50,956 nt of DNA, taken from Elusimicrobia bacterium GWA2_56_46 (GTDB taxonomy: Bacteria; Elusimicrobiota; Elusimicrobia; Elusimicrobiales; UBA9959). Made by a program: the position numbers and the translations under genes. Below, in pieces: positions 1 through 50,956 of this stretch (positions within the stretch are counted from its first letter, which is position 1; every line of letters begins with the position of its first letter). Location: contig MGTT01000014.1 of NCBI GenBank assembly GCA_001799575.1, positions 6,624 to 57,579 of the forward strand, read 5' to 3'. The notes beneath the pieces were generated by a model. The model was not told the origin of the DNA and did no database searches. It saw only the letters and a list, made by a program, of their open reading frames with translations.

Positions 1-537
1 CATAATTCGCGCAGAAGCCTGCCAACGGATTTACGAGACGCTGTTATTGAGCAACTCCCGTCAGGAGACGGTGACATACAGGGTTCGTTACCGGTGCCGA
101 AGGCTCCGGTTATGCATAACGCTGCTACATCCGCCAACTTGGTGTCAGTTGTCGGCACATATATTCGATTCAAAGCTTCTATGAGTGCGGCCGCGATGAA
201 TTTTCAGCTCAACGAACCGGATAAATCCATGTATGACGCACTGCGGTACTGGCAGGAAGCTGAGGCAGCTGCAAGGAAGTTCAACAGAGATCTCAAGCAA
301 GCACTGTCAAAAACACCTGTCAATAAGGACACTTTAGCCCTCGCAGAGCTTCTGCAGGTTTCTATAGAAGACACTAAGGCGCTGATTTGGTCATTTAAAG
401 AAGTCGTCGCTAAAATGTCGCCGGAATTAAAAGGCAAAAACGCACCAATTGAGCAGGCGATGAATAATGTTTGGGGCGAATTAAATGATTCCGCAGCATA
501 CTTGGCAGGGTCTCTAGGGGGAAAACCAATAAAGTAA
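1..537 (+). CDS. Hypothetical protein, 5' end outside the window
   Basis: The reading frame is open from base 1 with no stop, so the gene very probably starts upstream of the window; 178 residues are visible. A GTG at 94 and ATGs further in are possible starts but none has a convincing ribosome-binding site. The visible protein is mainly charged and predicted helical (residues about 70-155), with no signal peptide, membrane segment or motif I recognise, so I assign no function. The stop is followed 30 bases later by a good hairpin terminator. The DNA is less GC-rich by eye than the minus-strand genes next to it, which could reflect acquired DNA. It is convergent with the DUF2877 gene. That it is coding is moderately supported by the long open frame and terminator; its identity is unknown. 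Confidence 0.55.
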   Translation, partial: HNSRRSLPTDLRDAVIEQLPSGDGDIQGSLPVPKAPVMHNAATSANLVSVVGTYIRFKASMSAAAMNFQLNEPDKSMYDALRYWQEAEAAARKFNRDLKQALSKTPVNKDTLALAELLQVSIEDTKALIWSFKEVVAKMSPELKGKNAPIEQAMNNVWGELNDSAAYLAGSLGGKPIK

Positions 538-566
538 ACCGCCGGGGGATGCTGCACCCATTCAAT

Positions 567-603
567 AACCGGAGGGATTTTTAAAGCCCTCCGGTTCTTT
601 ATT
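567..603 (+). terminator. Rho-independent terminator
   Basis: A perfect 10 bp stem (AACCGGAGGG at 567-576 with CCCTCCGGTT at 587-596) closes a 10-base loop and is followed by CTTTATTA. It lies just after the stop of the partial gene ending at 537 and would end its transcription. It also sits between two convergent genes. Confidence 0.8.
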
Positions 604-662
604 AGGCAGACAGACGCCATGCCCCCCGGTAAAATCCATATAGGCCAGCATCAAAACGGAGA

Positions 663-1517
663 TTAAGCCGCTCTCAACCCGGCCTCGCAGCCGTATACCA
701 GGCCGGCGCAGAAGTCGGCGCCGGAAGTGTGGCCGCTCCTGAGCGAAGCTCTGGCGGCCGCGATCAGGCGCTTTTCGCTGAAACCGGCCAGCGCGGCCAG
801 AAGCTTCCCGGTCTTTTCATTCACGCGCCCGTTATAGGCGCAGTAAGTGAACGAGCCGGAAATAAAATTTTTGGTGACGGCATTATGGTAAACGGCATCC
901 TTGATAACGGAGAGATCCAAGGAATGGAAACCGCTTCCGACAGCAGGATTCAGGTTAGCTTCCACAAAATTCAGGCCGGTCAGACAACCGCACAGAAAAT
1001 CGTCTCCCGAGGGGGTGAGACCGAAACCCAGGCCGCGCAAAACGCGGGCGCCTTTGGCGTAGTCGCCGGCCTCTATGAGGGCCGCGCCATTTTTCATCTT
1101 TCCCAGCATCGTCCTCTCGAACACGGTTCTGAAAGCGTTTTCCGCGGAAAAAGAAAAAAGGAAGCACATACTTTTCTCCGGCGCATTGCGGCCCAGGAAG
1201 TCCCTGAGGGAACGCAGATTTTTCTTAAACAGCGCCGGTTCCAGCGGCAGCCTGGGAACCGCGGAATCATAATTCTTCTCCGGATCCACCTCCAGGCGGT
1301 TCTCATCTATGTAAAGCACTAGTTTGGTGATTTTAATACGGCGCGCGGCGCGCGGCAGGTGTTTAAGTACCACGTTCAGCGGGCCGTTGCCGGTTTTGCG
1401 GCTGACCAGCGATACCATGACACCCCTGGGCCCTCTGAAGTTGAGCGCGTTGTCAAAAGCGGAATGCAGGGCGAATATCCCCGGAGGTATGCGATCGCCA
1501 TAGCCGAGTATTTCCAT
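663..1517 (-). CDS. DUF2877 family protein (AllH-like)
   Basis: A 284-residue protein with the two signature blocks of DUF2877: GFGLTPSGDDFLCG at about 164-177 and GHTSGAD at 262-268. The family includes AllH, which with FdrA-like (AllF) and DUF1116 (AllG) proteins forms the oxamate carbamoyltransferase of anaerobic allantoin degradation. Neither partner is in this window, so the actual reaction here is unknown; a carbamoyl-transfer role is inference. It is the last gene of a minus-strand cluster and starts 3 bases after the stop of the nitrilase-family gene, so the two are almost certainly co-transcribed. No clear ribosome-binding site precedes the ATG, consistent with translational coupling. 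Family assignment is firm from the motifs; function is open. Confidence 0.85.
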   Translation of the reverse strand: MEILGYGDRIPPGIFALHSAFDNALNFRGPRGVMVSLVSRKTGNGPLNVVLKHLPRAARRIKITKLVLYIDENRLEVDPEKNYDSAVPRLPLEPALFKKNLRSLRDFLGRNAPEKSMCFLFSFSAENAFRTVFERTMLGKMKNGAALIEAGDYAKGARVLRGLGFGLTPSGDDFLCGCLTGLNFVEANLNPAVGSGFHSLDLSVIKDAVYHNAVTKNFISGSFTYCAYNGRVNEKTGKLLAALAGFSEKRLIAAARASLRSGHTSGADFCAGLVYGCEAGLRAA

Positions 1518-1520
1518 AAA

Positions 1521-2282
1521 TTATTGCCACGGCAAATTCTTGCGCTCTTTCAGAAACGGGTATCTTTCGCGGGTTTTGGCGACAAGCTCTCTGGTCACGT
1601 CCGTCTCGGAGACGAAAACGCCTTCGCCGGTACCGGCGTCCAGCGCCGTCTTGCCGAGAGGATCGAAACACATCGAATTCCCGGAATACTCCAGCTTTCC
1701 TTCAAGACCTATACGGTTTGCGCCCACGCAATAGGCCTGGTTCTCAATGGCCCGGGCACGCAGCATCGTAATCCAGTGTTCCGCGCGGCGCATCGGCCAG
1801 GCCGCGATGACCAGGTAGAGATCCGCGTTCTCCGCCATCTTCCAGAAAAGGTAGGGGAACCGGAGATCGAAACAGACGGCCGGCATGATTTTCAGGCCTT
1901 CCAGCTCGAACAATTCCTGCTTTGAGCCGGCCTTGTAATGCTTGTCCTCTCCGCCGAAAGCGTAGAGGTGGATCTTGGAGTAAGTATTGACCCGGTCGCC
2001 GTGCCTGTTCAGCGTTATCAGGTTGTTGAAACCATTCTCCACTCCGCCGTAAGAGACGTTAATGTTATTCCGCTGAGCCAGGTCGCGGAAGAAATCCTTG
2101 TCGGAGCCGCTCAGTTCCGCGACGGACGTGTTCATGGTGAACCCGCTCAGAGTCATCTCGGAGAAGATGAGCCAGTCTATCTCTTTTTTGCGGGGGCAGG
2201 CCTCGAACAATCCTTCGATTCTCTTCTTATTAGCTTCTTTGTCTTCCCATTTGACGGCGTATTGGCATAAGGCTAGTTTCAT
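1521..2282 (-). CDS. Carbon-nitrogen hydrolase (nitrilase superfamily)
   Basis: A 253-residue single-domain amidohydrolase, the usual length for the family. The Glu-Lys-Cys triad is visible: E42 in FSEMTLSGF, K103 in YSKIHLY and C137 in PAVCFDLRFP. It would hydrolyse a C-N bond of an amide or carbamoyl compound in the cytoplasm. The sequence resembles the omega-amidase/YafV-like branch, but the substrate cannot be read from it. The ATG at 2282 has AAGGA about 9 bases upstream. The gene lies between the molybdenum-hydroxylase large subunit and the DUF2877 gene, suggesting it acts on a ring-opened product of that pathway (inference). An alternative is a general metabolite-repair amidase. Confidence 0.88.
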   Translation of the reverse strand: MKLALCQYAVKWEDKEANKKRIEGLFEACPRKKEIDWLIFSEMTLSGFTMNTSVAELSGSDKDFFRDLAQRNNINVSYGGVENGFNNLITLNRHGDRVNTYSKIHLYAFGGEDKHYKAGSKQELFELEGLKIMPAVCFDLRFPYLFWKMAENADLYLVIAAWPMRRAEHWITMLRARAIENQAYCVGANRIGLEGKLEYSGNSMCFDPLGKTALDAGTGEGVFVSETDVTRELVAKTRERYPFLKERKNLPWQ

Positions 2283-2313
2283 GATGATACATCCTTAAGT
2301 AAGTGACTAGTGG

Positions 2314-4728
2314 TTAGCGTGAATCACTTCTTTTGCTGCTGTGCTTCACCGCCAGCGCCACTTTCTCCTTGGTGACCGGCATATCCTTTATGCGCACGCC
2401 CAGGGCATCTTCCACGGCGTTGGCTATCAGCGGAGCGGCGGGGATCATAGTATGCTCTCCCACGCCGCGCGCTCCGTAAGGGCCGTCGGGCTGGGCCACC
2501 TCGATAATTATCGGCACCACTACATCCGGCATATCCAGCGCGGTGGGGATCTTATAGTCGGAGAAATTAGCGTTCAGCAGTTTCCCTTTGTCGCTGAAAC
2601 GCATATCCTCATACAGCACCGTGGCGAACCCCTGCAGCAGACCGCCCACGATCTGTCCCCTCACCAGATCCGGATTTATGGCCTTGCCGCAGTCCACGGC
2701 CAGCACGGCCTTTTTTATTTTCATCTTGCCGGTTTCCCGGTCAACTTCAAGAATAATGCCGGCCGAACCCGTGGTGTAATGCACATTGGGATGGCCGCCC
2801 TGGCCGGTTTCCGGATCGCCTATGGCGGAAGTGAATTCCGGCATGAACATACCGGAGCCCATTATCGGCCCTCCCTTAAAGGTGTGGTCGCCGGCCTGTA
2901 TGCCGTTGATGACGAAATCCCGCAGACGCAGTCCAAAATCGGGCTTGGTGCGGCAGCGCACTGTTTCATCTTTCAGATAAAGCGCGGATTTATCCAGGCC
3001 GTGCACACGCTGAACAAGGTCGAAAATTTTCTCCCTGGCTTCCAGCGCGGCGCGTTTGACCGCGTTGCCGCAGCCCCAGGTGACATGCGAGCCCACGGTC
3101 TGCCACTCGTAAGGATTGCGGTCGGTGTCAGGGGTTTCGACGCGGATCTTCGTCACGGGCACGCTCAGAACCTCCGAAGCTATCTGCGCCATCACAGTAT
3201 GCAGCCCCTGGCCTATCTCCATGCCGGAGATCAGGATATTTATACTGGCGTCCTCGTTGAATTTGAGAAAAGCGCTGGAACCGGCGTTGGGCGGCATGGC
3301 GGGGGATTTCCAGAAACAGACCAGGGCCTTGCCTATGGCTTTATCCGGATCTTTTGACTTTTCTTTAACACCCCACTTTATTTCCTTTTCCACTTTTTCT
3401 ATGGCCTCCAGAATTCCGTTTGGGTTCATCTGCGCGCCATAAGGCAGAGTATCGCCCTCCTTTATGGCGTTCTTCTTGCGGAAAGCCACGGAGTCCATGC
3501 CCAGCTTGTCCGCCATGCGGGTGATGTGCGATTCCAGCCCGAAAAGGAACTCGGAATAGCCGAAACCGCGGTAAGGCCCGCCGGGGGGGAGATTGGTATA
3601 AATGCACATGGAATCTATACTCAGGTTGTCCACTTTATAGGGGCCGCTGGCCGACAGACCCGCCGCGTTGACGACATTGGCGCCGTATTCCACATAGGCG
3701 CCGGCATCCCAATAAAGTTTGAAGTCCAGCGCGGTTATGCGGCCATCCTTTTTTACGCCCATCTTCACTTTGGCGGTCACCCCCTGACGCTGGTAGGTGT
3801 TGTAAAATTCCTGGGCCCGGTTCCAGAGAACCTTTATGGGTCTGCCCGGCACGGCCATAGCGAGCGCCGCGCCGATTATTTCCATGCTGACCCCGGCCTT
3901 GCCGCCGAAGCCGCCGCCGAGATAGGTGCTGATGACGCGCACGTCCTTGTGGCTGATACCGAATGGCTCCAGCGCCTGCGCGAAGACGTTGCGCTGGGTG
4001 AAGGGGGATTGCGAGGATGTCCACATTGTGAGGCGGCCGGCTTCGTCGTAGAGGCCAATGACGGAATGGGGTTCTATGGCGCAGTGGGCGTAGCGGGGGA
4101 CGGTGTAGGTATCTTCCATTACCAGATCCGCGTCTTTAAAGCCTTTGGCCAGGTCGCCTTTGCGGGTTTTGCGCCAGTGGGCGATATTGGTGCCGGGTTT
4201 GGGAAAGAACCAGGGAACATGGCGGTAGTTTTTCAGATCCGGATGAACGAGGGGGGATTTTTTCTCCAGAGCTTTTACCGGGTCGAACACCGGGGCAAGC
4301 TCCTCGTATTCCACTTCCACCAGCGCCGCGCCGCGCAAGGCTATTTTGGGATCTGTAGCCACTACGGCGGCGACCTGTTCGCCTACGAAGCGGACGGTGT
4401 CGGTGGCGAAGACATAGCGGTCGGTCATGTAGAGGCCGAATTTATGGGTGAAGCTGCGGCCTGTGACGACTTTGACTACGCCGTGAAGCTTTTCGGCTTT
4501 GGAGGTATCTATGGATTTTATTCTGGCATGTGCGAAAGGGCTTTCCACTACGGCGGCAAAAAGGAGCCCGGGGCCGAACTCCAGGTCGTCGGTATACTTA
4601 GCCGCCCCTTTTATCTTCTCCCACCCGTCCACCCGCAAAACGCTCTTGCCGATAACGGTCAGATCGTCCTTCGGCCCTGGGGCTTTCACGCCTTTCTTAG
4701 GCTTTCGTACAAGTTTCTGAAGATCCAT
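2314..4728 (-). CDS. Xanthine dehydrogenase-family molybdenum-binding subunit
   Basis: 804 residues, the usual size of the large molybdopterin subunit of xanthine dehydrogenase/aldehyde oxidoreductase-type enzymes. The N-terminal a/b hammerhead domain (about 25-140) is followed by the Mo-cofactor domains. Visible landmarks are GGGFGGKAG (271-279), PYRGFG (385-390, the xanthine-dehydrogenase form rather than the AYRCSFR loop of CO dehydrogenase), and GARGVGE with the presumed catalytic base Glu near 758. The enzyme would hydroxylate a purine, other N-heterocycle or aldehyde, passing electrons to the Fe-S and FAD subunits encoded upstream. GAGG sits 7 bases before the ATG. A lipoprotein gene and a long hairpin separate it from its partner subunits, which is unusual. 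No XdhC-type cofactor-insertion gene is nearby. The exact substrate is undetermined. Confidence 0.92.
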   Translation of the reverse strand: MDLQKLVRKPKKGVKAPGPKDDLTVIGKSVLRVDGWEKIKGAAKYTDDLEFGPGLLFAAVVESPFAHARIKSIDTSKAEKLHGVVKVVTGRSFTHKFGLYMTDRYVFATDTVRFVGEQVAAVVATDPKIALRGAALVEVEYEELAPVFDPVKALEKKSPLVHPDLKNYRHVPWFFPKPGTNIAHWRKTRKGDLAKGFKDADLVMEDTYTVPRYAHCAIEPHSVIGLYDEAGRLTMWTSSQSPFTQRNVFAQALEPFGISHKDVRVISTYLGGGFGGKAGVSMEIIGAALAMAVPGRPIKVLWNRAQEFYNTYQRQGVTAKVKMGVKKDGRITALDFKLYWDAGAYVEYGANVVNAAGLSASGPYKVDNLSIDSMCIYTNLPPGGPYRGFGYSEFLFGLESHITRMADKLGMDSVAFRKKNAIKEGDTLPYGAQMNPNGILEAIEKVEKEIKWGVKEKSKDPDKAIGKALVCFWKSPAMPPNAGSSAFLKFNEDASINILISGMEIGQGLHTVMAQIASEVLSVPVTKIRVETPDTDRNPYEWQTVGSHVTWGCGNAVKRAALEAREKIFDLVQRVHGLDKSALYLKDETVRCRTKPDFGLRLRDFVINGIQAGDHTFKGGPIMGSGMFMPEFTSAIGDPETGQGGHPNVHYTTGSAGIILEVDRETGKMKIKKAVLAVDCGKAINPDLVRGQIVGGLLQGFATVLYEDMRFSDKGKLLNANFSDYKIPTALDMPDVVVPIIIEVAQPDGPYGARGVGEHTMIPAAPLIANAVEDALGVRIKDMPVTKEKVALAVKHSSKRSDSR

Positions 4729-4755
4729 AAGTTACCTCGTATGGTTACCTTTAAA

Positions 4756-4847
4756 GGAAGCAGACGGATTTTTATCACCTTATCAATAACAAGGGGTGAC
4801 AAGGCCCCCGTCAAAGATCAAAACAAAATAAAAATCCGCCTGTCTCC
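4756..4847. repeat. Long imperfect inverted repeat between lipoprotein and Mo-subunit genes
   Basis: The arms 4756-4775 and 4828-4847 pair over 20 bp with about four mismatches (shared core CGGATTTTTAT). They enclose a 52-base loop with a smaller ACCTT/AAGGGGT pairing. The U-run follows the hairpin only when read on the plus strand, so it is not an ordinary terminator for the minus-strand operon. It could be an mRNA processing or attenuation structure, or the remnant of an inserted element. Function unknown. Confidence 0.6.
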
Positions 4848-4852
4848 TTTTT

Positions 4853-5272
4853 CTACTTACCGCTGGTCGGGGCGCAGCTGGCCATATTGAAGCGCACCTG
4901 GGGAGGGGTCTTGGCGGCGTTCTGGCCGAAGATGCCGGTCTGCACGCACTGGCCGGACTCCACCGGGAACGCCTCCACCTTGACCGTGTCCAAAATCATG
5001 GGATAATTAGGATCTCCGCGCCACATCCTGCGCACGGTAACCCGCACCGGGGAATTTCCGTAGTTAGCGTTATTGACCATTATGCGGGCGCCAGGCGGTT
5101 CCGTGATGACCTCAAAGGTCTCGTCGACGGACGGCTGCGCCTGCTGCTGCGCGGATTCCTGTCCGATACCGTCGAAAAGCCCGCCTCTCCGCTTCTTCAC
5201 CATCCCGCCCTGCGGCATAGCGCAGGCGGCCGAAAACACTAACGCAATACCCAGCAATATTATTTTGTCCAT
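4853..5272 (-). CDS. Putative lipoprotein with PEGA-like domain
   Basis: 139 residues from the ATG at 5272; an upstream ATG at 5311 would add 13 unlikely residues before the signal sequence. The N-terminus (MDKIILLGIALVFSAAC) is a classic lipoprotein signal peptide with the lipid-acceptor Cys at 17, so the protein is probably membrane-anchored outside the cytoplasm. Residues about 52-80 (ITEPPGARIMVNN...YGNSPVRV) resemble the PEGA motif, a small surface/adhesion-type beta domain. AGGAG lies about 14 bases upstream. The gene sits between the Fe-S and Mo subunit genes of a cytoplasmic-type hydroxylase, an odd place for a lipoprotein. Either it was inserted there or the enzyme has an unsuspected envelope link. 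No function beyond the anchor can be claimed. Confidence 0.7.
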   Translation of the reverse strand: MDKIILLGIALVFSAACAMPQGGMVKKRRGGLFDGIGQESAQQQAQPSVDETFEVITEPPGARIMVNNANYGNSPVRVTVRRMWRGDPNYPMILDTVKVEAFPVESGQCVQTGIFGQNAAKTPPQVRFNMASCAPTSGK

Positions 5273-5316
5273 ATTTTCACATTCCGCTCCTACCGGACTT
5301 TTTCGCCTCATTCGTC

Positions 5317-5805
5317 TTACTTGCGACCTGTGACTTGCGTCTTGCCGCCGGCCGCTTCCGCTATCGCCTCCACTATCGGTTCGTAGCCGGTGCAGCGGCA
5401 GAGGTTGCCGGCTATGGCTTCCTTGATCTCGTGCGCGGCGGGCCTGGGATTTTTCTCAAGCAGTTCCGTGGCGGAAAGTATCACGCCCGGCGCGCAGAAC
5501 CCGCACTGGAATGAGTTCTTCTCGTGAAATTTTTTCTGGAGCTTCTTCGTCCATTTATTGGAGCCGGCGCCTTCCAGCGTCATGATCCCGGAACCGTGCG
5601 CCTCGACGGCCAGGATCAGACAGGATCGGACGGTCTTGCCATTCATGATCACCGTACAGGCGCCGCAGTCGCCGCGGTCGCAGCCCGCCTTCGGGCTTTT
5701 TATGCCGAGTTTGCCGCGCAGGACGTCCATAAGAACATCGCTGGGCTCGACCTCGATCGATATTTTTTCGTTATTTAAATCGAACTGGATATTGCGCTTT
5801 TTCAT
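5317..5805 (-). CDS. Xanthine dehydrogenase-family iron-sulfur subunit
   Basis: 162 residues with both [2Fe-2S] clusters of this family. The plant-ferredoxin-like cluster uses C42, C47, C50 (GCDRGDCGAC) and C62; the C-terminal helical-bundle cluster uses C101, C104 (CGFCAPG) and C136, C138 (NLCRCTGY). It carries electrons from the molybdenum centre to the FAD subunit. Its ATG overlaps the stop of the FAD-subunit gene (ATGA), so the two are translationally coupled, and AAGGAA lies 7 bases upstream. The last residues (TQVTGRK) are encoded by a degenerate repetitive stretch (5318-5345) of the kind found at other gene junctions in this window. Identity is firm. Confidence 0.95.
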   Translation of the reverse strand: MKKRNIQFDLNNEKISIEVEPSDVLMDVLRGKLGIKSPKAGCDRGDCGACTVIMNGKTVRSCLILAVEAHGSGIMTLEGAGSNKWTKKLQKKFHEKNSFQCGFCAPGVILSATELLEKNPRPAAHEIKEAIAGNLCRCTGYEPIVEAIAEAAGGKTQVTGRK

Positions 5806-6695
5806 ACTATATTCCTTTCCCCGTACTTGGGCCCCTTACCTGACAACCGCGCCGCCGCGTTTTCGAGCGCGCGGCCCAGCATCACCTGCGTCATGTGCAG
5901 GCGGTATTCCCTGGACGAGCGGATGTCGCTGATGGGGGAGATTTCCCGCAGTATGATTTCTTTCGCCCTGGAAAGAACTTTTGCGTTGAGCTTTGAGCCG
6001 TTGAGCGCCGCCTCGGTTTTGGGGCAGCGCGCGGGTTTAGGGCCCAGCGCGCAGACGGCCACGCGGTAAGTGTTATCGGGTAAAACCAGCGCCGCCACGC
6101 CGCCCTGCGCCAGATCCTCGCCCTCGTACCGTGAAAGCTTCATATAACAGCCGGCGTGTTTTACAGCGGGCGGTTTCAGCTCGATGGCGGCGACTATTTC
6201 ATCTACGGCCAGGACTGTCTTTTTAGGACCGGCAAACCAGTCATGGATGGAAATGCGGCGTCCGCCCCTGATGCTTTTGACCAGAACTTCGGCGTCATAA
6301 ACGGCCAGGACGGGGGCGGAATCGGCCGAGGGCACGGCGGAGCAGATGTTGCCGGCTATGGTGGCGCGGTTCCTGACGCCCGTTGAGGCCACGGTCAGAG
6401 CCGCCTCCCGGAGGAGGGGGAACCTGCTCTTTATGAGCGGGGAATCTATAAGATCGGAGAACGTTGCCAGCGCGCCGATGCGCAAAGTGTCACCCTTAAG
6501 CGAGAGGCCGGCGAGTTCCTCCAGCGCCTTTATATCAACCACGACCTCGGGGCGGACAAGATTCTCTTTAAGGCGTACCACAAGATCGGTGCCGCCCGCC
6601 AGCGCCATGGCGTTCTCTTTGTAAAGCGAAAAGACATGGAGGGCTTCGTCCATGTCCTTAGGTTTCACATACTCAAATTCTGTTACGATCGGCAT
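5802..6695 (-). CDS. Xanthine dehydrogenase-family FAD-binding subunit
   Basis: 297 residues from the ATG at 6695, chosen because AAGGAG stands 8 bases upstream and because family members begin near this point; an in-frame ATG at 6737 would add 14 unlikely residues. The vanillyl-alcohol-oxidase type FAD-binding fold shows ALAGGTDLV (31-39) and TIAGNICSAVPSADSAPVL (112-130), followed by the C-terminal CO-dehydrogenase flavoprotein domain. It accepts electrons from the Fe-S subunit and passes them to NAD+ or another acceptor. It overlaps the Fe-S subunit gene by 4 bases and follows the cyclase-family gene by about 60 bases. Confidence 0.93.
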   Translation of the reverse strand: MPIVTEFEYVKPKDMDEALHVFSLYKENAMALAGGTDLVVRLKENLVRPEVVVDIKALEELAGLSLKGDTLRIGALATFSDLIDSPLIKSRFPLLREAALTVASTGVRNRATIAGNICSAVPSADSAPVLAVYDAEVLVKSIRGGRRISIHDWFAGPKKTVLAVDEIVAAIELKPPAVKHAGCYMKLSRYEGEDLAQGGVAALVLPDNTYRVAVCALGPKPARCPKTEAALNGSKLNAKVLSRAKEIILREISPISDIRSSREYRLHMTQVMLGRALENAAARLSGKGPKYGERNIV

Positions 6696-6755
6696 AAAAA
6701 CGCTCCTTACAAACCGCATACCAGCCCACCAGCGCAAATCGCCAATGGTAATTTG

Positions 6756-7571
6756 CTAAGCCGTCCACGCCACCACGCGGCCCATTGCCGACTCAAGCTC
6801 CATGCCCTTGAGAGGGAAGAACCCAAGCCAGCAGCGTTTATTGGAAAGTTTTTCTATCTCGCCGCCGATATTTTCGGCGTGGACCAGGCGCTTGGGGAAC
6901 AGCTTCAGATGCATGACCTGGTAATATTCCTCATAAGGGAACATTTCATCCCATTTCTTTCCGTAGTTCTTTTCGAGCTTGTTTTCGGCTTCCGTAAAGA
7001 GTTTGGGATGCCAGTTGCGTATGATGGTGTTCATCGGGTGGTCGGCGGAGCCGCAGTCCACTCCTATCCACTTAAATTTCATGGCCAGGGCCCACTTGTG
7101 GAACCGGGGGCCGGGGCCGGGATGCTTGCAGAAATAACGCACCTCGTCGCAGGTGTTCTTTTCATACCAGGCGTATTTATGATAGCCGGTGTTGATGATC
7201 AGGATATCGCCTTTGCGGATATCGGCGCGTTTCATCAGAAGCTCCGGTTCGTAAAGGTCATAGTCACTCACGTCTTTGGAGATATCCACTACCACCGCCG
7301 GCCCGGTCCATTCCCGCATCGGAACCTGGCCTATCGTGCGGCCGGCGCTGTAAAAATGGATCTCTCCGTCCATGTGGGTGCCCACATGGTTGGAAGTTTT
7401 CATTATCTGGCCGTTGGCGCCCTGGCCCATATGCGCGCCGGCTATCCGCTTGAAATACTGAAGTTGGAGCGGCATATAGCTGGGCCACGGGGGAGTATGG
7501 ATGCTGAGCGGCTGGGTAAGATCGTACATCTTCGCGCGCTCCATGAATTTTATGAAGTCATTGGGTTTCAT
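6756..7571 (-). CDS. Cyclase family protein (metal-dependent amidohydrolase)
   Basis: 271 residues from the ATG at 7571, which has a strong GGAGG 7 bases upstream; an ATG at 7595 lacks one. The family metal-binding motif HVGTHMDGEIHF is at 62-73 (HxGTHxDxxxHF). Members include bacterial kynurenine formamidase and isatin hydrolase, which open rings or hydrolyse N-formyl groups using Mn2+ or Zn2+. Together with the molybdenum hydroxylase, nitrilase and DUF2877 genes downstream, a role in hydrolysing an oxidised N-heterocycle is a reasonable inference. It begins 27 bases after the proS stop, so it may share the proS transcript. Substrate unknown. Confidence 0.85.
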   Translation of the reverse strand: MKPNDFIKFMERAKMYDLTQPLSIHTPPWPSYMPLQLQYFKRIAGAHMGQGANGQIMKTSNHVGTHMDGEIHFYSAGRTIGQVPMREWTGPAVVVDISKDVSDYDLYEPELLMKRADIRKGDILIINTGYHKYAWYEKNTCDEVRYFCKHPGPGPRFHKWALAMKFKWIGVDCGSADHPMNTIIRNWHPKLFTEAENKLEKNYGKKWDEMFPYEEYYQVMHLKLFPKRLVHAENIGGEIEKLSNKRCWLGFFPLKGMELESAMGRVVAWTA

Positions 7572-7598
7572 ATTTTTCCTCCGAAAAAACACCATGCC

Positions 7599-9155
7599 TT
7601 AGTAGGATTTGGACATCAAGACTCTCTGTTTTGAGGGCCGGCCGGTGAGAATGCAGTTCCCTTCGCCTTTGGCTTCGGGAGGGAGCTGGTCCTCGAACGG
7701 AATGCAGCGGATGCTGGTTTCAAAGCGCTTCGCCATTTCTTCTTCCTGACCGGCATTCCCTGCCCAATGCACCCAGGCAAAACCTCCGCCTTCTTCTTTG
7801 AAGAACTTTTCAAAATCCTCGATTTTATCCAGCACGCGGGTGCGGCCGGCCCTGACGGCCCTGGCCCGTTCCAGCAGTTCTTTCTGCATGGCCTCAAGCG
7901 TGGGCACGATCGACGCGATCGCCTCCGCCCTCGGCAGAAAAGATTTGCGCCGGCGGCGCTGCTCTTCGGGCTTTTCTCCTTGTATCTCCGGCACGAACCG
8001 GCGCGCAATGCAAAGCGAACCCTTTTCCAGGTCCTTCGGCCCCACTTCGATCCTCAAAGGAACGCCCTTACCCTCCCATTCGTAATACTTCGCGCCCGGC
8101 ATGATGCCGTCCCTGTCGTCGACGCGGACGGCGACTCCCCGGCTTTTAAGTTCCGCGGCGACTTTTTTCGCCTCTTCCACGATTTTAAGGCGTTCTTCTT
8201 CGTTCTTGAAAATGGGGATCACTATCACCTGCACCGGAGCGAGTTTCGGAGGAAGCACGAGCCCGGTGTCGTCGGAATGGGTCATGATCAAAGCGCCTAT
8301 AAGCCTGGTGCTGACGCCCCAGCTTGTCGCGTAAACGAACTCAAGCCGGCCGTCTTTATTCTGGAATTTAACATCGGCGCTTTTGGAAAAATTCTGCCCC
8401 AGATAATGACTGGTTCCCATTTGCAGACCCTTGCCGTCCTGCATCAGGCCTTCTATGGAAAGCGTTTCCAGCGCCCCGGCGAAGCGTTCTCCCTCCGTTT
8501 TGCGGCCTTTTATCACCGGCACGGCCATTACATTCTCGGCGAAATCGGCGTAGACGTCAAGCATGCGCCAGGTTTCCTCAAGAGCCTCTTTCTCGGTGGC
8601 ATGCGCGGTATGGCCTTCCTGCCAGAGGAATTCCGCGGTGCGCAAAAACAGCCTTGTGCGCATTTCCCAGCGCACCACGTTGGCCCATTGGTTTATCAGG
8701 AGCGGCAGATCGCGGTAGCTTTGAATCCAGTTCTTGTACTGCTCCCAGATGATCGTTTCGCTGGTGGGGCGCACCACCAAAGGCTCCTCAAGTTTCGATT
8801 CGGGATCCGGAACGATCTCGCCGTTCACGGATTTAAGCCGGTGATGAGTGACCACGGCGCATTCTTTCGCGAAACCGGAAGCGTGTTTTTCCTCGCGCGT
8901 AAGAAGCGACAGCGGAATAAAAAGCGGGAAATAGGCGTTTTCATGCCCGGTAGCCTTGAAACGGTCGTCAAGCTCCCGCTGCATTTTTTCCCAAATGGCG
9001 TAACCATGCGGCCGTATGACCATGCAGCCGCGCACCGCGGAATGCTCGGCAAGGCAGGCTTTTTTTATAACATCCAGATACCACTGCGAGTAATCCTGCG
9101 CGCGGGGGGTAACGGCATTGGGCTCCGTTCTTGACTGATTATCGGGTTTATTCAT
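7599..9155 (-). CDS. proS: Prolyl-tRNA synthetase, archaeal/eukaryote-type (ProS3)
   Basis: 518 residues. It lacks the large editing insertion of the usual bacterial ProS and ends in SKSY, the C-terminal tyrosine typical of the archaeal/eukaryotic-type enzyme. Class II motifs are visible: motif 2 around LVVRPTSETIIW (about 125-136) and RWEMRTRLFLRTAEFLWQEG (about 162-181), then the anticodon-binding domain (APVQVIVIPIF, about 308-318) and a C-terminal zinc-binding-like domain. It charges tRNA-Pro in the cytoplasm. Several bacterial phyla carry this type. It follows ispG by 42 bases, with a short tandem repeat between them and no clear ribosome-binding site at its ATG. Confidence 0.95.
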   Translation of the reverse strand: MNKPDNQSRTEPNAVTPRAQDYSQWYLDVIKKACLAEHSAVRGCMVIRPHGYAIWEKMQRELDDRFKATGHENAYFPLFIPLSLLTREEKHASGFAKECAVVTHHRLKSVNGEIVPDPESKLEEPLVVRPTSETIIWEQYKNWIQSYRDLPLLINQWANVVRWEMRTRLFLRTAEFLWQEGHTAHATEKEALEETWRMLDVYADFAENVMAVPVIKGRKTEGERFAGALETLSIEGLMQDGKGLQMGTSHYLGQNFSKSADVKFQNKDGRLEFVYATSWGVSTRLIGALIMTHSDDTGLVLPPKLAPVQVIVIPIFKNEEERLKIVEEAKKVAAELKSRGVAVRVDDRDGIMPGAKYYEWEGKGVPLRIEVGPKDLEKGSLCIARRFVPEIQGEKPEEQRRRRKSFLPRAEAIASIVPTLEAMQKELLERARAVRAGRTRVLDKIEDFEKFFKEEGGGFAWVHWAGNAGQEEEMAKRFETSIRCIPFEDQLPPEAKGEGNCILTGRPSKQRVLMSKSY

Positions 9156-9174
9156 AAAGGTTTTTTTATCTTTT

Positions 9175-9202
9175 CACTGACCACTATCCACTGAACACTA
9201 TC
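9175..9202. repeat. 14 bp tandem repeat, two units, across the ispG stop
   Basis: Two units, CACTGACCACTATC (9175-9188) and CACTGAACACTATC (9189-9202), differ at one base and sit head to tail between proS and ispG. The ispG stop codon (9198-9200) lies inside the second unit. It belongs to the class of short degenerate junction repeats seen elsewhere in the window. Confidence 0.75.
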
Positions 9203-10280
9203 TTAACGTCCGTATCTTCCTTATAACTTCATTGACCCAGTCGGATTCCTTGACGACCTTGATCTGCTTGCCGCGCTCTATCCAGATGCCCCGGCCTTTG
9301 CCGCCGGCGATGCCGAAATCCGCGTCGCGGGCCTCGCCCGGGCCGTTCACCACGCAACCCATGACGGCTATTTTCTTTCCGGTGGAGCGCCTCAACAACG
9401 TACTGTCGGAATAAACGCGCGCCTCTATCTCTTTTATCACTTTTTCCACGTTCACCTGGCAGCGGCCGCAGGTCGGACAGGAAATAAGGTTTGGTCCATA
9501 TTGCCTGAGTCCCAGGGCCTTAAGTATCTCGTAAGCCGCCCGGACCTGCATGACAGGATCCTCGGTCAGGGAAACCCGGATGGTGTCGCCTACGCCTTTG
9601 GTCAAAAGCAGCCCTATGCCGAGGGAAGACTTAACCGTGCCGGCAAGGAAACTTCCGGCCTCGGTAACTCCGACGTGCAGAGGGATGTCCGACTTCGCCG
9701 CGAACAGGAGATTCGCCGCCACCGTGCGCTCGATATCGTCGGCTTTAAGCGAGACCACGATGTCCCCGAACCCCTCCCTCTCCAGGAGCCGGACCTCATC
9801 CAGCGCTTCCTTGACCATTATTCCGGCCCACTCCCGGGGCGTCCAACGCGGAGCGGGGGTCTTTTTTAAAGCTTTCAGCGAACCGGCGTTCACGCCTATC
9901 CGTATGGGGATGCGGGCCGCCTTGCACGCTTTCACCACTTCCCTGACCTTATCCTTCTCGCCGATATTGCCCGGATTAATGCGGATCTTATCCACGCCCT
10001 GCCGCGCGGCTTCCACGGCCAGACGCCAATCAAAATGAATATCGGCCACCAGCGGAATATCTATGGCTTTCCTGATGCGGCCCAGGTTCCTGGCGGCGGC
10101 CATATCCGGAACCGCCACACGGATAATTTCGCAGCCCGCGTGCTCAAGGCGCCGGATCTGGTCGATAGTGGCCCTGAGATCCCGTGTATCGGTGTTGCAC
10201 ATGGACTGCACCGAAACGGGATTAGTTCCGCCTATGGCGAATTTCCCGACTTTGACCACGCGGGATTTTCTGACACGCAT
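9198..10280 (-). CDS. ispG: 4-hydroxy-3-methylbut-2-enyl diphosphate synthase IspG
   Basis: 360 residues from the ATG at 10280, which directly follows the rseP stop and has a GGGGGAAG ribosome-binding site inside the rseP end. A longer frame to 10352 would overlap rseP and add 24 unlike residues. The TIM-barrel domain is followed by the [4Fe-4S] domain: C268 and C271 (CPTC), C309 (MGCVVNGPGE) and E316. The enzyme converts methylerythritol cyclodiphosphate to HMBPP in the MEP isoprenoid pathway using reduced ferredoxin or flavodoxin. dxr of the same pathway is two genes upstream, and uppS, which consumes the product, is in the same block. Confidence 0.96.
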   Translation of the reverse strand: MRVRKSRVVKVGKFAIGGTNPVSVQSMCNTDTRDLRATIDQIRRLEHAGCEIIRVAVPDMAAARNLGRIRKAIDIPLVADIHFDWRLAVEAARQGVDKIRINPGNIGEKDKVREVVKACKAARIPIRIGVNAGSLKALKKTPAPRWTPREWAGIMVKEALDEVRLLEREGFGDIVVSLKADDIERTVAANLLFAAKSDIPLHVGVTEAGSFLAGTVKSSLGIGLLLTKGVGDTIRVSLTEDPVMQVRAAYEILKALGLRQYGPNLISCPTCGRCQVNVEKVIKEIEARVYSDSTLLRRSTGKKIAVMGCVVNGPGEARDADFGIAGGKGRGIWIERGKQIKVVKESDWVNEVIRKIRTLR

Positions 10281-10281
10281 T

Positions 10282-11418
10282 CTACTTCTTCCCCCGCGTA
10301 GATTGTTCAACCTGCGCCGGATCGGCGATCCCGAATTGCTTAGCCGTTTCATTCACTTCTAGCGGTCTGGCCTGAGCGGGCGCGGTATTTACACCCATAA
10401 GCCGTTTGATGTCGTTATATGTGGCGAATAACATAATGAACATCAGCGCCGCTATGCCGGCGGAATTGACCCAGCCCATGACCTTGGGCGTGATCCTGCG
10501 CCGGAAAAGGCCTTCCATGATAAAAAGCACGGCGTGCCCGCCGTCCAGAAGCGGGATGGGGAGGAGGTTAAAAAAGCCCACGGCCACGGAAATAAGCGCT
10601 ATCAGGAAAAACAAGTCCGGCATACCGCTGTGGGCGGCCTTGCTGACGATATTTACTATGCCGATGGGCCCGGAGATCTCCGGTTTTTCTCCGCGCCTGA
10701 TATTGGACGCCAGAGAAGTTACGGTATACTTCGTCCAGAACCAGCACTGGTATGCGCCCATGACGGCCGCTTTCCGGGGACCGACATAGGTGTAGCTTAT
10801 TTCGCTCCCGGACGCCACCCCTATCACGCCCTGTCCGCCGGGGCCACTTTTTGCGACCATCTTCACTGTGTTTTTTGTGGAAGCGCGCTGGTATTCTATC
10901 AATACCGGAGTGTTTGCTTTTTTATGGATCAGATCGGCCATCTGAGGCCAATTAGCGACCGGAACTCCATCCACGCTTAAGATCCTGTCCCCGGTCTTGA
11001 GGCCGGCCGCCTCAGCCGGATAGCCCCGCGAAACGCCGCCGATTACAGTCGAGGGAACGGGCTCTCCCACTATCAGGATCACGCCGGTAAAAACCACGAA
11101 AGCCAGCAGGTAGTTCATGAACGGGCCGCCGAGAACCACGGCCAGGCGCGTATGCCACGGTTTGGAGAAATACTCATCGGGGTGGCCGGTGCCTTCTTCC
11201 ATGTTTTCACCGGCCGGCTTCACATAGCCGCCCAGCGGGATCGCCCGTATGGAGTAACGGGTATCTCCGCTGGTGCGCCCGAATAGTTCGGGCCCGAAGC
11301 CGAAAGAGAAAGCCTCGACTTTTATTTTCGTCAGTTTGCAGACCAGAAAATGCCCTAGCTCGTGCAGAAATATGACCAGCCCGAAAGTGAACAATACGGC
11401 GGCGATAGATAGTATCAT
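10282..11418 (-). CDS. rseP: RIP metalloprotease RseP (site-2 protease)
   Basis: 378 residues starting at the ATG at 11418, which overlaps the dxr stop by one base (TAATG) with GAGG just upstream. HELGH at 19-23 in the first membrane segment provides the zinc ligands. One PDZ domain follows (about 120-190), and the second catalytic motif LDGGH is at 291-295 in a later membrane segment. It cleaves membrane-embedded regulators or signal-peptide remnants. The C-terminal 50 residues are polar and carry no known motif. The dxr-rseP-ispG neighbourhood is common in bacteria. Confidence 0.95.
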   Translation of the reverse strand: MILSIAAVLFTFGLVIFLHELGHFLVCKLTKIKVEAFSFGFGPELFGRTSGDTRYSIRAIPLGGYVKPAGENMEEGTGHPDEYFSKPWHTRLAVVLGGPFMNYLLAFVVFTGVILIVGEPVPSTVIGGVSRGYPAEAAGLKTGDRILSVDGVPVANWPQMADLIHKKANTPVLIEYQRASTKNTVKMVAKSGPGGQGVIGVASGSEISYTYVGPRKAAVMGAYQCWFWTKYTVTSLASNIRRGEKPEISGPIGIVNIVSKAAHSGMPDLFFLIALISVAVGFFNLLPIPLLDGGHAVLFIMEGLFRRRITPKVMGWVNSAGIAALMFIMLFATYNDIKRLMGVNTAPAQARPLEVNETAKQFGIADPAQVEQSTRGKK

Positions 11419-12590
11419 TATTTCCTCTTTTTCCTCAGTCGATCCGCCATCTCGGCGGCTTTTATTCTGCCCCACTGGTCAACTTCCACAACCTCGGCCA
11501 GCGTGGGGGGGCGGCGGCCTCGGGAATGATGCAGCGACAGCGTTTTTTCCACTATGACCGGAATATCGGTAAAGAGCGCCGTCCCGGCCAGGAACCTCTC
11601 CACGGCGACTTCGTTGGCGGCGTTAAGAACGGCGGGGTAAGTGCCGCCCAGCCGGCCCGCCTCGCACGCCAGCCTGAGGCACGGAAAACGCCTGAAATCA
11701 GGCTCAAAAAAATCAAGGGACTTCAGTTTGAAGAAGTTGATCGGTTTAACCAGGGACTTCTCGCGGCGCGGCCAGGTAAGCGCGTACTGGATAGGCAGCT
11801 TCATGTCCGGGTTTGAGAGCTGCGCCAGCACCGACCCGTCCCTGAACTCCACCGCGGAGTGCATTACCGACTGAGGGTGTATCACAACCTGGATCTTTGA
11901 AATGGGAAGCGAAAAAAAGTTCATTATCTCAATGACTTCCAGACCCTTGTTCATCAGCGTGGCGCAGTCCACCGTTATCTTGGGCCCCATGCTCCAGGTG
12001 GGGTGTTTGAGCGCGGCGGCCGGAGTTACGTTCGACAGACTGCCTTTATGGCGGTAAAACGCGCCGCCGGAGGCCGTCAGAAAGATGCGGGAAACCGCGG
12101 CGTCGTAATTTTTATTCTCCACGCCGGCAAGGCACTGAAAAATGGCCGAGGGCTCCGAATCAACGGGGATGATCCGCGCGGACCAGCGGGCCGCTTCTTT
12201 CATAAGCGTTTCGCCGGCCATCACCATGGGCTCTTTGTTGGCGAGGGCGATATGCTTGGAAGCGCGGATCGAGGCGGCCAGCGGGATGAATCCCACCGAG
12301 CCCGAAATGGAGTTCAGAACAACGTCGGCTTCTTTCAGGGAGGCGAGTTCCGTCAGACCTTCCACTCCGGGAGCGAGCAGCCTGGTGCCGCGCGGCAAAA
12401 CGTCCTTAAGTCCGGCTTCGTGATCGAATACCGCGGCGTACCGCGGCCGATACCGGCGCACCTGCTCCAAAAAACCTCCGGCGCTGGATTTGGCAGCCAG
12501 CGCCACGACTTTCCAGCCGAGATTTTCCACGGTCTTCAGCGCGTTCCGGCCTATGGAGCCGGTGGAACCCAGGATAGCTATTTTTTTCAT
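11418..12590 (-). CDS. dxr: 1-deoxy-D-xylulose 5-phosphate reductoisomerase
   Basis: 390 residues, the normal family length. The NADPH-binding loop GSTGSIG is at 8-14 and the metal/substrate motif VDSEPSAIFQ at 143-152; the C-terminal helical domain is complete. It makes 2-C-methyl-D-erythritol 4-phosphate, the committed step of the MEP isoprenoid pathway. Its ATG overlaps the cdsA stop by 4 bases (ATGA) and its stop overlaps the rseP start, so the block is tightly coupled. Confidence 0.97.
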   Translation of the reverse strand: MKKIAILGSTGSIGRNALKTVENLGWKVVALAAKSSAGGFLEQVRRYRPRYAAVFDHEAGLKDVLPRGTRLLAPGVEGLTELASLKEADVVLNSISGSVGFIPLAASIRASKHIALANKEPMVMAGETLMKEAARWSARIIPVDSEPSAIFQCLAGVENKNYDAAVSRIFLTASGGAFYRHKGSLSNVTPAAALKHPTWSMGPKITVDCATLMNKGLEVIEIMNFFSLPISKIQVVIHPQSVMHSAVEFRDGSVLAQLSNPDMKLPIQYALTWPRREKSLVKPINFFKLKSLDFFEPDFRRFPCLRLACEAGRLGGTYPAVLNAANEVAVERFLAGTALFTDIPVIVEKTLSLHHSRGRRPPTLAEVVEVDQWGRIKAAEMADRLRKKRK

Positions 12591-13396
12591 CTGGAATAAA
12601 CCGTTAAGTAATAAATCACCGGAGCAAGGAAAATATAGGAATCGAAGCGGTCAAGCACGCCGCCATGTCCGGGAAGGAGACTGGAGGAGTCCTTGGCCCC
12701 GGCCGCGCGTTTGATCATTGACTCCGCGATATCCGAGAGCTGGCCGAAGACACCGATAAGAACGCCGGAGGTCGCTGCAAAGAGCACGCTGACAGGCTCT
12801 TTCATGAACGCGCGGAAAAGAAGCGCCGTTAAGATCGCGCTCGCGAAACCGGCCAGGGCGCCCTCCCAGGTCTTTTTGGGACTGATGGTGGACAACTGCT
12901 TTTTGCCGAAAAAACGACCGAAAGCATAAGCCGCCGTATCCATAACCCAGACGGTAACTATAAGCATGAACGTCAGGGCCTCCCCGTCCGGCCGGATATC
13001 GCGCAAGGCGATAAGGTGGAACAGGCACCAGGAGATCATGAACAGACCCAGCAGCGTGAAGCCCACCCGCTCAAGATATTTTTTCCGCGAGAAGATCTCA
13101 TAGATCAGGGCGCTTATCACCGTCAGCGTGACGACCGAACCGGCGAAATTATCTCCTCCGGCCTGCGCGGAAGAGTAATGATCCAGAAAAAGCGCGGCCG
13201 GCAGAATAAGCCCCAGCGTAAAAAGCGTAGGCCCCTGCACGGGCTTCCCGCCCATTTTCATGAGGAGGTAATACTCGTACAGCGCAAGCACGATGATGGT
13301 GAACACGAACGCCGCGTAAGGCAGACCGCCGAGATGTATGAGGCTGAGCACGACAGGTATGCCGATGACAGCCGTCAGGACTCTGGGTAAAAGCAT
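12587..13396 (-). CDS. cdsA: Phosphatidate cytidylyltransferase CdsA
   Basis: 269 residues from the ATG at 13396, which overlaps the uppS stop (TAATG); a longer frame reaching 13516 would run deep into uppS. The protein is a multi-pass membrane enzyme with about eight hydrophobic segments. The family signature near the C-terminus is clear: SMIKRAAGAKD followed by GHGGVLDRFDS. It makes CDP-diacylglycerol for phospholipid synthesis. The neighbouring uppS and dxr are typical partners. Confidence 0.95.
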   Translation of the reverse strand: MLLPRVLTAVIGIPVVLSLIHLGGLPYAAFVFTIIVLALYEYYLLMKMGGKPVQGPTLFTLGLILPAALFLDHYSSAQAGGDNFAGSVVTLTVISALIYEIFSRKKYLERVGFTLLGLFMISWCLFHLIALRDIRPDGEALTFMLIVTVWVMDTAAYAFGRFFGKKQLSTISPKKTWEGALAGFASAILTALLFRAFMKEPVSVLFAATSGVLIGVFGQLSDIAESMIKRAAGAKDSSSLLPGHGGVLDRFDSYIFLAPVIYYLTVYSR

Positions 13397-14103
13397 TAAG
13401 TTCCTCTCCTTCGTTCCCGGCCCTGGTAGTCCAGGAGGGCTTCGACCAATTCTTTCTCCCTGAAATCGGGCCAGAGGGTTCCGGTGATATAAAATTCGGA
13501 ATAAGCCGTCTGCCACAGAAGAAAATTTGAAAGGCGCATCTCCCCCGAGGTCCGGATCAGAAGTTCCGGGTCGGGAAGCGGCCAGGTATAAAGGGCCCTG
13601 GAAAACGAATCCTCATCCGCTTTTTTTACGCCGCGCTCAAGCAGGGAATTCACCGCGTCCAGGATCTCCCTGCGGCCGCCGTAATTGAGGGCGATATTCA
13701 GGATCATCCCCTTGTTATCCTTAAGCTTCTCCACGGTGTCCCCGACCGCTTTCCGGGCGGAGGCCGGCATTTCGTCCAGACGGCCGCTGATCATGAGCCG
13801 CACACCGTTGCGATCCAGCTCCAACGCGTAGTCGGAGATGGCCTTTTTCAGGAGAAACATCAGGGCGTTAACTTCGAGTTTGCCGCGGTTCCAGTTCTCG
13901 GTGGAGAAAGCGTAAAGTGTAAGGGCCTTGATGCCCAGATCGCTGGCCGCCTTAACCACCGCGCGCACCGATTCCACGCCTTTGGCGTGCCCGACCGGAA
14001 CCGGCAGCTTCCGCGCCCTGGCCCAGCGCCTGTTTCCGTCCATGATCACGGCCACGTGGGCGGGGATCCTGGCGCGGTCAAGTTTCTTTAAAAGGTGTTC
14101 CAT
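13396..14103 (-). CDS. uppS: Undecaprenyl diphosphate synthase (cis-prenyltransferase)
   Basis: 235 residues. VIMDGNRRWA (19-28) carries the catalytic Asp22; FSTENWNR and LLIRTSGEMRLSNFLLWQ are the other conserved blocks. It condenses isopentenyl diphosphate into the C55 lipid carrier needed for peptidoglycan and surface glycans. The start is one base after the frr stop and the end overlaps cdsA, so it belongs to the same transcription unit. Confidence 0.97.
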   Translation of the reverse strand: MEHLLKKLDRARIPAHVAVIMDGNRRWARARKLPVPVGHAKGVESVRAVVKAASDLGIKALTLYAFSTENWNRGKLEVNALMFLLKKAISDYALELDRNGVRLMISGRLDEMPASARKAVGDTVEKLKDNKGMILNIALNYGGRREILDAVNSLLERGVKKADEDSFSRALYTWPLPDPELLIRTSGEMRLSNFLLWQTAYSEFYITGTLWPDFREKELVEALLDYQGRERRRGT

Positions 14104-14104
14104 G

Positions 14105-14671
14105 CTAAACGGTCAGAAGATCCTTTTCTTTGATAACGGCCGCGTCGTCGATATTTTTGACATAGAGATCGGTCAGTTTCTGAATGGCCGCCTCATGGCG
14201 CTCAGCGTCATCCTCGGCTATCTCTTTGCTCTTCTCGGCTTTTTTCACTTTCTCGATGGCCTCGCGGCGGACATTGCGCACTGAAACGCGGGCATCTTCT
14301 CCCATGCTGTGCACGACCTTGACCATCTTCCTGCGCTGATCTTCGGTCATGGCCGGGAGATTTACCCTGATGATATCGCCGTTCTTTACAGGCGACGCGC
14401 CGAGATCCAGTTTCCGGAGCTCGGCTTCTATGGCGTCCACGGCGGCCTTGTCCCAGGGCCGTATCTCCAGGGTCCGGCCCTCAGGAATGGAGATGGCGGC
14501 CACCTGTTTCAGCGGCACGCGCGCGCCGTAATATTCGACATAGACGTTGTCAAGCAGCTGCGGATTGGCGCGCCCGGTGCGGAGGGTCGAGAGTTCGCGC
14601 TTGAATTTTTCGACTTTCTCCATCATATCCAGCTCCGTCTGTTCCAGCATCGAATTTATATCTTCCGCCAT
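14105..14671 (-). CDS. frr: Ribosome recycling factor
   Basis: 188 residues from the ATG at 14671, with AAGGAG about 10 bases upstream; an ATG at 14731 adds 20 aberrant residues and is rejected. The three-helix bundle regions are evident, including the LSTLRTGRANPQLLD block and the RRKMVKVVHSMGEDARVSVRNVRR block. It dismantles post-termination ribosomes together with EF-G. It is the first gene after a 484-base non-coding gap full of repeats, so its promoter may lie there, unlike the common pyrH-frr fusion of operons. Confidence 0.97.
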   Translation of the reverse strand: MAEDINSMLEQTELDMMEKVEKFKRELSTLRTGRANPQLLDNVYVEYYGARVPLKQVAAISIPEGRTLEIRPWDKAAVDAIEAELRKLDLGASPVKNGDIIRVNLPAMTEDQRRKMVKVVHSMGEDARVSVRNVRREAIEKVKKAEKSKEIAEDDAERHEAAIQKLTDLYVKNIDDAAVIKEKDLLTV

Positions 14672-14802
14672 AATAAAAAACTCCTTGTCCCTCCATCCTG
14701 AATCGGACGGCCAGAACCAAAAAAACGCCACAACTGATTATATTAAATTTACCCCGCGCTGTCAGAGGAGAACCCGTTCACAATGGAAAGACGGCGGCAG
14801 GC

Positions 14803-14890
14803 TGCAAGTTCGGGGTCCTGCCGGCGCCCGGCCTTTTCGCTTCCCTCGGAAACCTGCGGGACGAAAAGGCCGGGCGCCGTCACCCCAACT
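14803..14890 (-). repeat. Palindromic extragenic element, copy 1
   Basis: The core is a perfect 18 bp inverted repeat: arms 14822-14839 and 14862-14879 (CGGCGCCCGGCCTTTTCG and its complement) around a 22-base loop. The whole unit, including the flanking CACCCCAACTT and CGGGGTCCTGCC blocks, matches copy 2 (14948-15023) in reverse complement. It could fold into a very stable hairpin in RNA and may act as a transcription barrier. Confidence 0.85.
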
Positions 14891-14947
14891 TATGTTCACT
14901 AAGGGAACGCCGGGGACAAAGACTTAACAAACGTGATACGCGTTAGC

Positions 14948-15023
14948 CAACTTGGGGTGGCGACGGGCAGCCTTTTTGTCCCGCAGGCCGCCGAGGGAAA
15001 AGGCTACCCGTCGACAGGACCCC
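14948..15023 (+). repeat. Palindromic extragenic element, copy 2
   Basis: Inverted arms CGACGGGCAGCCTTTT (from 14961) and AAAAGGCTACCCGTCG (to 15013), with one mismatch, surround the loop motif GTCCCGCAGGCCGCCGAGGG. The loop motif and outer CAACTTGGGGTGG and CAGGACCCC blocks are shared with copy 1 in the opposite orientation. The arm sequences differ between copies while remaining self-complementary, which suggests the fold is what is conserved. Confidence 0.85.
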
Positions 15024-15071
15024 TTTACTATCCTGCGGCTCCCAACCCCAAAGCCATTAGCCCCGCATTTT

Positions 15072-15132
15072 TTGCAAAGAGAGCCAGGCTCATTTTTCTG
15101 CTGAAAAATAAGCCTGGCACCTTTGCCCGGCG
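15072..15132 (+). repeat. Hairpin core of the long interspersed repeat, partial copy
   Basis: This 61 bp segment is nearly identical to the terminal parts of the repeats at 22357-22526 and 49578-49758. It contains the stem GCCAGGCT...AGCCTGGC with ATTTTTC/GAAAAAT inside and ends CCTTTGCCCGGCG. Only this end of the longer element is present. Confidence 0.85.
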
Positions 15133-15155
15133 CTGCATTATCGGCGATTGAGGAA

Positions 15156-15725
15156 TTATTTTAAGGCGAGGGAATCTTCTACGAGGCCGCAGATGATGTG
15201 GGCGGCAAGGATGTGCATTTCCTGGATACGGGCGGTATCGTCGTCTTTTATCACCAGGGCAAGATCGCAGACGGGCTTGATCGTCCCGCCGTCCCGGCCC
15301 AGGAGACCGATGGTGGTCATGCCTGTTTCCCGGGCCCTATTAACGGCGTTAAGAACATCGGGACTTGAGCCCGAAGTGGAGATGGCGATAAGAACATCGC
15401 CGTTGCGGCCGTGGGCTTCCACCTGACGGGAAAATACTTTATCAAAACCGTAGTCGTTGCCTAGAGCCGTGAGAATGGACGTATCGGTGGTAAGCGCGAG
15501 AGCGGCTACGGCGCGGCGTTCTTTCCTGAAACGCCCGACCAGTTCCGCCGCGATATGCTGGCTGTCCGCCGCCGACCCGCCGTTGCCGCAGATGAGCACT
15601 TTCCCGCCCTTCCTGACGGCCCCGCCGATCGCGGAAGCTATCTGGCCGATAAGACCCCACTGGGACGACAAAACGCCGGCGCAGGCGATATGGCTCTCTA
15701 TGGCGGAACGGATCTTTTCTTCCAT
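15156..15725 (-). CDS. gmhA: D-sedoheptulose 7-phosphate isomerase (SIS domain)
   Basis: 189 residues. A single SIS domain shows [20 protein letters not shown] (46-65) and [13 protein letters not shown], characteristic of GmhA, which makes heptose precursors for lipopolysaccharide. DiaA, a DnaA-binding paralogue, shares these motifs, so the name is probable rather than certain. The ATG at 15725 is only four bases from the end of a MITE-like element (15730-15995), so the whole leader consists of transposon sequence. Any ribosome-binding site or promoter must come from that element or from read-through out of pyrH. The gene interrupts the common pyrH-frr adjacency. Confidence 0.88.
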
Positions 15726-15729
15726 ACTA

Positions 15730-15995
15730 GTGCAGTGCGTCGCAAACAGTTTTACTTTTGACTGGCCGATTTTGGGCTACACCGAAGTGGCATGAAGCGA
15801 CATGTACTACACGTACTTTAGCGTAATGCCGCGAAGGTGTAGCCCAAAAGCGGCCAGCCCCCCGGGGGAGGCTCATCTTTGGGCGGCTGCTTCGTTGCTC
15901 CTCGCTCACAGACCCCCGGTATGCTCGTTCGTCGCGCCTCGCATCCACCTCAAATCTGAGCCTTCAAAAGTAAAGCTGTTTGCGACGCACTGCAC
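15730..15995 (-). mobile_element. MITE-like element, copy 1 (266 bp)
   Basis: The ends form terminal inverted repeats of about 32 bp beginning GTGCAGTGCGTCGCAAACAG, with one mismatch near the inner part. CTA flanks both sides (15727-15729 and 15996-15998), consistent with a 3 bp target duplication; the right-hand CTA is the pyrH stop codon on the minus strand. An internal long imperfect palindrome lies at about 15758-15867 (CTGGCCGATTTTGGGCTACACC pairing with its partner after the loop). No transposase is encoded. A second copy, in opposite orientation, is at 38599-38865. A 60-70 codon frame inside is probably not a gene. Confidence 0.9.
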
Positions 15996-16700
15996 CTACT
16001 TTATCAGCGTGCCTACGATCTCGCCGCCGACCGCTTTTTTTATATTGTTCGGAACATGAAGGTTGAAAACAAGTATGGGGAGATGATTTTCCATGCAGAG
16101 CGTAAGAGCGCTGGTATCCATAAACTTCAGGCCCTTGCGGATAGCTTCCATGTAGGTGATTTTTTTTATCATCCTGGCGTTCTTATTCAGTTTCGGATCG
16201 CCGGTATAAACGCCGTCCACCTGGGTGGCCTTGAAAATCACGTCCGCGCCGATCTCGGCGGCGCGCAGGGCCGCGGCGGAATCGGTAGTGAAATAAGGAT
16301 TGCCCGTGCCGCCGGCGAAAATAACCACGCGGCCTTTTTCAAGATGACGGATGGCCCGGCGGCGGATAAAAGGCTCGGCGAGGCGGGAGATCTCTATGGC
16401 GGTCTGTACGCGGGTGTGAATGCCCTTATGCTCCAGGGCCGACTGGAGGGCCATGGCGTTGATGATCGTGGCCAGCATCCCCATGTTATCGGAGGTGACC
16501 CTGTCTATCATGCCGTGGCCGTCCCTGGCACCCCGCCAGATGTTGCCGCCGCCGACCACTACGGCGAGCTGGATCTCAGGACGCCAGGCTTTTCTTATCT
16601 CATCCGAGATGAAAGTGAGCGCGGCCGGGCTGATGGACCGTCCGTCCCCGCTCCTGGAGAGCGCTTCTCCCGAGATCTTGAGCAGTACCCGTTTATACAT
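15996..16700 (-). CDS. pyrH: UMP kinase
   Basis: 234 residues, normal length. The amino-acid-kinase fold shows [13 protein letters not shown] at the N-terminus, [12 protein letters not shown] and [20 protein letters not shown], the bacterial UMP kinase signature. It phosphorylates UMP to UDP for nucleotide and cell-wall sugar supply. It begins one base after the tsf stop (rpsB-tsf-pyrH order, common in bacteria). Its TAG stop is the last host codon before the MITE-like element, so the element landed exactly at the gene end without shortening the protein. Confidence 0.97.
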
Positions 16701-16701
16701 C

Positions 16702-17607
16702 TTACTCCACGCCCACGATGTAGCAATCGAATCTTTTCACCTGGATATTGCCCTTAAGGCTGTCGGAGCGGTTTTTTACCACCTGCGCGACCGACAATTT
16801 GGTCTCGCGTATGGAAACCTGCTCAAGAAGGCAGGATTCCTGGAAGAATTTATTGACGCGGCCTTCCAGCATTTTCTCCACGCCCTCCGGAGATTTTGCC
16901 TTGTAGGGCTTGCCTGTCTCGGCGGCCAGGGCCTTGGCGTCCGCCTCGTCTTTCTCCATCTTGGCGCGGTAAATCTCCCGTTCCTTCGCCACCAGATCCG
17001 CCGGGGCGTCTTCGCGGCGCAGCCACTTGGGGCTCATGGCCACGCTCTGCATGGCCAGATCCTTGGCCAGGGCCATAAGATCGTTCTTCGCGGCGTTCAG
17101 GTCTCCGTCGAAAGAAAGCTCCACCGCGGCGGCTTTCTTCAGATCGGAATGGATGTAATAATTAACGACCGTGTTGGCCGCGGTGCGGCAGATCGTGCCG
17201 CGGCGTATGGCCATGTTCTCTCCGGTCTTCATGGCGAGGGCCTGGATCTTTTCTTTGGCCTTTTCATTTTCGGCCGGATTCGTCAAAGAGGCGTCGGTGA
17301 GCATAAGGCCGGCGAGCTCTTCGGCCAGAGCGCGGACTTCCGGGTTCTTGGCGACGAAATCGGTTTCGCAGTTTATCTCCACCATTGAAAGGGTTCCGGC
17401 GTCGGGGGAAACCTTAACGGCGACCACGCCTTCTTTCATAAGACGGCCGGCCCTCTTTGCCAGGCCGGCAAGCCCCTTTTTCCTGAGCAGATCAACGGCC
17501 TTGCCCAGGTCTCCGGCGGATTCCTTGAGAGCGTTCTTACAGTCCATAACGCCCGCGCCGGTCTGGCTTCTTAACGACATCACCTGTTCGCTGGTTATCA
17601 CGCTCAT
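16702..17607 (-). CDS. tsf: Elongation factor Ts
   Basis: 301 residues, slightly longer than the E. coli protein. The N-terminal UBA-like domain ([19 protein letters not shown], about 12-30) is followed by the core with [18 protein letters not shown], which contacts EF-Tu. It exchanges GDP for GTP on EF-Tu. It lies 3 bases after rpsB and 1 base before pyrH, in the standard rpsB-tsf arrangement. Confidence 0.97.
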
Positions 17608-17610
17608 AAA

Positions 17611-18414
17611 TTATTCCTCGCTTTTTACGGGTTCCGCGGCAGCTTCCGGCGCCGGGGGTGCGTCCATCATCGCCTGCTGATCGTCGGGCGCGATCTCCGC
17701 CGGCTGCATCGCGGCGGCCTTGGCCGCCTCGGCTTCGGCCCGGCCCTCAATTACCGCGTCGGCCATGGCCGCGCAGAAAAGCCTTATCGAGCGGGCGGCG
17801 TCATCATTCCCCGGGACGGCCCAGTCCAGCGCGTCGGGATCGCAATTGGTGTCGCAAACCGCCACCACCGGGATGCGCAGTCTCTTGGCTTCGCTCAGGG
17901 CGCCGCCCTCCTCGATGGGGTCGACAATGAACATGATCTGCGGAAGGGTCTTCATCTCGCGGATGCCGGACATAAGTTTCACCAGGCGGTTCTTTTCCTT
18001 GGTCAGGCGGGAAACCTCTTTCTTGGACATCACGCGGAACAGCCCGTCGTTCTCCAGCCGCTCAAGTTCTTCGAGCCGCTTCAGGGATTTTTTCAAAGTC
18101 TCGAAATTGGTGAGCGTGCCGCCCAGCCATTTCTCATAGACGCAGGGGACATTAGCTCTCTGGGCCTCTTCGCGTATGATGTCCTTGGCCTGCTTCTTGG
18201 TGCCGACAAAAAGGAATCTCTTGCCCTCTTTGGCGGAATCTTTCATGAAAGCATAGGTTTTCTTGAGTTCCTTTACCGTTTTCTGCAGGTCAAGGATGTG
18301 GATCCCGTTCCTCTCTCCGAAAATGTAACGGGCCATTTTAGGGTTCCATCTGTAGGTCTGGTGGCCGAAATGCACGCCGGCTTCCAGCATCGTCTTCATT
18401 GAGATGTTCAGCAT
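17611..18414 (-). CDS. rpsB: 30S ribosomal protein S2
   Basis: 267 residues. S2 hallmarks are clear: [19 protein letters not shown] near the N-terminus, [29 protein letters not shown] and [14 protein letters not shown]. The last 40 or so residues are an Ala/Glu/Pro-rich acidic tail beyond the usual end, probably disordered. It is the first gene of the minus-strand block, with AGAGGA upstream of the ATG. It is divergent from nadE, with promoters for both genes in the 134-base gap. Confidence 0.97.
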
Positions 18415-18483
18415 ACTTTTATTAGTCCTCTTGTCTTTCTCGTTTCTTTTCCCGCCCTCCAGGAGCAGGATTTCGTCGCTACT

Positions 18484-18513
18484 ATGTTAGCATATACCGT
18501 TTCTTCCTTTCAA
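18484..18513 (-). promoter_or_regulatory. Candidate sigma-70 type promoter of rpsB
   Basis: On the minus strand, TTGAAA (18508-18513) is 18 bases from TAACAT (18484-18489). The transcript would have a leader of about 60 bases with a normal ribosome-binding site before rpsB. Its -35 box overlaps that proposed for the divergent nadE gene. Confidence 0.45.
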
Positions 18514-18537
18514 ATCTCCGCCCATATTTTCTATACT
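18509..18537 (+). promoter_or_regulatory. Candidate promoter of nadE with very short leader
   Basis: TTCAAA (18509-18514) and TATACT (18532-18537) are separated by 17 bases. The nadE ATG at 18549 is only 11 bases beyond the -10 box, implying a leader of about 5 bases and no ribosome-binding site. The -35 region overlaps the rpsB -35 on the other strand. Confidence 0.5.
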
Positions 18538-18548
18538 TGAAGTACCGC

Positions 18549-20180
18549 ATGAAGATAGCGATAGCCCAAATAAATCCGAAAGTCGGCGATATAGCCGCCA
18601 ACGCGCTGAAGATAGAGTCTTTCGCCAGAAAAGCGGAAAAACTCGGCGCGGATCTCGCGGTATTTCCCGAGCTGGCTCTTACCGGCTATCCTCCGCTGGA
18701 CCTGCTGGAAAAAAAAGATTTTATACTGGAAAATCTGGCCGCCCTCGAACGCCTGGCCGCGCTGCGGCTCAAAACCGCGCTGGCCGTGGGTTATGTGGAT
18801 CTGAACCCGGGCAAAAAAGGCAAAGAGCTGCTTAATTCCATAGCGCTCCTCGGCGGGGGAAAAGTGCTGCGGAGACGGGCTAAATCGCTGCTCCCGGCCT
18901 ATGACATCTTCGACGAGGCCCGTTACTTCGAGCCCGCGGCGGCCAACCGGCCTTTCAAATTCAAGGGCGCCGTCTTGGGCCTTACGATCTGCGAAGACAT
19001 CTGGGCGGAAACCGCTCTCCTGCCGAAACGTCTTCTCTATAAAAACAATCCGGTAAAAGCGCTCCGCGCCGGAAAAGTTTCCGTAGTCATCAATATCTCG
19101 GCCTCGCCCTACTACCGGGGCAAAGGCGCCAGGCGGGCGGCCATTCTGTCCGGCCTGGCAAAAAAAATGCGGGCGTTCATAATCTACGCGAACCAGGCCG
19201 GAGCCAACGACGAGCTTATTTTCGACGGGAACAGCTTCGCGCTGGATCCTTTCGGACGCGTGATCGGCCGCGCCAAATCTTTTGAGGAAGACCTCCTGCT
19301 GGTGGACACCAGCGGTGCGCCGCCTCTTCCGGTCCCCCGGCGGCCCCGGGAACGGGACGAAATACTTTCGGCGCTGACCCTGGGCTTAAGGGATTATTTC
19401 CGTAAACTCGGTTTCAAACACGCGGTGCTGGGCCTGAGCGGGGGGATAGATTCCGCAGTGGTGGCCGCCCTGGCGGCCCGGGCGCTCGGCCCGGAGAACG
19501 TGACGGGAGTGCTCATGCCGTCCGCCTACACGGCGAAGCGGAGCGTTAATGACGCCCTGGCCCTGGCCGCCAATCTGGGAATAAAGACCGAGATCATCCC
19601 GATCAGAGACATTTACGCGCGGTTCCTGGAGGAACTGGGCGCCGGGAAACCGGACGGAGCCGTCTCTCTTACCATGCAGAACCTCCAGGCCAGGATACGC
19701 GGGACTATTTTAATGGCCCTCGCGAACAGGAACGGCTGGCTGACCCTTACCACCGGCAACAAATCGGAGATCGCCCTAGGCTACTGCACTCTTTACGGAG
19801 ATACCGCGGGCGCCATCGCCCCGATAGCGGATCTGCTTAAAACGGAGGTTTACCGCCTTGCCTCCCGCATAAACGGGGAAAAGGAGATAATTCCGCGCGC
19901 GATCATAAAAAGGCCGCCGACCGCCGAACTTAAACCCGGCCAGAAAGACCAGGACGACCTGCCGCCATACGACGTACTCGACGCCATCATCCGCCTCTAC
20001 ATGGAAGAGAACCGGAGCGCCGGCGAGATAATCAAGAAAGGCCACAAGGCGGAACTGGTGCGTTCCATACTCCGGCGGATAGAAGCCAACGAATACAAAC
20101 GAAAACAACTGCCGATCGGCCTGAAAGTCACGGAAAAATCGTTCGGCTGCGGCAGAAGAATGCCTATAGTAAAAGCTTAA
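18549..20180 (+). CDS. nadE: Glutamine-dependent NAD+ synthetase
   Basis: 543 residues from the ATG at 18549; an in-frame TTG 12 bases earlier lies against the -10 box and is unlikely. The N-terminal glutaminase (nitrilase-type) domain carries Glu in VFPELALTGYPP, Lys in RRRAKSLLPAYDIFDE and Cys in LTICEDIWAE. The C-terminal synthetase domain begins near residue 280 with the PP-loop GLSGGIDSAVVAAL. It amidates nicotinate adenine dinucleotide to NAD+ using glutamine. It is divergent from rpsB and is followed after 17 bases by the outer-membrane barrel gene. Confidence 0.96.
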   Translation: MKIAIAQINPKVGDIAANALKIESFARKAEKLGADLAVFPELALTGYPPLDLLEKKDFILENLAALERLAALRLKTALAVGYVDLNPGKKGKELLNSIALLGGGKVLRRRAKSLLPAYDIFDEARYFEPAAANRPFKFKGAVLGLTICEDIWAETALLPKRLLYKNNPVKALRAGKVSVVINISASPYYRGKGARRAAILSGLAKKMRAFIIYANQAGANDELIFDGNSFALDPFGRVIGRAKSFEEDLLLVDTSGAPPLPVPRRPRERDEILSALTLGLRDYFRKLGFKHAVLGLSGGIDSAVVAALAARALGPENVTGVLMPSAYTAKRSVNDALALAANLGIKTEIIPIRDIYARFLEELGAGKPDGAVSLTMQNLQARIRGTILMALANRNGWLTLTTGNKSEIALGYCTLYGDTAGAIAPIADLLKTEVYRLASRINGEKEIIPRAIIKRPPTAELKPGQKDQDDLPPYDVLDAIIRLYMEENRSAGEIIKKGHKAELVRSILRRIEANEYKRKQLPIGLKVTEKSFGCGRRMPIVKA

Positions 20181-20197
20181 CCCTCCACCCTCTATTT

Positions 20198-21562
20198 ATG
20201 TTTAAAAAAGCCTTTACTACACTGATCGTACTCCTGCTGGCGGCTCCCTGCCTTTACGCCCAGCCGCATAAAAAACGCAAACTGATCAAACCCGGCCCCA
20301 AGGCAAAGGAGGAAATAGTCAAGCGGGAGCCGAAGACCAGGGAAGAGATCTTAACGCAGCTGGAAACTTCCACCGCCGTCTACCGCAGGGAAAACATCAT
20401 CGCCCGCGCGCTGGATAAGGTCACCATCAACACCCCTAACGGGCCGATCATCCCCTTTCCCATAATAGATTCAAGCAAAGACCTCGGCCCCAGTTTCGGG
20501 ATCATGCCGATCCTCGCCGTAAAGGACAGGCGGACGAAAACCATCAGATCCGTAATCGTGCCGTCGGTGAACTACAACGAGAACCTGGGTATCACGCCCA
20601 CCTACCGGCACTATATTTTCCCGGACGAAAAGCGCTATTTCATACTGCGCGCCTCGCGGTCACAGCGCGTGGAGCGGGAACTGATGTTCTACTACTATAC
20701 GCCGCAATTCCGCGGCTCGGACGTGCGGGTCAGCCTGGAAGCCAAACACTGGGTCACCGGCAAACCTTCTTTTTACGGCTTCGGTCCCGGCTCTTCCAGC
20801 GAGGCAAAGGCGAACTACGCGCTCAGCATTACCGGCGAAGAACTTACCGCGGATTTTCCCATTATCAAAAACGTTTTTTTCAACTTCGATCATTCGTACT
20901 ACGCAAAAAAGATAAGCGACGGCCCCGTTCACAACGGGCAGGTAAGCGAAAAGTTCCCGGCGGTCTACGACGACGCCTCGGAACTGCGCGCTTTTCATAC
21001 AAACCGTTTTTCCATCGTATACGACGATACCGACCACCCTTTCCTGCCCAAGATCGGCAGCTACGCCAGCGCCTCGGCGCTTTATTCCAACAAGAAACTG
21101 GGCTCTGATTTCGAATACCGCACTTACGCTTTCCAGCTTAAAAACTACTATAACTATAAGGAAGAGGGGCACTTCGTGACGGCGGTCCATTATCTGCTTC
21201 AGTTCCAGAAAGGGGATCCGCTGCCCTTCTACGCCCAGCCGCAGCTGGGGGAAAGCACGGGGCTCAGGATGGCCGGGGACGGCCGCTTCACGGACAGGGG
21301 GAAGTTTGTGTTCAATATCGAAGAGCGCATCACTCTTTCGCGCTCGCCTTTCATGAAATTCATAAGCGAAACCGAGATCGCTCCTTTCCTGGACGTGGGC
21401 ACGGTTTTCTCCAAACCGTCCGCTTTCAGGGCGCGGAAGCTTAAATACGGCCCCGGCATCTCCGCCAGGCTGGTGATCCGCCCCCAGCTTGTGGTAACAG
21501 TGGATTTCGCCTTCGGCTCCGAAGGCACCAACGCCATAATCAAAGTCGGCTATCCTTTTTAA
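20198..21562 (+). CDS. BamA/TamA-like outer-membrane beta-barrel protein
   Basis: 454 residues. A Sec signal peptide (KKAFTTLIVLLLAAPCLYAQ, cut after about residue 22) is followed by a basic linker and then alternating amphipathic strands to a C-terminal phenylalanine (IKVGYPF), as in outer-membrane barrels. The last third, with GKFVFNIEERITLS, APFLDVGTVF and GPGISARLVI, resembles the surface-antigen/BamA C-terminal barrel. There are no POTRA domains, so it is not BamA itself. It may be a porin or lipid/protein transport barrel. It follows nadE closely with no visible ribosome-binding site. Confidence 0.75.
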   Translation: MFKKAFTTLIVLLLAAPCLYAQPHKKRKLIKPGPKAKEEIVKREPKTREEILTQLETSTAVYRRENIIARALDKVTINTPNGPIIPFPIIDSSKDLGPSFGIMPILAVKDRRTKTIRSVIVPSVNYNENLGITPTYRHYIFPDEKRYFILRASRSQRVERELMFYYYTPQFRGSDVRVSLEAKHWVTGKPSFYGFGPGSSSEAKANYALSITGEELTADFPIIKNVFFNFDHSYYAKKISDGPVHNGQVSEKFPAVYDDASELRAFHTNRFSIVYDDTDHPFLPKIGSYASASALYSNKKLGSDFEYRTYAFQLKNYYNYKEEGHFVTAVHYLLQFQKGDPLPFYAQPQLGESTGLRMAGDGRFTDRGKFVFNIEERITLSRSPFMKFISETEIAPFLDVGTVFSKPSAFRARKLKYGPGISARLVIRPQLVVTVDFAFGSEGTNAIIKVGYPF

Positions 21563-21583
21563 CCTTAAAAATCGCCATTACAA

Positions 21584-21603
21584 CCCGACATAAGGGTGTC
21601 GGG
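21584..21603 (+). terminator. Possible weak terminator hairpin after the barrel gene
   Basis: A 7 bp stem CCCGACA/TGTCGGG with a 6-base loop lies about 20 bases after the stop. It is not followed by a T-run, so termination activity is uncertain. Confidence 0.35.
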
Positions 21604-21658
21604 GTCATCTGCTAGACTTTTCTCGGGTATAAAGCGCCTATCTTTTTCCAGGAGGGAC

Positions 21659-21692
21659 ATGCTATTGACAAAGATAGCATATGTGCTATAAT
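21659..21692 (+). promoter_or_regulatory. Near-consensus promoter with overlapping operator half-sites for the toxin-antitoxin pair
   Basis: TTGACA (21665-21670) and TATAAT (21687-21692) with a 16-base spacer is essentially a perfect sigma-70 promoter. Half-sites of TAGCAT type surround and fill it: ATGCTA (21659-21664), TAGCAT (21675-21680) and TGCTA (21684-21688). They form inverted repeats across the -35 box and within the spacer. This is where an autoregulating HTH antitoxin would be expected to bind. Confidence 0.75.
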
Positions 21693-22058
21693 ATGAATAG
21701 ACCAAAATACAGAATATGCTTTTACCGTACGGCGGGGGGAAGGTGTCAGGCCTGTGATTATGCGCGGGCAATGGATATCAATCACCAAGCCAAAGCAAAA
21801 AGATGGTTTCAAGCTCTGGCGGAAATGGGCCCCGAATTGCCGGGAGAGTATGGCAAACGTCTTCGCGACGGAATATGGGAACTGCGTATCATCGTATTAC
21901 ACCATCAGCACCGTTTCCTTTATTCGTTCTGGGGAAACATCGTACTCGTGACGAATGCCTTCTTAAAGAAATCCCAGGAGGTTCCGGAGGGGGAAATTGA
22001 AAAATCTATCAAAGCGATGGCGGACTGGCAAGCGCGGCGGGGTTGGGAGAATTTATGA
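21693..22058 (+). CDS. HigB/Gp49-like toxin (RelE/ParE superfamily)
   Basis: About 121 residues from the ATG at 21693. The sequence pattern (Y-R-x-x-FYRTAGGR near the start, AKAKRWFQALAEMGPELPG, then KRLRDGIWELRI and HRFLYSFWGNIVLVTNAFLKKSQEVP) is that of phage-derived Gp49-like/HigB toxins, which cleave mRNA on the ribosome. The downstream gene overlaps by 4 bases and encodes an HTH protein, giving the toxin-first order typical of higBA. The start is odd: the ATG directly abuts the TATAAT box, so transcription would begin at or inside the first codons. The real start could be a later codon, or another promoter may serve the full-length form. Confidence 0.8.
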   Translation: MNRPKYRICFYRTAGGRCQACDYARAMDINHQAKAKRWFQALAEMGPELPGEYGKRLRDGIWELRIIVLHHQHRFLYSFWGNIVLVTNAFLKKSQEVPEGEIEKSIKAMADWQARRGWENL

Positions 22059-22354
22059 AGAAAAAGAAAGCGTCAGTTTCTCTTGATGAGGTATTCGCGG
22101 GGTCGGAGAGAGATCCGCGGTGGAAAGCCGCTTACGAGAAAGCGGATATCGAAGTGCGCCTTGCCCTCCAGATTGCAAAAGCCAGGACAAGATCCCACAT
22201 GACCCAGAGCCAATTGGCCAAAGCCGTCGGCACCACCCAATCCGTCATCTCCCGCATAGAGCGCGCCAACCAGAACCTGACTATAAAAACCCTCTCCAGA
22301 ATAGCCGCCGCCCTGCACGCCACCCTGATACTCCAGTTCCGCGCAAGCCCGTAA
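22055..22354 (+). CDS. HigA-like XRE-family antitoxin
   Basis: 99 residues from the ATG at 22055 (ATGA overlap with the toxin stop); an ATG 12 bases earlier is less likely. The helix-turn-helix of the XRE/Cro type is clear at about 50-85 (MTQSQLAKAVGTTQSVISRI). The N-terminal part (SLDEVFAGSERDPRWKAAYEKAD) matches the arrangement of antitoxins partnered with Gp49-like toxins. It should neutralise the toxin and repress the promoter at 21659-21692. A long interspersed repeat begins directly after its stop. Confidence 0.85.
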   Translation: MKKKKASVSLDEVFAGSERDPRWKAAYEKADIEVRLALQIAKARTRSHMTQSQLAKAVGTTQSVISRIERANQNLTIKTLSRIAAALHATLILQFRASP

Positions 22355-22356
22355 AA

Positions 22357-22526
22357 GGAGGGTCGGCACCGACTAGCTGGAGGGGTGGCGGCCCGATGGG
22401 CCCCATGGCTGACAGGCCCCCGAACTTGCAGCGGTGCCGGAGACCCGACTGGGCTTCTCGCGGACTTGGCAAAGGAGCCAGGCACATTTTTCTGCTGAAA
22501 AATAAGCCTGGCACCTTTGCCCGGCG
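22357..22526 (+). repeat. Long interspersed repeat, full copy A (about 170 bp)
   Basis: The entire gap between the antitoxin stop and the convergent glyS stop consists of this element. It starts GGAGGGTCGGCACCGAC, contains CAGGCCCCCGAACTTGCAGC and ACCCGACTGGGC, and ends with the hairpin GCCAGGCAC...AGCCTGGC and CCTTTGCCCGGCG. A matching copy in reverse orientation is at 49578-49758, and the hairpin end alone is at 15072-15132. It may function as a bidirectional transcription end between convergent genes. Confidence 0.88.
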
Positions 22527-24602
22527 TTACTGCTGCAGCTGCGAGAGGTCAGCCACGTCCTCAAAAAGACCGACGAGAGAATGTATCAGCCGCAGCCGGT
22601 TCTCCTTCACCTTCGCATCCTCCACCATCACCATCACCTTGTCAAAAAAACCGTCAAGATTCCCTTTGATGGAAACCAGTTCCACCAGCCCCTTTTCATA
22701 ATCGCGCTCCGCGAGAAAACCCTTCAGCTTCCCCGAAAGCGCCTTAATGTCCGCGTACAGACTGCGCTCCTCATCCTTCTCAAAAACAGCCTCATCCGGC
22801 CCCTCGCCCGGAACGTGTTTAGCCTGCTTCAGGATATTCTTCGCCCTCTTGAACGCCATGGCCAGCGCTTCAAAGTCCGGGTTTTTCCTCACCTCGTGCA
22901 GATCGCTTATCCGGCGCCGGCAATCCAGCAGGTCGCCGCTCCTCATAAAAAATTCCCGCGCCGCTTTGACCTCGTCGAACCTGAATCCGGAATCCCCGAA
23001 TACAGCCTCGGCGCGCTGCCAGATGAATTCCATGACAGGAGCCGCGTCCCTGCGGGCGGCCGCGGCGGGCAGCTGGTCTAAAGCGAGCCTGACAGCTTCT
23101 TTAAGATTTATCCCCAATTCGTTTTCAAGCACGAGACGGACCACGCCCATCGTCTGGCGGCGGAGCGCGTGGGGATCCTCGCTCCCGGTCGGGATCTGGC
23201 CCGCCGCGAAATCCGAGGCCAGAGTATCCAGTTTCCCGGCCATGGAAACCACCGCCCCTTCCTTTGAGGAAGGGAGGGGGGATTTCGGCCCGACCGGCCA
23301 GTAAAATTCGCCCACCGCTCTGGAGACAACTTCATCCAGCCCCGCGTTTCTGGCGTAGTAATATCCCATCACGCCCTGCAGCTCGGTGAATTCGCGCACG
23401 ACATTGCTGGAAAGATCGGAGTAAACCAGATGCGCGGCGCTTTTAACGGCCCCCGCGTCCAGGCCCGGAATGCCGGCAGCCAGACCCGCGGCCAGCCGCT
23501 CTACGCGGACGGTCTTATCGTACATGGAGCCCAGTTTTTCCTGAAAAGTGACGGTCTTAAGAACGTTCAGCATATTCTCCGGAGAATCGGACAGATCGCG
23601 GGTGTAGAAAAAGATCGCGTCGCGGAAGCGCGCCTCCAGCACGTTCCGGAAGCCTTCTTCAACGTTCTTCTGGCCTTTCGAAACGCCGTCCCGGATGCCC
23701 ACGAAATAAGGCTGGAGCTTTTTTTTGCCGTCGCGGACGGTAAAGAACTTCAATTGTTTTTTCATCACCAGCTGCACCAGCTCCGCGGGCAGCTTGAGAT
23801 ATTCCTGGTCGTACGTCCCCACCACGCAGACCGGATACTCCACAAGGTACAGATTTTCCCCGACGAGTTCCGGGTCGGCGTCCACTTCCAGCTTCGTTCT
23901 TCTGGATACCTGCTCTATTTCTTTGGCAAGGGCCCGCGCCCTTTCCTCATCTTTCACCAGCACATTAACGTTCTCCAGGACCCTGAAATACTTTTCGGCG
24001 GAGGAGATGGAGATCTTCCGCGACCCTTTCGCGCTCAGCCCGACGGTAAAGCGCCCGGTTTTTATGCCGGCGAAAGAAAATGGTATAACCTTGTCGCCGT
24101 AGAGCGCCGCGAGGCTCCTTACAGGGCGGGCAAAACGCACGCGGGTCTCTTCCCAGACCATGGTCTTTGGAAACTGCAGCGCGCCGATAAGTTTCGGGAG
24201 GATCTCAGCCAGAGCTTTGACGGCCGGGCGGCCGGGGATCTTCCGGAGCGACACCAGCACCTCTCCCTTGGGGGCGGTCTCGACGGTAAGTTTGTCCGGC
24301 GTCGTTCCCTGCCCTTTAGCGAAACCCGCGCTCTGGGGCGTGAAATTTCCGTCGGCGTCTTTCCAGAATTTAGCAAGGGGGCCCAGGGCTTTGACGGTTT
24401 TTTCTTCCGTCCTGGCGGGGAGCCCTGTTATATGGAGAACCAGCCTTTTATAAGTGCCGTAGGCCTTAAGGCTTTCAAAAGGGAGATTGGCCGCCGCCAG
24501 GAGGCCACGGGCGCCGGCCTCCAGCTGGGCTTCCGCGGAAGTGACGAAGCGGGCGGGGATATTCTCGATGCGGATCTCAAGCAAAGCGTCTCGTTTGATC
24601 AT
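22527..24602 (-). CDS. glyS: Glycyl-tRNA synthetase beta subunit
   Basis: 691 residues from the ATG at 24602, which overlaps the glyQ stop (ATGA); the open frame continues 44 codons into glyQ but those residues are not GlyS-like. The start ([14 protein letters not shown]) and the blocks [32 protein letters not shown] and [14 protein letters not shown] are typical of the bacterial beta subunit, including the HD-like and anticodon-binding regions. It works with GlyQ as an alpha2beta2 enzyme. The stop codon directly abuts the end of a long interspersed repeat. Confidence 0.96.
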
Positions 24603-25447
24603 ATCGTCTCCGATTGTTCGACATACGCCGCGGCGCAGGCCCTGGCGATGTCCCTTATCCTCTTGATGACGCCCACGCGCTCTGAAACGGAGATGGCGCC
24701 GCGGGCATCCATGAGATTGAAAGCGTGCGAGCATTTCATGGCCAGATCATAGGCCGGCAGATAATGCCCGTCCTTGAGCAGCGCCGGGATCTCGCGCTCG
24801 TAGTCGTCGAAGTTGCGGCGGAGATTGGCCACGTCCGCGTATTCGAAATTATAATGCGAAAACTGTTTTTCCTGCGCCTTATGCATTTCCCCGTAGGTGA
24901 CCCGGTCGTTCCACATAAGCTCGTAAACGCTGTTTTTTTTCTGGACAAACATGGCCAGCCGCTCCAGGCCGTACGTGATCTCCACGCTTACGGGGGCCAG
25001 CTCAAAAGAGGCCATCTGCTGGAAATAGGTGAACTGCGTCACCTCCATTCCGTCCAGCCACACCTCCCAGCCCACGCCGGAGGCTCCCAGGGTTGGGGAT
25101 TCCCAGTCGTCCTCGATCCAGCGGAGATCATGCTCTTCCTGTTTAATGCCGATCGCCTTAAGCGAATTCAGATAGATCTGCTGGATGTCCTTCGACGGCG
25201 GTTTTATCACCACCTGGTACTGATAATACTTGCCCAGCCGGTTGGGATTGTCCCCGAAACGCCCGTCCCCCGGGCGCCGGCAGGGTTCCACATAAGCGAC
25301 GCTGACCGGCTTTGAAGTGAGCGCGCCGAAAAAAGTTGACGGATTGAATGTGCCGGCGCCTTTTTCCAGGTCGTACGGCTGGATAACAGCGCAGCCCTGT
25401 TTAGCCCAGTATTGGCCGAACTTAAAAATAATATCCTGAAAATTCAT
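24599..25447 (-). CDS. glyQ: Glycyl-tRNA synthetase alpha subunit
   Basis: 282 residues. The class II catalytic subunit is recognised by [26 protein letters not shown] at the N-terminus (quoted in part: [17 protein letters not shown]), [33 protein letters not shown] and [18 protein letters not shown]. It activates glycine and charges tRNA-Gly with GlyS. The gene order glyQ-glyS with a 4-base overlap is standard. About 30 bases separate it from the recO stop upstream. Confidence 0.97.
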
Positions 25448-25476
25448 ATTAGCCTCCGCTCGCTCTCCTATTATAC

Positions 25477-26130
25477 CTAAATAAATTCCAGCGTTTTAAG
25501 CTGCTGGTCCAGTTGTTCCGAAAAGAACTTCTTCAGGAGATCGTCCAGATAGCCCAGGGCGCGCGGCTCGGCGGCGAGCTCTCCGACCTCCGGCCAGAGG
25601 CCGTCGTGCAGCGTTTGCCAGAGCCCGGCATCCACGCCCACGGCGGTATGCTTGAAGCCGAAACCCGCGCTCTCCAGCGCGCGCAGGGCGAATGCGCGCC
25701 GCAGCCAGGGGGAAAGAGGCCGCCCCTTTTGTCCGCGCTCCGGACCGCGATAATTCTCCAGATGCTCCAGCGCCCCGAGTAGAAGCGCGTATTTCTCCGG
25801 GCTGGGCTGATGGGCGGGCGTCAGTTTATTTATCACTTCGCAGAAATAGAGAGCCGTGAACAGCCTCTCCGTTTCCAGACGGATGCGGGGGAAAACGGAA
25901 AGGGTTCCGCCCCCGGTGCAGACGGGGAAATTGGAGCCGCTCTTGAGGTAAAAGCGGTAATCGCCGGAACTGACGGGTTCCGAAAGGGCGCGCAGTTTAC
26001 CCCTGGCGAGACGCACGCTTTTAAAGTTGACCTCAAATTTGCCGTGATTTTCGGTAAAGACCGTGACGATGCGGTCGTTTTCCCGCAGAGGCCGCCGCCA
26101 CAGAACGATACCGCGATCGCAGAAGATCAT
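25477..26130 (-). CDS. recO: DNA repair protein RecO
   Basis: About 217 residues if the ATG at 26130 is used, giving the family-like start [19 protein letters not shown]; an ATG at 26157 would add nine residues. The N-terminal OB fold (GIVLWRRPL...[15 protein letters not shown]) and the helical region around [19 protein letters not shown] support RecO, which loads RecA with RecR in gap repair. The C-terminal half lacks the paired cysteines that bind zinc in many RecO proteins. It is divergent from rpmH; AT-rich sequence between them probably carries both promoters. Confidence 0.82.
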
Positions 26131-26173
26131 ATATGGTATGGCAAGGTCGCGGATCATTTTATCATTTGCGATT

Positions 26174-26201
26174 TTGTTTTCATATATAAATTTAATATAA
26201 T
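26174..26201 (+). promoter_or_regulatory. Candidate rpmH promoter with very short leader
   Basis: TTGTTT (26174-26179) and TATAAT (26196-26201) are 16 bases apart in an AT-rich stretch. The rpmH ATG at 26211 is 9 bases past the -10 box, so the leader would be only a few bases and there is no ribosome-binding site. Confidence 0.6.
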
Positions 26202-26210
26202 TGGAACACT

Positions 26211-26348
26211 ATGCTACCTACATACAGACCAAACGTACGAAGAAGAAAAAAGACTCTCGGCTTTCGCGCCAAGATGAAAACCGCGGGCGGAAGGAAAACT
26301 TTGGCGAGAAGGCGCGCAAAAGGGCGCTGGCATCTCATTCCCGAATAA
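26211..26348 (+). CDS. rpmH: 50S ribosomal protein L34
   Basis: 45 residues, beginning [20 protein letters not shown] and ending in GRWHLIPE. The run of Arg/Lys and the pattern T-Y-R/Q-P-x-x-R-R-R-K-x-x-x-G-F-R-x-R/K-M-x-T-x-x-G-R-x-x-L are those of L34. It is a small structural protein of the large ribosomal subunit. It opens the rpmH-rnpA-yidD-yidC-jag-mnmE series that in many bacteria lies near the replication origin. The N-terminus has LPTY where many bacteria have KRTYQ or KRTFQ, a minor variation. It is easily missed because of its size. Confidence 0.95.
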
Positions 26349-26460
26349 GGCAGGAGAGACGGCGGCTGAATCATCGGGTATAGCGGGAGCCAGCCGCGGA
26401 AAGCCGGATTATTTTCCGGGGTTTTCCGCGCCTGTGCCCGGACTTTTCCGCCGTTGATGA

Positions 26461-26859
26461 ATGAAAAAGTTTTCTTTTCCCGGAAGCGCGCGGCTGCGCG
26501 GACGGAAGATCTTTGAGTTTGTCTTTGACAAAGGGACGAAAGTTTCAACGCGCGACCTGGTGATGTGGTTCTGCCTGCCGGGTTCGGAAACGGCCGCGGA
26601 TACGCGGCCGGCTTCTCGCGGATCCGGCGGCCGGACGGCCGAAATGGGACTTGTCGTAAGCAAAAAAACCGGCGGCGCCGTGCGCCGCAACAGGCTTAAA
26701 AGGCTTATGAGAGAGGCATTCAGACTGTCGAAAGCCGCTTTAACGGACGGGACGCGCATAATAGTATATCCGAAAGCCGGATGTGGAATTAAAAATCTTT
26801 CAGATGCCCGGAACGCGATGAACGCCGTCTGGGCCAGGGCTAAGATCAAGAAATGCTGA
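26461..26859 (+). CDS. rnpA: Ribonuclease P protein component
   Basis: 132 residues. The signature [20 protein letters not shown] (67-86) is the RNA-binding RNR motif of RNase P protein. It assists the catalytic RNA in trimming tRNA 5' ends. An insertion around residues 45-62 ([19 protein letters not shown]) lengthens a surface loop relative to many homologues. The start follows rpmH by 112 bases. Its end overlaps yidD by 7 bases. Confidence 0.95.
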
Positions 26860-27107
26860 ACGACGCCCCGGTAACGGCCGCCGCCGTGGAAAAAGGCGTA
26901 AACGCCGTGAGCGCGGTATACAGGTTTTTCAGGCCCCTGTTGGGGCCTCGCGCCTGCAGATTCCACCCGACCTGTTCGGAATACAGCTTCCAGTCCATCA
27001 AACGGCACGGAATATTAAGGGGCGCCCTGTTGAGCGCCTCAAGGATCGTCCGCTGCCATCCCTGGAATCCGGGCGGGCACGATCCCGTTCCCCCGTCCTC
27101 TCGCTAA
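26853..27107 (+). CDS. yidD: YidD membrane protein insertion efficiency factor
   Basis: 84 residues with the invariant pattern [20 protein letters not shown] followed by [11 protein letters not shown] and [17 protein letters not shown]; three conserved cysteines are present. YidD aids insertion of proteins by YidC at the inner membrane. The gene overlaps rnpA and precedes yidC by 31 bases, the standard arrangement. Confidence 0.95.
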
Positions 27108-27138
27108 AGATGAATCAACCAATCATGGAGATAAATTA

Positions 27139-28689
27139 ATGCAGAAGAATCTGGTGCTTGCGGTGGCGTTATCCTCGGCGGTTTATATTCTCTGGTACTC
27201 TTTCGTTGAAAAAAAACCTGAGGCCCGTCCGGCGGCCTCATCCGCGCAGGTTCAGCGGCCTTTCCGTCCCGCGGACTCCGGCCGTGAGGAAACTCCGGCC
27301 CCTTCTTATCCCGCTGAGACTTCCGGCCCGGCCGTCTCCGACTGGCCCAGGAACAGCGTAACCCTTAACCTCGCCAAAGCCTCCTACTCTTTCCATCCCT
27401 CCGGCGCTTCAATAAAAAGCGTTGTTTACCAGGATCCGGTCGCACCGGTAGAGCTGATCGTTGAACCGGCGCCCGGTTTCCTCAGTTCTTTTGACAACCT
27501 GGTTTTCACTCTCAAGAACAAAACCGCCGGCAGCGTCACTTTCGCGGCCCGCGCGCCGAACGGGGTGGTCATAACCAAAAGATTCACGCTCAACGGCGAA
27601 GATAAAATAAATCTGCTGGAGATAACAGCGTCCAATCCCGCCCCTGCGCCGGCCGTGCTTGGGGCGTGGGATCTTAAACTGGGGCCTGGGCTCGGCACGG
27701 TCAGGAGCGAGGAGAAAGAAAACCCCGATCTCTGGAAAGCTCAATTCACTGTCCAGGAAGAGGGGAAAAAGTTCCCCACGATAAATACGCTGAAGGAAAG
27801 CGGGAACGCCGGACAATGGCAATGGGCGGGCTTGGACAACAGGTACTTTCTGGCCGCGGTGCTGGGGGGGGATCTCAAGCGCGGCGCCCTGAATTTATCG
27901 CAGCCGAAACTGAACGATAAGAAGGCGCCCCTCCTGGCCGTCCCCTTTGAGACCACCCTGCTCGCGCCCGGGGAAACCCGCGTCTGGCGCGTGGAGTTCT
28001 ATATCGGCCCCAAGGACTATGAACTGCTCCGGATCCTGGGCCATGGTCTTGACCGCTCCGTGGATTTCGGCTTCTTCTCCCCGCTCGCCAAAGCGGCCAA
28101 CTCCGCGCTGGGCTATTTTCACAAACTGACCGGCAACTACGGTTTCGCCATCGTGATCCTCAGCGTGATCCTGCAGATACTTATCTTCCCGCTCAGCTGG
28201 AAATCTTTTAAAGCCATGGCCGTAATGAAAAAGATCCAGCCCGAGATGCAGGCCATCCAGGCCCGCTACAAGAACGACCCCAAGCGCATGAACGCCGAGG
28301 TGATGGAACTTTACAAGAGGCACGGAACCAACCCGCTGGGCGGCTGCCTCCCGATGCTTCTCCAGATCCCGGTCTTTTTTTCGCTTTTTACCGCGCTCAG
28401 GAATTCCTGGCCGCTCCATGGCGCGCCTTTCATTTTCTGGATAAAGGATCTGTCGGCCAAGGATCCGTACTACGTCCTGCCGCTGATCATGGGCGCCGTA
28501 ATGTTCCTGCAGCAGCTCCTGACCCCCCAGGCCGGAGGCGACAAATCACAGGCGGCCATAATGAAATGGATGCCCGTGGTTTTCACTTTCATGTTCCTGA
28601 ACTTTCCCTCGGGGCTGGTGCTGTACTGGCTGATCAACAGCGTCTGGGGTTTCGCTCAGACCATGATCCTGCAGAAGAAAATGGCGTAA
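27139..28689 (+). CDS. yidC: Membrane protein insertase YidC
   Basis: 516 residues. One N-terminal membrane segment (LVLAVALSSAVYILWYSF) is followed by a Pro/Ala-rich linker, the large periplasmic beta domain typical of Gram-negative YidC (about 70-310), and the conserved five-segment Oxa1 core containing SWKSFKAMAVMKKIQPEMQA and GCLPMLLQIPVFFSLF. It inserts membrane proteins with or without SecYEG. GGAG stands about 9 bases before the ATG. The periplasmic domain supports a didermic cell. Confidence 0.96.
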   Translation: MQKNLVLAVALSSAVYILWYSFVEKKPEARPAASSAQVQRPFRPADSGREETPAPSYPAETSGPAVSDWPRNSVTLNLAKASYSFHPSGASIKSVVYQDPVAPVELIVEPAPGFLSSFDNLVFTLKNKTAGSVTFAARAPNGVVITKRFTLNGEDKINLLEITASNPAPAPAVLGAWDLKLGPGLGTVRSEEKENPDLWKAQFTVQEEGKKFPTINTLKESGNAGQWQWAGLDNRYFLAAVLGGDLKRGALNLSQPKLNDKKAPLLAVPFETTLLAPGETRVWRVEFYIGPKDYELLRILGHGLDRSVDFGFFSPLAKAANSALGYFHKLTGNYGFAIVILSVILQILIFPLSWKSFKAMAVMKKIQPEMQAIQARYKNDPKRMNAEVMELYKRHGTNPLGGCLPMLLQIPVFFSLFTALRNSWPLHGAPFIFWIKDLSAKDPYYVLPLIMGAVMFLQQLLTPQAGGDKSQAAIMKWMPVVFTFMFLNFPSGLVLYWLINSVWGFAQTMILQKKMA

Positions 28690-28706
28690 TTTTGGAGGAA
28701 CAACAC

Positions 28707-29606
28707 ATGAAAGAAACAAAAGTAGAAGCTAAGACCATCCAGGACGCGGTAGAGATAGGTCTCATGGAACTGGGACTGAGACGCGACCAGGTCGAAGTAG
28801 TGGTAGTGAGCGAGGGAACAAAGGGTTTCCTCGGTTTAGGGGCGAAGAAAGCCTGCGTAATGCTCCGCGAGAAAAAATGGACCGGCGGAGGCCATTACCA
28901 GCAGCAGGATTCGCGCCGGGAACGCTCCTCACCGGGCCGCGGAAGAGGGGAAAGTTCCCGCCGCGACGGCGCTCCCAGAAGGGACAGGTACGATTCAAAC
29001 CGGCGGCCCGAGCGTACGCCCTACGCCAGAACGACCGATGACAGGCGTCCCGAAGCCGGTTACGAACGGCGCCCGGACGCGGTCTACCAGGAAGTCAGTT
29101 TAGCCATGGAGGCGGTTCAGACGCCCGAAGACGCGGTGGAACACGCGAAGCTAGCGTTCTCCACCACCCTGAAGCTGATGGGGCTCCAGGCTGAGATCAC
29201 CGACGCCAGGCGGGAAGCGGAAGAGGGAGCCGTTTCGCTGAAATTCGACTGTCCGGATTCGGCCGCTTTCCTTTCCGACAACGCCCGCGGCCTTCAGTCC
29301 CTGCAGTTCCTGATCAATTCCATTGTCAACAGGAACCGCAAGAACCGCGTATCCGTGAGAATAGACACTTCCGATTACTGGACAAAAAAGGAAGAGGAAC
29401 TGGCCGCGAAAGTGGAGTCCGTCGTGAAAGACGTGCTCGGCACGGCGCGCCCCTACCGCCTGGAACCCATGCCGGCCCCCCTGCGCAAATACGTACACAG
29501 CCTGATCAAAGCCAAATATCCGGAAGTGGAAACGCTTTCGGAGGGCGAAGGCAAGTGGCGCAAGGTGGTAATCCGCCCTGTTTCACAGAAGGAAGCCGCA
29601 AAATAG
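28707..29606 (+). CDS. khpB: RNA-binding protein KhpB/Jag (SpoIIIJ-associated)
   Basis: 299 residues from the ATG at 28707, which has GGAGGA about 8 bases upstream; a frame start inside yidC is rejected. The Jag-N domain occupies about 1-50 (VEVVVVSEGTKGFLGLGAKKA), followed by an Arg/Ser/Asp-rich disordered linker (about 60-125), a KH domain and a C-terminal R3H domain (RLEPMPAPLRKYVHSLIKA...SEGEGKWRKVVIRP). The protein binds RNA and influences cell elongation and division in other bacteria. It follows yidC directly, as in many genomes. Confidence 0.93.
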   Translation: MKETKVEAKTIQDAVEIGLMELGLRRDQVEVVVVSEGTKGFLGLGAKKACVMLREKKWTGGGHYQQQDSRRERSSPGRGRGESSRRDGAPRRDRYDSNRRPERTPYARTTDDRRPEAGYERRPDAVYQEVSLAMEAVQTPEDAVEHAKLAFSTTLKLMGLQAEITDARREAEEGAVSLKFDCPDSAAFLSDNARGLQSLQFLINSIVNRNRKNRVSVRIDTSDYWTKKEEELAAKVESVVKDVLGTARPYRLEPMPAPLRKYVHSLIKAKYPEVETLSEGEGKWRKVVIRPVSQKEAAK

Positions 29607-29623
29607 GATAAGGATAAAGGATT

Positions 29624-29685
29624 AAGGCTAAAGGATTAAGGAAAAATACGGAGAAGATGTAAAGATTTTTCCACCCTTTAGCCTT
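29624..29685 (+). terminator. Imperfect hairpin after khpB
   Basis: AAGGCTAAAGG (29624-29634) pairs with CCTTTAGCCTT (29675-29685), and inside it AGGAAAAA pairs with TTTTTCC. The stem is built from the degenerate word repeats. It could terminate the rpmH-khpB transcript, though no T-run follows the outer stem. Confidence 0.45.
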
Positions 29686-29862
29686 TATCCTTCATCCCTC
29701 ATCCTTAACCTGAATCCTGCAGTTGGAAGCGGTTTCCATAGGAAAATCAGGCGGACAGAATTATTCTGCAGGATTCCCCGCAAAGCGGGCGTCGGGCCCA
29801 GCGCTATGCGCGCCTGGCCCGACGAGGTGTATGCCTCCCGGAGGGCGCCCGCTATGCGGGCG

Positions 29863-29924
29863 GAAAACTTCAACTGAAGTTTTCAGGTTAAGCCTTTCTG
29901 AAAACCTCAACTGAAGTTTTCAGG
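29863..29924 (+). repeat. Two palindromic direct repeats upstream of mnmE
   Basis: A 25 bp unit occurs at 29863-29887 and 29900-29924 with one mismatch. Each is itself a palindrome (arms AAAACTTCA and TGAAGTTTT around AC, extended by CTG/CAG in the second copy). The second unit ends 8 bases before the mnmE ATG. The arrangement resembles a tandem operator or a paired RNA hairpin controlling mnmE. Confidence 0.8.
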
Positions 29925-29932
29925 CCGATCCT

Positions 29933-31321
29933 ATGCTTATCCCGGACCTCACCCAGACCATAGTGGCGCCGGCTTCGGCCCAGGGCGGCGGAGCTATAGC
30001 GGTGGTAAGGCTTTCAGGCCCGGAAGCCTTTAAAATCGCGTCGGCTTTCCTCAAACCCTCCTCGATCTTTAAAACTCCCAAAACCAGATTTTCGTATTTT
30101 CTCAGGGCCGAAGAAAACGGACGCCTCCTGGATAACACGGTCGTCACGCTCTACCGCGCGCCCAAAAGCTACACAGGGGACGACATGGCGGAGATCTCCT
30201 GCCACGGCTCCCCTTTCATAATCTCGCGCCTCCTGCGCCTCGCCATTTCAAACGGCGCCCGGGAAGCCCGGCCGGGAGAATTCACCCTGCGGGCTTTCAT
30301 GAACGGCAAGCTGGATCTTGCGCAGGCTGAAGCCGTAAACGATCTGATAATCTCCGAAAACGAGTCCGCCCACCGCGCCGCTATCACGCAGGTGGCGGGC
30401 GGGATTTCCAACCGCATCGGAAAGCTGCGCGCCGGTCTCATCGCCCTGCTGGGCGAGCTGGAAGTACGGCTGGACGATTCCTACGAAGAGCTCCCGGAAC
30501 TTGACCCCGGCACTTTCAGACGCCGCGCGGCGGCCGCGGCGGCGGGGATAAAGAACCTGGCGGACAGTTTCGGGCGGGGACGTTACCTGAAACACGGCAT
30601 CCGCGTGACCATCGCCGGCGCGCCCAATTCGGGAAAATCTTCCCTGCTGAACCGCATAACGGAGACCAGGCGCGCGATAGTGTCGCCCAGAGCCGGCACC
30701 ACCAGGGACACGCTGGAGGAGACGCTTACCCTCTCCGGACTTAAAGTCATTTTCACGGACACCGCCGGCATAGATCCCCGGACCGGCGGGCCCATAGAGC
30801 GGGAAGGCATGCGCCGCGCGCTTAAAGCGCTGAAAACCGCCGACGTGATACTCTGGGTGCAGGATCTGTCAAAAAAATCCTCCCCGGCGGACCGCCGGGT
30901 GGGGAAAGCCATCGCGCGCGGCGCGGCGCCCGGCTCGGATCTGATAAAAGTGTTCAACAAGAGCGATCTCCCGGCCGCCGGAAGGCCGGAGGACGAAACC
31001 GACGGAGGGATAATAGTTTCCTGCAAAACCGGGGCGGGGATCTCCGGACTGAAACGCCGCCTTGTCAGGGACGAGAAAAAGGCGTTTTCAGCCGGATCGG
31101 CCGCGGTAATAACCTCCGCCCGCCATTATTCGGCGCTGTTAAACGCGCACAGCGAACTCTCCAGCCTTGAGCGGCTGCGGATCCGGGCGGGAACGTTCCC
31201 ATTCGAATTGGCCGCCGAGCACCTCAGGGGCGCCCTGAACGCCCTGGCCGACATCCTGGGGGAAACGACCCCGGAGGAGGTGCTGGCCAATATCTTCGCT
31301 AATTTCTGCGTTGGAAAGTAG
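29933..31321 (+). CDS. mnmE: tRNA uridine-5-carboxymethylaminomethyl(34) synthesis GTPase MnmE
   Basis: 462 residues. The N-terminal folate-binding domain (DTIVAP-like start TIVAPASAQGGGAIAVVRLSG) precedes a helical domain into which the G domain is inserted. G-domain motifs are GAPNSGKSS (229-237), GTTRDT (255-260), DTAG (276-279) and NKSD. The C-terminal FCVGK supplies the conserved catalytic cysteine (459). With MnmG, encoded two genes downstream, it modifies wobble uridines. The upstream palindromes may regulate it. Confidence 0.97.
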   Translation: MLIPDLTQTIVAPASAQGGGAIAVVRLSGPEAFKIASAFLKPSSIFKTPKTRFSYFLRAEENGRLLDNTVVTLYRAPKSYTGDDMAEISCHGSPFIISRLLRLAISNGAREARPGEFTLRAFMNGKLDLAQAEAVNDLIISENESAHRAAITQVAGGISNRIGKLRAGLIALLGELEVRLDDSYEELPELDPGTFRRRAAAAAAGIKNLADSFGRGRYLKHGIRVTIAGAPNSGKSSLLNRITETRRAIVSPRAGTTRDTLEETLTLSGLKVIFTDTAGIDPRTGGPIEREGMRRALKALKTADVILWVQDLSKKSSPADRRVGKAIARGAAPGSDLIKVFNKSDLPAAGRPEDETDGGIIVSCKTGAGISGLKRRLVRDEKKAFSAGSAAVITSARHYSALLNAHSELSSLERLRIRAGTFPFELAAEHLRGALNALADILGETTPEEVLANIFANFCVGK

Positions 31322-31364
31322 GATAGCCGCAGGGCACAAGCAAGAAGTTTAAGAAAGATCTGTT

Positions 31365-32132
31365 ATGAAGAAACTCAAAGATATTTTTTTGCTGGCGAGA
31401 AAGACGGTACTGGATCCTTCCGGCGCCGCCGCGGATCTCCTGGCGCCCGGAGCCGGCCTGGGAGGGCCGCTGGCCATCTACCTGGTTTATTGCGCGGCCT
31501 ATGCCCTCTTTCTCTATATGAAGCCGGCAGATTTTCCCGCCGAGTTGGCGCAGGCGGGCCTGGAGTTTTCCGGGAGATCTTATGCCTGGTTCTTCTCCGT
31601 TCTTACGGCGTCCGAACTTGTTTTTACCGGCGTCTTTTGCGCCGTCTTTTCGGCCTTTTCGGGCTTGATGAAAGACGGACGGCTGGCATTCAGGTTTTTT
31701 CTCGGCTGTCTGATCTGCGGGAGCTGCGCCGCCGCCGCTTTCCACTTCAGGAGCGCGCCGCTGTTCTCGCTCCCGTTCCTGGCCGCCGTCATAGCCGCGG
31801 CGGGAGCGGGCGTCTACGCGCAAAAAGCCGCGGCCGCCGCTTTTTTCAGATTCTCGCTCAGCTGCAACGCCGTGGTTCTGATCTGCCTGCCGGTATCTTT
31901 TCTGGCGGCGGCCCTGCGTTCCGAAACCCTCTACCTCGCGGCTGAAGCCGCCGCCGGGCTCTGGCTGACGGTTCTGGTGATAAAGGCCGCAAAGATCCTT
32001 TTCGGCGGGACGATCGCGCGGATCGCTCCGGTACTGCTGTTCTCTTTCCTGACCTCCATCCTCTCTTTTTATGTTCTCCGGAACCTGGGAGTCATAACGC
32101 CGGAGATTTTCAAATTTATGCTGTTCATGTGA
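31365..32132 (+). CDS. Multi-pass membrane protein, unrecognised
   Basis: 255 residues, strongly hydrophobic, with about six membrane segments. The opening (MKKLKDIFLLARKTVLDPSGA) and overall organisation are reminiscent of Yip1-domain proteins, but no diagnostic motif was seen and I leave it unassigned. It lies between mnmE and mnmG with gaps of 43 and 10 bases, so it is probably co-transcribed with the tRNA-modification genes. AAGAAAG is about 8 bases before the ATG. The frame is well supported; the function is unknown. Confidence 0.75.
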   Translation: MKKLKDIFLLARKTVLDPSGAAADLLAPGAGLGGPLAIYLVYCAAYALFLYMKPADFPAELAQAGLEFSGRSYAWFFSVLTASELVFTGVFCAVFSAFSGLMKDGRLAFRFFLGCLICGSCAAAAFHFRSAPLFSLPFLAAVIAAAGAGVYAQKAAAAAFFRFSLSCNAVVLICLPVSFLAAALRSETLYLAAEAAAGLWLTVLVIKAAKILFGGTIARIAPVLLFSFLTSILSFYVLRNLGVITPEIFKFMLFM

Positions 32133-32142
32133 CGCTCGCTTT

Positions 32143-33966
32143 ATGCCTTACTTTAATTACCCGGTAATTTTCGATGTCCTAGTGGTCGGCGGCGGACACG
32201 CCGGCTGCGAGGCCGCCCTGGCCGCGGCGGGTCTCGGGATGAAAACCCTGCTGCTGACCCAGGATCTGGATACCATCGCGCAGATGTCCTGCAACCCGTC
32301 CATCGGCGGCGTAGGCAAGGGCCAGATCGTCAGGGAAATAGACGCGCTTGGCGGCCGCATGGCCGCTGTCGCAGACCTCTCCGCTTTGAGCGCGCATATG
32401 CTTAACACTTCCCGCGGAGCCGCTGTCCGCTCCCCAAGGGTTCAGTGCGATAAAAGAATGTATCAGTCCGCGATGAAACACTCCCTGGAACTGGCCGGCA
32501 ATCTGGCGCTGGCGCAGGATGAGGCCGCGCAGATCTGGACCGAAGGCTCCGCGCTGAGAGGCGTTATCACGGCGCGGAACACCCGCTACCGGTCAAAAAC
32601 CGTGATCCTCACCACCGGGACTTTCCTGAAAGGAGTGATCCACATAGGACTTTCTTCTTTCAGGGGGGGGCGCTACAATCACCCGCCGTCGGACGGCTTG
32701 TCGCCGTCGCTGGAAGCGCTGGGCTTTAAACTCGGCCGGCTGAAGACCGGCACGCCGATGCGCCTGAACGGCCGCTCTATCGATTTTTCAAAATGCGAGG
32801 AACAGAAACCGGATGAGCCGCCGCCGCCGCTCTCGCATTTCACCGGAAGACACGGGCGCAAACTCCTATCCTGCTGGATAACCCGCACCGGCGAGCGCTC
32901 CGCCGGGATAATCAGGGCCAATCTGCACAGGTCGCCGCTTTACTCCGGCCGCATAAAAGCCGCGGGGCCGCGTTACTGTCCTTCCATAGAGGACAAGATA
33001 GTCAAATTCCCTCACCATCCCACCCATATCCTTTTTCTGGAACCGGAAGGTTTCGACACCGGGGAATATTATGTCAACGGACTCTCGACCAGCCTGCCCG
33101 AGGAAGTGCAGCTGGAGCTGCTCCATTCCGTGAACGGCCTGGAACGCGCCGAACTGATACGCGCCGCCTACGCCATAGAATACGATTATTCCCTGCCCGT
33201 CCAGCTGGACTACAATCTGGAGGCGAAACTACTGCCCGGACTTTTCATGGCCGGGCAGATAAACGGCACTACCGGCTACGAAGAAGCCGCCGCGCAGGGC
33301 CTCATGGCCGGCATAAACGCCTCGTTGAAAGTCCGCGGCGGGGATCCGTTTATCCTCGGGAGGGACGAAGCTTATATAGGCGTGATGATAGACGATCTGA
33401 TCTCAAAAGGCGTGGACGAACCCTACAGGATCTTCACCTCCAGGGCGGAGTTCCGCCTGCTCCTGCGCCAGGATAACGCGGATCTGCGCCTTATGCCCCA
33501 CGGATTCCGGCTCGGCCTGATCCCGGGAAAATTTAAAAAAAACTTCGAACGGTATCAGAACGCCGTGGAACGGAGCGGATCGCGTCGCGAGCCGCAGAAA
33601 CACGGCGCGGAGAAACGTCCGCAGCGAGCGGACGACGACATGGCCCCCTGGACCAGGGCGGGGGCGGAGGCCTGCGGCAGGATCACGAAAGAATACGGGG
33701 GATACATAACGCGCAACCTGCGCGAAGCCGAAAGGATGAAGCACTTCGAACACGTCAGGATTCCGGAGAAGCTGGATCTGTCCGCCGTAAAAGGCTTGTG
33801 CCTGGAATCCAGACAGCAATTCCTCAAGATCCGGCCCAGAACGCTCGCCCAGGCCGCGAGGATCCCGGGCGTAACCCCGGCCGATATACAGCTTTTGTGG
33901 GTGCATGTGACCCGGAAACTCCGCCCGCCTCAGGCGGACGGAGTTTCCAGGAGGGATGAGGGATGA
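32143..33966 (+). CDS. mnmG: tRNA uridine-5-carboxymethylaminomethyl(34) synthesis enzyme MnmG
   Basis: 607 residues, close to the usual 620-630. The FAD-binding loop VVGGGHAGCEAA starts at residue 14, followed by the family block MSCNPSIGGVGKGQIVREID and later MAGQINGTTGYEEAAAQGL. It is MnmE's partner in wobble-uridine modification. The C-terminal end (SRRDEG) is encoded by tandem GGGATGA words that continue into rsmG, so its last residues are probably not conserved. It overlaps rsmG by 4 bases. Confidence 0.97.
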   Translation: MPYFNYPVIFDVLVVGGGHAGCEAALAAAGLGMKTLLLTQDLDTIAQMSCNPSIGGVGKGQIVREIDALGGRMAAVADLSALSAHMLNTSRGAAVRSPRVQCDKRMYQSAMKHSLELAGNLALAQDEAAQIWTEGSALRGVITARNTRYRSKTVILTTGTFLKGVIHIGLSSFRGGRYNHPPSDGLSPSLEALGFKLGRLKTGTPMRLNGRSIDFSKCEEQKPDEPPPPLSHFTGRHGRKLLSCWITRTGERSAGIIRANLHRSPLYSGRIKAAGPRYCPSIEDKIVKFPHHPTHILFLEPEGFDTGEYYVNGLSTSLPEEVQLELLHSVNGLERAELIRAAYAIEYDYSLPVQLDYNLEAKLLPGLFMAGQINGTTGYEEAAAQGLMAGINASLKVRGGDPFILGRDEAYIGVMIDDLISKGVDEPYRIFTSRAEFRLLLRQDNADLRLMPHGFRLGLIPGKFKKNFERYQNAVERSGSRREPQKHGAEKRPQRADDDMAPWTRAGAEACGRITKEYGGYITRNLREAERMKHFEHVRIPEKLDLSAVKGLCLESRQQFLKIRPRTLAQAARIPGVTPADIQLLWVHVTRKLRPPQADGVSRRDEG

Positions 33967-33987
33967 GGGATGAAGGATTAAGGGATG
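33948..33987 (+). repeat. Tandem GGGATGA-type repeat across the mnmG/rsmG junction
   Basis: Five imperfect copies of a seven- to eight-base word (GGGATGA, GGGATGA, GGGATGA, AGGATTAA, GGGATGA) span the overlapping stop of mnmG and start of rsmG. They encode RDEG at the end of one protein and MRDEGLRDE at the start of the other. It is a coding member of the junction-repeat class. Confidence 0.8.
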
Positions 33988-34640
33988 AGTTGATCAGGGA
34001 AACTCTGGAAAAATGGGGGGTCGCGCTGACGGGGGAAGCCGCGGAAAAGCTTGAACTTTTCAGGGCTGAGCTGCTGGAGAAAAACTCTCGCTTTAATCTG
34101 GTCTCCCAGAGCGATACAGGAAACCTCTGGCCCCGCCACATTCTGGACGCCCTGGCCGGAGTTCCGCTCCTGGCAAGGCTGCTGAAGCCGGGAGGGACGG
34201 TGGCGGATGCCGGCGCGGGGGCGGGCTTTCCCGGGATCCCGCTGGCGGTGGCGCTGGAAACCCTCAGTTTCGATCTCTGGGACTCCAGCCTTAAACGCCA
34301 GATGTTCCTGACCTGGACGGCCTCCCGCCTCAAACTTAAAAACGTCAGAGCCCTGCATTTAAGGATAGGGCAGAACGGCCCCCTCGAAACCGGAAAATAC
34401 GGAGCGGTCGTGGAGCGGGCTATGGGTAAACTTGAAAATATACTGCCTCAATGCTTAAATATGCTGGACGCCGGCGGAGTTTTCCTGGCCTGGCAAAGCG
34501 CGGCCCAGGCGGCCGAAGACCGCCCCGCCCTGCGGGAAGCCATGGCCAAAGCCCGGACGGAACTGGCTGAAACCGCGGCTTACAGACTGCCCGGAGAAAA
34601 GGAAGACAGACAGATACTGGTATTTAAAAAACTGGAGTAA
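33963..34640 (+). CDS. rsmG: 16S rRNA (guanine(527)-N(7))-methyltransferase RsmG
   Basis: 225 residues. The SAM-binding motif VADAGAGAGFPGIPLA (about 80-95), preceded by NLVSQSD and LWPRHILDAL, is that of RsmG/GidB. It methylates G527 of 16S rRNA. The start overlaps the mnmG stop (ATGA), as is common. The first residues (MRDEGLRDE) come from a tandem DNA repeat and may be lineage-specific. Confidence 0.95.
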   Translation: MRDEGLRDELIRETLEKWGVALTGEAAEKLELFRAELLEKNSRFNLVSQSDTGNLWPRHILDALAGVPLLARLLKPGGTVADAGAGAGFPGIPLAVALETLSFDLWDSSLKRQMFLTWTASRLKLKNVRALHLRIGQNGPLETGKYGAVVERAMGKLENILPQCLNMLDAGGVFLAWQSAAQAAEDRPALREAMAKARTELAETAAYRLPGEKEDRQILVFKKLE

Positions 34641-34693
34641 GAAGCAAGAAGTCGGAAGCAAGAAACTGGAATTATTAAATACGGAGAACAAAT

Positions 34694-35206
34694 ATGCACG
34701 TACTTAACTATTATTTCACGCCTTTCGCCGTAATACTCATAGTCTTCGCGGTCTTTTTCTCCGAACCGGAAAGATATGTCACCTACGCCTCTTTCGCGAT
34801 ACTGGCCGCGTCTTTCGGCGCCAACTACTGGTTCACAAAAAACACTTACCGGTTCATGCGCTGGTCCCAGAATATCCGCGCTATAATGGTATGGCTGAAC
34901 CTCGTCACGAGCGCCGTACTCTTTTATCTGCTGGGCCCTTACTGGGCCCCGATGTGGCTGTTGTTCATCCTGGCGCCCGCCACAGCCGCCATGTTCATGA
35001 AAAAATCGAGCGTTTTTTTCATCGCGTCCGTTTCCGGCGCCTCCCTGCTTGGGGTCTATTATCTGAAAAGCGTCCTCCTGGAGATGCCTTTCAGCCGCCA
35101 GCTCTGGGGCATGGCCTCGTGCCACGCCATGTTCGTGATCTTCTTCTCAATGTTCGTGGCGGCGATGGCGGAAATGATATTAAAAGTGCGGGACTCGCTC
35201 AGGTAA
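34694..35206 (+). CDS. Small multi-pass membrane protein, unrecognised
   Basis: 170 residues with about five hydrophobic segments (for example FAVILIVFAVFF, FAILAASFGANYWF, MVWLNLVTSAVLFYLLGPYW, FFIASVSGASLLGVYYL) and a short basic/acidic end (AEMILKVRDSLR). There is no motif I recognise. It lies 53 bases after rsmG, in a gap made of GAAGCAAGAAG-type words, and is followed by another repetitive gap. The AGGA-like ACGGAGAAC about 9 bases upstream gives a plausible ribosome-binding site. Coding is likely; role unknown. Confidence 0.7.
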   Translation: MHVLNYYFTPFAVILIVFAVFFSEPERYVTYASFAILAASFGANYWFTKNTYRFMRWSQNIRAIMVWLNLVTSAVLFYLLGPYWAPMWLLFILAPATAAMFMKKSSVFFIASVSGASLLGVYYLKSVLLEMPFSRQLWGMASCHAMFVIFFSMFVAAMAEMILKVRDSLR

Positions 35207-35298
35207 AGACAGTAACCAGTGCCGCATAGTAATCGGTAACCGGTTACTAGATTGCAGGCTACCGGATACGGGTCACTGGCTACCGGTCACTGCTTTAT
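35207..35298. repeat. Degenerate repeat gap (TAACCGGTTAC / CTACCGGTCACT words)
   Basis: The gap is almost entirely variants of AGTAACCAGT, GGTAACCGGTTAC, GGCTACCGGATAC and GGCTACCGGTCACT arranged head to tail, in part self-complementary. No regulatory site was otherwise evident. Confidence 0.7.
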
Positions 35299-36402
35299 AT
35301 GGATATTCTCGGTAAACTCAGGGCGGTCTTCTGGGGCCTTGTCATAGGGCTCTGGGGACTTTTCATGTACCAGTACATCAGCGAAGACCTGACCATGGTT
35401 CCCAAAATAAGGATCTCAAAAAACCCTTTCAACGGAAGACCGGCCGCCGAGCGGGTGACGCGAAAAACAGCGCTGCCACTGTCCTTTTTCCATCCGCCGC
35501 AGCCGGGCGCGTCCGTCCAGCCGGACTCCGGTATGCTCAGGCCCCTGACAGAGGGACTGGAGATAAAGGAAGTACCCTCCTCCTCGGAGCCGCTGTCCGA
35601 GCACTCCGCCCTGGAAAAAGCGGCGGCGGGCGCCGGCGCGGTCTCCAGGGAAGAGCCCGCGCCGAAATCCCCGCCGGGATTCGCTATGGAAGAGACCCGT
35701 CACTTCGTGATCTACGAGGAGGGCTCCAGCGTCTCCAGAGATCTTGCCGCCAGCGTTGAGAGCCTCCACGGCAATATCATGCTGGATCTGGTGGCCTTTT
35801 CACCCTGGACCAGGGACAGGAAAGTCTTCGTATTCTTCTCCAACACCCAGGACACGTATCAGCGGCTTACCGGACGCCCGGCCTGGTCCGGGGGAACGGC
35901 GTCCTTAAGCGAGCGGAAGATCTATCTTTTCAAGAGCGAAGAGGCGTTCGGGATACTGGCGCACGAGCTGACCCATATTTATTTCGACAGCTTTTTCCCG
36001 GCGGCGGTCTCCAGTCCGCTGTGGCTCAGCGAAGGCATGGCGACTTATATCCAGGCCGAACGGGGATATTCGACGCCGAAATGGCTGGGGAAAAATCTGG
36101 CCCTGCTCGCAAACGGGGGGGGATTCGATCTGGACGATCTGGTGCGTATCGAGACCATGCAGGGAGCGGACGAGGACAATGTGCGGCTGTGGTACGCCCA
36201 GGCCTACAGCGTGGTACGCTTCATGATCAAGATGAAAGCGGGGGAATCTTTTTACAAATTCTGCAAAGGACTGCGGGACGGGGCGCCGACGCACCAGGCG
36301 CTCTACCAGGCATACGGCATGCCCTACAATAAACTTTCCTCTCTCGAATACGCCTGGCGCTACGACCTCAAGACCGGCAAGATCTCCGGCACGACGCATT
36401 AA
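35299..36402 (+). CDS. Membrane-anchored HExxH peptidase (MA-like gluzincin)
   Basis: 367 residues. A single N-terminal membrane segment (AVFWGLVIGLWGLFMYQYI) is followed by a Pro/Ser-rich linker (about 60-130) and a catalytic domain. HELTH is at 222-226 and the third zinc ligand is probably E245 in WLSEGMATY, the gluzincin pattern of the peptidase MA-like family. The protease domain should face the periplasm. Its substrate is unknown. It precedes the dcw cluster by 240 bases and appears to be transcribed separately. Confidence 0.82.
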   Translation: MDILGKLRAVFWGLVIGLWGLFMYQYISEDLTMVPKIRISKNPFNGRPAAERVTRKTALPLSFFHPPQPGASVQPDSGMLRPLTEGLEIKEVPSSSEPLSEHSALEKAAAGAGAVSREEPAPKSPPGFAMEETRHFVIYEEGSSVSRDLAASVESLHGNIMLDLVAFSPWTRDRKVFVFFSNTQDTYQRLTGRPAWSGGTASLSERKIYLFKSEEAFGILAHELTHIYFDSFFPAAVSSPLWLSEGMATYIQAERGYSTPKWLGKNLALLANGGGFDLDDLVRIETMQGADEDNVRLWYAQAYSVVRFMIKMKAGESFYKFCKGLRDGAPTHQALYQAYGMPYNKLSSLEYAWRYDLKTGKISGTTH

Positions 36403-36415
36403 GGAAACGGCGGGG

Positions 36416-36436
36416 TGCAGGTTCGGGGGCCTGTCA
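36416..36436 (-). repeat. Short fragment resembling the long interspersed repeat
   Basis: The 21 bases starting TGCAGGTTCGGGGGCC match, with one difference, the central block of the interspersed repeat at 22357-22526 read in reverse complement. It may be a decayed remnant just after the peptidase gene. Confidence 0.5.
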
Positions 36437-36459
36437 GGGTCTCCTATATAATTATCCTC

Positions 36460-36530
36460 AAAAAGCGGGATGCGGCACGTATGCTTTGTGCCGCGCGTAA
36501 TAAAAAGTCTATTGTTTGTCTACGCTTTTT
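36460..36530 (+). terminator. Nested hairpin before the dcw promoter
   Basis: AAAAAGCG (36460-36467) pairs with CGCTTTTT (36523-36530), enclosing a second stem GCGGCAC/GTGCCGC (36472-36478 with 36488-36494). The outer right arm ends in a T-run. It probably separates the peptidase transcript from the dcw cluster. Confidence 0.5.
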
Positions 36531-36541
36531 AAAATCAGGCA

Positions 36542-36570
36542 TTGACAAACATCAGGACATACACTATACT
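36542..36570 (+). promoter_or_regulatory. dcw cluster promoter (Pmra)
   Basis: TTGACA (36542-36547) and TATACT (36565-36570) with a 17-base spacer is a near-consensus sigma-70 promoter. It lies 73 bases before the mraZ ATG and directly upstream of the MraZ-type boxes. Confidence 0.85.
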
Positions 36571-36578
36571 TTTGTTCT

Positions 36579-36614
36579 AGTGGTTTAAAGTGGTGGATAA
36601 TGGTAGCAAGTGGT
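36579..36614 (+). promoter_or_regulatory. Four MraZ-type operator boxes
   Basis: The sequence A(G/A)TGGT recurs at 36579, 36589, 36599 and 36609, exactly every 10 bases. MraZ of other bacteria binds direct repeats containing TGG or GTG with the same 10-base period ahead of its own operon. The position just downstream of the promoter fits autorepression. Confidence 0.85.
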
Positions 36615-36642
36615 TTAAAATGTACCGCGGTAACCATAACAT

Positions 36643-37092
36643 ATGAGCGCCCTATACGGTGAATATTCTTACGTGATGGATCCTAAGAACCGGATGTTTA
36701 TTCCCGCGCGGTTCAGAGAAGAACTTCACAAGGAAGATAAAAACTATTTCATGCTCTCCATCGGGCTTGACCGCTGCCTGTACCTCTTCCTGCCGTCCAA
36801 ATGGGAAGAGCTCATCGCCAATAATATGGAGATCTTTAAATCCGAAAACAAAGAAGAGGAACGGGCTTTCAAAAGATTTTTTTTCGGCAACGCGGCCGAC
36901 GCGCAGCTGGACGAACAGGGCAGGATCCTGGTGCCGCAGAACCAGAAAAGCTACGCCTCCCTTGGAAAAGACGTCATAATAAGGGGCGCGGGGAACAAAG
37001 CGGAAATCTGGGACGCGCGGAACTGGTCCAAATACAAAAAAACCGTAATGGAACCTTCTTTCAAAAAGTTCAGCAAAATTTTTGACCTATGA
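36643..37092 (+). CDS. mraZ: Transcriptional regulator MraZ
   Basis: 149 residues made of two SpoVT/AbrB-like halves: GEYSYVMDPKNRMFIPARFR (about 5-24) and ADAQLDEQGRILVPQNQKSY (about 86-105). It is the DNA-binding regulator at the head of dcw clusters. No clear ribosome-binding site precedes the ATG. The four 10-bp-spaced boxes upstream are its expected targets. The stop (37092) is followed by the rsmH region, where an in-frame ATG overlaps it by four bases. Confidence 0.96.
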   Translation: MSALYGEYSYVMDPKNRMFIPARFREELHKEDKNYFMLSIGLDRCLYLFLPSKWEELIANNMEIFKSENKEEERAFKRFFFGNAADAQLDEQGRILVPQNQKSYASLGKDVIIRGAGNKAEIWDARNWSKYKKTVMEPSFKKFSKIFDL

Positions 37093-37129
37093 CCGGAACC
37101 GCTTTAAAAACGTTAAGCAATTCAAGGCG

Positions 37130-37160
37130 CGCGGCGCGGACGGCGCTGTGCCGCGCCGCG
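37130..37160 (+). promoter_or_regulatory. GC-rich hairpin directly upstream of the rsmH ribosome-binding site
   Basis: CGCGGCGCGG (37130-37139) and CCGCGCCGCG (37151-37160) form a perfect 10 bp stem with an 11-base loop. The rsmH ribosome-binding site (GAGAGG) overlaps its 3' edge at once. It could reduce or couple rsmH translation to mraZ. Confidence 0.6.
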
Positions 37161-37175
37161 AGAGGAAATGGCGCA

Positions 37176-38063
37176 ATGGATCAAAATTACACGCACCAGC
37201 CGGTGCTTCTGGAAGAGGCGGCCGCGCTGCTTGTGACGGACAGATCCGGAACATACGTGGACGCGACACTGGGGCTGGCCGGCCATACCATCAAGCTGCT
37301 TTCGGTGCTGGACGAAAAGGCGAAGGTGCTCGGAGTGGACTGGGATCCGGAAATGGCCGCGCTGGCCGCCGGCAAGCTTGAGCCCTACGGCGCCAGGGCA
37401 AAAGTCGTGCAAGGTAATTTTGCCAACATAGACGAGATCCTCCGGCGGGAAAATCTTCCCGCGGTCACGGGGATACTCTTCGATCTTGGCATCTCCTCCC
37501 TGCATTTCGATAAACCGTCGCGGGGCTTCAGTCTCAAGCACGAGGGCCCGCTGGATATGCGGATCAATCCCGCTAATCCGCTTACGGCTTTCAGTATCAT
37601 AAACCACTGGCCCTACGAGCAGATCGAGCATCTGATACGCATAGTCGGGGAGCGAAATTCCAACAGGATAGCGCGCGCGGTGGTGGATAAGCGCGCCGCC
37701 GGGCCGCTGGAAACGACGGCGGAACTGAGGGATCTTATCGAAAGAGTAATCCCTTTCAGAGGCGAAAAGATCCATCCGGCCACCAAGACTTTTCTGGCGC
37801 TGCGCGTGGCGGTCAACTATGAATTCGACAATCTCACGCGAGGCATACAAAAAGCCATGCCTTTCCTGGCCAGCGGCGGCAGGATGGGAATAATAACTTT
37901 CCATTCGCTGGAAGACCGGATAGTCAAGGAAACTTTCAAGATCATGGCGGACATCGGGGAATGGAAAATGGTAACCAGGAAACCGGTCGTCCCATCGGAA
38001 ACGGAAGTGCTACTGAACAAGCGCGCGCGGAGCGCGAAACTGCGCGTGATAGAAAAAGCGTAG
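37176..38063 (+). CDS. rsmH: 16S rRNA (cytosine(1402)-N(4))-methyltransferase RsmH (MraW)
   Basis: 295 residues from the ATG at 37176, chosen because homologues start with a short lead into HxPVLLxE (here YTHQPVLLEEA) and because GAGAGG is about 10 bases upstream. An in-frame ATG at 37089, overlapping the mraZ stop, would add 29 residues encoded by a GC-rich hairpin. The SAM motif VDATLGLAGHT and the blocks FDLGISSLHFDKPSRGFS and GRMGIITFHSLEDRIVK define the family. It methylates C1402 of 16S rRNA and is the usual second gene of the dcw cluster. Confidence 0.95.
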   Translation: MDQNYTHQPVLLEEAAALLVTDRSGTYVDATLGLAGHTIKLLSVLDEKAKVLGVDWDPEMAALAAGKLEPYGARAKVVQGNFANIDEILRRENLPAVTGILFDLGISSLHFDKPSRGFSLKHEGPLDMRINPANPLTAFSIINHWPYEQIEHLIRIVGERNSNRIARAVVDKRAAGPLETTAELRDLIERVIPFRGEKIHPATKTFLALRVAVNYEFDNLTRGIQKAMPFLASGGRMGIITFHSLEDRIVKETFKIMADIGEWKMVTRKPVVPSETEVLLNKRARSAKLRVIEKA

Positions 38064-38087
38064 CAAAAAGGCGGATGCGCCTTTTTG
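38064..38087 (+). terminator. Terminator-like hairpin after rsmH
   Basis: CAAAAAGGCG (38064-38073) and CGCCTTTTTG (38078-38087) form a perfect 10 bp stem with a 4-base loop and a T-run in the right arm, starting at the rsmH stop. It could partly end transcription and reduce expression of the downstream dcw genes. Confidence 0.65.
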
Positions 38088-38122
38088 TCATTAAGCCGGA
38101 GCGGGAAAGAGGAGGATAAAAT

Positions 38123-38293
38123 ATGAATCCGGAGAACATCCTTAAAGCCGGTTCTAAGCTGGGTAAATTCCTCGGCAGCCGGGAATCGCGGCACAGGATA
38201 GACCACCTCAAAGCGGCTGTCTGCCCGACCAAAATATTCTACCTCTGGGAGAAGCGCGGCATCAAAAGAATCGAGCTTTTCAGCATGGAATAA
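38123..38293 (+). CDS. Small unrecognised protein within the dcw cluster
   Basis: 56 residues starting MNPENILKAGSKLGKFLGSR and ending in RIELFSME. A strong ribosome-binding site (AGGAGG) lies about 7 bases upstream, and the stop is 4 bases before the ftsL ATG, so the frame is tightly packed in the operon. The sequence is basic, has no signal peptide or membrane segment, and contains one cysteine (about residue 34) and a C-terminal IFYLWEKRGIKRIEL segment. I do not recognise the family. The position between rsmH and ftsL suggests a cell-wall or division role or a regulator (inference only). Confidence 0.7.
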   Translation: MNPENILKAGSKLGKFLGSRESRHRIDHLKAAVCPTKIFYLWEKRGIKRIELFSME

Positions 38294-38297
38294 CAGC

Positions 38298-38630
38298 ATG
38301 AGAAAAACAAGGACTTACAGACTGGCGCTGCTGGCCGCGGCCGGGGCTGTTTTCTTCACTTACGCCTGGGAGAACGTACAGGCAACCCGGCTCGGCTACG
38401 GCATCGAGGGCCTCCGCAGGGAGATCACCGACCTGGAGAACGCCAACAACTACCTGAAAAAAGAGATCCAGGTCTCGCTGTCTCCCGAAAAACTCCAGGC
38501 CGACGCGGCCAGGATAGGGCTTGTCTATCCGGAACCGGACGCCTTAGTCCTGTTGGACGGCGATGCAGGCGCTAAACCCTCAAAAGGCTGGCTTGCCAGT
38601 GTAGTGTCTCGCAAATGGCTTTGCTTTTGA
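38298..38630 (+). CDS. ftsL: FtsL-like division protein with transposon-derived C-terminus
   Basis: 110 residues. A short cytoplasmic start (MRKTRTYR) precedes one membrane segment (LALLAAAGAVFFTYAW) and a coiled-coil with leucine-like spacing (GIEGLRREITDLENANNYLKKEI), then a segment LSPEKLQADAARIGLVYPEP. This is the layout of FtsL, expected between rsmH and ftsI. Homology in this family is weak, so the name rests on topology and position. From residue 101 onward the codons (SVVSRKWLCF and the stop) belong to the MITE-like element at 38599-38865. The original end of the gene was therefore replaced or extended. Confidence 0.78.
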   Translation: MRKTRTYRLALLAAAGAVFFTYAWENVQATRLGYGIEGLRREITDLENANNYLKKEIQVSLSPEKLQADAARIGLVYPEPDALVLLDGDAGAKPSKGWLASVVSRKWLCF

Positions 38631-38865
38631 AGGCTCAGATTTGAGCTGGATGCGAGGCGCGACGAACGAGCATGCCAGCAGGCCTGTGAGTGAGGAGCAA
38701 CGAAGCAGCCGGCCAAAGATGAGCCTCCCCCAGGGGGCTGGCCGCTTTTGGGCTACCCCTTCACGGCATTACGCTAATGTACATGTAGTACATGTCGCTT
38801 CATGCCACTTCGGTGTAGCCCAAAATCGGCCAGTCAAAAGTAAAGCCATTTGCGAGACACTACAC
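38599..38865 (+). mobile_element. MITE-like element, copy 2 (267 bp)
   Basis: It is homologous over its full length to the element at 15730-15995, in the opposite orientation. Terminal inverted repeats of about 32 bp begin GTGTAGTGTCTCGCAAATGG; these differ from copy 1 at several positions, yet both ends of each copy changed together and still match each other. The left end lies inside ftsL. CCA flanks the left end and TAG the right, so no target duplication is visible. There is no transposase. A frame of about 75 codons resembles that in copy 1 but is offset by a one-base indel near its start. Confidence 0.9.
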
Positions 38866-38949
38866 TAGGATCTTACGATTCGGCAACCCCGAGATTTAAA
38901 CTAAAAACTTTAGCCTTTAGCCCTCATCCTTTATCCTTACTAATTCTCC

Positions 38950-40641
38950 ATGATCTCAAGAACCCTGAAAAGAAGGATCCGGATCTGCCTGCTTATAGCC
39001 GCCGTTCCGGTACCGCCGATCGCATTCCGCCTGTTTTACCTCCAGACCATCAGGCACGAAAATCTTTCAGCCGCCGCTTCCAGAGAATTCAACAGAACGG
39101 TTTCGGAGATCGGCCCCCGGGGCAGGATCTTCGATTCCCGGGGGAATCTCCTGGCGGAATCCATCGTCACCTGGAACTGCAGCCTGTTTAAAAAAGAGCT
39201 CCGGGATCCGGCGCGGGATCTGGACGCGCTGGCGTCCGCGCTCGCCCTTTCAAAAAAGGAACTCAAGGCCAGATACCGCAGAAGCAAAAATTTTGTAAGC
39301 GTAAAAAAAGACCTGGATCACGCCCAGGCCGAAGCGGTAAAGGCCCTGAAACTGAAAGGGGTGCTGCTGGAGGCCAGGCAGAACCGCTATTATCCCTCCG
39401 GCAGCATAGCCAGGAACATCCTGGGCCTTGTGGGCGCCGACAAAGGGCTCACCGGCGTGGAATTGCTTTACGAAAAAGTCCTCACCGGCCGGATCAGCCG
39501 CCGGGAAATAGTCCGGGATGCCGGCGGGAACGTTCTTTACCGGAACGGGGAAGACGGGGCGGCCGCGCCTATGGACATTCACCTGACCATAGACAAAAAC
39601 ATACAATTCTTCGCCCAGGAAGCCATCAAAAAGTACGCGGAAAAGAACCGCGCCGACCTCGCCATGGCGGTTATCCAGGATCCGGATACCGGCAGAATAC
39701 TGGCCATGGCTACCTATCCCGAAGACCTGGAAAAGATCCAGCCCGTGGAATGGGTCTATGAACCGGGTTCGACGTTTAAAGCCGTAACCCTCGCCGCCGC
39801 CCTGGAAAAGAACATAGTCACGGAGAAAGACTCCTTTTACTGCGAAAACGGCGCCTGGGCGCTTAACAGCAAGGTCACGATCCACGACCATGAGCCGGAG
39901 AAAACCCTGACGCTCTCCGGAGTGATGGAACGCTCGTCAAATATCGGCGCGGCCAAAATAGGGCTCAAACTGGGTCTGGAAAATTTTTATCTTTACGTCA
40001 AAGCGTTCGGTTTCGGCACCAGAACCGGGCTGGGCTTTCCTGGAGAATCTCCGGGCATCCTGCGGCCTATGGAAAGATACAGAACCGTGGATCTTGCGGT
40101 CGGCGCTTACGGCCACGGTATAGCCGCCACCCCGATACAGGTGGCGAACGCTTATTCCGCGCTGGCTAACGGGGGGCAACTGCTTGAAACCCGCCTTGTA
40201 GACCGGATCACCGACGGCAGCGGCAAGGCAGTCTTCCGGAACGAGCCCGCGGTCATCCGGAGGGTAATTTCCGGAGCCACAGCCGCGGCTGTAAAGCGGA
40301 TACTGTTAAACGTGGTTAACGCGGGAACCGGCAAGAACGCCGGAGTGCCCGGTTACCTCATAGCCGGTAAAACCGGCACTTCCAAAAAGATCGATCCCGC
40401 GACCGGAAAATATATCACCAATAAAAACGTCGCCTCTTTCTGCGGTTTTTTTCCGGCGGATAAGCCTCAATACACTATCCTGATCATTCTGGATAATCCG
40501 AAACTTTTTTATTACGGCGGCGAGACCGCCGCTCCGGCTTTCCAGGAAATAGCCAAAAAGATCATCACGCTCAACGGCATAAAGCCCGACAAAGTCCTGC
40601 TTGAAAGCAAACCGCCCCAGGCCGCTCCGGTGACGGACTAA
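38950..40641 (+). CDS. ftsI: Penicillin-binding protein 2/3, FtsI-type transpeptidase
   Basis: 563 residues. One N-terminal membrane segment (ICLLIAAVPVPPIAFRLFYL) is followed by the pedestal domain (RGRIFDSRGNLLAES) and the transpeptidase domain. Catalytic motifs are S274-T-F-K277 (EPGSTFKAV), S329-S-N331 and K474-T-G (AGKTGTS). It cross-links septal peptidoglycan with FtsW. No PASTA repeats follow, which favours FtsI over the sporulation-type protein. An 84-base gap of degenerate CCTTTAGCC-type words separates it from the mobile element, and no ribosome-binding site is obvious. Confidence 0.94.
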   Translation: MISRTLKRRIRICLLIAAVPVPPIAFRLFYLQTIRHENLSAAASREFNRTVSEIGPRGRIFDSRGNLLAESIVTWNCSLFKKELRDPARDLDALASALALSKKELKARYRRSKNFVSVKKDLDHAQAEAVKALKLKGVLLEARQNRYYPSGSIARNILGLVGADKGLTGVELLYEKVLTGRISRREIVRDAGGNVLYRNGEDGAAAPMDIHLTIDKNIQFFAQEAIKKYAEKNRADLAMAVIQDPDTGRILAMATYPEDLEKIQPVEWVYEPGSTFKAVTLAAALEKNIVTEKDSFYCENGAWALNSKVTIHDHEPEKTLTLSGVMERSSNIGAAKIGLKLGLENFYLYVKAFGFGTRTGLGFPGESPGILRPMERYRTVDLAVGAYGHGIAATPIQVANAYSALANGGQLLETRLVDRITDGSGKAVFRNEPAVIRRVISGATAAAVKRILLNVVNAGTGKNAGVPGYLIAGKTGTSKKIDPATGKYITNKNVASFCGFFPADKPQYTILIILDNPKLFYYGGETAAPAFQEIAKKIITLNGIKPDKVLLESKPPQAAPVTD

Positions 40642-40658
40642 CGCCGCCGCGTGAGCAT

Positions 40659-40687
40659 TTTCCAATCACTCTTAAATTTCCTATCAT
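40659..40687 (+). promoter_or_regulatory. Candidate internal promoter for murE
   Basis: TTTCCA (40659-40664) and TATCAT (40682-40687) are 17 bases apart. The murE ATG at 40699 would follow a leader of about 5 bases, and no ribosome-binding site is present. An alternative -10, TATAGT, lies at 40687-40692. Confidence 0.4.
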
Positions 40688-40698
40688 ATAGTTAACAT

Positions 40699-42219
40699 AT
40701 GAGGCTTGAGGAAATTTTTGAGGGAATTCCGGGCGCCCGCATTACAGGGGACGTGAACCGCGAGATCTCCGGGATAGCCAACGACTCCCGCAAAGTCAAA
40801 AAAGGAGAGCTTTTTTTCGCCATAACCGGCCAGAAGACCGACGGCTCGCTCCATGTCCGCGAGGCCCTTGAAAAGGGCGCCGCGGCGGCGGCAACGGATA
40901 AACCGGTTCCCGCGGAACTGGCGGCGGCTTTCCCGGAAACCGCGTGGGTTTCCGTCCCGCGCGTCCTCGAAGCCTTTTCCGCGGCCTCCTCGGCCTTTTA
41001 CGGGAATCCCTCACGACGTTTCACCCTCATCGGCATCACCGGCACTAACGGCAAGACCACCACCGCCTACCTGCTGGAAAGCATCTACGATCTGTTCGGG
41101 GCCCTGCCCGGAGTCATAGGAACCATAGACTACCGCGTGGGAGGCGAAGTCATCTCTAAAGCCTCAAACACCACCCCGCCGGCCCACGACCTCCACTCCC
41201 TTTTCAGAACCATGGCCGACGCCGGAGCCGCGGCCGTGATAATGGAAGTATCGTCGCACGCCCTGGCGCTGCAACGCGCCGACGCGGCGGCTTTCGACGT
41301 GGCCGTATTCACCAATCTCCAGCGCGACCACCTGGATTTCCACAAGAACCGGGAAACGTACTTTAAAGCCAAATTAAAGCTTTTCAGGCTCCTGGCGGAC
41401 TCGCCCAAGAAGAACAGGAGCGCGGTGGTGAATGCCGATGAGGAAAAGACGGGCGAGATCCTTTCTTTCCTGGCCAAGGGCGTTACGCCCGTCACTTACG
41501 GCATAGACAAACCCGCTGATTTCAGGGCGGATAAGATAGAAATTCTCCAGGACCGGAGCGTCTTCGAATTGAACGCCCCCGGAACCCGGAGAAAGGTGAC
41601 CCTGCGGCTCCTGGGCCGCCACAATATTTATAACGCCCTGGCCGCCACCGCCGCGGCCGTTTCCGCCGGAGTACCGCTTGAAACCGCCGTCAAAGGCGTG
41701 GAAGCCCTGAAAAACGTGCCGGGCCGTCTGGAGCGGGTCGCGCTCGGACAGCCTTTCAGCGTATTCGTGGATTACGCGCACACCGACGCGGCCCTTGAAA
41801 ACGTTCTCTCCAACCTCGCCAAACTGCCGCACGGGAGAATCATCACCGTCTTCGGCTGCGGAGGCGACCGGGACCGGACCAAGCGCGCTCCCATGGGAAA
41901 GGCGGCGGCTTCCATGAGCGACTTAGCCATAGTAACCAGCGACAACCCGCGCGGCGAGGATCCCGCGCGGATCTTCTCGGACATAGAGGCGGGGCTGAAA
42001 GGCGCTTTTTCCAATTACAGCCTGATCCCGGACCGGAAAACGGCCATAACAAAAGCCGTGGAACTCGCGCGCGCCGGAGATATCGTGCTGATAGCCGGCA
42101 AAGGCCATGAAGACTACCAGATCCTCAACGACCGCACCATCCATTTCGACGACCGCGAAGCCGCCGCTGAAGCGATAAGAAAAAAGGTAGCGTCTACCTT
42201 TTATGGGGATATAAAATAA
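40699..42219 (+). CDS. murE: UDP-MurNAc-L-Ala-D-Glu:meso-diaminopimelate ligase
   Basis: 506 residues in three Mur-ligase domains. The ATP loop GITGTNGKTTTAY is at 112-124, and the C-terminal substrate motif D415-N-P-R418 (TSDNPRGEDP) is the one that selects meso-diaminopimelate rather than lysine. It adds the third stem-peptide residue in the cytoplasm. The start has no ribosome-binding site and a -10-like box just upstream, so the gene may also be transcribed independently of ftsI. Confidence 0.96.
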   Translation: MRLEEIFEGIPGARITGDVNREISGIANDSRKVKKGELFFAITGQKTDGSLHVREALEKGAAAAATDKPVPAELAAAFPETAWVSVPRVLEAFSAASSAFYGNPSRRFTLIGITGTNGKTTTAYLLESIYDLFGALPGVIGTIDYRVGGEVISKASNTTPPAHDLHSLFRTMADAGAAAVIMEVSSHALALQRADAAAFDVAVFTNLQRDHLDFHKNRETYFKAKLKLFRLLADSPKKNRSAVVNADEEKTGEILSFLAKGVTPVTYGIDKPADFRADKIEILQDRSVFELNAPGTRRKVTLRLLGRHNIYNALAATAAAVSAGVPLETAVKGVEALKNVPGRLERVALGQPFSVFVDYAHTDAALENVLSNLAKLPHGRIITVFGCGGDRDRTKRAPMGKAAASMSDLAIVTSDNPRGEDPARIFSDIEAGLKGAFSNYSLIPDRKTAITKAVELARAGDIVLIAGKGHEDYQILNDRTIHFDDREAAAEAIRKKVASTFYGDIK

Positions 42220-42236
42220 AAACGCTTGAACCCGTC

Positions 42237-42261
42237 ATCCCGGCAATCTTTTGGCCGGGAT
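42237..42261. repeat. Small palindrome between murE and murF
   Basis: ATCCCGGC and GCCGGGAT form an 8 bp stem around a 9-base loop within a CCCGTCATCCCGGC context that looks like a common extragenic palindrome. It has no T-run and leaves the operon continuous. Confidence 0.55.
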
Positions 42262-42278
42262 CCATTGAGTAAAGATTT

Positions 42279-43634
42279 ATGGATTTAAACACGGATATTG
42301 GAACTTTGGTAGAAGTTATTGATGGTCAACTCATAAAAGGGGATCCCCGCGCCCCTTTTTCCGGCTTTGAAACTGACACGCGCGGACTGAAGGGCGGGGA
42401 GTTCTTCTGGGCCCTGAAAGGCGTTACGCACGACGCTCATGATTTTCTGGCGGCGACCCCGCAAAAGGGCGTAAAAGGCTGGATAGCGGAAACGAACAGG
42501 ATAGCCGGTCTCAAAAAGCTTCCGGATATCGTTATCGGCGTCCCCGACACTTTAAAAGCGCTGCACCGCCTGGCCGCCTGGCACCGCGGCCGGTTCAGGA
42601 TCCCTCTCGCGGCCATCACCGGCTCCAACGGCAAAAGCACCACCAAGGAAATGCTTAAATCCATCTTTGGAAAGGCGGGGCCGGTCTGCTCCAACGCGGG
42701 CAACTTCAATAACCAGTTCGGCCTGCCCCTTTCGCTCCTGGAACTCCGCGAGGAACACAGATTCGGGGTATTCGAACTCGGCGCCTCCAAACGGGGAGAT
42801 ATTCTGGAGATAGGTTCGCTGGCCGGGCCGACGATCGCGGTAATCACCAACATCGGCCCCTCGCATCTCCAGTATTTCGGTGATCTGGAAACCGTTTTCA
42901 AAACCAAGAGCGAGCTGATTGACTGCCTGGAACCGGACGGGATCCTTGTCTACAACTCGGATGATAAATACCTGGAAGCTCTCAGGAATCGCGGGATCCG
43001 CAAGCTGAGTTTCGGATACCGCGCGGCCGACATAATCATTTCCGACGCCGGAGGTTCGCTTAAACTCAGCTATAAAAACGAGACCGTGGAAATCCGTATG
43101 CTTTCCAATGCCCGCCACAATCACGCCAACGCCGCCGCCGCGGCCGGCGCCGCCGTAGCGGGCGGCCTGGATCTGGCGGCGGTAAAGGCCGGCCTGGAGT
43201 CCTTTACTCCGCCCCCTATGAGGATGCAGACGCTAAACATTAACGGCGCGGTAATCGTTCTGGACGCCTACAACGCCAATCCGGCTTCCATGCGGGCCGC
43301 GCTGGACGCCGTTTTCAGCCCCTCTTTCAGGAAGCCGGTTTATCTGGCCCTCGGAGATATGAAAGAACTGGGCCGCCACTCGGAACATTACCACACCGAG
43401 CTGGGGGAATATGTGTCGGGACTGGACGCGGAAAAGATCTTCCTGGCCGGGCCGGAGATGAAAGCCGCCGCTGAAGCGCTCGAACAAAAAGGCCGCGGCG
43501 GAAAAGTCGTTTACTCCGGATCTTCCGAAGACTGGGCGGAGGAACTTCGCGCCGCCATACGCGCCGGAAACGGCACTTTTCTGCTTAAAGCCTCCCGGGC
43601 GATGAAGTTTGAAAAACTGATAGAAGGATTATAG
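42279..43634 (+). CDS. murF: UDP-MurNAc-tripeptide:D-Ala-D-Ala ligase
   Basis: 451 residues. The ATP loop ITGSNGKSTTKEM (about 112-124), the SNAGNFNNQFGLPLSLL block and VLDAYNANPASM in the central/C-terminal domains are typical of MurF. It attaches D-Ala-D-Ala to complete the UDP-MurNAc-pentapeptide. It sits in the conserved murE-murF-mraY order and ends 9 bases before mraY. Confidence 0.96.
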   Translation: MDLNTDIGTLVEVIDGQLIKGDPRAPFSGFETDTRGLKGGEFFWALKGVTHDAHDFLAATPQKGVKGWIAETNRIAGLKKLPDIVIGVPDTLKALHRLAAWHRGRFRIPLAAITGSNGKSTTKEMLKSIFGKAGPVCSNAGNFNNQFGLPLSLLELREEHRFGVFELGASKRGDILEIGSLAGPTIAVITNIGPSHLQYFGDLETVFKTKSELIDCLEPDGILVYNSDDKYLEALRNRGIRKLSFGYRAADIIISDAGGSLKLSYKNETVEIRMLSNARHNHANAAAAAGAAVAGGLDLAAVKAGLESFTPPPMRMQTLNINGAVIVLDAYNANPASMRAALDAVFSPSFRKPVYLALGDMKELGRHSEHYHTELGEYVSGLDAEKIFLAGPEMKAAAEALEQKGRGGKVVYSGSSEDWAEELRAAIRAGNGTFLLKASRAMKFEKLIEGL

Positions 43635-43643
43635 GAGCCCCGC

Positions 43644-44729
43644 ATGCTTTATTACGCCCATTATTTACGAGAGTTTTTCAGTCCGCTTAACGTCTTTCAG
43701 TACATCACTTTCAGGACAGGCGGCGCTATCATGACCTCTTTCCTGCTGAGCCTGGCCATGGGCCCCGCCATCATCGCCAAACTGCGCCACTTCAAAATAG
43801 GCCAGATCCAGCGGACCGACGGCCCCAGCACGCACATTTCAAAAGAAGGCACCACCACCATGGGCGGCCTGCTCATCTTCCTGACGCTGGTCATTACCAC
43901 ACTGCTCTGGGCCCGGCTGGATAACCGTTTCATCCTCCTGCTTCTTTTCACCACGGTCACGCTGGCTTTCACGGGCTGGATGGACGACTACACCAAACTG
44001 GTAAAAAAGAACCCGAAAGGCGCTTCTTCGCGGTTTAAGTTCCTGATGCAGACCTTCACCGCCATCGTGGTAATAGGCTATCTGGCCGTGGATCCGCCCA
44101 ACGCCGCATACGCGACGCGGCTCTCTATCCCGTACACGAAAGAGCTCTACCTGAACCTCGGCTTCCTGTACGCGGCGCTGGCCATGCTGGTAATTATAGG
44201 CTCGTCAAACGCCGTCAACCTGACCGACGGTCTCGACGGTCTGGCCGCCGGCACCATAGTTTTTGCCGCGCTTACTTTCATCGTGCTCGCCTACTCTGCG
44301 GGCAACGTAAAGCTGGCGGCCTATTTCAAGATCATCCATGTTCCCGGGGCGGGGGAGATCTCCGTTTTCCTGGCCGCGCTCATCGGCTCCTGCCTGGGCT
44401 TTCTCTGGTTCAACGCGTACCCGGCCGAGGTCTTCATGGGAGACACAAGTTCTCTTTTTCTGGGAGGAGTGATCGGGGTTTCCGCCATCGTGGTCAAACA
44501 GGAGCTTATCCTCCCGGTAGCGGGCGGAATCTTTCTCCTTGAAACGCTTTCCGTCATACTGCAGATGAGCTCGTACAAACTGCGCGGCAAGAAACGGCTG
44601 TTTCTGATGGCGCCGCTGCACCACCACTACGAGCTGAAAGGCATCGCCGAATCTAAAGTGACCGTGCGTTTCTGGATAGCCGGAATAATGCTGATGCTGA
44701 TAGCGCTGTCGTCGTTGAAAATCAGATAA
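43644..44729 (+). CDS. mraY: Phospho-MurNAc-pentapeptide transferase MraY
   Basis: 361 residues with about ten membrane segments. Active-site blocks are visible: GWMDDYTKL, AVNLTDGLDGLAAG, AEVFMGDTSSLFLGG and MAPLHHHYELKG. It transfers phospho-MurNAc-pentapeptide to undecaprenyl phosphate, giving lipid I. AGGAG lies about 8 bases before the ATG. Confidence 0.97.
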   Translation: MLYYAHYLREFFSPLNVFQYITFRTGGAIMTSFLLSLAMGPAIIAKLRHFKIGQIQRTDGPSTHISKEGTTTMGGLLIFLTLVITTLLWARLDNRFILLLLFTTVTLAFTGWMDDYTKLVKKNPKGASSRFKFLMQTFTAIVVIGYLAVDPPNAAYATRLSIPYTKELYLNLGFLYAALAMLVIIGSSNAVNLTDGLDGLAAGTIVFAALTFIVLAYSAGNVKLAAYFKIIHVPGAGEISVFLAALIGSCLGFLWFNAYPAEVFMGDTSSLFLGGVIGVSAIVVKQELILPVAGGIFLLETLSVILQMSSYKLRGKKRLFLMAPLHHHYELKGIAESKVTVRFWIAGIMLMLIALSSLKIR

Positions 44730-44740
44730 AAGATTCAACC

Positions 44741-46165
44741 ATGTTCATACCCGGAAAATTCAAAGGTAAAAAGGCCCTTGTGATAGGCGCCGGAAAATCG
44801 GGAGCGGCGGCCGCGAACCTCCTGGCCGCCAGGGGTTTTGAGGTCCTGCTGACCGACGCGAAACCGAAGCAGCGGCTTAAAGACCGGCTCAAAATCCTGA
44901 ACAAAAAAATAGAAGTCGAAACCGGCGGACATACCAACAGGGTTCTGGCCTGCGGTTTTGCCGTCAAAAGCCCTGGGCTTTCCCGTTCCAGCCCGATTAT
45001 CGCAAAGCTGAAAAAGAACCGGACACCGATTTTCAGCGAGATCGAAACGGCCCTTGCTTTTGCCGGAACCGGCGAATTGCTCGCCGTGACCGGCACCAAC
45101 GGCAAAACCACCACCGCCGTTCTGCTTAATAAGATCATGGAACGCTCGCTCAGAGCCCGGGGCGCGAAGTCCCGCCTCTGCGGAAATGTGGGGATCCCGG
45201 CGGCGGAGATCGTGATGAAAACCGGCGCCCGCGACACGATAGTCATGGAAGTTTCCAGTTACCAGCTTGAGGACAGCTCGTTCCTGCGGCCCCGGACCGC
45301 CTGCGTTCTTAACGTCACGCCCGACCACCTGGAGCATCATGGAACGATGCGCGGTTACATAAAGGCGAAAGCCGCGATCTTCCGCTTCCAAAAAAAGGGG
45401 GATGCCTGCGTTTTTAACGCCGACGACGCGCGCTGCCGGAAAATGGCCGCCGCCTGCCCTTCCAAAGTCCTTTTCTTCTCCTCTTCCGGAACGGGCGGCG
45501 CGCTCAGCGCCTGGATAGAAAAAAGGACGAAGGCGGGAAAGCGCGGAAGTGGAAAGCTGGTCTTTAAATACAATGGCAAAACAACCGCTATCGAACCGCC
45601 CGGTCTGCCCGGCCTCCACAATCTGGAGAACGCCATGTGCGCCGGACTTATGGCCCTTACGCGCGGCGCCAGTCCCGCCGATCTACGAAAAACTTTTTCC
45701 GCTTTCAAAGGCGTGGAGCACCGTATCGAACCAGCCGGGAAAAAGGGCGGAATGACTTTTATAAACGATTCAAAGGCGACGAATGTGGATTCGACGCTGG
45801 TGGCTTTAAAAGCCCTGGCGGACGGCCGCAAAAATATCTGGCTGATCCTGGGCGGACTGGACAAAGGCAGCCCCTACGCCCCATTGATCCCGTATCTTAA
45901 AAACTCGGTAAGAACCGTGCTCGCCATCGGTGCGGCGGCGGAGAAAATAAAAAAGGAGCTGTGTTCCTCCGTCCGTGTGGTCGGCGCGGGAACAATGGCG
46001 AAAGCCCTGGCCGCGGCGCTCGCCGAAGGAGCGAAAGGCGATAGAGTCCTTCTCTCTCCCGCCTGCGCTTCGTTCGACCAGTTCAAAGATTTTGAGGATC
46101 GCGGCCGGAAATTCAAGGAACTGGTAAAACAACTGAGATTGAATCCCACTTATGGACTTCGCTAA
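44741..46165 (+). CDS. murD: UDP-MurNAc-L-alanine:D-glutamate ligase
   Basis: 474 residues. The N-terminal Rossmann-like domain begins ALVIGAGKSGAAAANLLAARG. The ATP loop is VTGTNGKTTTAVL (about 115-127), and later come MEVSSYQLEDSS, NVTPDHLEHHG and FINDSKATNVDST, all MurD features. It adds D-glutamate to UDP-MurNAc-L-Ala. Its end overlaps the ftsW start by 14 bases. Confidence 0.96.
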   Translation: MFIPGKFKGKKALVIGAGKSGAAAANLLAARGFEVLLTDAKPKQRLKDRLKILNKKIEVETGGHTNRVLACGFAVKSPGLSRSSPIIAKLKKNRTPIFSEIETALAFAGTGELLAVTGTNGKTTTAVLLNKIMERSLRARGAKSRLCGNVGIPAAEIVMKTGARDTIVMEVSSYQLEDSSFLRPRTACVLNVTPDHLEHHGTMRGYIKAKAAIFRFQKKGDACVFNADDARCRKMAAACPSKVLFFSSSGTGGALSAWIEKRTKAGKRGSGKLVFKYNGKTTAIEPPGLPGLHNLENAMCAGLMALTRGASPADLRKTFSAFKGVEHRIEPAGKKGGMTFINDSKATNVDSTLVALKALADGRKNIWLILGGLDKGSPYAPLIPYLKNSVRTVLAIGAAAEKIKKELCSSVRVVGAGTMAKALAAALAEGAKGDRVLLSPACASFDQFKDFEDRGRKFKELVKQLRLNPTYGLR

Positions 46166-47294
46166 ACGAAAATCACGGCCCGCTTACAACATTATAAAGA
46201 ACAGGAACCTTAAGTACATGGATTTCTCTCTTTTCTTCATTGTCCTTGGCCTGCTGGTGCTGGGACTTATCTCCCTTTTCTCGGCCAGTTCCATCTACGC
46301 CGCCAATAAAGGGCTGGACTCTCTCTTTTACGCCAAACGGCAGGCCCTGTGGATGCTCCTGGGCCTCGGCTTTACGGCGGTCATAGCCCGGATGGATCTG
46401 GAAAAAATGCGCGGCTTCATAAAACCGGCGGTGGTTCTGACCGTAGTTCTTTTGGCGGTAACGCTTGTTATGCCGCCGATCGCCCACGTACGCCGCTGGA
46501 TACCCCTGGGTTTTATGAACTTTCAGATGAGCGAATTCGCCAAGATCGTCCTTATCCTCTATCTGGCCGATTTTTTCGACCGCAATATGAGCCATATCTC
46601 CGCGGATCCCAGGCAGCTGTTCAAACCACTGGGCACGATGAGCGTGATGCTCGCGCTCATCGCCCTGGAGCCGGATCTGGGCACGCCGACGCTGATGTTC
46701 GGAACCGCGCTCCTTGTATTTTTCGCGGCCGGCGTAAAGCCCCGGTTTATACTGATGCCTATCGCCGCCATGGTTCCGCTTTTTATCCTGGAACTTTTCC
46801 GCCATCCCTACCGCCTGATCCGCCTGAAAACTTTCCTGTCGCCCTGGCAGGACGCCTCCGGCGCCGGTTATCAGCTGGCCCAGTCGCTGCTGGCCGTGGG
46901 TTCCGGCGGCTGGTTCGGCAAAGGCCTGGGCGCCTCCCAGCTTAAGCTCCTGTATCTTCCGGAACCTCATACCGATTTTATTTTCTCCGTCATCGCCGAG
47001 GAACTGGGCTTTCTCGGAAGCCTGGCGATAGTCCTGCTTTTTCTGGCGCTGCTCATCAAAGGCGTCCGCATAGCCAGGAACGCTCCCAGTTTCTACACCA
47101 CTCTGGCGGCGCTGGGACTGACGCTGATGATAGTCCTCCAGGCTTTTTTCAACGTGGCCATGACTACGGGGCTTATCCCCACCAAAGGCCTCCCGCTGCC
47201 GTTCTTCTCCTACGGCGGCTCCTCGATTCTGTCCACGCTGACGGCCGTGGGAATAATTCTCAACATTTCGGCCCACAGGAACCAGGGAATCTGA
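46152..47294 (+). CDS. ftsW: Peptidoglycan polymerase FtsW (SEDS family)
   Basis: 380 residues with about ten membrane segments. SEDS features are clear: ISLFSASSIYA, RRWIPLGFMNFQMSEFAKI, ALEPDLGTPTLM, GYQLAQSLLAVGSGGWFGKG and GLPLPFFSYGGSSIL. It polymerises septal glycan strands with FtsI. The start overlaps murD; an internal Met (residue 23, MDFSLFF) is an alternative start nearer the membrane segment. It overlaps murG by one base (TGATG). Confidence 0.95.
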   Translation: MDFAKRKSRPAYNIIKNRNLKYMDFSLFFIVLGLLVLGLISLFSASSIYAANKGLDSLFYAKRQALWMLLGLGFTAVIARMDLEKMRGFIKPAVVLTVVLLAVTLVMPPIAHVRRWIPLGFMNFQMSEFAKIVLILYLADFFDRNMSHISADPRQLFKPLGTMSVMLALIALEPDLGTPTLMFGTALLVFFAAGVKPRFILMPIAAMVPLFILELFRHPYRLIRLKTFLSPWQDASGAGYQLAQSLLAVGSGGWFGKGLGASQLKLLYLPEPHTDFIFSVIAEELGFLGSLAIVLLFLALLIKGVRIARNAPSFYTTLAALGLTLMIVLQAFFNVAMTTGLIPTKGLPLPFFSYGGSSILSTLTAVGIILNISAHRNQGI

Positions 47295-48427
47295 TGAAAA
47301 AAACAAAACGCGTGCTGATAGCCTCCGGCGGCACCGGCGGGCATTTCTACCCCGGCCTGGCCCTGGCTAACGAACTCAGGGAGGCAGGCGGCTGGGAACC
47401 GCTGTTCCTCGTCAAAAAAGGGGACATCTCCCTCGACACGCTCCGGGACAGCTATTATCCGTACGCGGAACTGGACATGATCTCCCTGCCGCGCACGCTT
47501 AATCCGCTGGCCCATGCCGCGTTCTGCCGGAAGCTTTCCGGCTCGCTAATGACGTGCCTGCGCATAATCGCGGATTTCAAGCCCGTCTTCGTGGCGGGAA
47601 CGGGCAGCTACGTATCCTTTCCCGCGGTTCTCGCGGCCGCGCTGAAAGGCATCCCGTCCATGATCCACGATTCTAACGCGGTATTCGGCCTCGCCAACCG
47701 GCTCTCCGGCATATTCGCCTCCAAAGCCGCGCTCGGCCTGCCGGTAAAGAACAATCCCTTTAAAACCAAATCGGAACTTACCGGCACACCTATACGGGAT
47801 TTTTTTTCGAAAATGCCCCCGGCCGAGGAAGCGAAGCGGAAATTTTCGTTTAATCCGGACGTCCCGGTGACGTTAGTCTTCGGCGGCAGCCAGGGCGCGC
47901 GGAGAATAAACCAGGCCGTCCTTGAAACCGCGCGGAAATTGAAAGCGGCGGGCGCCGCTTTCCAGCTCCTCCATATTACCGGCAAACGGGGCCACGCGGA
48001 ATTACTGGACAAATACAGGGCGGAAGGTCTGGCGGAACTTCCGGGCCTGAAAATACTGGACTACTGCGAAAGGATGGATGAAGCGTACGCGGCGGCCGAT
48101 CTCGTGATCTCCCGCTCCGGCGGCAGCACAATAAGCGAACTGGCCCGCCTGGAAAAACCCGCGATCCTGATTCCGCTGCCCGGCTCCCCGGGGGATCATC
48201 AGAAAGCGAATGCCGAAATACTTTCCGGCGCGGGCGCGGCCATCCTGCTGGAGGAAACCCCCGGGTTTTCCGAAGAACTCTACGGCACCATAAAACCCCT
48301 CCTTGACGAGCCCGCGCGGATCGGCTCTATGAAACAACGCTTTAAAGGACTGGCATTGCCCGACCCCCTGCTTGCAGCCGGCGCGCTCCGGGCCATAATG
48401 GAAAAATATACCGGCGGGAATAAATAA
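47294..48427 (+). CDS. murG: Lipid II synthase MurG (GlcNAc transferase)
   Basis: 377 residues of the GT-B fold. ASGGTGGHFYPGLALANEL near the start, VFGGSQGARRINQAV and ISRSGGSTISELARLEKPAI are the classic MurG blocks. It adds GlcNAc to lipid I at the inner membrane. The usual next genes murC, murB and ftsQ do not follow; an Ldh-family dehydrogenase does. Confidence 0.97.
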   Translation: MKKTKRVLIASGGTGGHFYPGLALANELREAGGWEPLFLVKKGDISLDTLRDSYYPYAELDMISLPRTLNPLAHAAFCRKLSGSLMTCLRIIADFKPVFVAGTGSYVSFPAVLAAALKGIPSMIHDSNAVFGLANRLSGIFASKAALGLPVKNNPFKTKSELTGTPIRDFFSKMPPAEEAKRKFSFNPDVPVTLVFGGSQGARRINQAVLETARKLKAAGAAFQLLHITGKRGHAELLDKYRAEGLAELPGLKILDYCERMDEAYAAADLVISRSGGSTISELARLEKPAILIPLPGSPGDHQKANAEILSGAGAAILLEETPGFSEELYGTIKPLLDEPARIGSMKQRFKGLALPDPLLAAGALRAIMEKYTGGNK

Positions 48428-48438
48428 AGGAGGAACTT

Positions 48439-49551
48439 ATGGAAATTGAAAAAGGCTCGGTCTGGATCAAATTCGCTGCCATGGAAAAATTCATGCGCGA
48501 CGTGTTTATCGGCCTCGGCGTGCCGAAGAAAGAGGCGGCCGTTTCCGCCGAAGTGCTCATAACGGCCGACAAGCTCGGCTTCGACTCGCACGGGATCTCG
48601 CGGCTGAAACCTATTTATTACGATCGGATCAAACAGGGGATCCAGCTCCCGACAACCGCGTTTAAAGTGGTAAAAGAAGCCCCGGCCTCCGCCGTGATAG
48701 ACGGCGGCAACGGGATGGGGCACGTCGTGGCCCGCAGGGCCATGGAACTGGCGATAAGGAAAGCCCGGAAATACGGGATCGGGATGACCGCCGTCAGAAA
48801 TTCCACGCATTACGGCATAGCCGGCTACTACCCGCTCATGGCGGTCAAGGCCGGCATGATCGGCATCACCGGCACCAATGCCAGGCCGTCGCTGGCCCCC
48901 ACTTTCGGTATCGAGAATATGCTCGGCACCAACCCGCTGACCTTCGGAATGCCGACGGACGAAAAATTCCCTTTTCTGCTGGACTGCGCCACTTCCATCA
49001 CCCAGAGGGGGAAAATCGAGGTCTATGCCAAGCTGGGGAAAAAGATGCCCGCCGGCTGGGTCATCGACAGGGATGGCCGCTCCAAGACCGACTCGCGCAA
49101 GGTGCTGGTGGATCTTACGCAGGGAACCGCGGCCCTCGTACCTTTGGGGGGGATCGGCGAGGAACTTGGCGGCTATAAAGGATACGGCTACGCTACGGCT
49201 ATAGAAATACTTTGCGCCGCTCTTCAGCGGGGGGCGTACATGAAGATGCTTACCGGCGTAAAAGACGGAAAAAAGGTTCCGTATCCCCTGGGCCATTTCT
49301 TTATCGCCATCAATATCTCCGCTTTCACGGAACTTAAATCTTTCAAACGGATCGCCGGCTCCATTCTCAGGGAGCTGCGCGCGTCGAAGAAGATGCCGGG
49401 TGCCAGAAGGATCTTCACGGCGGGGGAAAAAGAGCACCTGACCTGGCTGGCGAGAAAGGACAAAGGCGTACCGGTGAACAAAGAGACCCAGCGGGAGATA
49501 ATATTAATGCGCGACGAACTAGGCCTGAAACAATACAAGTTCCCGTTTTAG
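48439..49551 (+). CDS. Ldh family (malate/L-lactate/ureidoglycolate-type) dehydrogenase
   Basis: 370 residues of the type-2 malate/lactate dehydrogenase family. SHGISRL carries His51, and the presumed catalytic His124 is in NSTHYGIAGYY; GTNARPSLAPTFG and LGTNPLTFGMP follow. Members reduce or oxidise 2-hydroxy or 2-imino acids with NAD(P)H, including malate, sulfolactate, ureidoglycolate (AllD) and piperideine carboxylate; the substrate cannot be read here. A strong AAGGAGG lies 7 bases before the ATG. It follows murG by 11 bases, so it may be co-transcribed with the cell-wall genes although its chemistry does not obviously belong there. Confidence 0.88.
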   Translation: MEIEKGSVWIKFAAMEKFMRDVFIGLGVPKKEAAVSAEVLITADKLGFDSHGISRLKPIYYDRIKQGIQLPTTAFKVVKEAPASAVIDGGNGMGHVVARRAMELAIRKARKYGIGMTAVRNSTHYGIAGYYPLMAVKAGMIGITGTNARPSLAPTFGIENMLGTNPLTFGMPTDEKFPFLLDCATSITQRGKIEVYAKLGKKMPAGWVIDRDGRSKTDSRKVLVDLTQGTAALVPLGGIGEELGGYKGYGYATAIEILCAALQRGAYMKMLTGVKDGKKVPYPLGHFFIAINISAFTELKSFKRIAGSILRELRASKKMPGARRIFTAGEKEHLTWLARKDKGVPVNKETQREIILMRDELGLKQYKFPF

Positions 49552-49577
49552 ACTGAAGTTTGCGGAAGAATAGGTGG

Positions 49578-49758
49578 CGCCGGGGCAAAGGTGCCAGGCT
49601 TATTTTTCAGCAGAAAAATGTGCCTGGCTCTCTTTGCCAAAAGCCGGGCCAATGGACTTTGAGTTTAAGAGCCGCAAGATGCCCAGTCGGGTTTCCGGCG
49701 CCGCTGCCAGTTCGGGGGCCTGCGTCTCACCCCTCCAACTCGTCGGCGCCGACCCTCC
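49578..49758 (-). repeat. Long interspersed repeat, full copy B (about 181 bp)
   Basis: It is the reverse complement of the element at 22357-22526. It begins with the CGCCGGGGCAAAGGTGCCAG hairpin end, includes CCCAGTCGGGTTTCCGGCGC and TTCGGGGGCCTGCG, and ends GTCGGCGCCGACCCTCC. A stretch around 49640-49680 differs from copy A. It lies directly after the dehydrogenase gene. Confidence 0.88.
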
Positions 49759-49936
49759 AGTTTTGCTCTCGCGTATTACGTTAGTTCAGTCTATATTCTC
49801 CGTCGCTACCTTTAAATAACACATCAATGACCCCGCCCAAATTACTACTTGAATTACCCGCCTTAACATGGAAGATGGAATGATTGTTGGTAAATTCTAT
49901 TTTTGTATTCCTCGGGTAAATTGCTAGATTATCAAT
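49759..49936. promoter_or_regulatory. AT-rich leader region of the terminal HExxH gene
   Basis: The 178 bases after the repeat are clearly more AT-rich than the rest of the window. TTGTAT (about 49900) with TAGATT (about 49924), or TTGTTG with TAAATT, could form a promoter, but no pair is close to consensus. No ribosome-binding site is evident before the ATG at 49937. Confidence 0.3.
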
Positions 49937-50680
49937 ATGGAAATAAAGTGCGTGCCCATAGCCATTCCCGATCCGCAGACATTGCCACTCCAGGCATTAC
50001 CGACAAAAGACCGCATCGTCTCTCCTATAAACAGCCAATTGCCCAACCTACAGTTTTTAACCGATATCTTGGGGCAATTTTCAGCTGAAGGAGACGGTCT
50101 CCTTGCTGAGATATTTGGCGATTTTTTTATTGGACGCAGATTCATCATAAATTGTGTCGCGACTCAAGGGATAAGCGAGCCCTACGATGCGTGGTGCGCG
50201 GAGTATAACGGGCGGAGGTCTTTTTTCTTTAACCTCAGCCTCTGGACCGCAGAAGATTTGAAAAGATCCGGCTTGGCTGTGATAAAACATGAGATCACGC
50301 ACATATTGCTATGCGAACTTCTTCCCGAAACCGATATTTCAAACCCGCTTAAAAAGCTGGAACGCATAATTATAGATGAGGGCCTCGCGCATTTTATAGG
50401 ATTCCCCAAAAACCGCGAAACACTGCTTGTCAAGCACACGGACAAATGGATTGCCGCAGAAAAAGAATTGGCAGCTGCACAGGCACAATTATCAAACATG
50501 GGGTTGCCGCCGCATGAAACAGAACAGCTTATACAACGCGCGGACACGGAAAGTTACTGGAAGAAATATGCCGCTATCTCGGGAATGTTCAGAGCGGCCA
50601 AAACCTATCAAACGAGCGGCGCGGCTGGTTTACGTAATTGTATTAAAACCGGCGCTCTGCCAAAACAGATTTTCTCATGA
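49937..50680 (+). CDS. Putative zinc metallopeptidase (HExxH), unrecognised family
   Basis: 247 residues. HEITH at 118-122 and E148 in DEGLAHFIG match the gluzincin pattern HExxH...E, so a zinc-dependent hydrolase fold is likely. There is no signal peptide or membrane segment, suggesting a cytoplasmic protein. The C-terminal third is helical with a Gln/Ala-rich stretch (EKELAAAQAQLSNM). The gene has lower GC and different codon use from the dcw genes beside it and is bordered by repeats on both sides, which points to acquisition from elsewhere. Resemblance to DUF2268-type putative proteases is possible but unverified. Confidence 0.7.
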   Translation: MEIKCVPIAIPDPQTLPLQALPTKDRIVSPINSQLPNLQFLTDILGQFSAEGDGLLAEIFGDFFIGRRFIINCVATQGISEPYDAWCAEYNGRRSFFFNLSLWTAEDLKRSGLAVIKHEITHILLCELLPETDISNPLKKLERIIIDEGLAHFIGFPKNRETLLVKHTDKWIAAEKELAAAQAQLSNMGLPPHETEQLIQRADTESYWKKYAAISGMFRAAKTYQTSGAAGLRNCIKTGALPKQIFS

Positions 50681-50956
50681 GGGGTTAGGTGGCAAGTCTT
50701 GCGTATCGCTGTGGACGGGTGGAATAGGATCTATCTACGATTTGAGCGGGAACAATTATATTTTTTTTAAGGCTATCAGTCTAAGGAAACAGGGAAGGGG
50801 TGCCGGGGGTTAGCCTTTTTGATAATCATCTAGAGGTTCCCTCCCCGCAGGCGGCCGAGGGAACGCGCTCATTAGCGGTTCCCGTGTCAAGAGGCAAAGC
50901 GCCTCCGCCCACAAGGTTGTGGTTGTTCATAGATAAATCTGTTCCCTGCTGCCGTT
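50681..50956. other. Non-coding right end with diverged palindromic element
   Basis: No convincing gene is present to the window edge. From about 50797 to 50900 the sequence resembles the palindromic element of 14948-15023: GGGTGCCGGGGGTTAGCCTT, then after an extra block the loop motif CCGCAGGCGGCCGAGGGA. GTTCCCTC (50836-50843) and GAGGGAAC (50857-50864) form a perfect 8 bp stem. A smaller GAGGC/GCCTC hairpin follows near 50891-50905. Confidence 0.55.

Follow-up and report, generated by a model that had tools for sequence, protein, structure and literature searches.

Copies of the MITE QMITE1 of Coxiella burnetii have been shown to overlap with the 3' termini of functional genes including ubiB, pntAA, mutT and nagZ, to which they contribute C-terminal residues, the stop codon or both while protein length changes little, and the core of QMITE1 has been described as conserved and its ends as variable (PMC5896051). 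Rickettsia palindromic elements, which are small palindromic repeats, form in-frame insertions in protein genes (PMC10969869). The locus described here lies in a window of 50,956 bp, the whole stretch of DNA that we analysed, from the draft genome (30 contigs) of an uncultured Elusimicrobia-group bacterium. Its features, and the other full-length copies of the element in this genome, are as follows.

38298..38630, + strand: ftsL in its present form, 110 aa, with the final 10 residues (SVVSRKWLCF) and the stop TGA derived from the element.
38597..38598, no strand: left copy of the TA target duplication, now CA, assigned from the empty-site reading and the TA borders of most other copies.
38599..38865, + strand: MITE-like element, 267 bp, with type A ends, folding as one long stem with side hairpins.
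38599..38630, + strand: left terminal inverted repeat, encoding SVVSRKWLCF and a stop in the ftsL frame.
38834..38865, - strand: right terminal inverted repeat, with one mismatch against the left.
38866..38867, no strand: right copy of the TA target duplication, from the empty-site reading.
38867..38899, + strand: displaced native ftsL end, AGG ATC TTA CGA TTC GGC AAC CCC GAG ATT TAA, reading RILRFGNPEI and stop.
38908..38938, + strand: degenerate tandem array with 4.4 copies of the 7-bp unit CTTTAGC, lying between the ftsL remnant and ftsI.
38950..40641, + strand: ftsI (penicillin-binding transpeptidase), the next gene of the operon.
15730..15995, - strand: the window's other full-length copy, flanked by the pyrH stop codon and the start codon of a SIS-domain (gmhA-like) gene.
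G000:C12:45356-45627 (L002 1501-1772): third full-length copy, supplying the mntP stop (...KILLV and stop).

In the dcw cluster, the gene that concerns us follows rsmH and precedes ftsI. Its provisional assignment as ftsL is supported by this position and by weak Pfam DivIC matches, the latter in relatives only: 13 of the 14 members of the FtsL alignment have such a match (best E 0.00012), and the window protein itself has none. A search for FtsL among solved structures found no relative. A small open frame of 56 aa is present at 38124-38294, between rsmH and ftsL.

The sequence-only reading of this DNA had proposed that a 267 bp element with a terminal repeat from 38599 supplies the end of ftsL, and that the frame closes inside the repeat after SVVSRKWLCF. 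Both proposals held, with the element spanning exactly 38599-38865 and the closing TGA at 38628-38630, within the left repeat, so that the present protein ends GWLA-SVVSRKWLCF at a total of 110 residues. That reading had also described an 84 bp repetitive gap at 38866-38949; the gap is there, but the opening 34 bp consist of the second TA and the displaced ftsL end, and repeat sequence is found only at 38908-38938. Pyrimidine-rich heptamer-like repeats (CTTTAGC/CCTTTAT) occur in the intergenic gaps at 38908-38938 and at 29612-29697, with 3 matches where 0 are expected.

MITEs are typically about 100-400 bp in length. At 267 bp the ftsL element is short, contains no transposase gene and is bounded by inverted repeats of approximately 32 bp that begin GTGTAGTGTCTCGCAAAT and differ at one position; the expected number of occurrences of its 18-nt repeat end in shuffled windows is 0.00. 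It is predicted to form a very strong hairpin, with folding much stronger than that of shuffled sequences (RNA z = -14, DNA z = -12). Searches of the element region found no promoter-like or terminator-like match, and Rfam gave a single chance hit, far below threshold. Most type A copies have TA at both borders, and the copy in ftsL has CA on the left and TA on the right; the target duplication is imperfect because its left copy reads CA, a T to C change that is synonymous, converting the Ala codon GCT to GCC. Read from the TA, the left end of the element gives in its three phases an immediate stop (TAG), V and stop, or SVVSRKWLCF and stop, and the right end gives a stop, V and stop, or SVVSRKWLYF and stop. 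Every frame at either end is thus stopped after 0, 1 or 10 codons, and insertion into any gene would therefore soon be capped.

The native end of ftsL is still readable beyond the element. The peptide RILRFGNPEI, followed by its stop, resembles KLLRLGSSEI, which with a stop ends the FtsL of an element-free relative from the same genus (G001, locus L037). When this tail from the relative was used as a query against all 101,846 33-mers of the window on both strands, 38867-38899 alone was top-scoring, and none of 200,000 shuffled versions of the gap equalled the score of the displaced tail. Deleting the element and one TA brings the sequence preceding the left target up against the right TA, as GGC TGG CTT GCT AGG ATC TTA ... 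TAA, and yields a continuous FtsL of 110 codons (GWLARILRFGNPEI and stop). With the native tail and stop directly past the element, and the empty site unbroken, the element therefore interrupted ftsL at a point ten codons short of its stop.

It had further been suggested that element-free relatives would show a native FtsL C-terminus and a short ftsL-ftsI gap, that the insertion was tolerated through variability of the FtsL C-terminus, that the element may affect ftsI expression, and that an absence of other genomic copies would tell against the reading. The relatives do have native C-termini and short gaps, of 54-160 bp in 14 relatives as against 319 bp here. The residues G97 W98 L99 A100 are invariant across 14 aligned FtsL sequences and those that follow are variable, to the extent that the FtsL of L040 (genus g3) ends GWLARLF; the insertion point lies directly after the last invariant residue, and the change in the protein is confined to the variable residues beyond GWLA, consistent with the suggested tolerance. 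Further copies are also present, two of them full-length, at C12:45356-45627 (91% identity) and at window positions 15730-15995 (90%), together with several partial ones, so that the element is dispersed in the genome as 3 full-length copies and a number of fragments.

From these comparisons we consider it very probable, at roughly 0.94, that an IS630-type MITE inserted in ftsL and replaced its tail and stop, leaving the native end beyond the element. This reading draws on the insertion site, the TA duplication with one copy mutated, the empty site, the element-free relatives, the sister copies and the stops in all frames, each read directly from sequence. A non-autonomous IS630-type MITE would have entered the TA at the Ala codon (GCT) with which the GWLA motif of FtsL closes; the TA would have been duplicated, and the ftsL frame would have met the terminal repeat in the sole phase that is open for ten codons. 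FtsL would thereby have lost RILRFGNPEI and gained SVVSRKWLCF and TGA, with the original tail and stop presumably remaining untranslated past the element. Mobilisation would have been in trans, by an IS630 transposase of a kind not found in this draft genome. The insertion was probably tolerated since the conserved GWLA and upstream regions were kept and the tail beyond is variable, and FtsL function may have been lost little or not at all.

A role for selection, in which the new FtsL tail or the hairpin tunes FtsL function or ftsI expression and was kept for that reason, is the strongest of the other explanations, although we think it unlikely. The present and ancestral proteins both have 110 residues, small or hydrophobic residues are preserved, with ASVV in place of AKLF, and the hairpin is very stable. 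The equal length is, however, set by the position of the first stop in the repeat, and entry in the same phase at the other end of the element yields a near-identical peptide, differing in one residue. The displaced tail is also intact, and the element region carries nothing resembling a promoter or terminator. Because the displaced tail is still intact, the data suggest that the insertion was a recent and perhaps neutral event.

Far less probable is an artefact of assembly or binning, in which misassembly of a repeat joined the element into ftsL. The draft is in 30 contigs and the element has two near copies, but these sister copies are 9-10% different, and a misjoin at a repeat would unite unrelated flanks, whereas the flanks here are of the same gene, frame and order, with TA on the right and a one-base variant of it on the left. 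Insertion immediately 3' of an ftsL whose end already lay elsewhere, with the reading into the repeat a coincidence, would accord with the many element copies that abut gene ends, but is barely credible when the native end and stop come straight after the element, continue the frame of the empty site and give the length expected.

Insertion of an IS630-type MITE also accords with the distribution of the ends. A search of reference genomes with the 19-bp end found matches in Elusimicrobia, Gallionellaceae, Nitrosomonadales and others; the interior differed in some of these (161 bp, in Gallionella/Gallionellaceae and Nitrosomonadales). On the Gammaproteobacteria contig L103, which stops within the transposase gene so that one element end is visible, 19 bp identical to the type A end are found roughly 20 bp away from the 3' terminus of an ORF, the peptide of which matches IS630-family transposases of the ISPsy32 group. 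The end of ISPsy32 itself, CTAGTGTACTGTCTCAAAAAT, is closely similar to the type A end. The type A ends are thus held in common with autonomous IS630 elements, by the one-end match at L103 and by similarity to ISPsy32. The relative G005 carries an IS630-type transposase fragment with an end adjoining CTAGTGTAGTG...CTTTACATTTG. Among the relatives, no pair of type A ends enclosing a transposase was found, and in the 30 contigs of the genome itself nothing matched NF033545, the ISPsy32 transposase or PF13358; the mobiliser is one that we infer, because no IS630 transposase was found in this genome. MITEs are not defined by a resident transposase, and may persist after their helper has been lost. 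Given the ends shared with L103 and ISPsy32 and no transposase found in its own genome, the element is therefore best read as a putative IS630-type MITE without a resident helper in this draft genome.

Matches to the element were found in 17 of the 40 relatives searched, all of the same family, and the element belongs to an apparent Elusimicrobiota-wide repeat family with ends that match IS630-family elements. All 3 of the full-length copies in the genome are at gene 3' ends (ftsL, pyrH and mntP). Same-genus relatives have only about 7-11 bp between pyrH and the SIS-domain gene, the interval occupied by the copy at 15730-15995. The ATG of the SIS-domain gene is 2 bp beyond the TA of this copy, and any ribosome-binding site of the gene would therefore be element-borne. 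With its element-derived stop, mntP is a few residues shorter than in same-genus relatives, and a native mntP tail, sought by eye beyond the element copy, was not clearly readable. An ORF scan into 126 element sides was mechanical and included shadow frames, and hence no rate is drawn from it. G005, which is of another genus, has at its pyrH locus (L203) a different IS630-type end (CAGTGTAGTGTCTCC...), about 23 bp past the pyrH stop; the same gene end appears to have received an insertion independently. A separate repeat family has three copies in the window, at 15030-15133, 22413-22526 and 49577-49722, which are 88-97% identical in parts.

The usual pattern in MITEs is for the ends to be conserved and the interior to be variable. 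In the present genome and its relatives, at least four different sets of terminal inverted repeats enclose recurrences of one structured core, about 200 bp long (loci L001-L010, L018-L035 and L140-L199), and this recurrence is a novel side-finding. In this genome by itself the core is found with four end types, starting GTGTAGTG, GTGCTCTGACC, GGAGCCGTGAC/GGAACCGTC and TATTGAGCC. Among 16 hand-picked elements, identity between types was 0.57-0.60 in the ends, close to the chance level (0.50-0.52 for shuffled ends), and 0.70-0.80 in the core. No transposase was found between paired ends of types C and D. A candidate pair of ends 3.7 kb apart (G007 C82) encloses ordinary genes, and hence is not a transposon. 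We tentatively propose, at somewhat less than even odds, that the core may be a conserved unit repeatedly fitted with unrelated terminal repeats, such that several TA-targeting transposases would mobilise a shared structured passenger across the Elusimicrobiota. If true, this would be the reverse of the usual MITE pattern. A conserved core with variable ends does have precedent, because QMITE1 has been reported alike (PMC5896051).

The survivability of insertions of this type may be of general interest. The element amounts to a ready-made 3' cap, as the TA and the repeat together stop every frame, and a TAA or TAG stop that receives the element at its TA once more reads TAG. At ftsL this provides a base-exact case in which a mobile element rewrote the end of a gene presumed to be essential, and because the ancestral end is still present, the cost of the change is directly measurable.

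In comparison with known systems, translation passes through Rickettsia palindromic elements, which contribute an internal peptide, while the ftsL element stops every frame at either end, cutting off the tail and replacing it. The IS630 insertion sequences of the ISPsy32 group and their MITEs share the TA target, and the ends here, (C)TAGTGTAsTGTCTCnnAAAT, are very similar to those of ISPsy32; the ftsL element differs in having no internal transposase, and an IS630 transposase was not found in this draft genome. A close published precedent is QMITE1, the copies of which likewise supply C-terminal residues and/or the stop of a gene. The mechanism is thus an ordinary one, since gene-ending MITEs that supply a C-terminus are already published for Coxiella. 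The present case differs from QMITE1 in element family and phylum, in affecting a core division gene of the dcw cluster, and in the displaced native tail still being readable, because of which the ftsL event can be reconstructed to the base. The new aspects here are the gene concerned, the phylum, and a record of the former state that is exact to the base.
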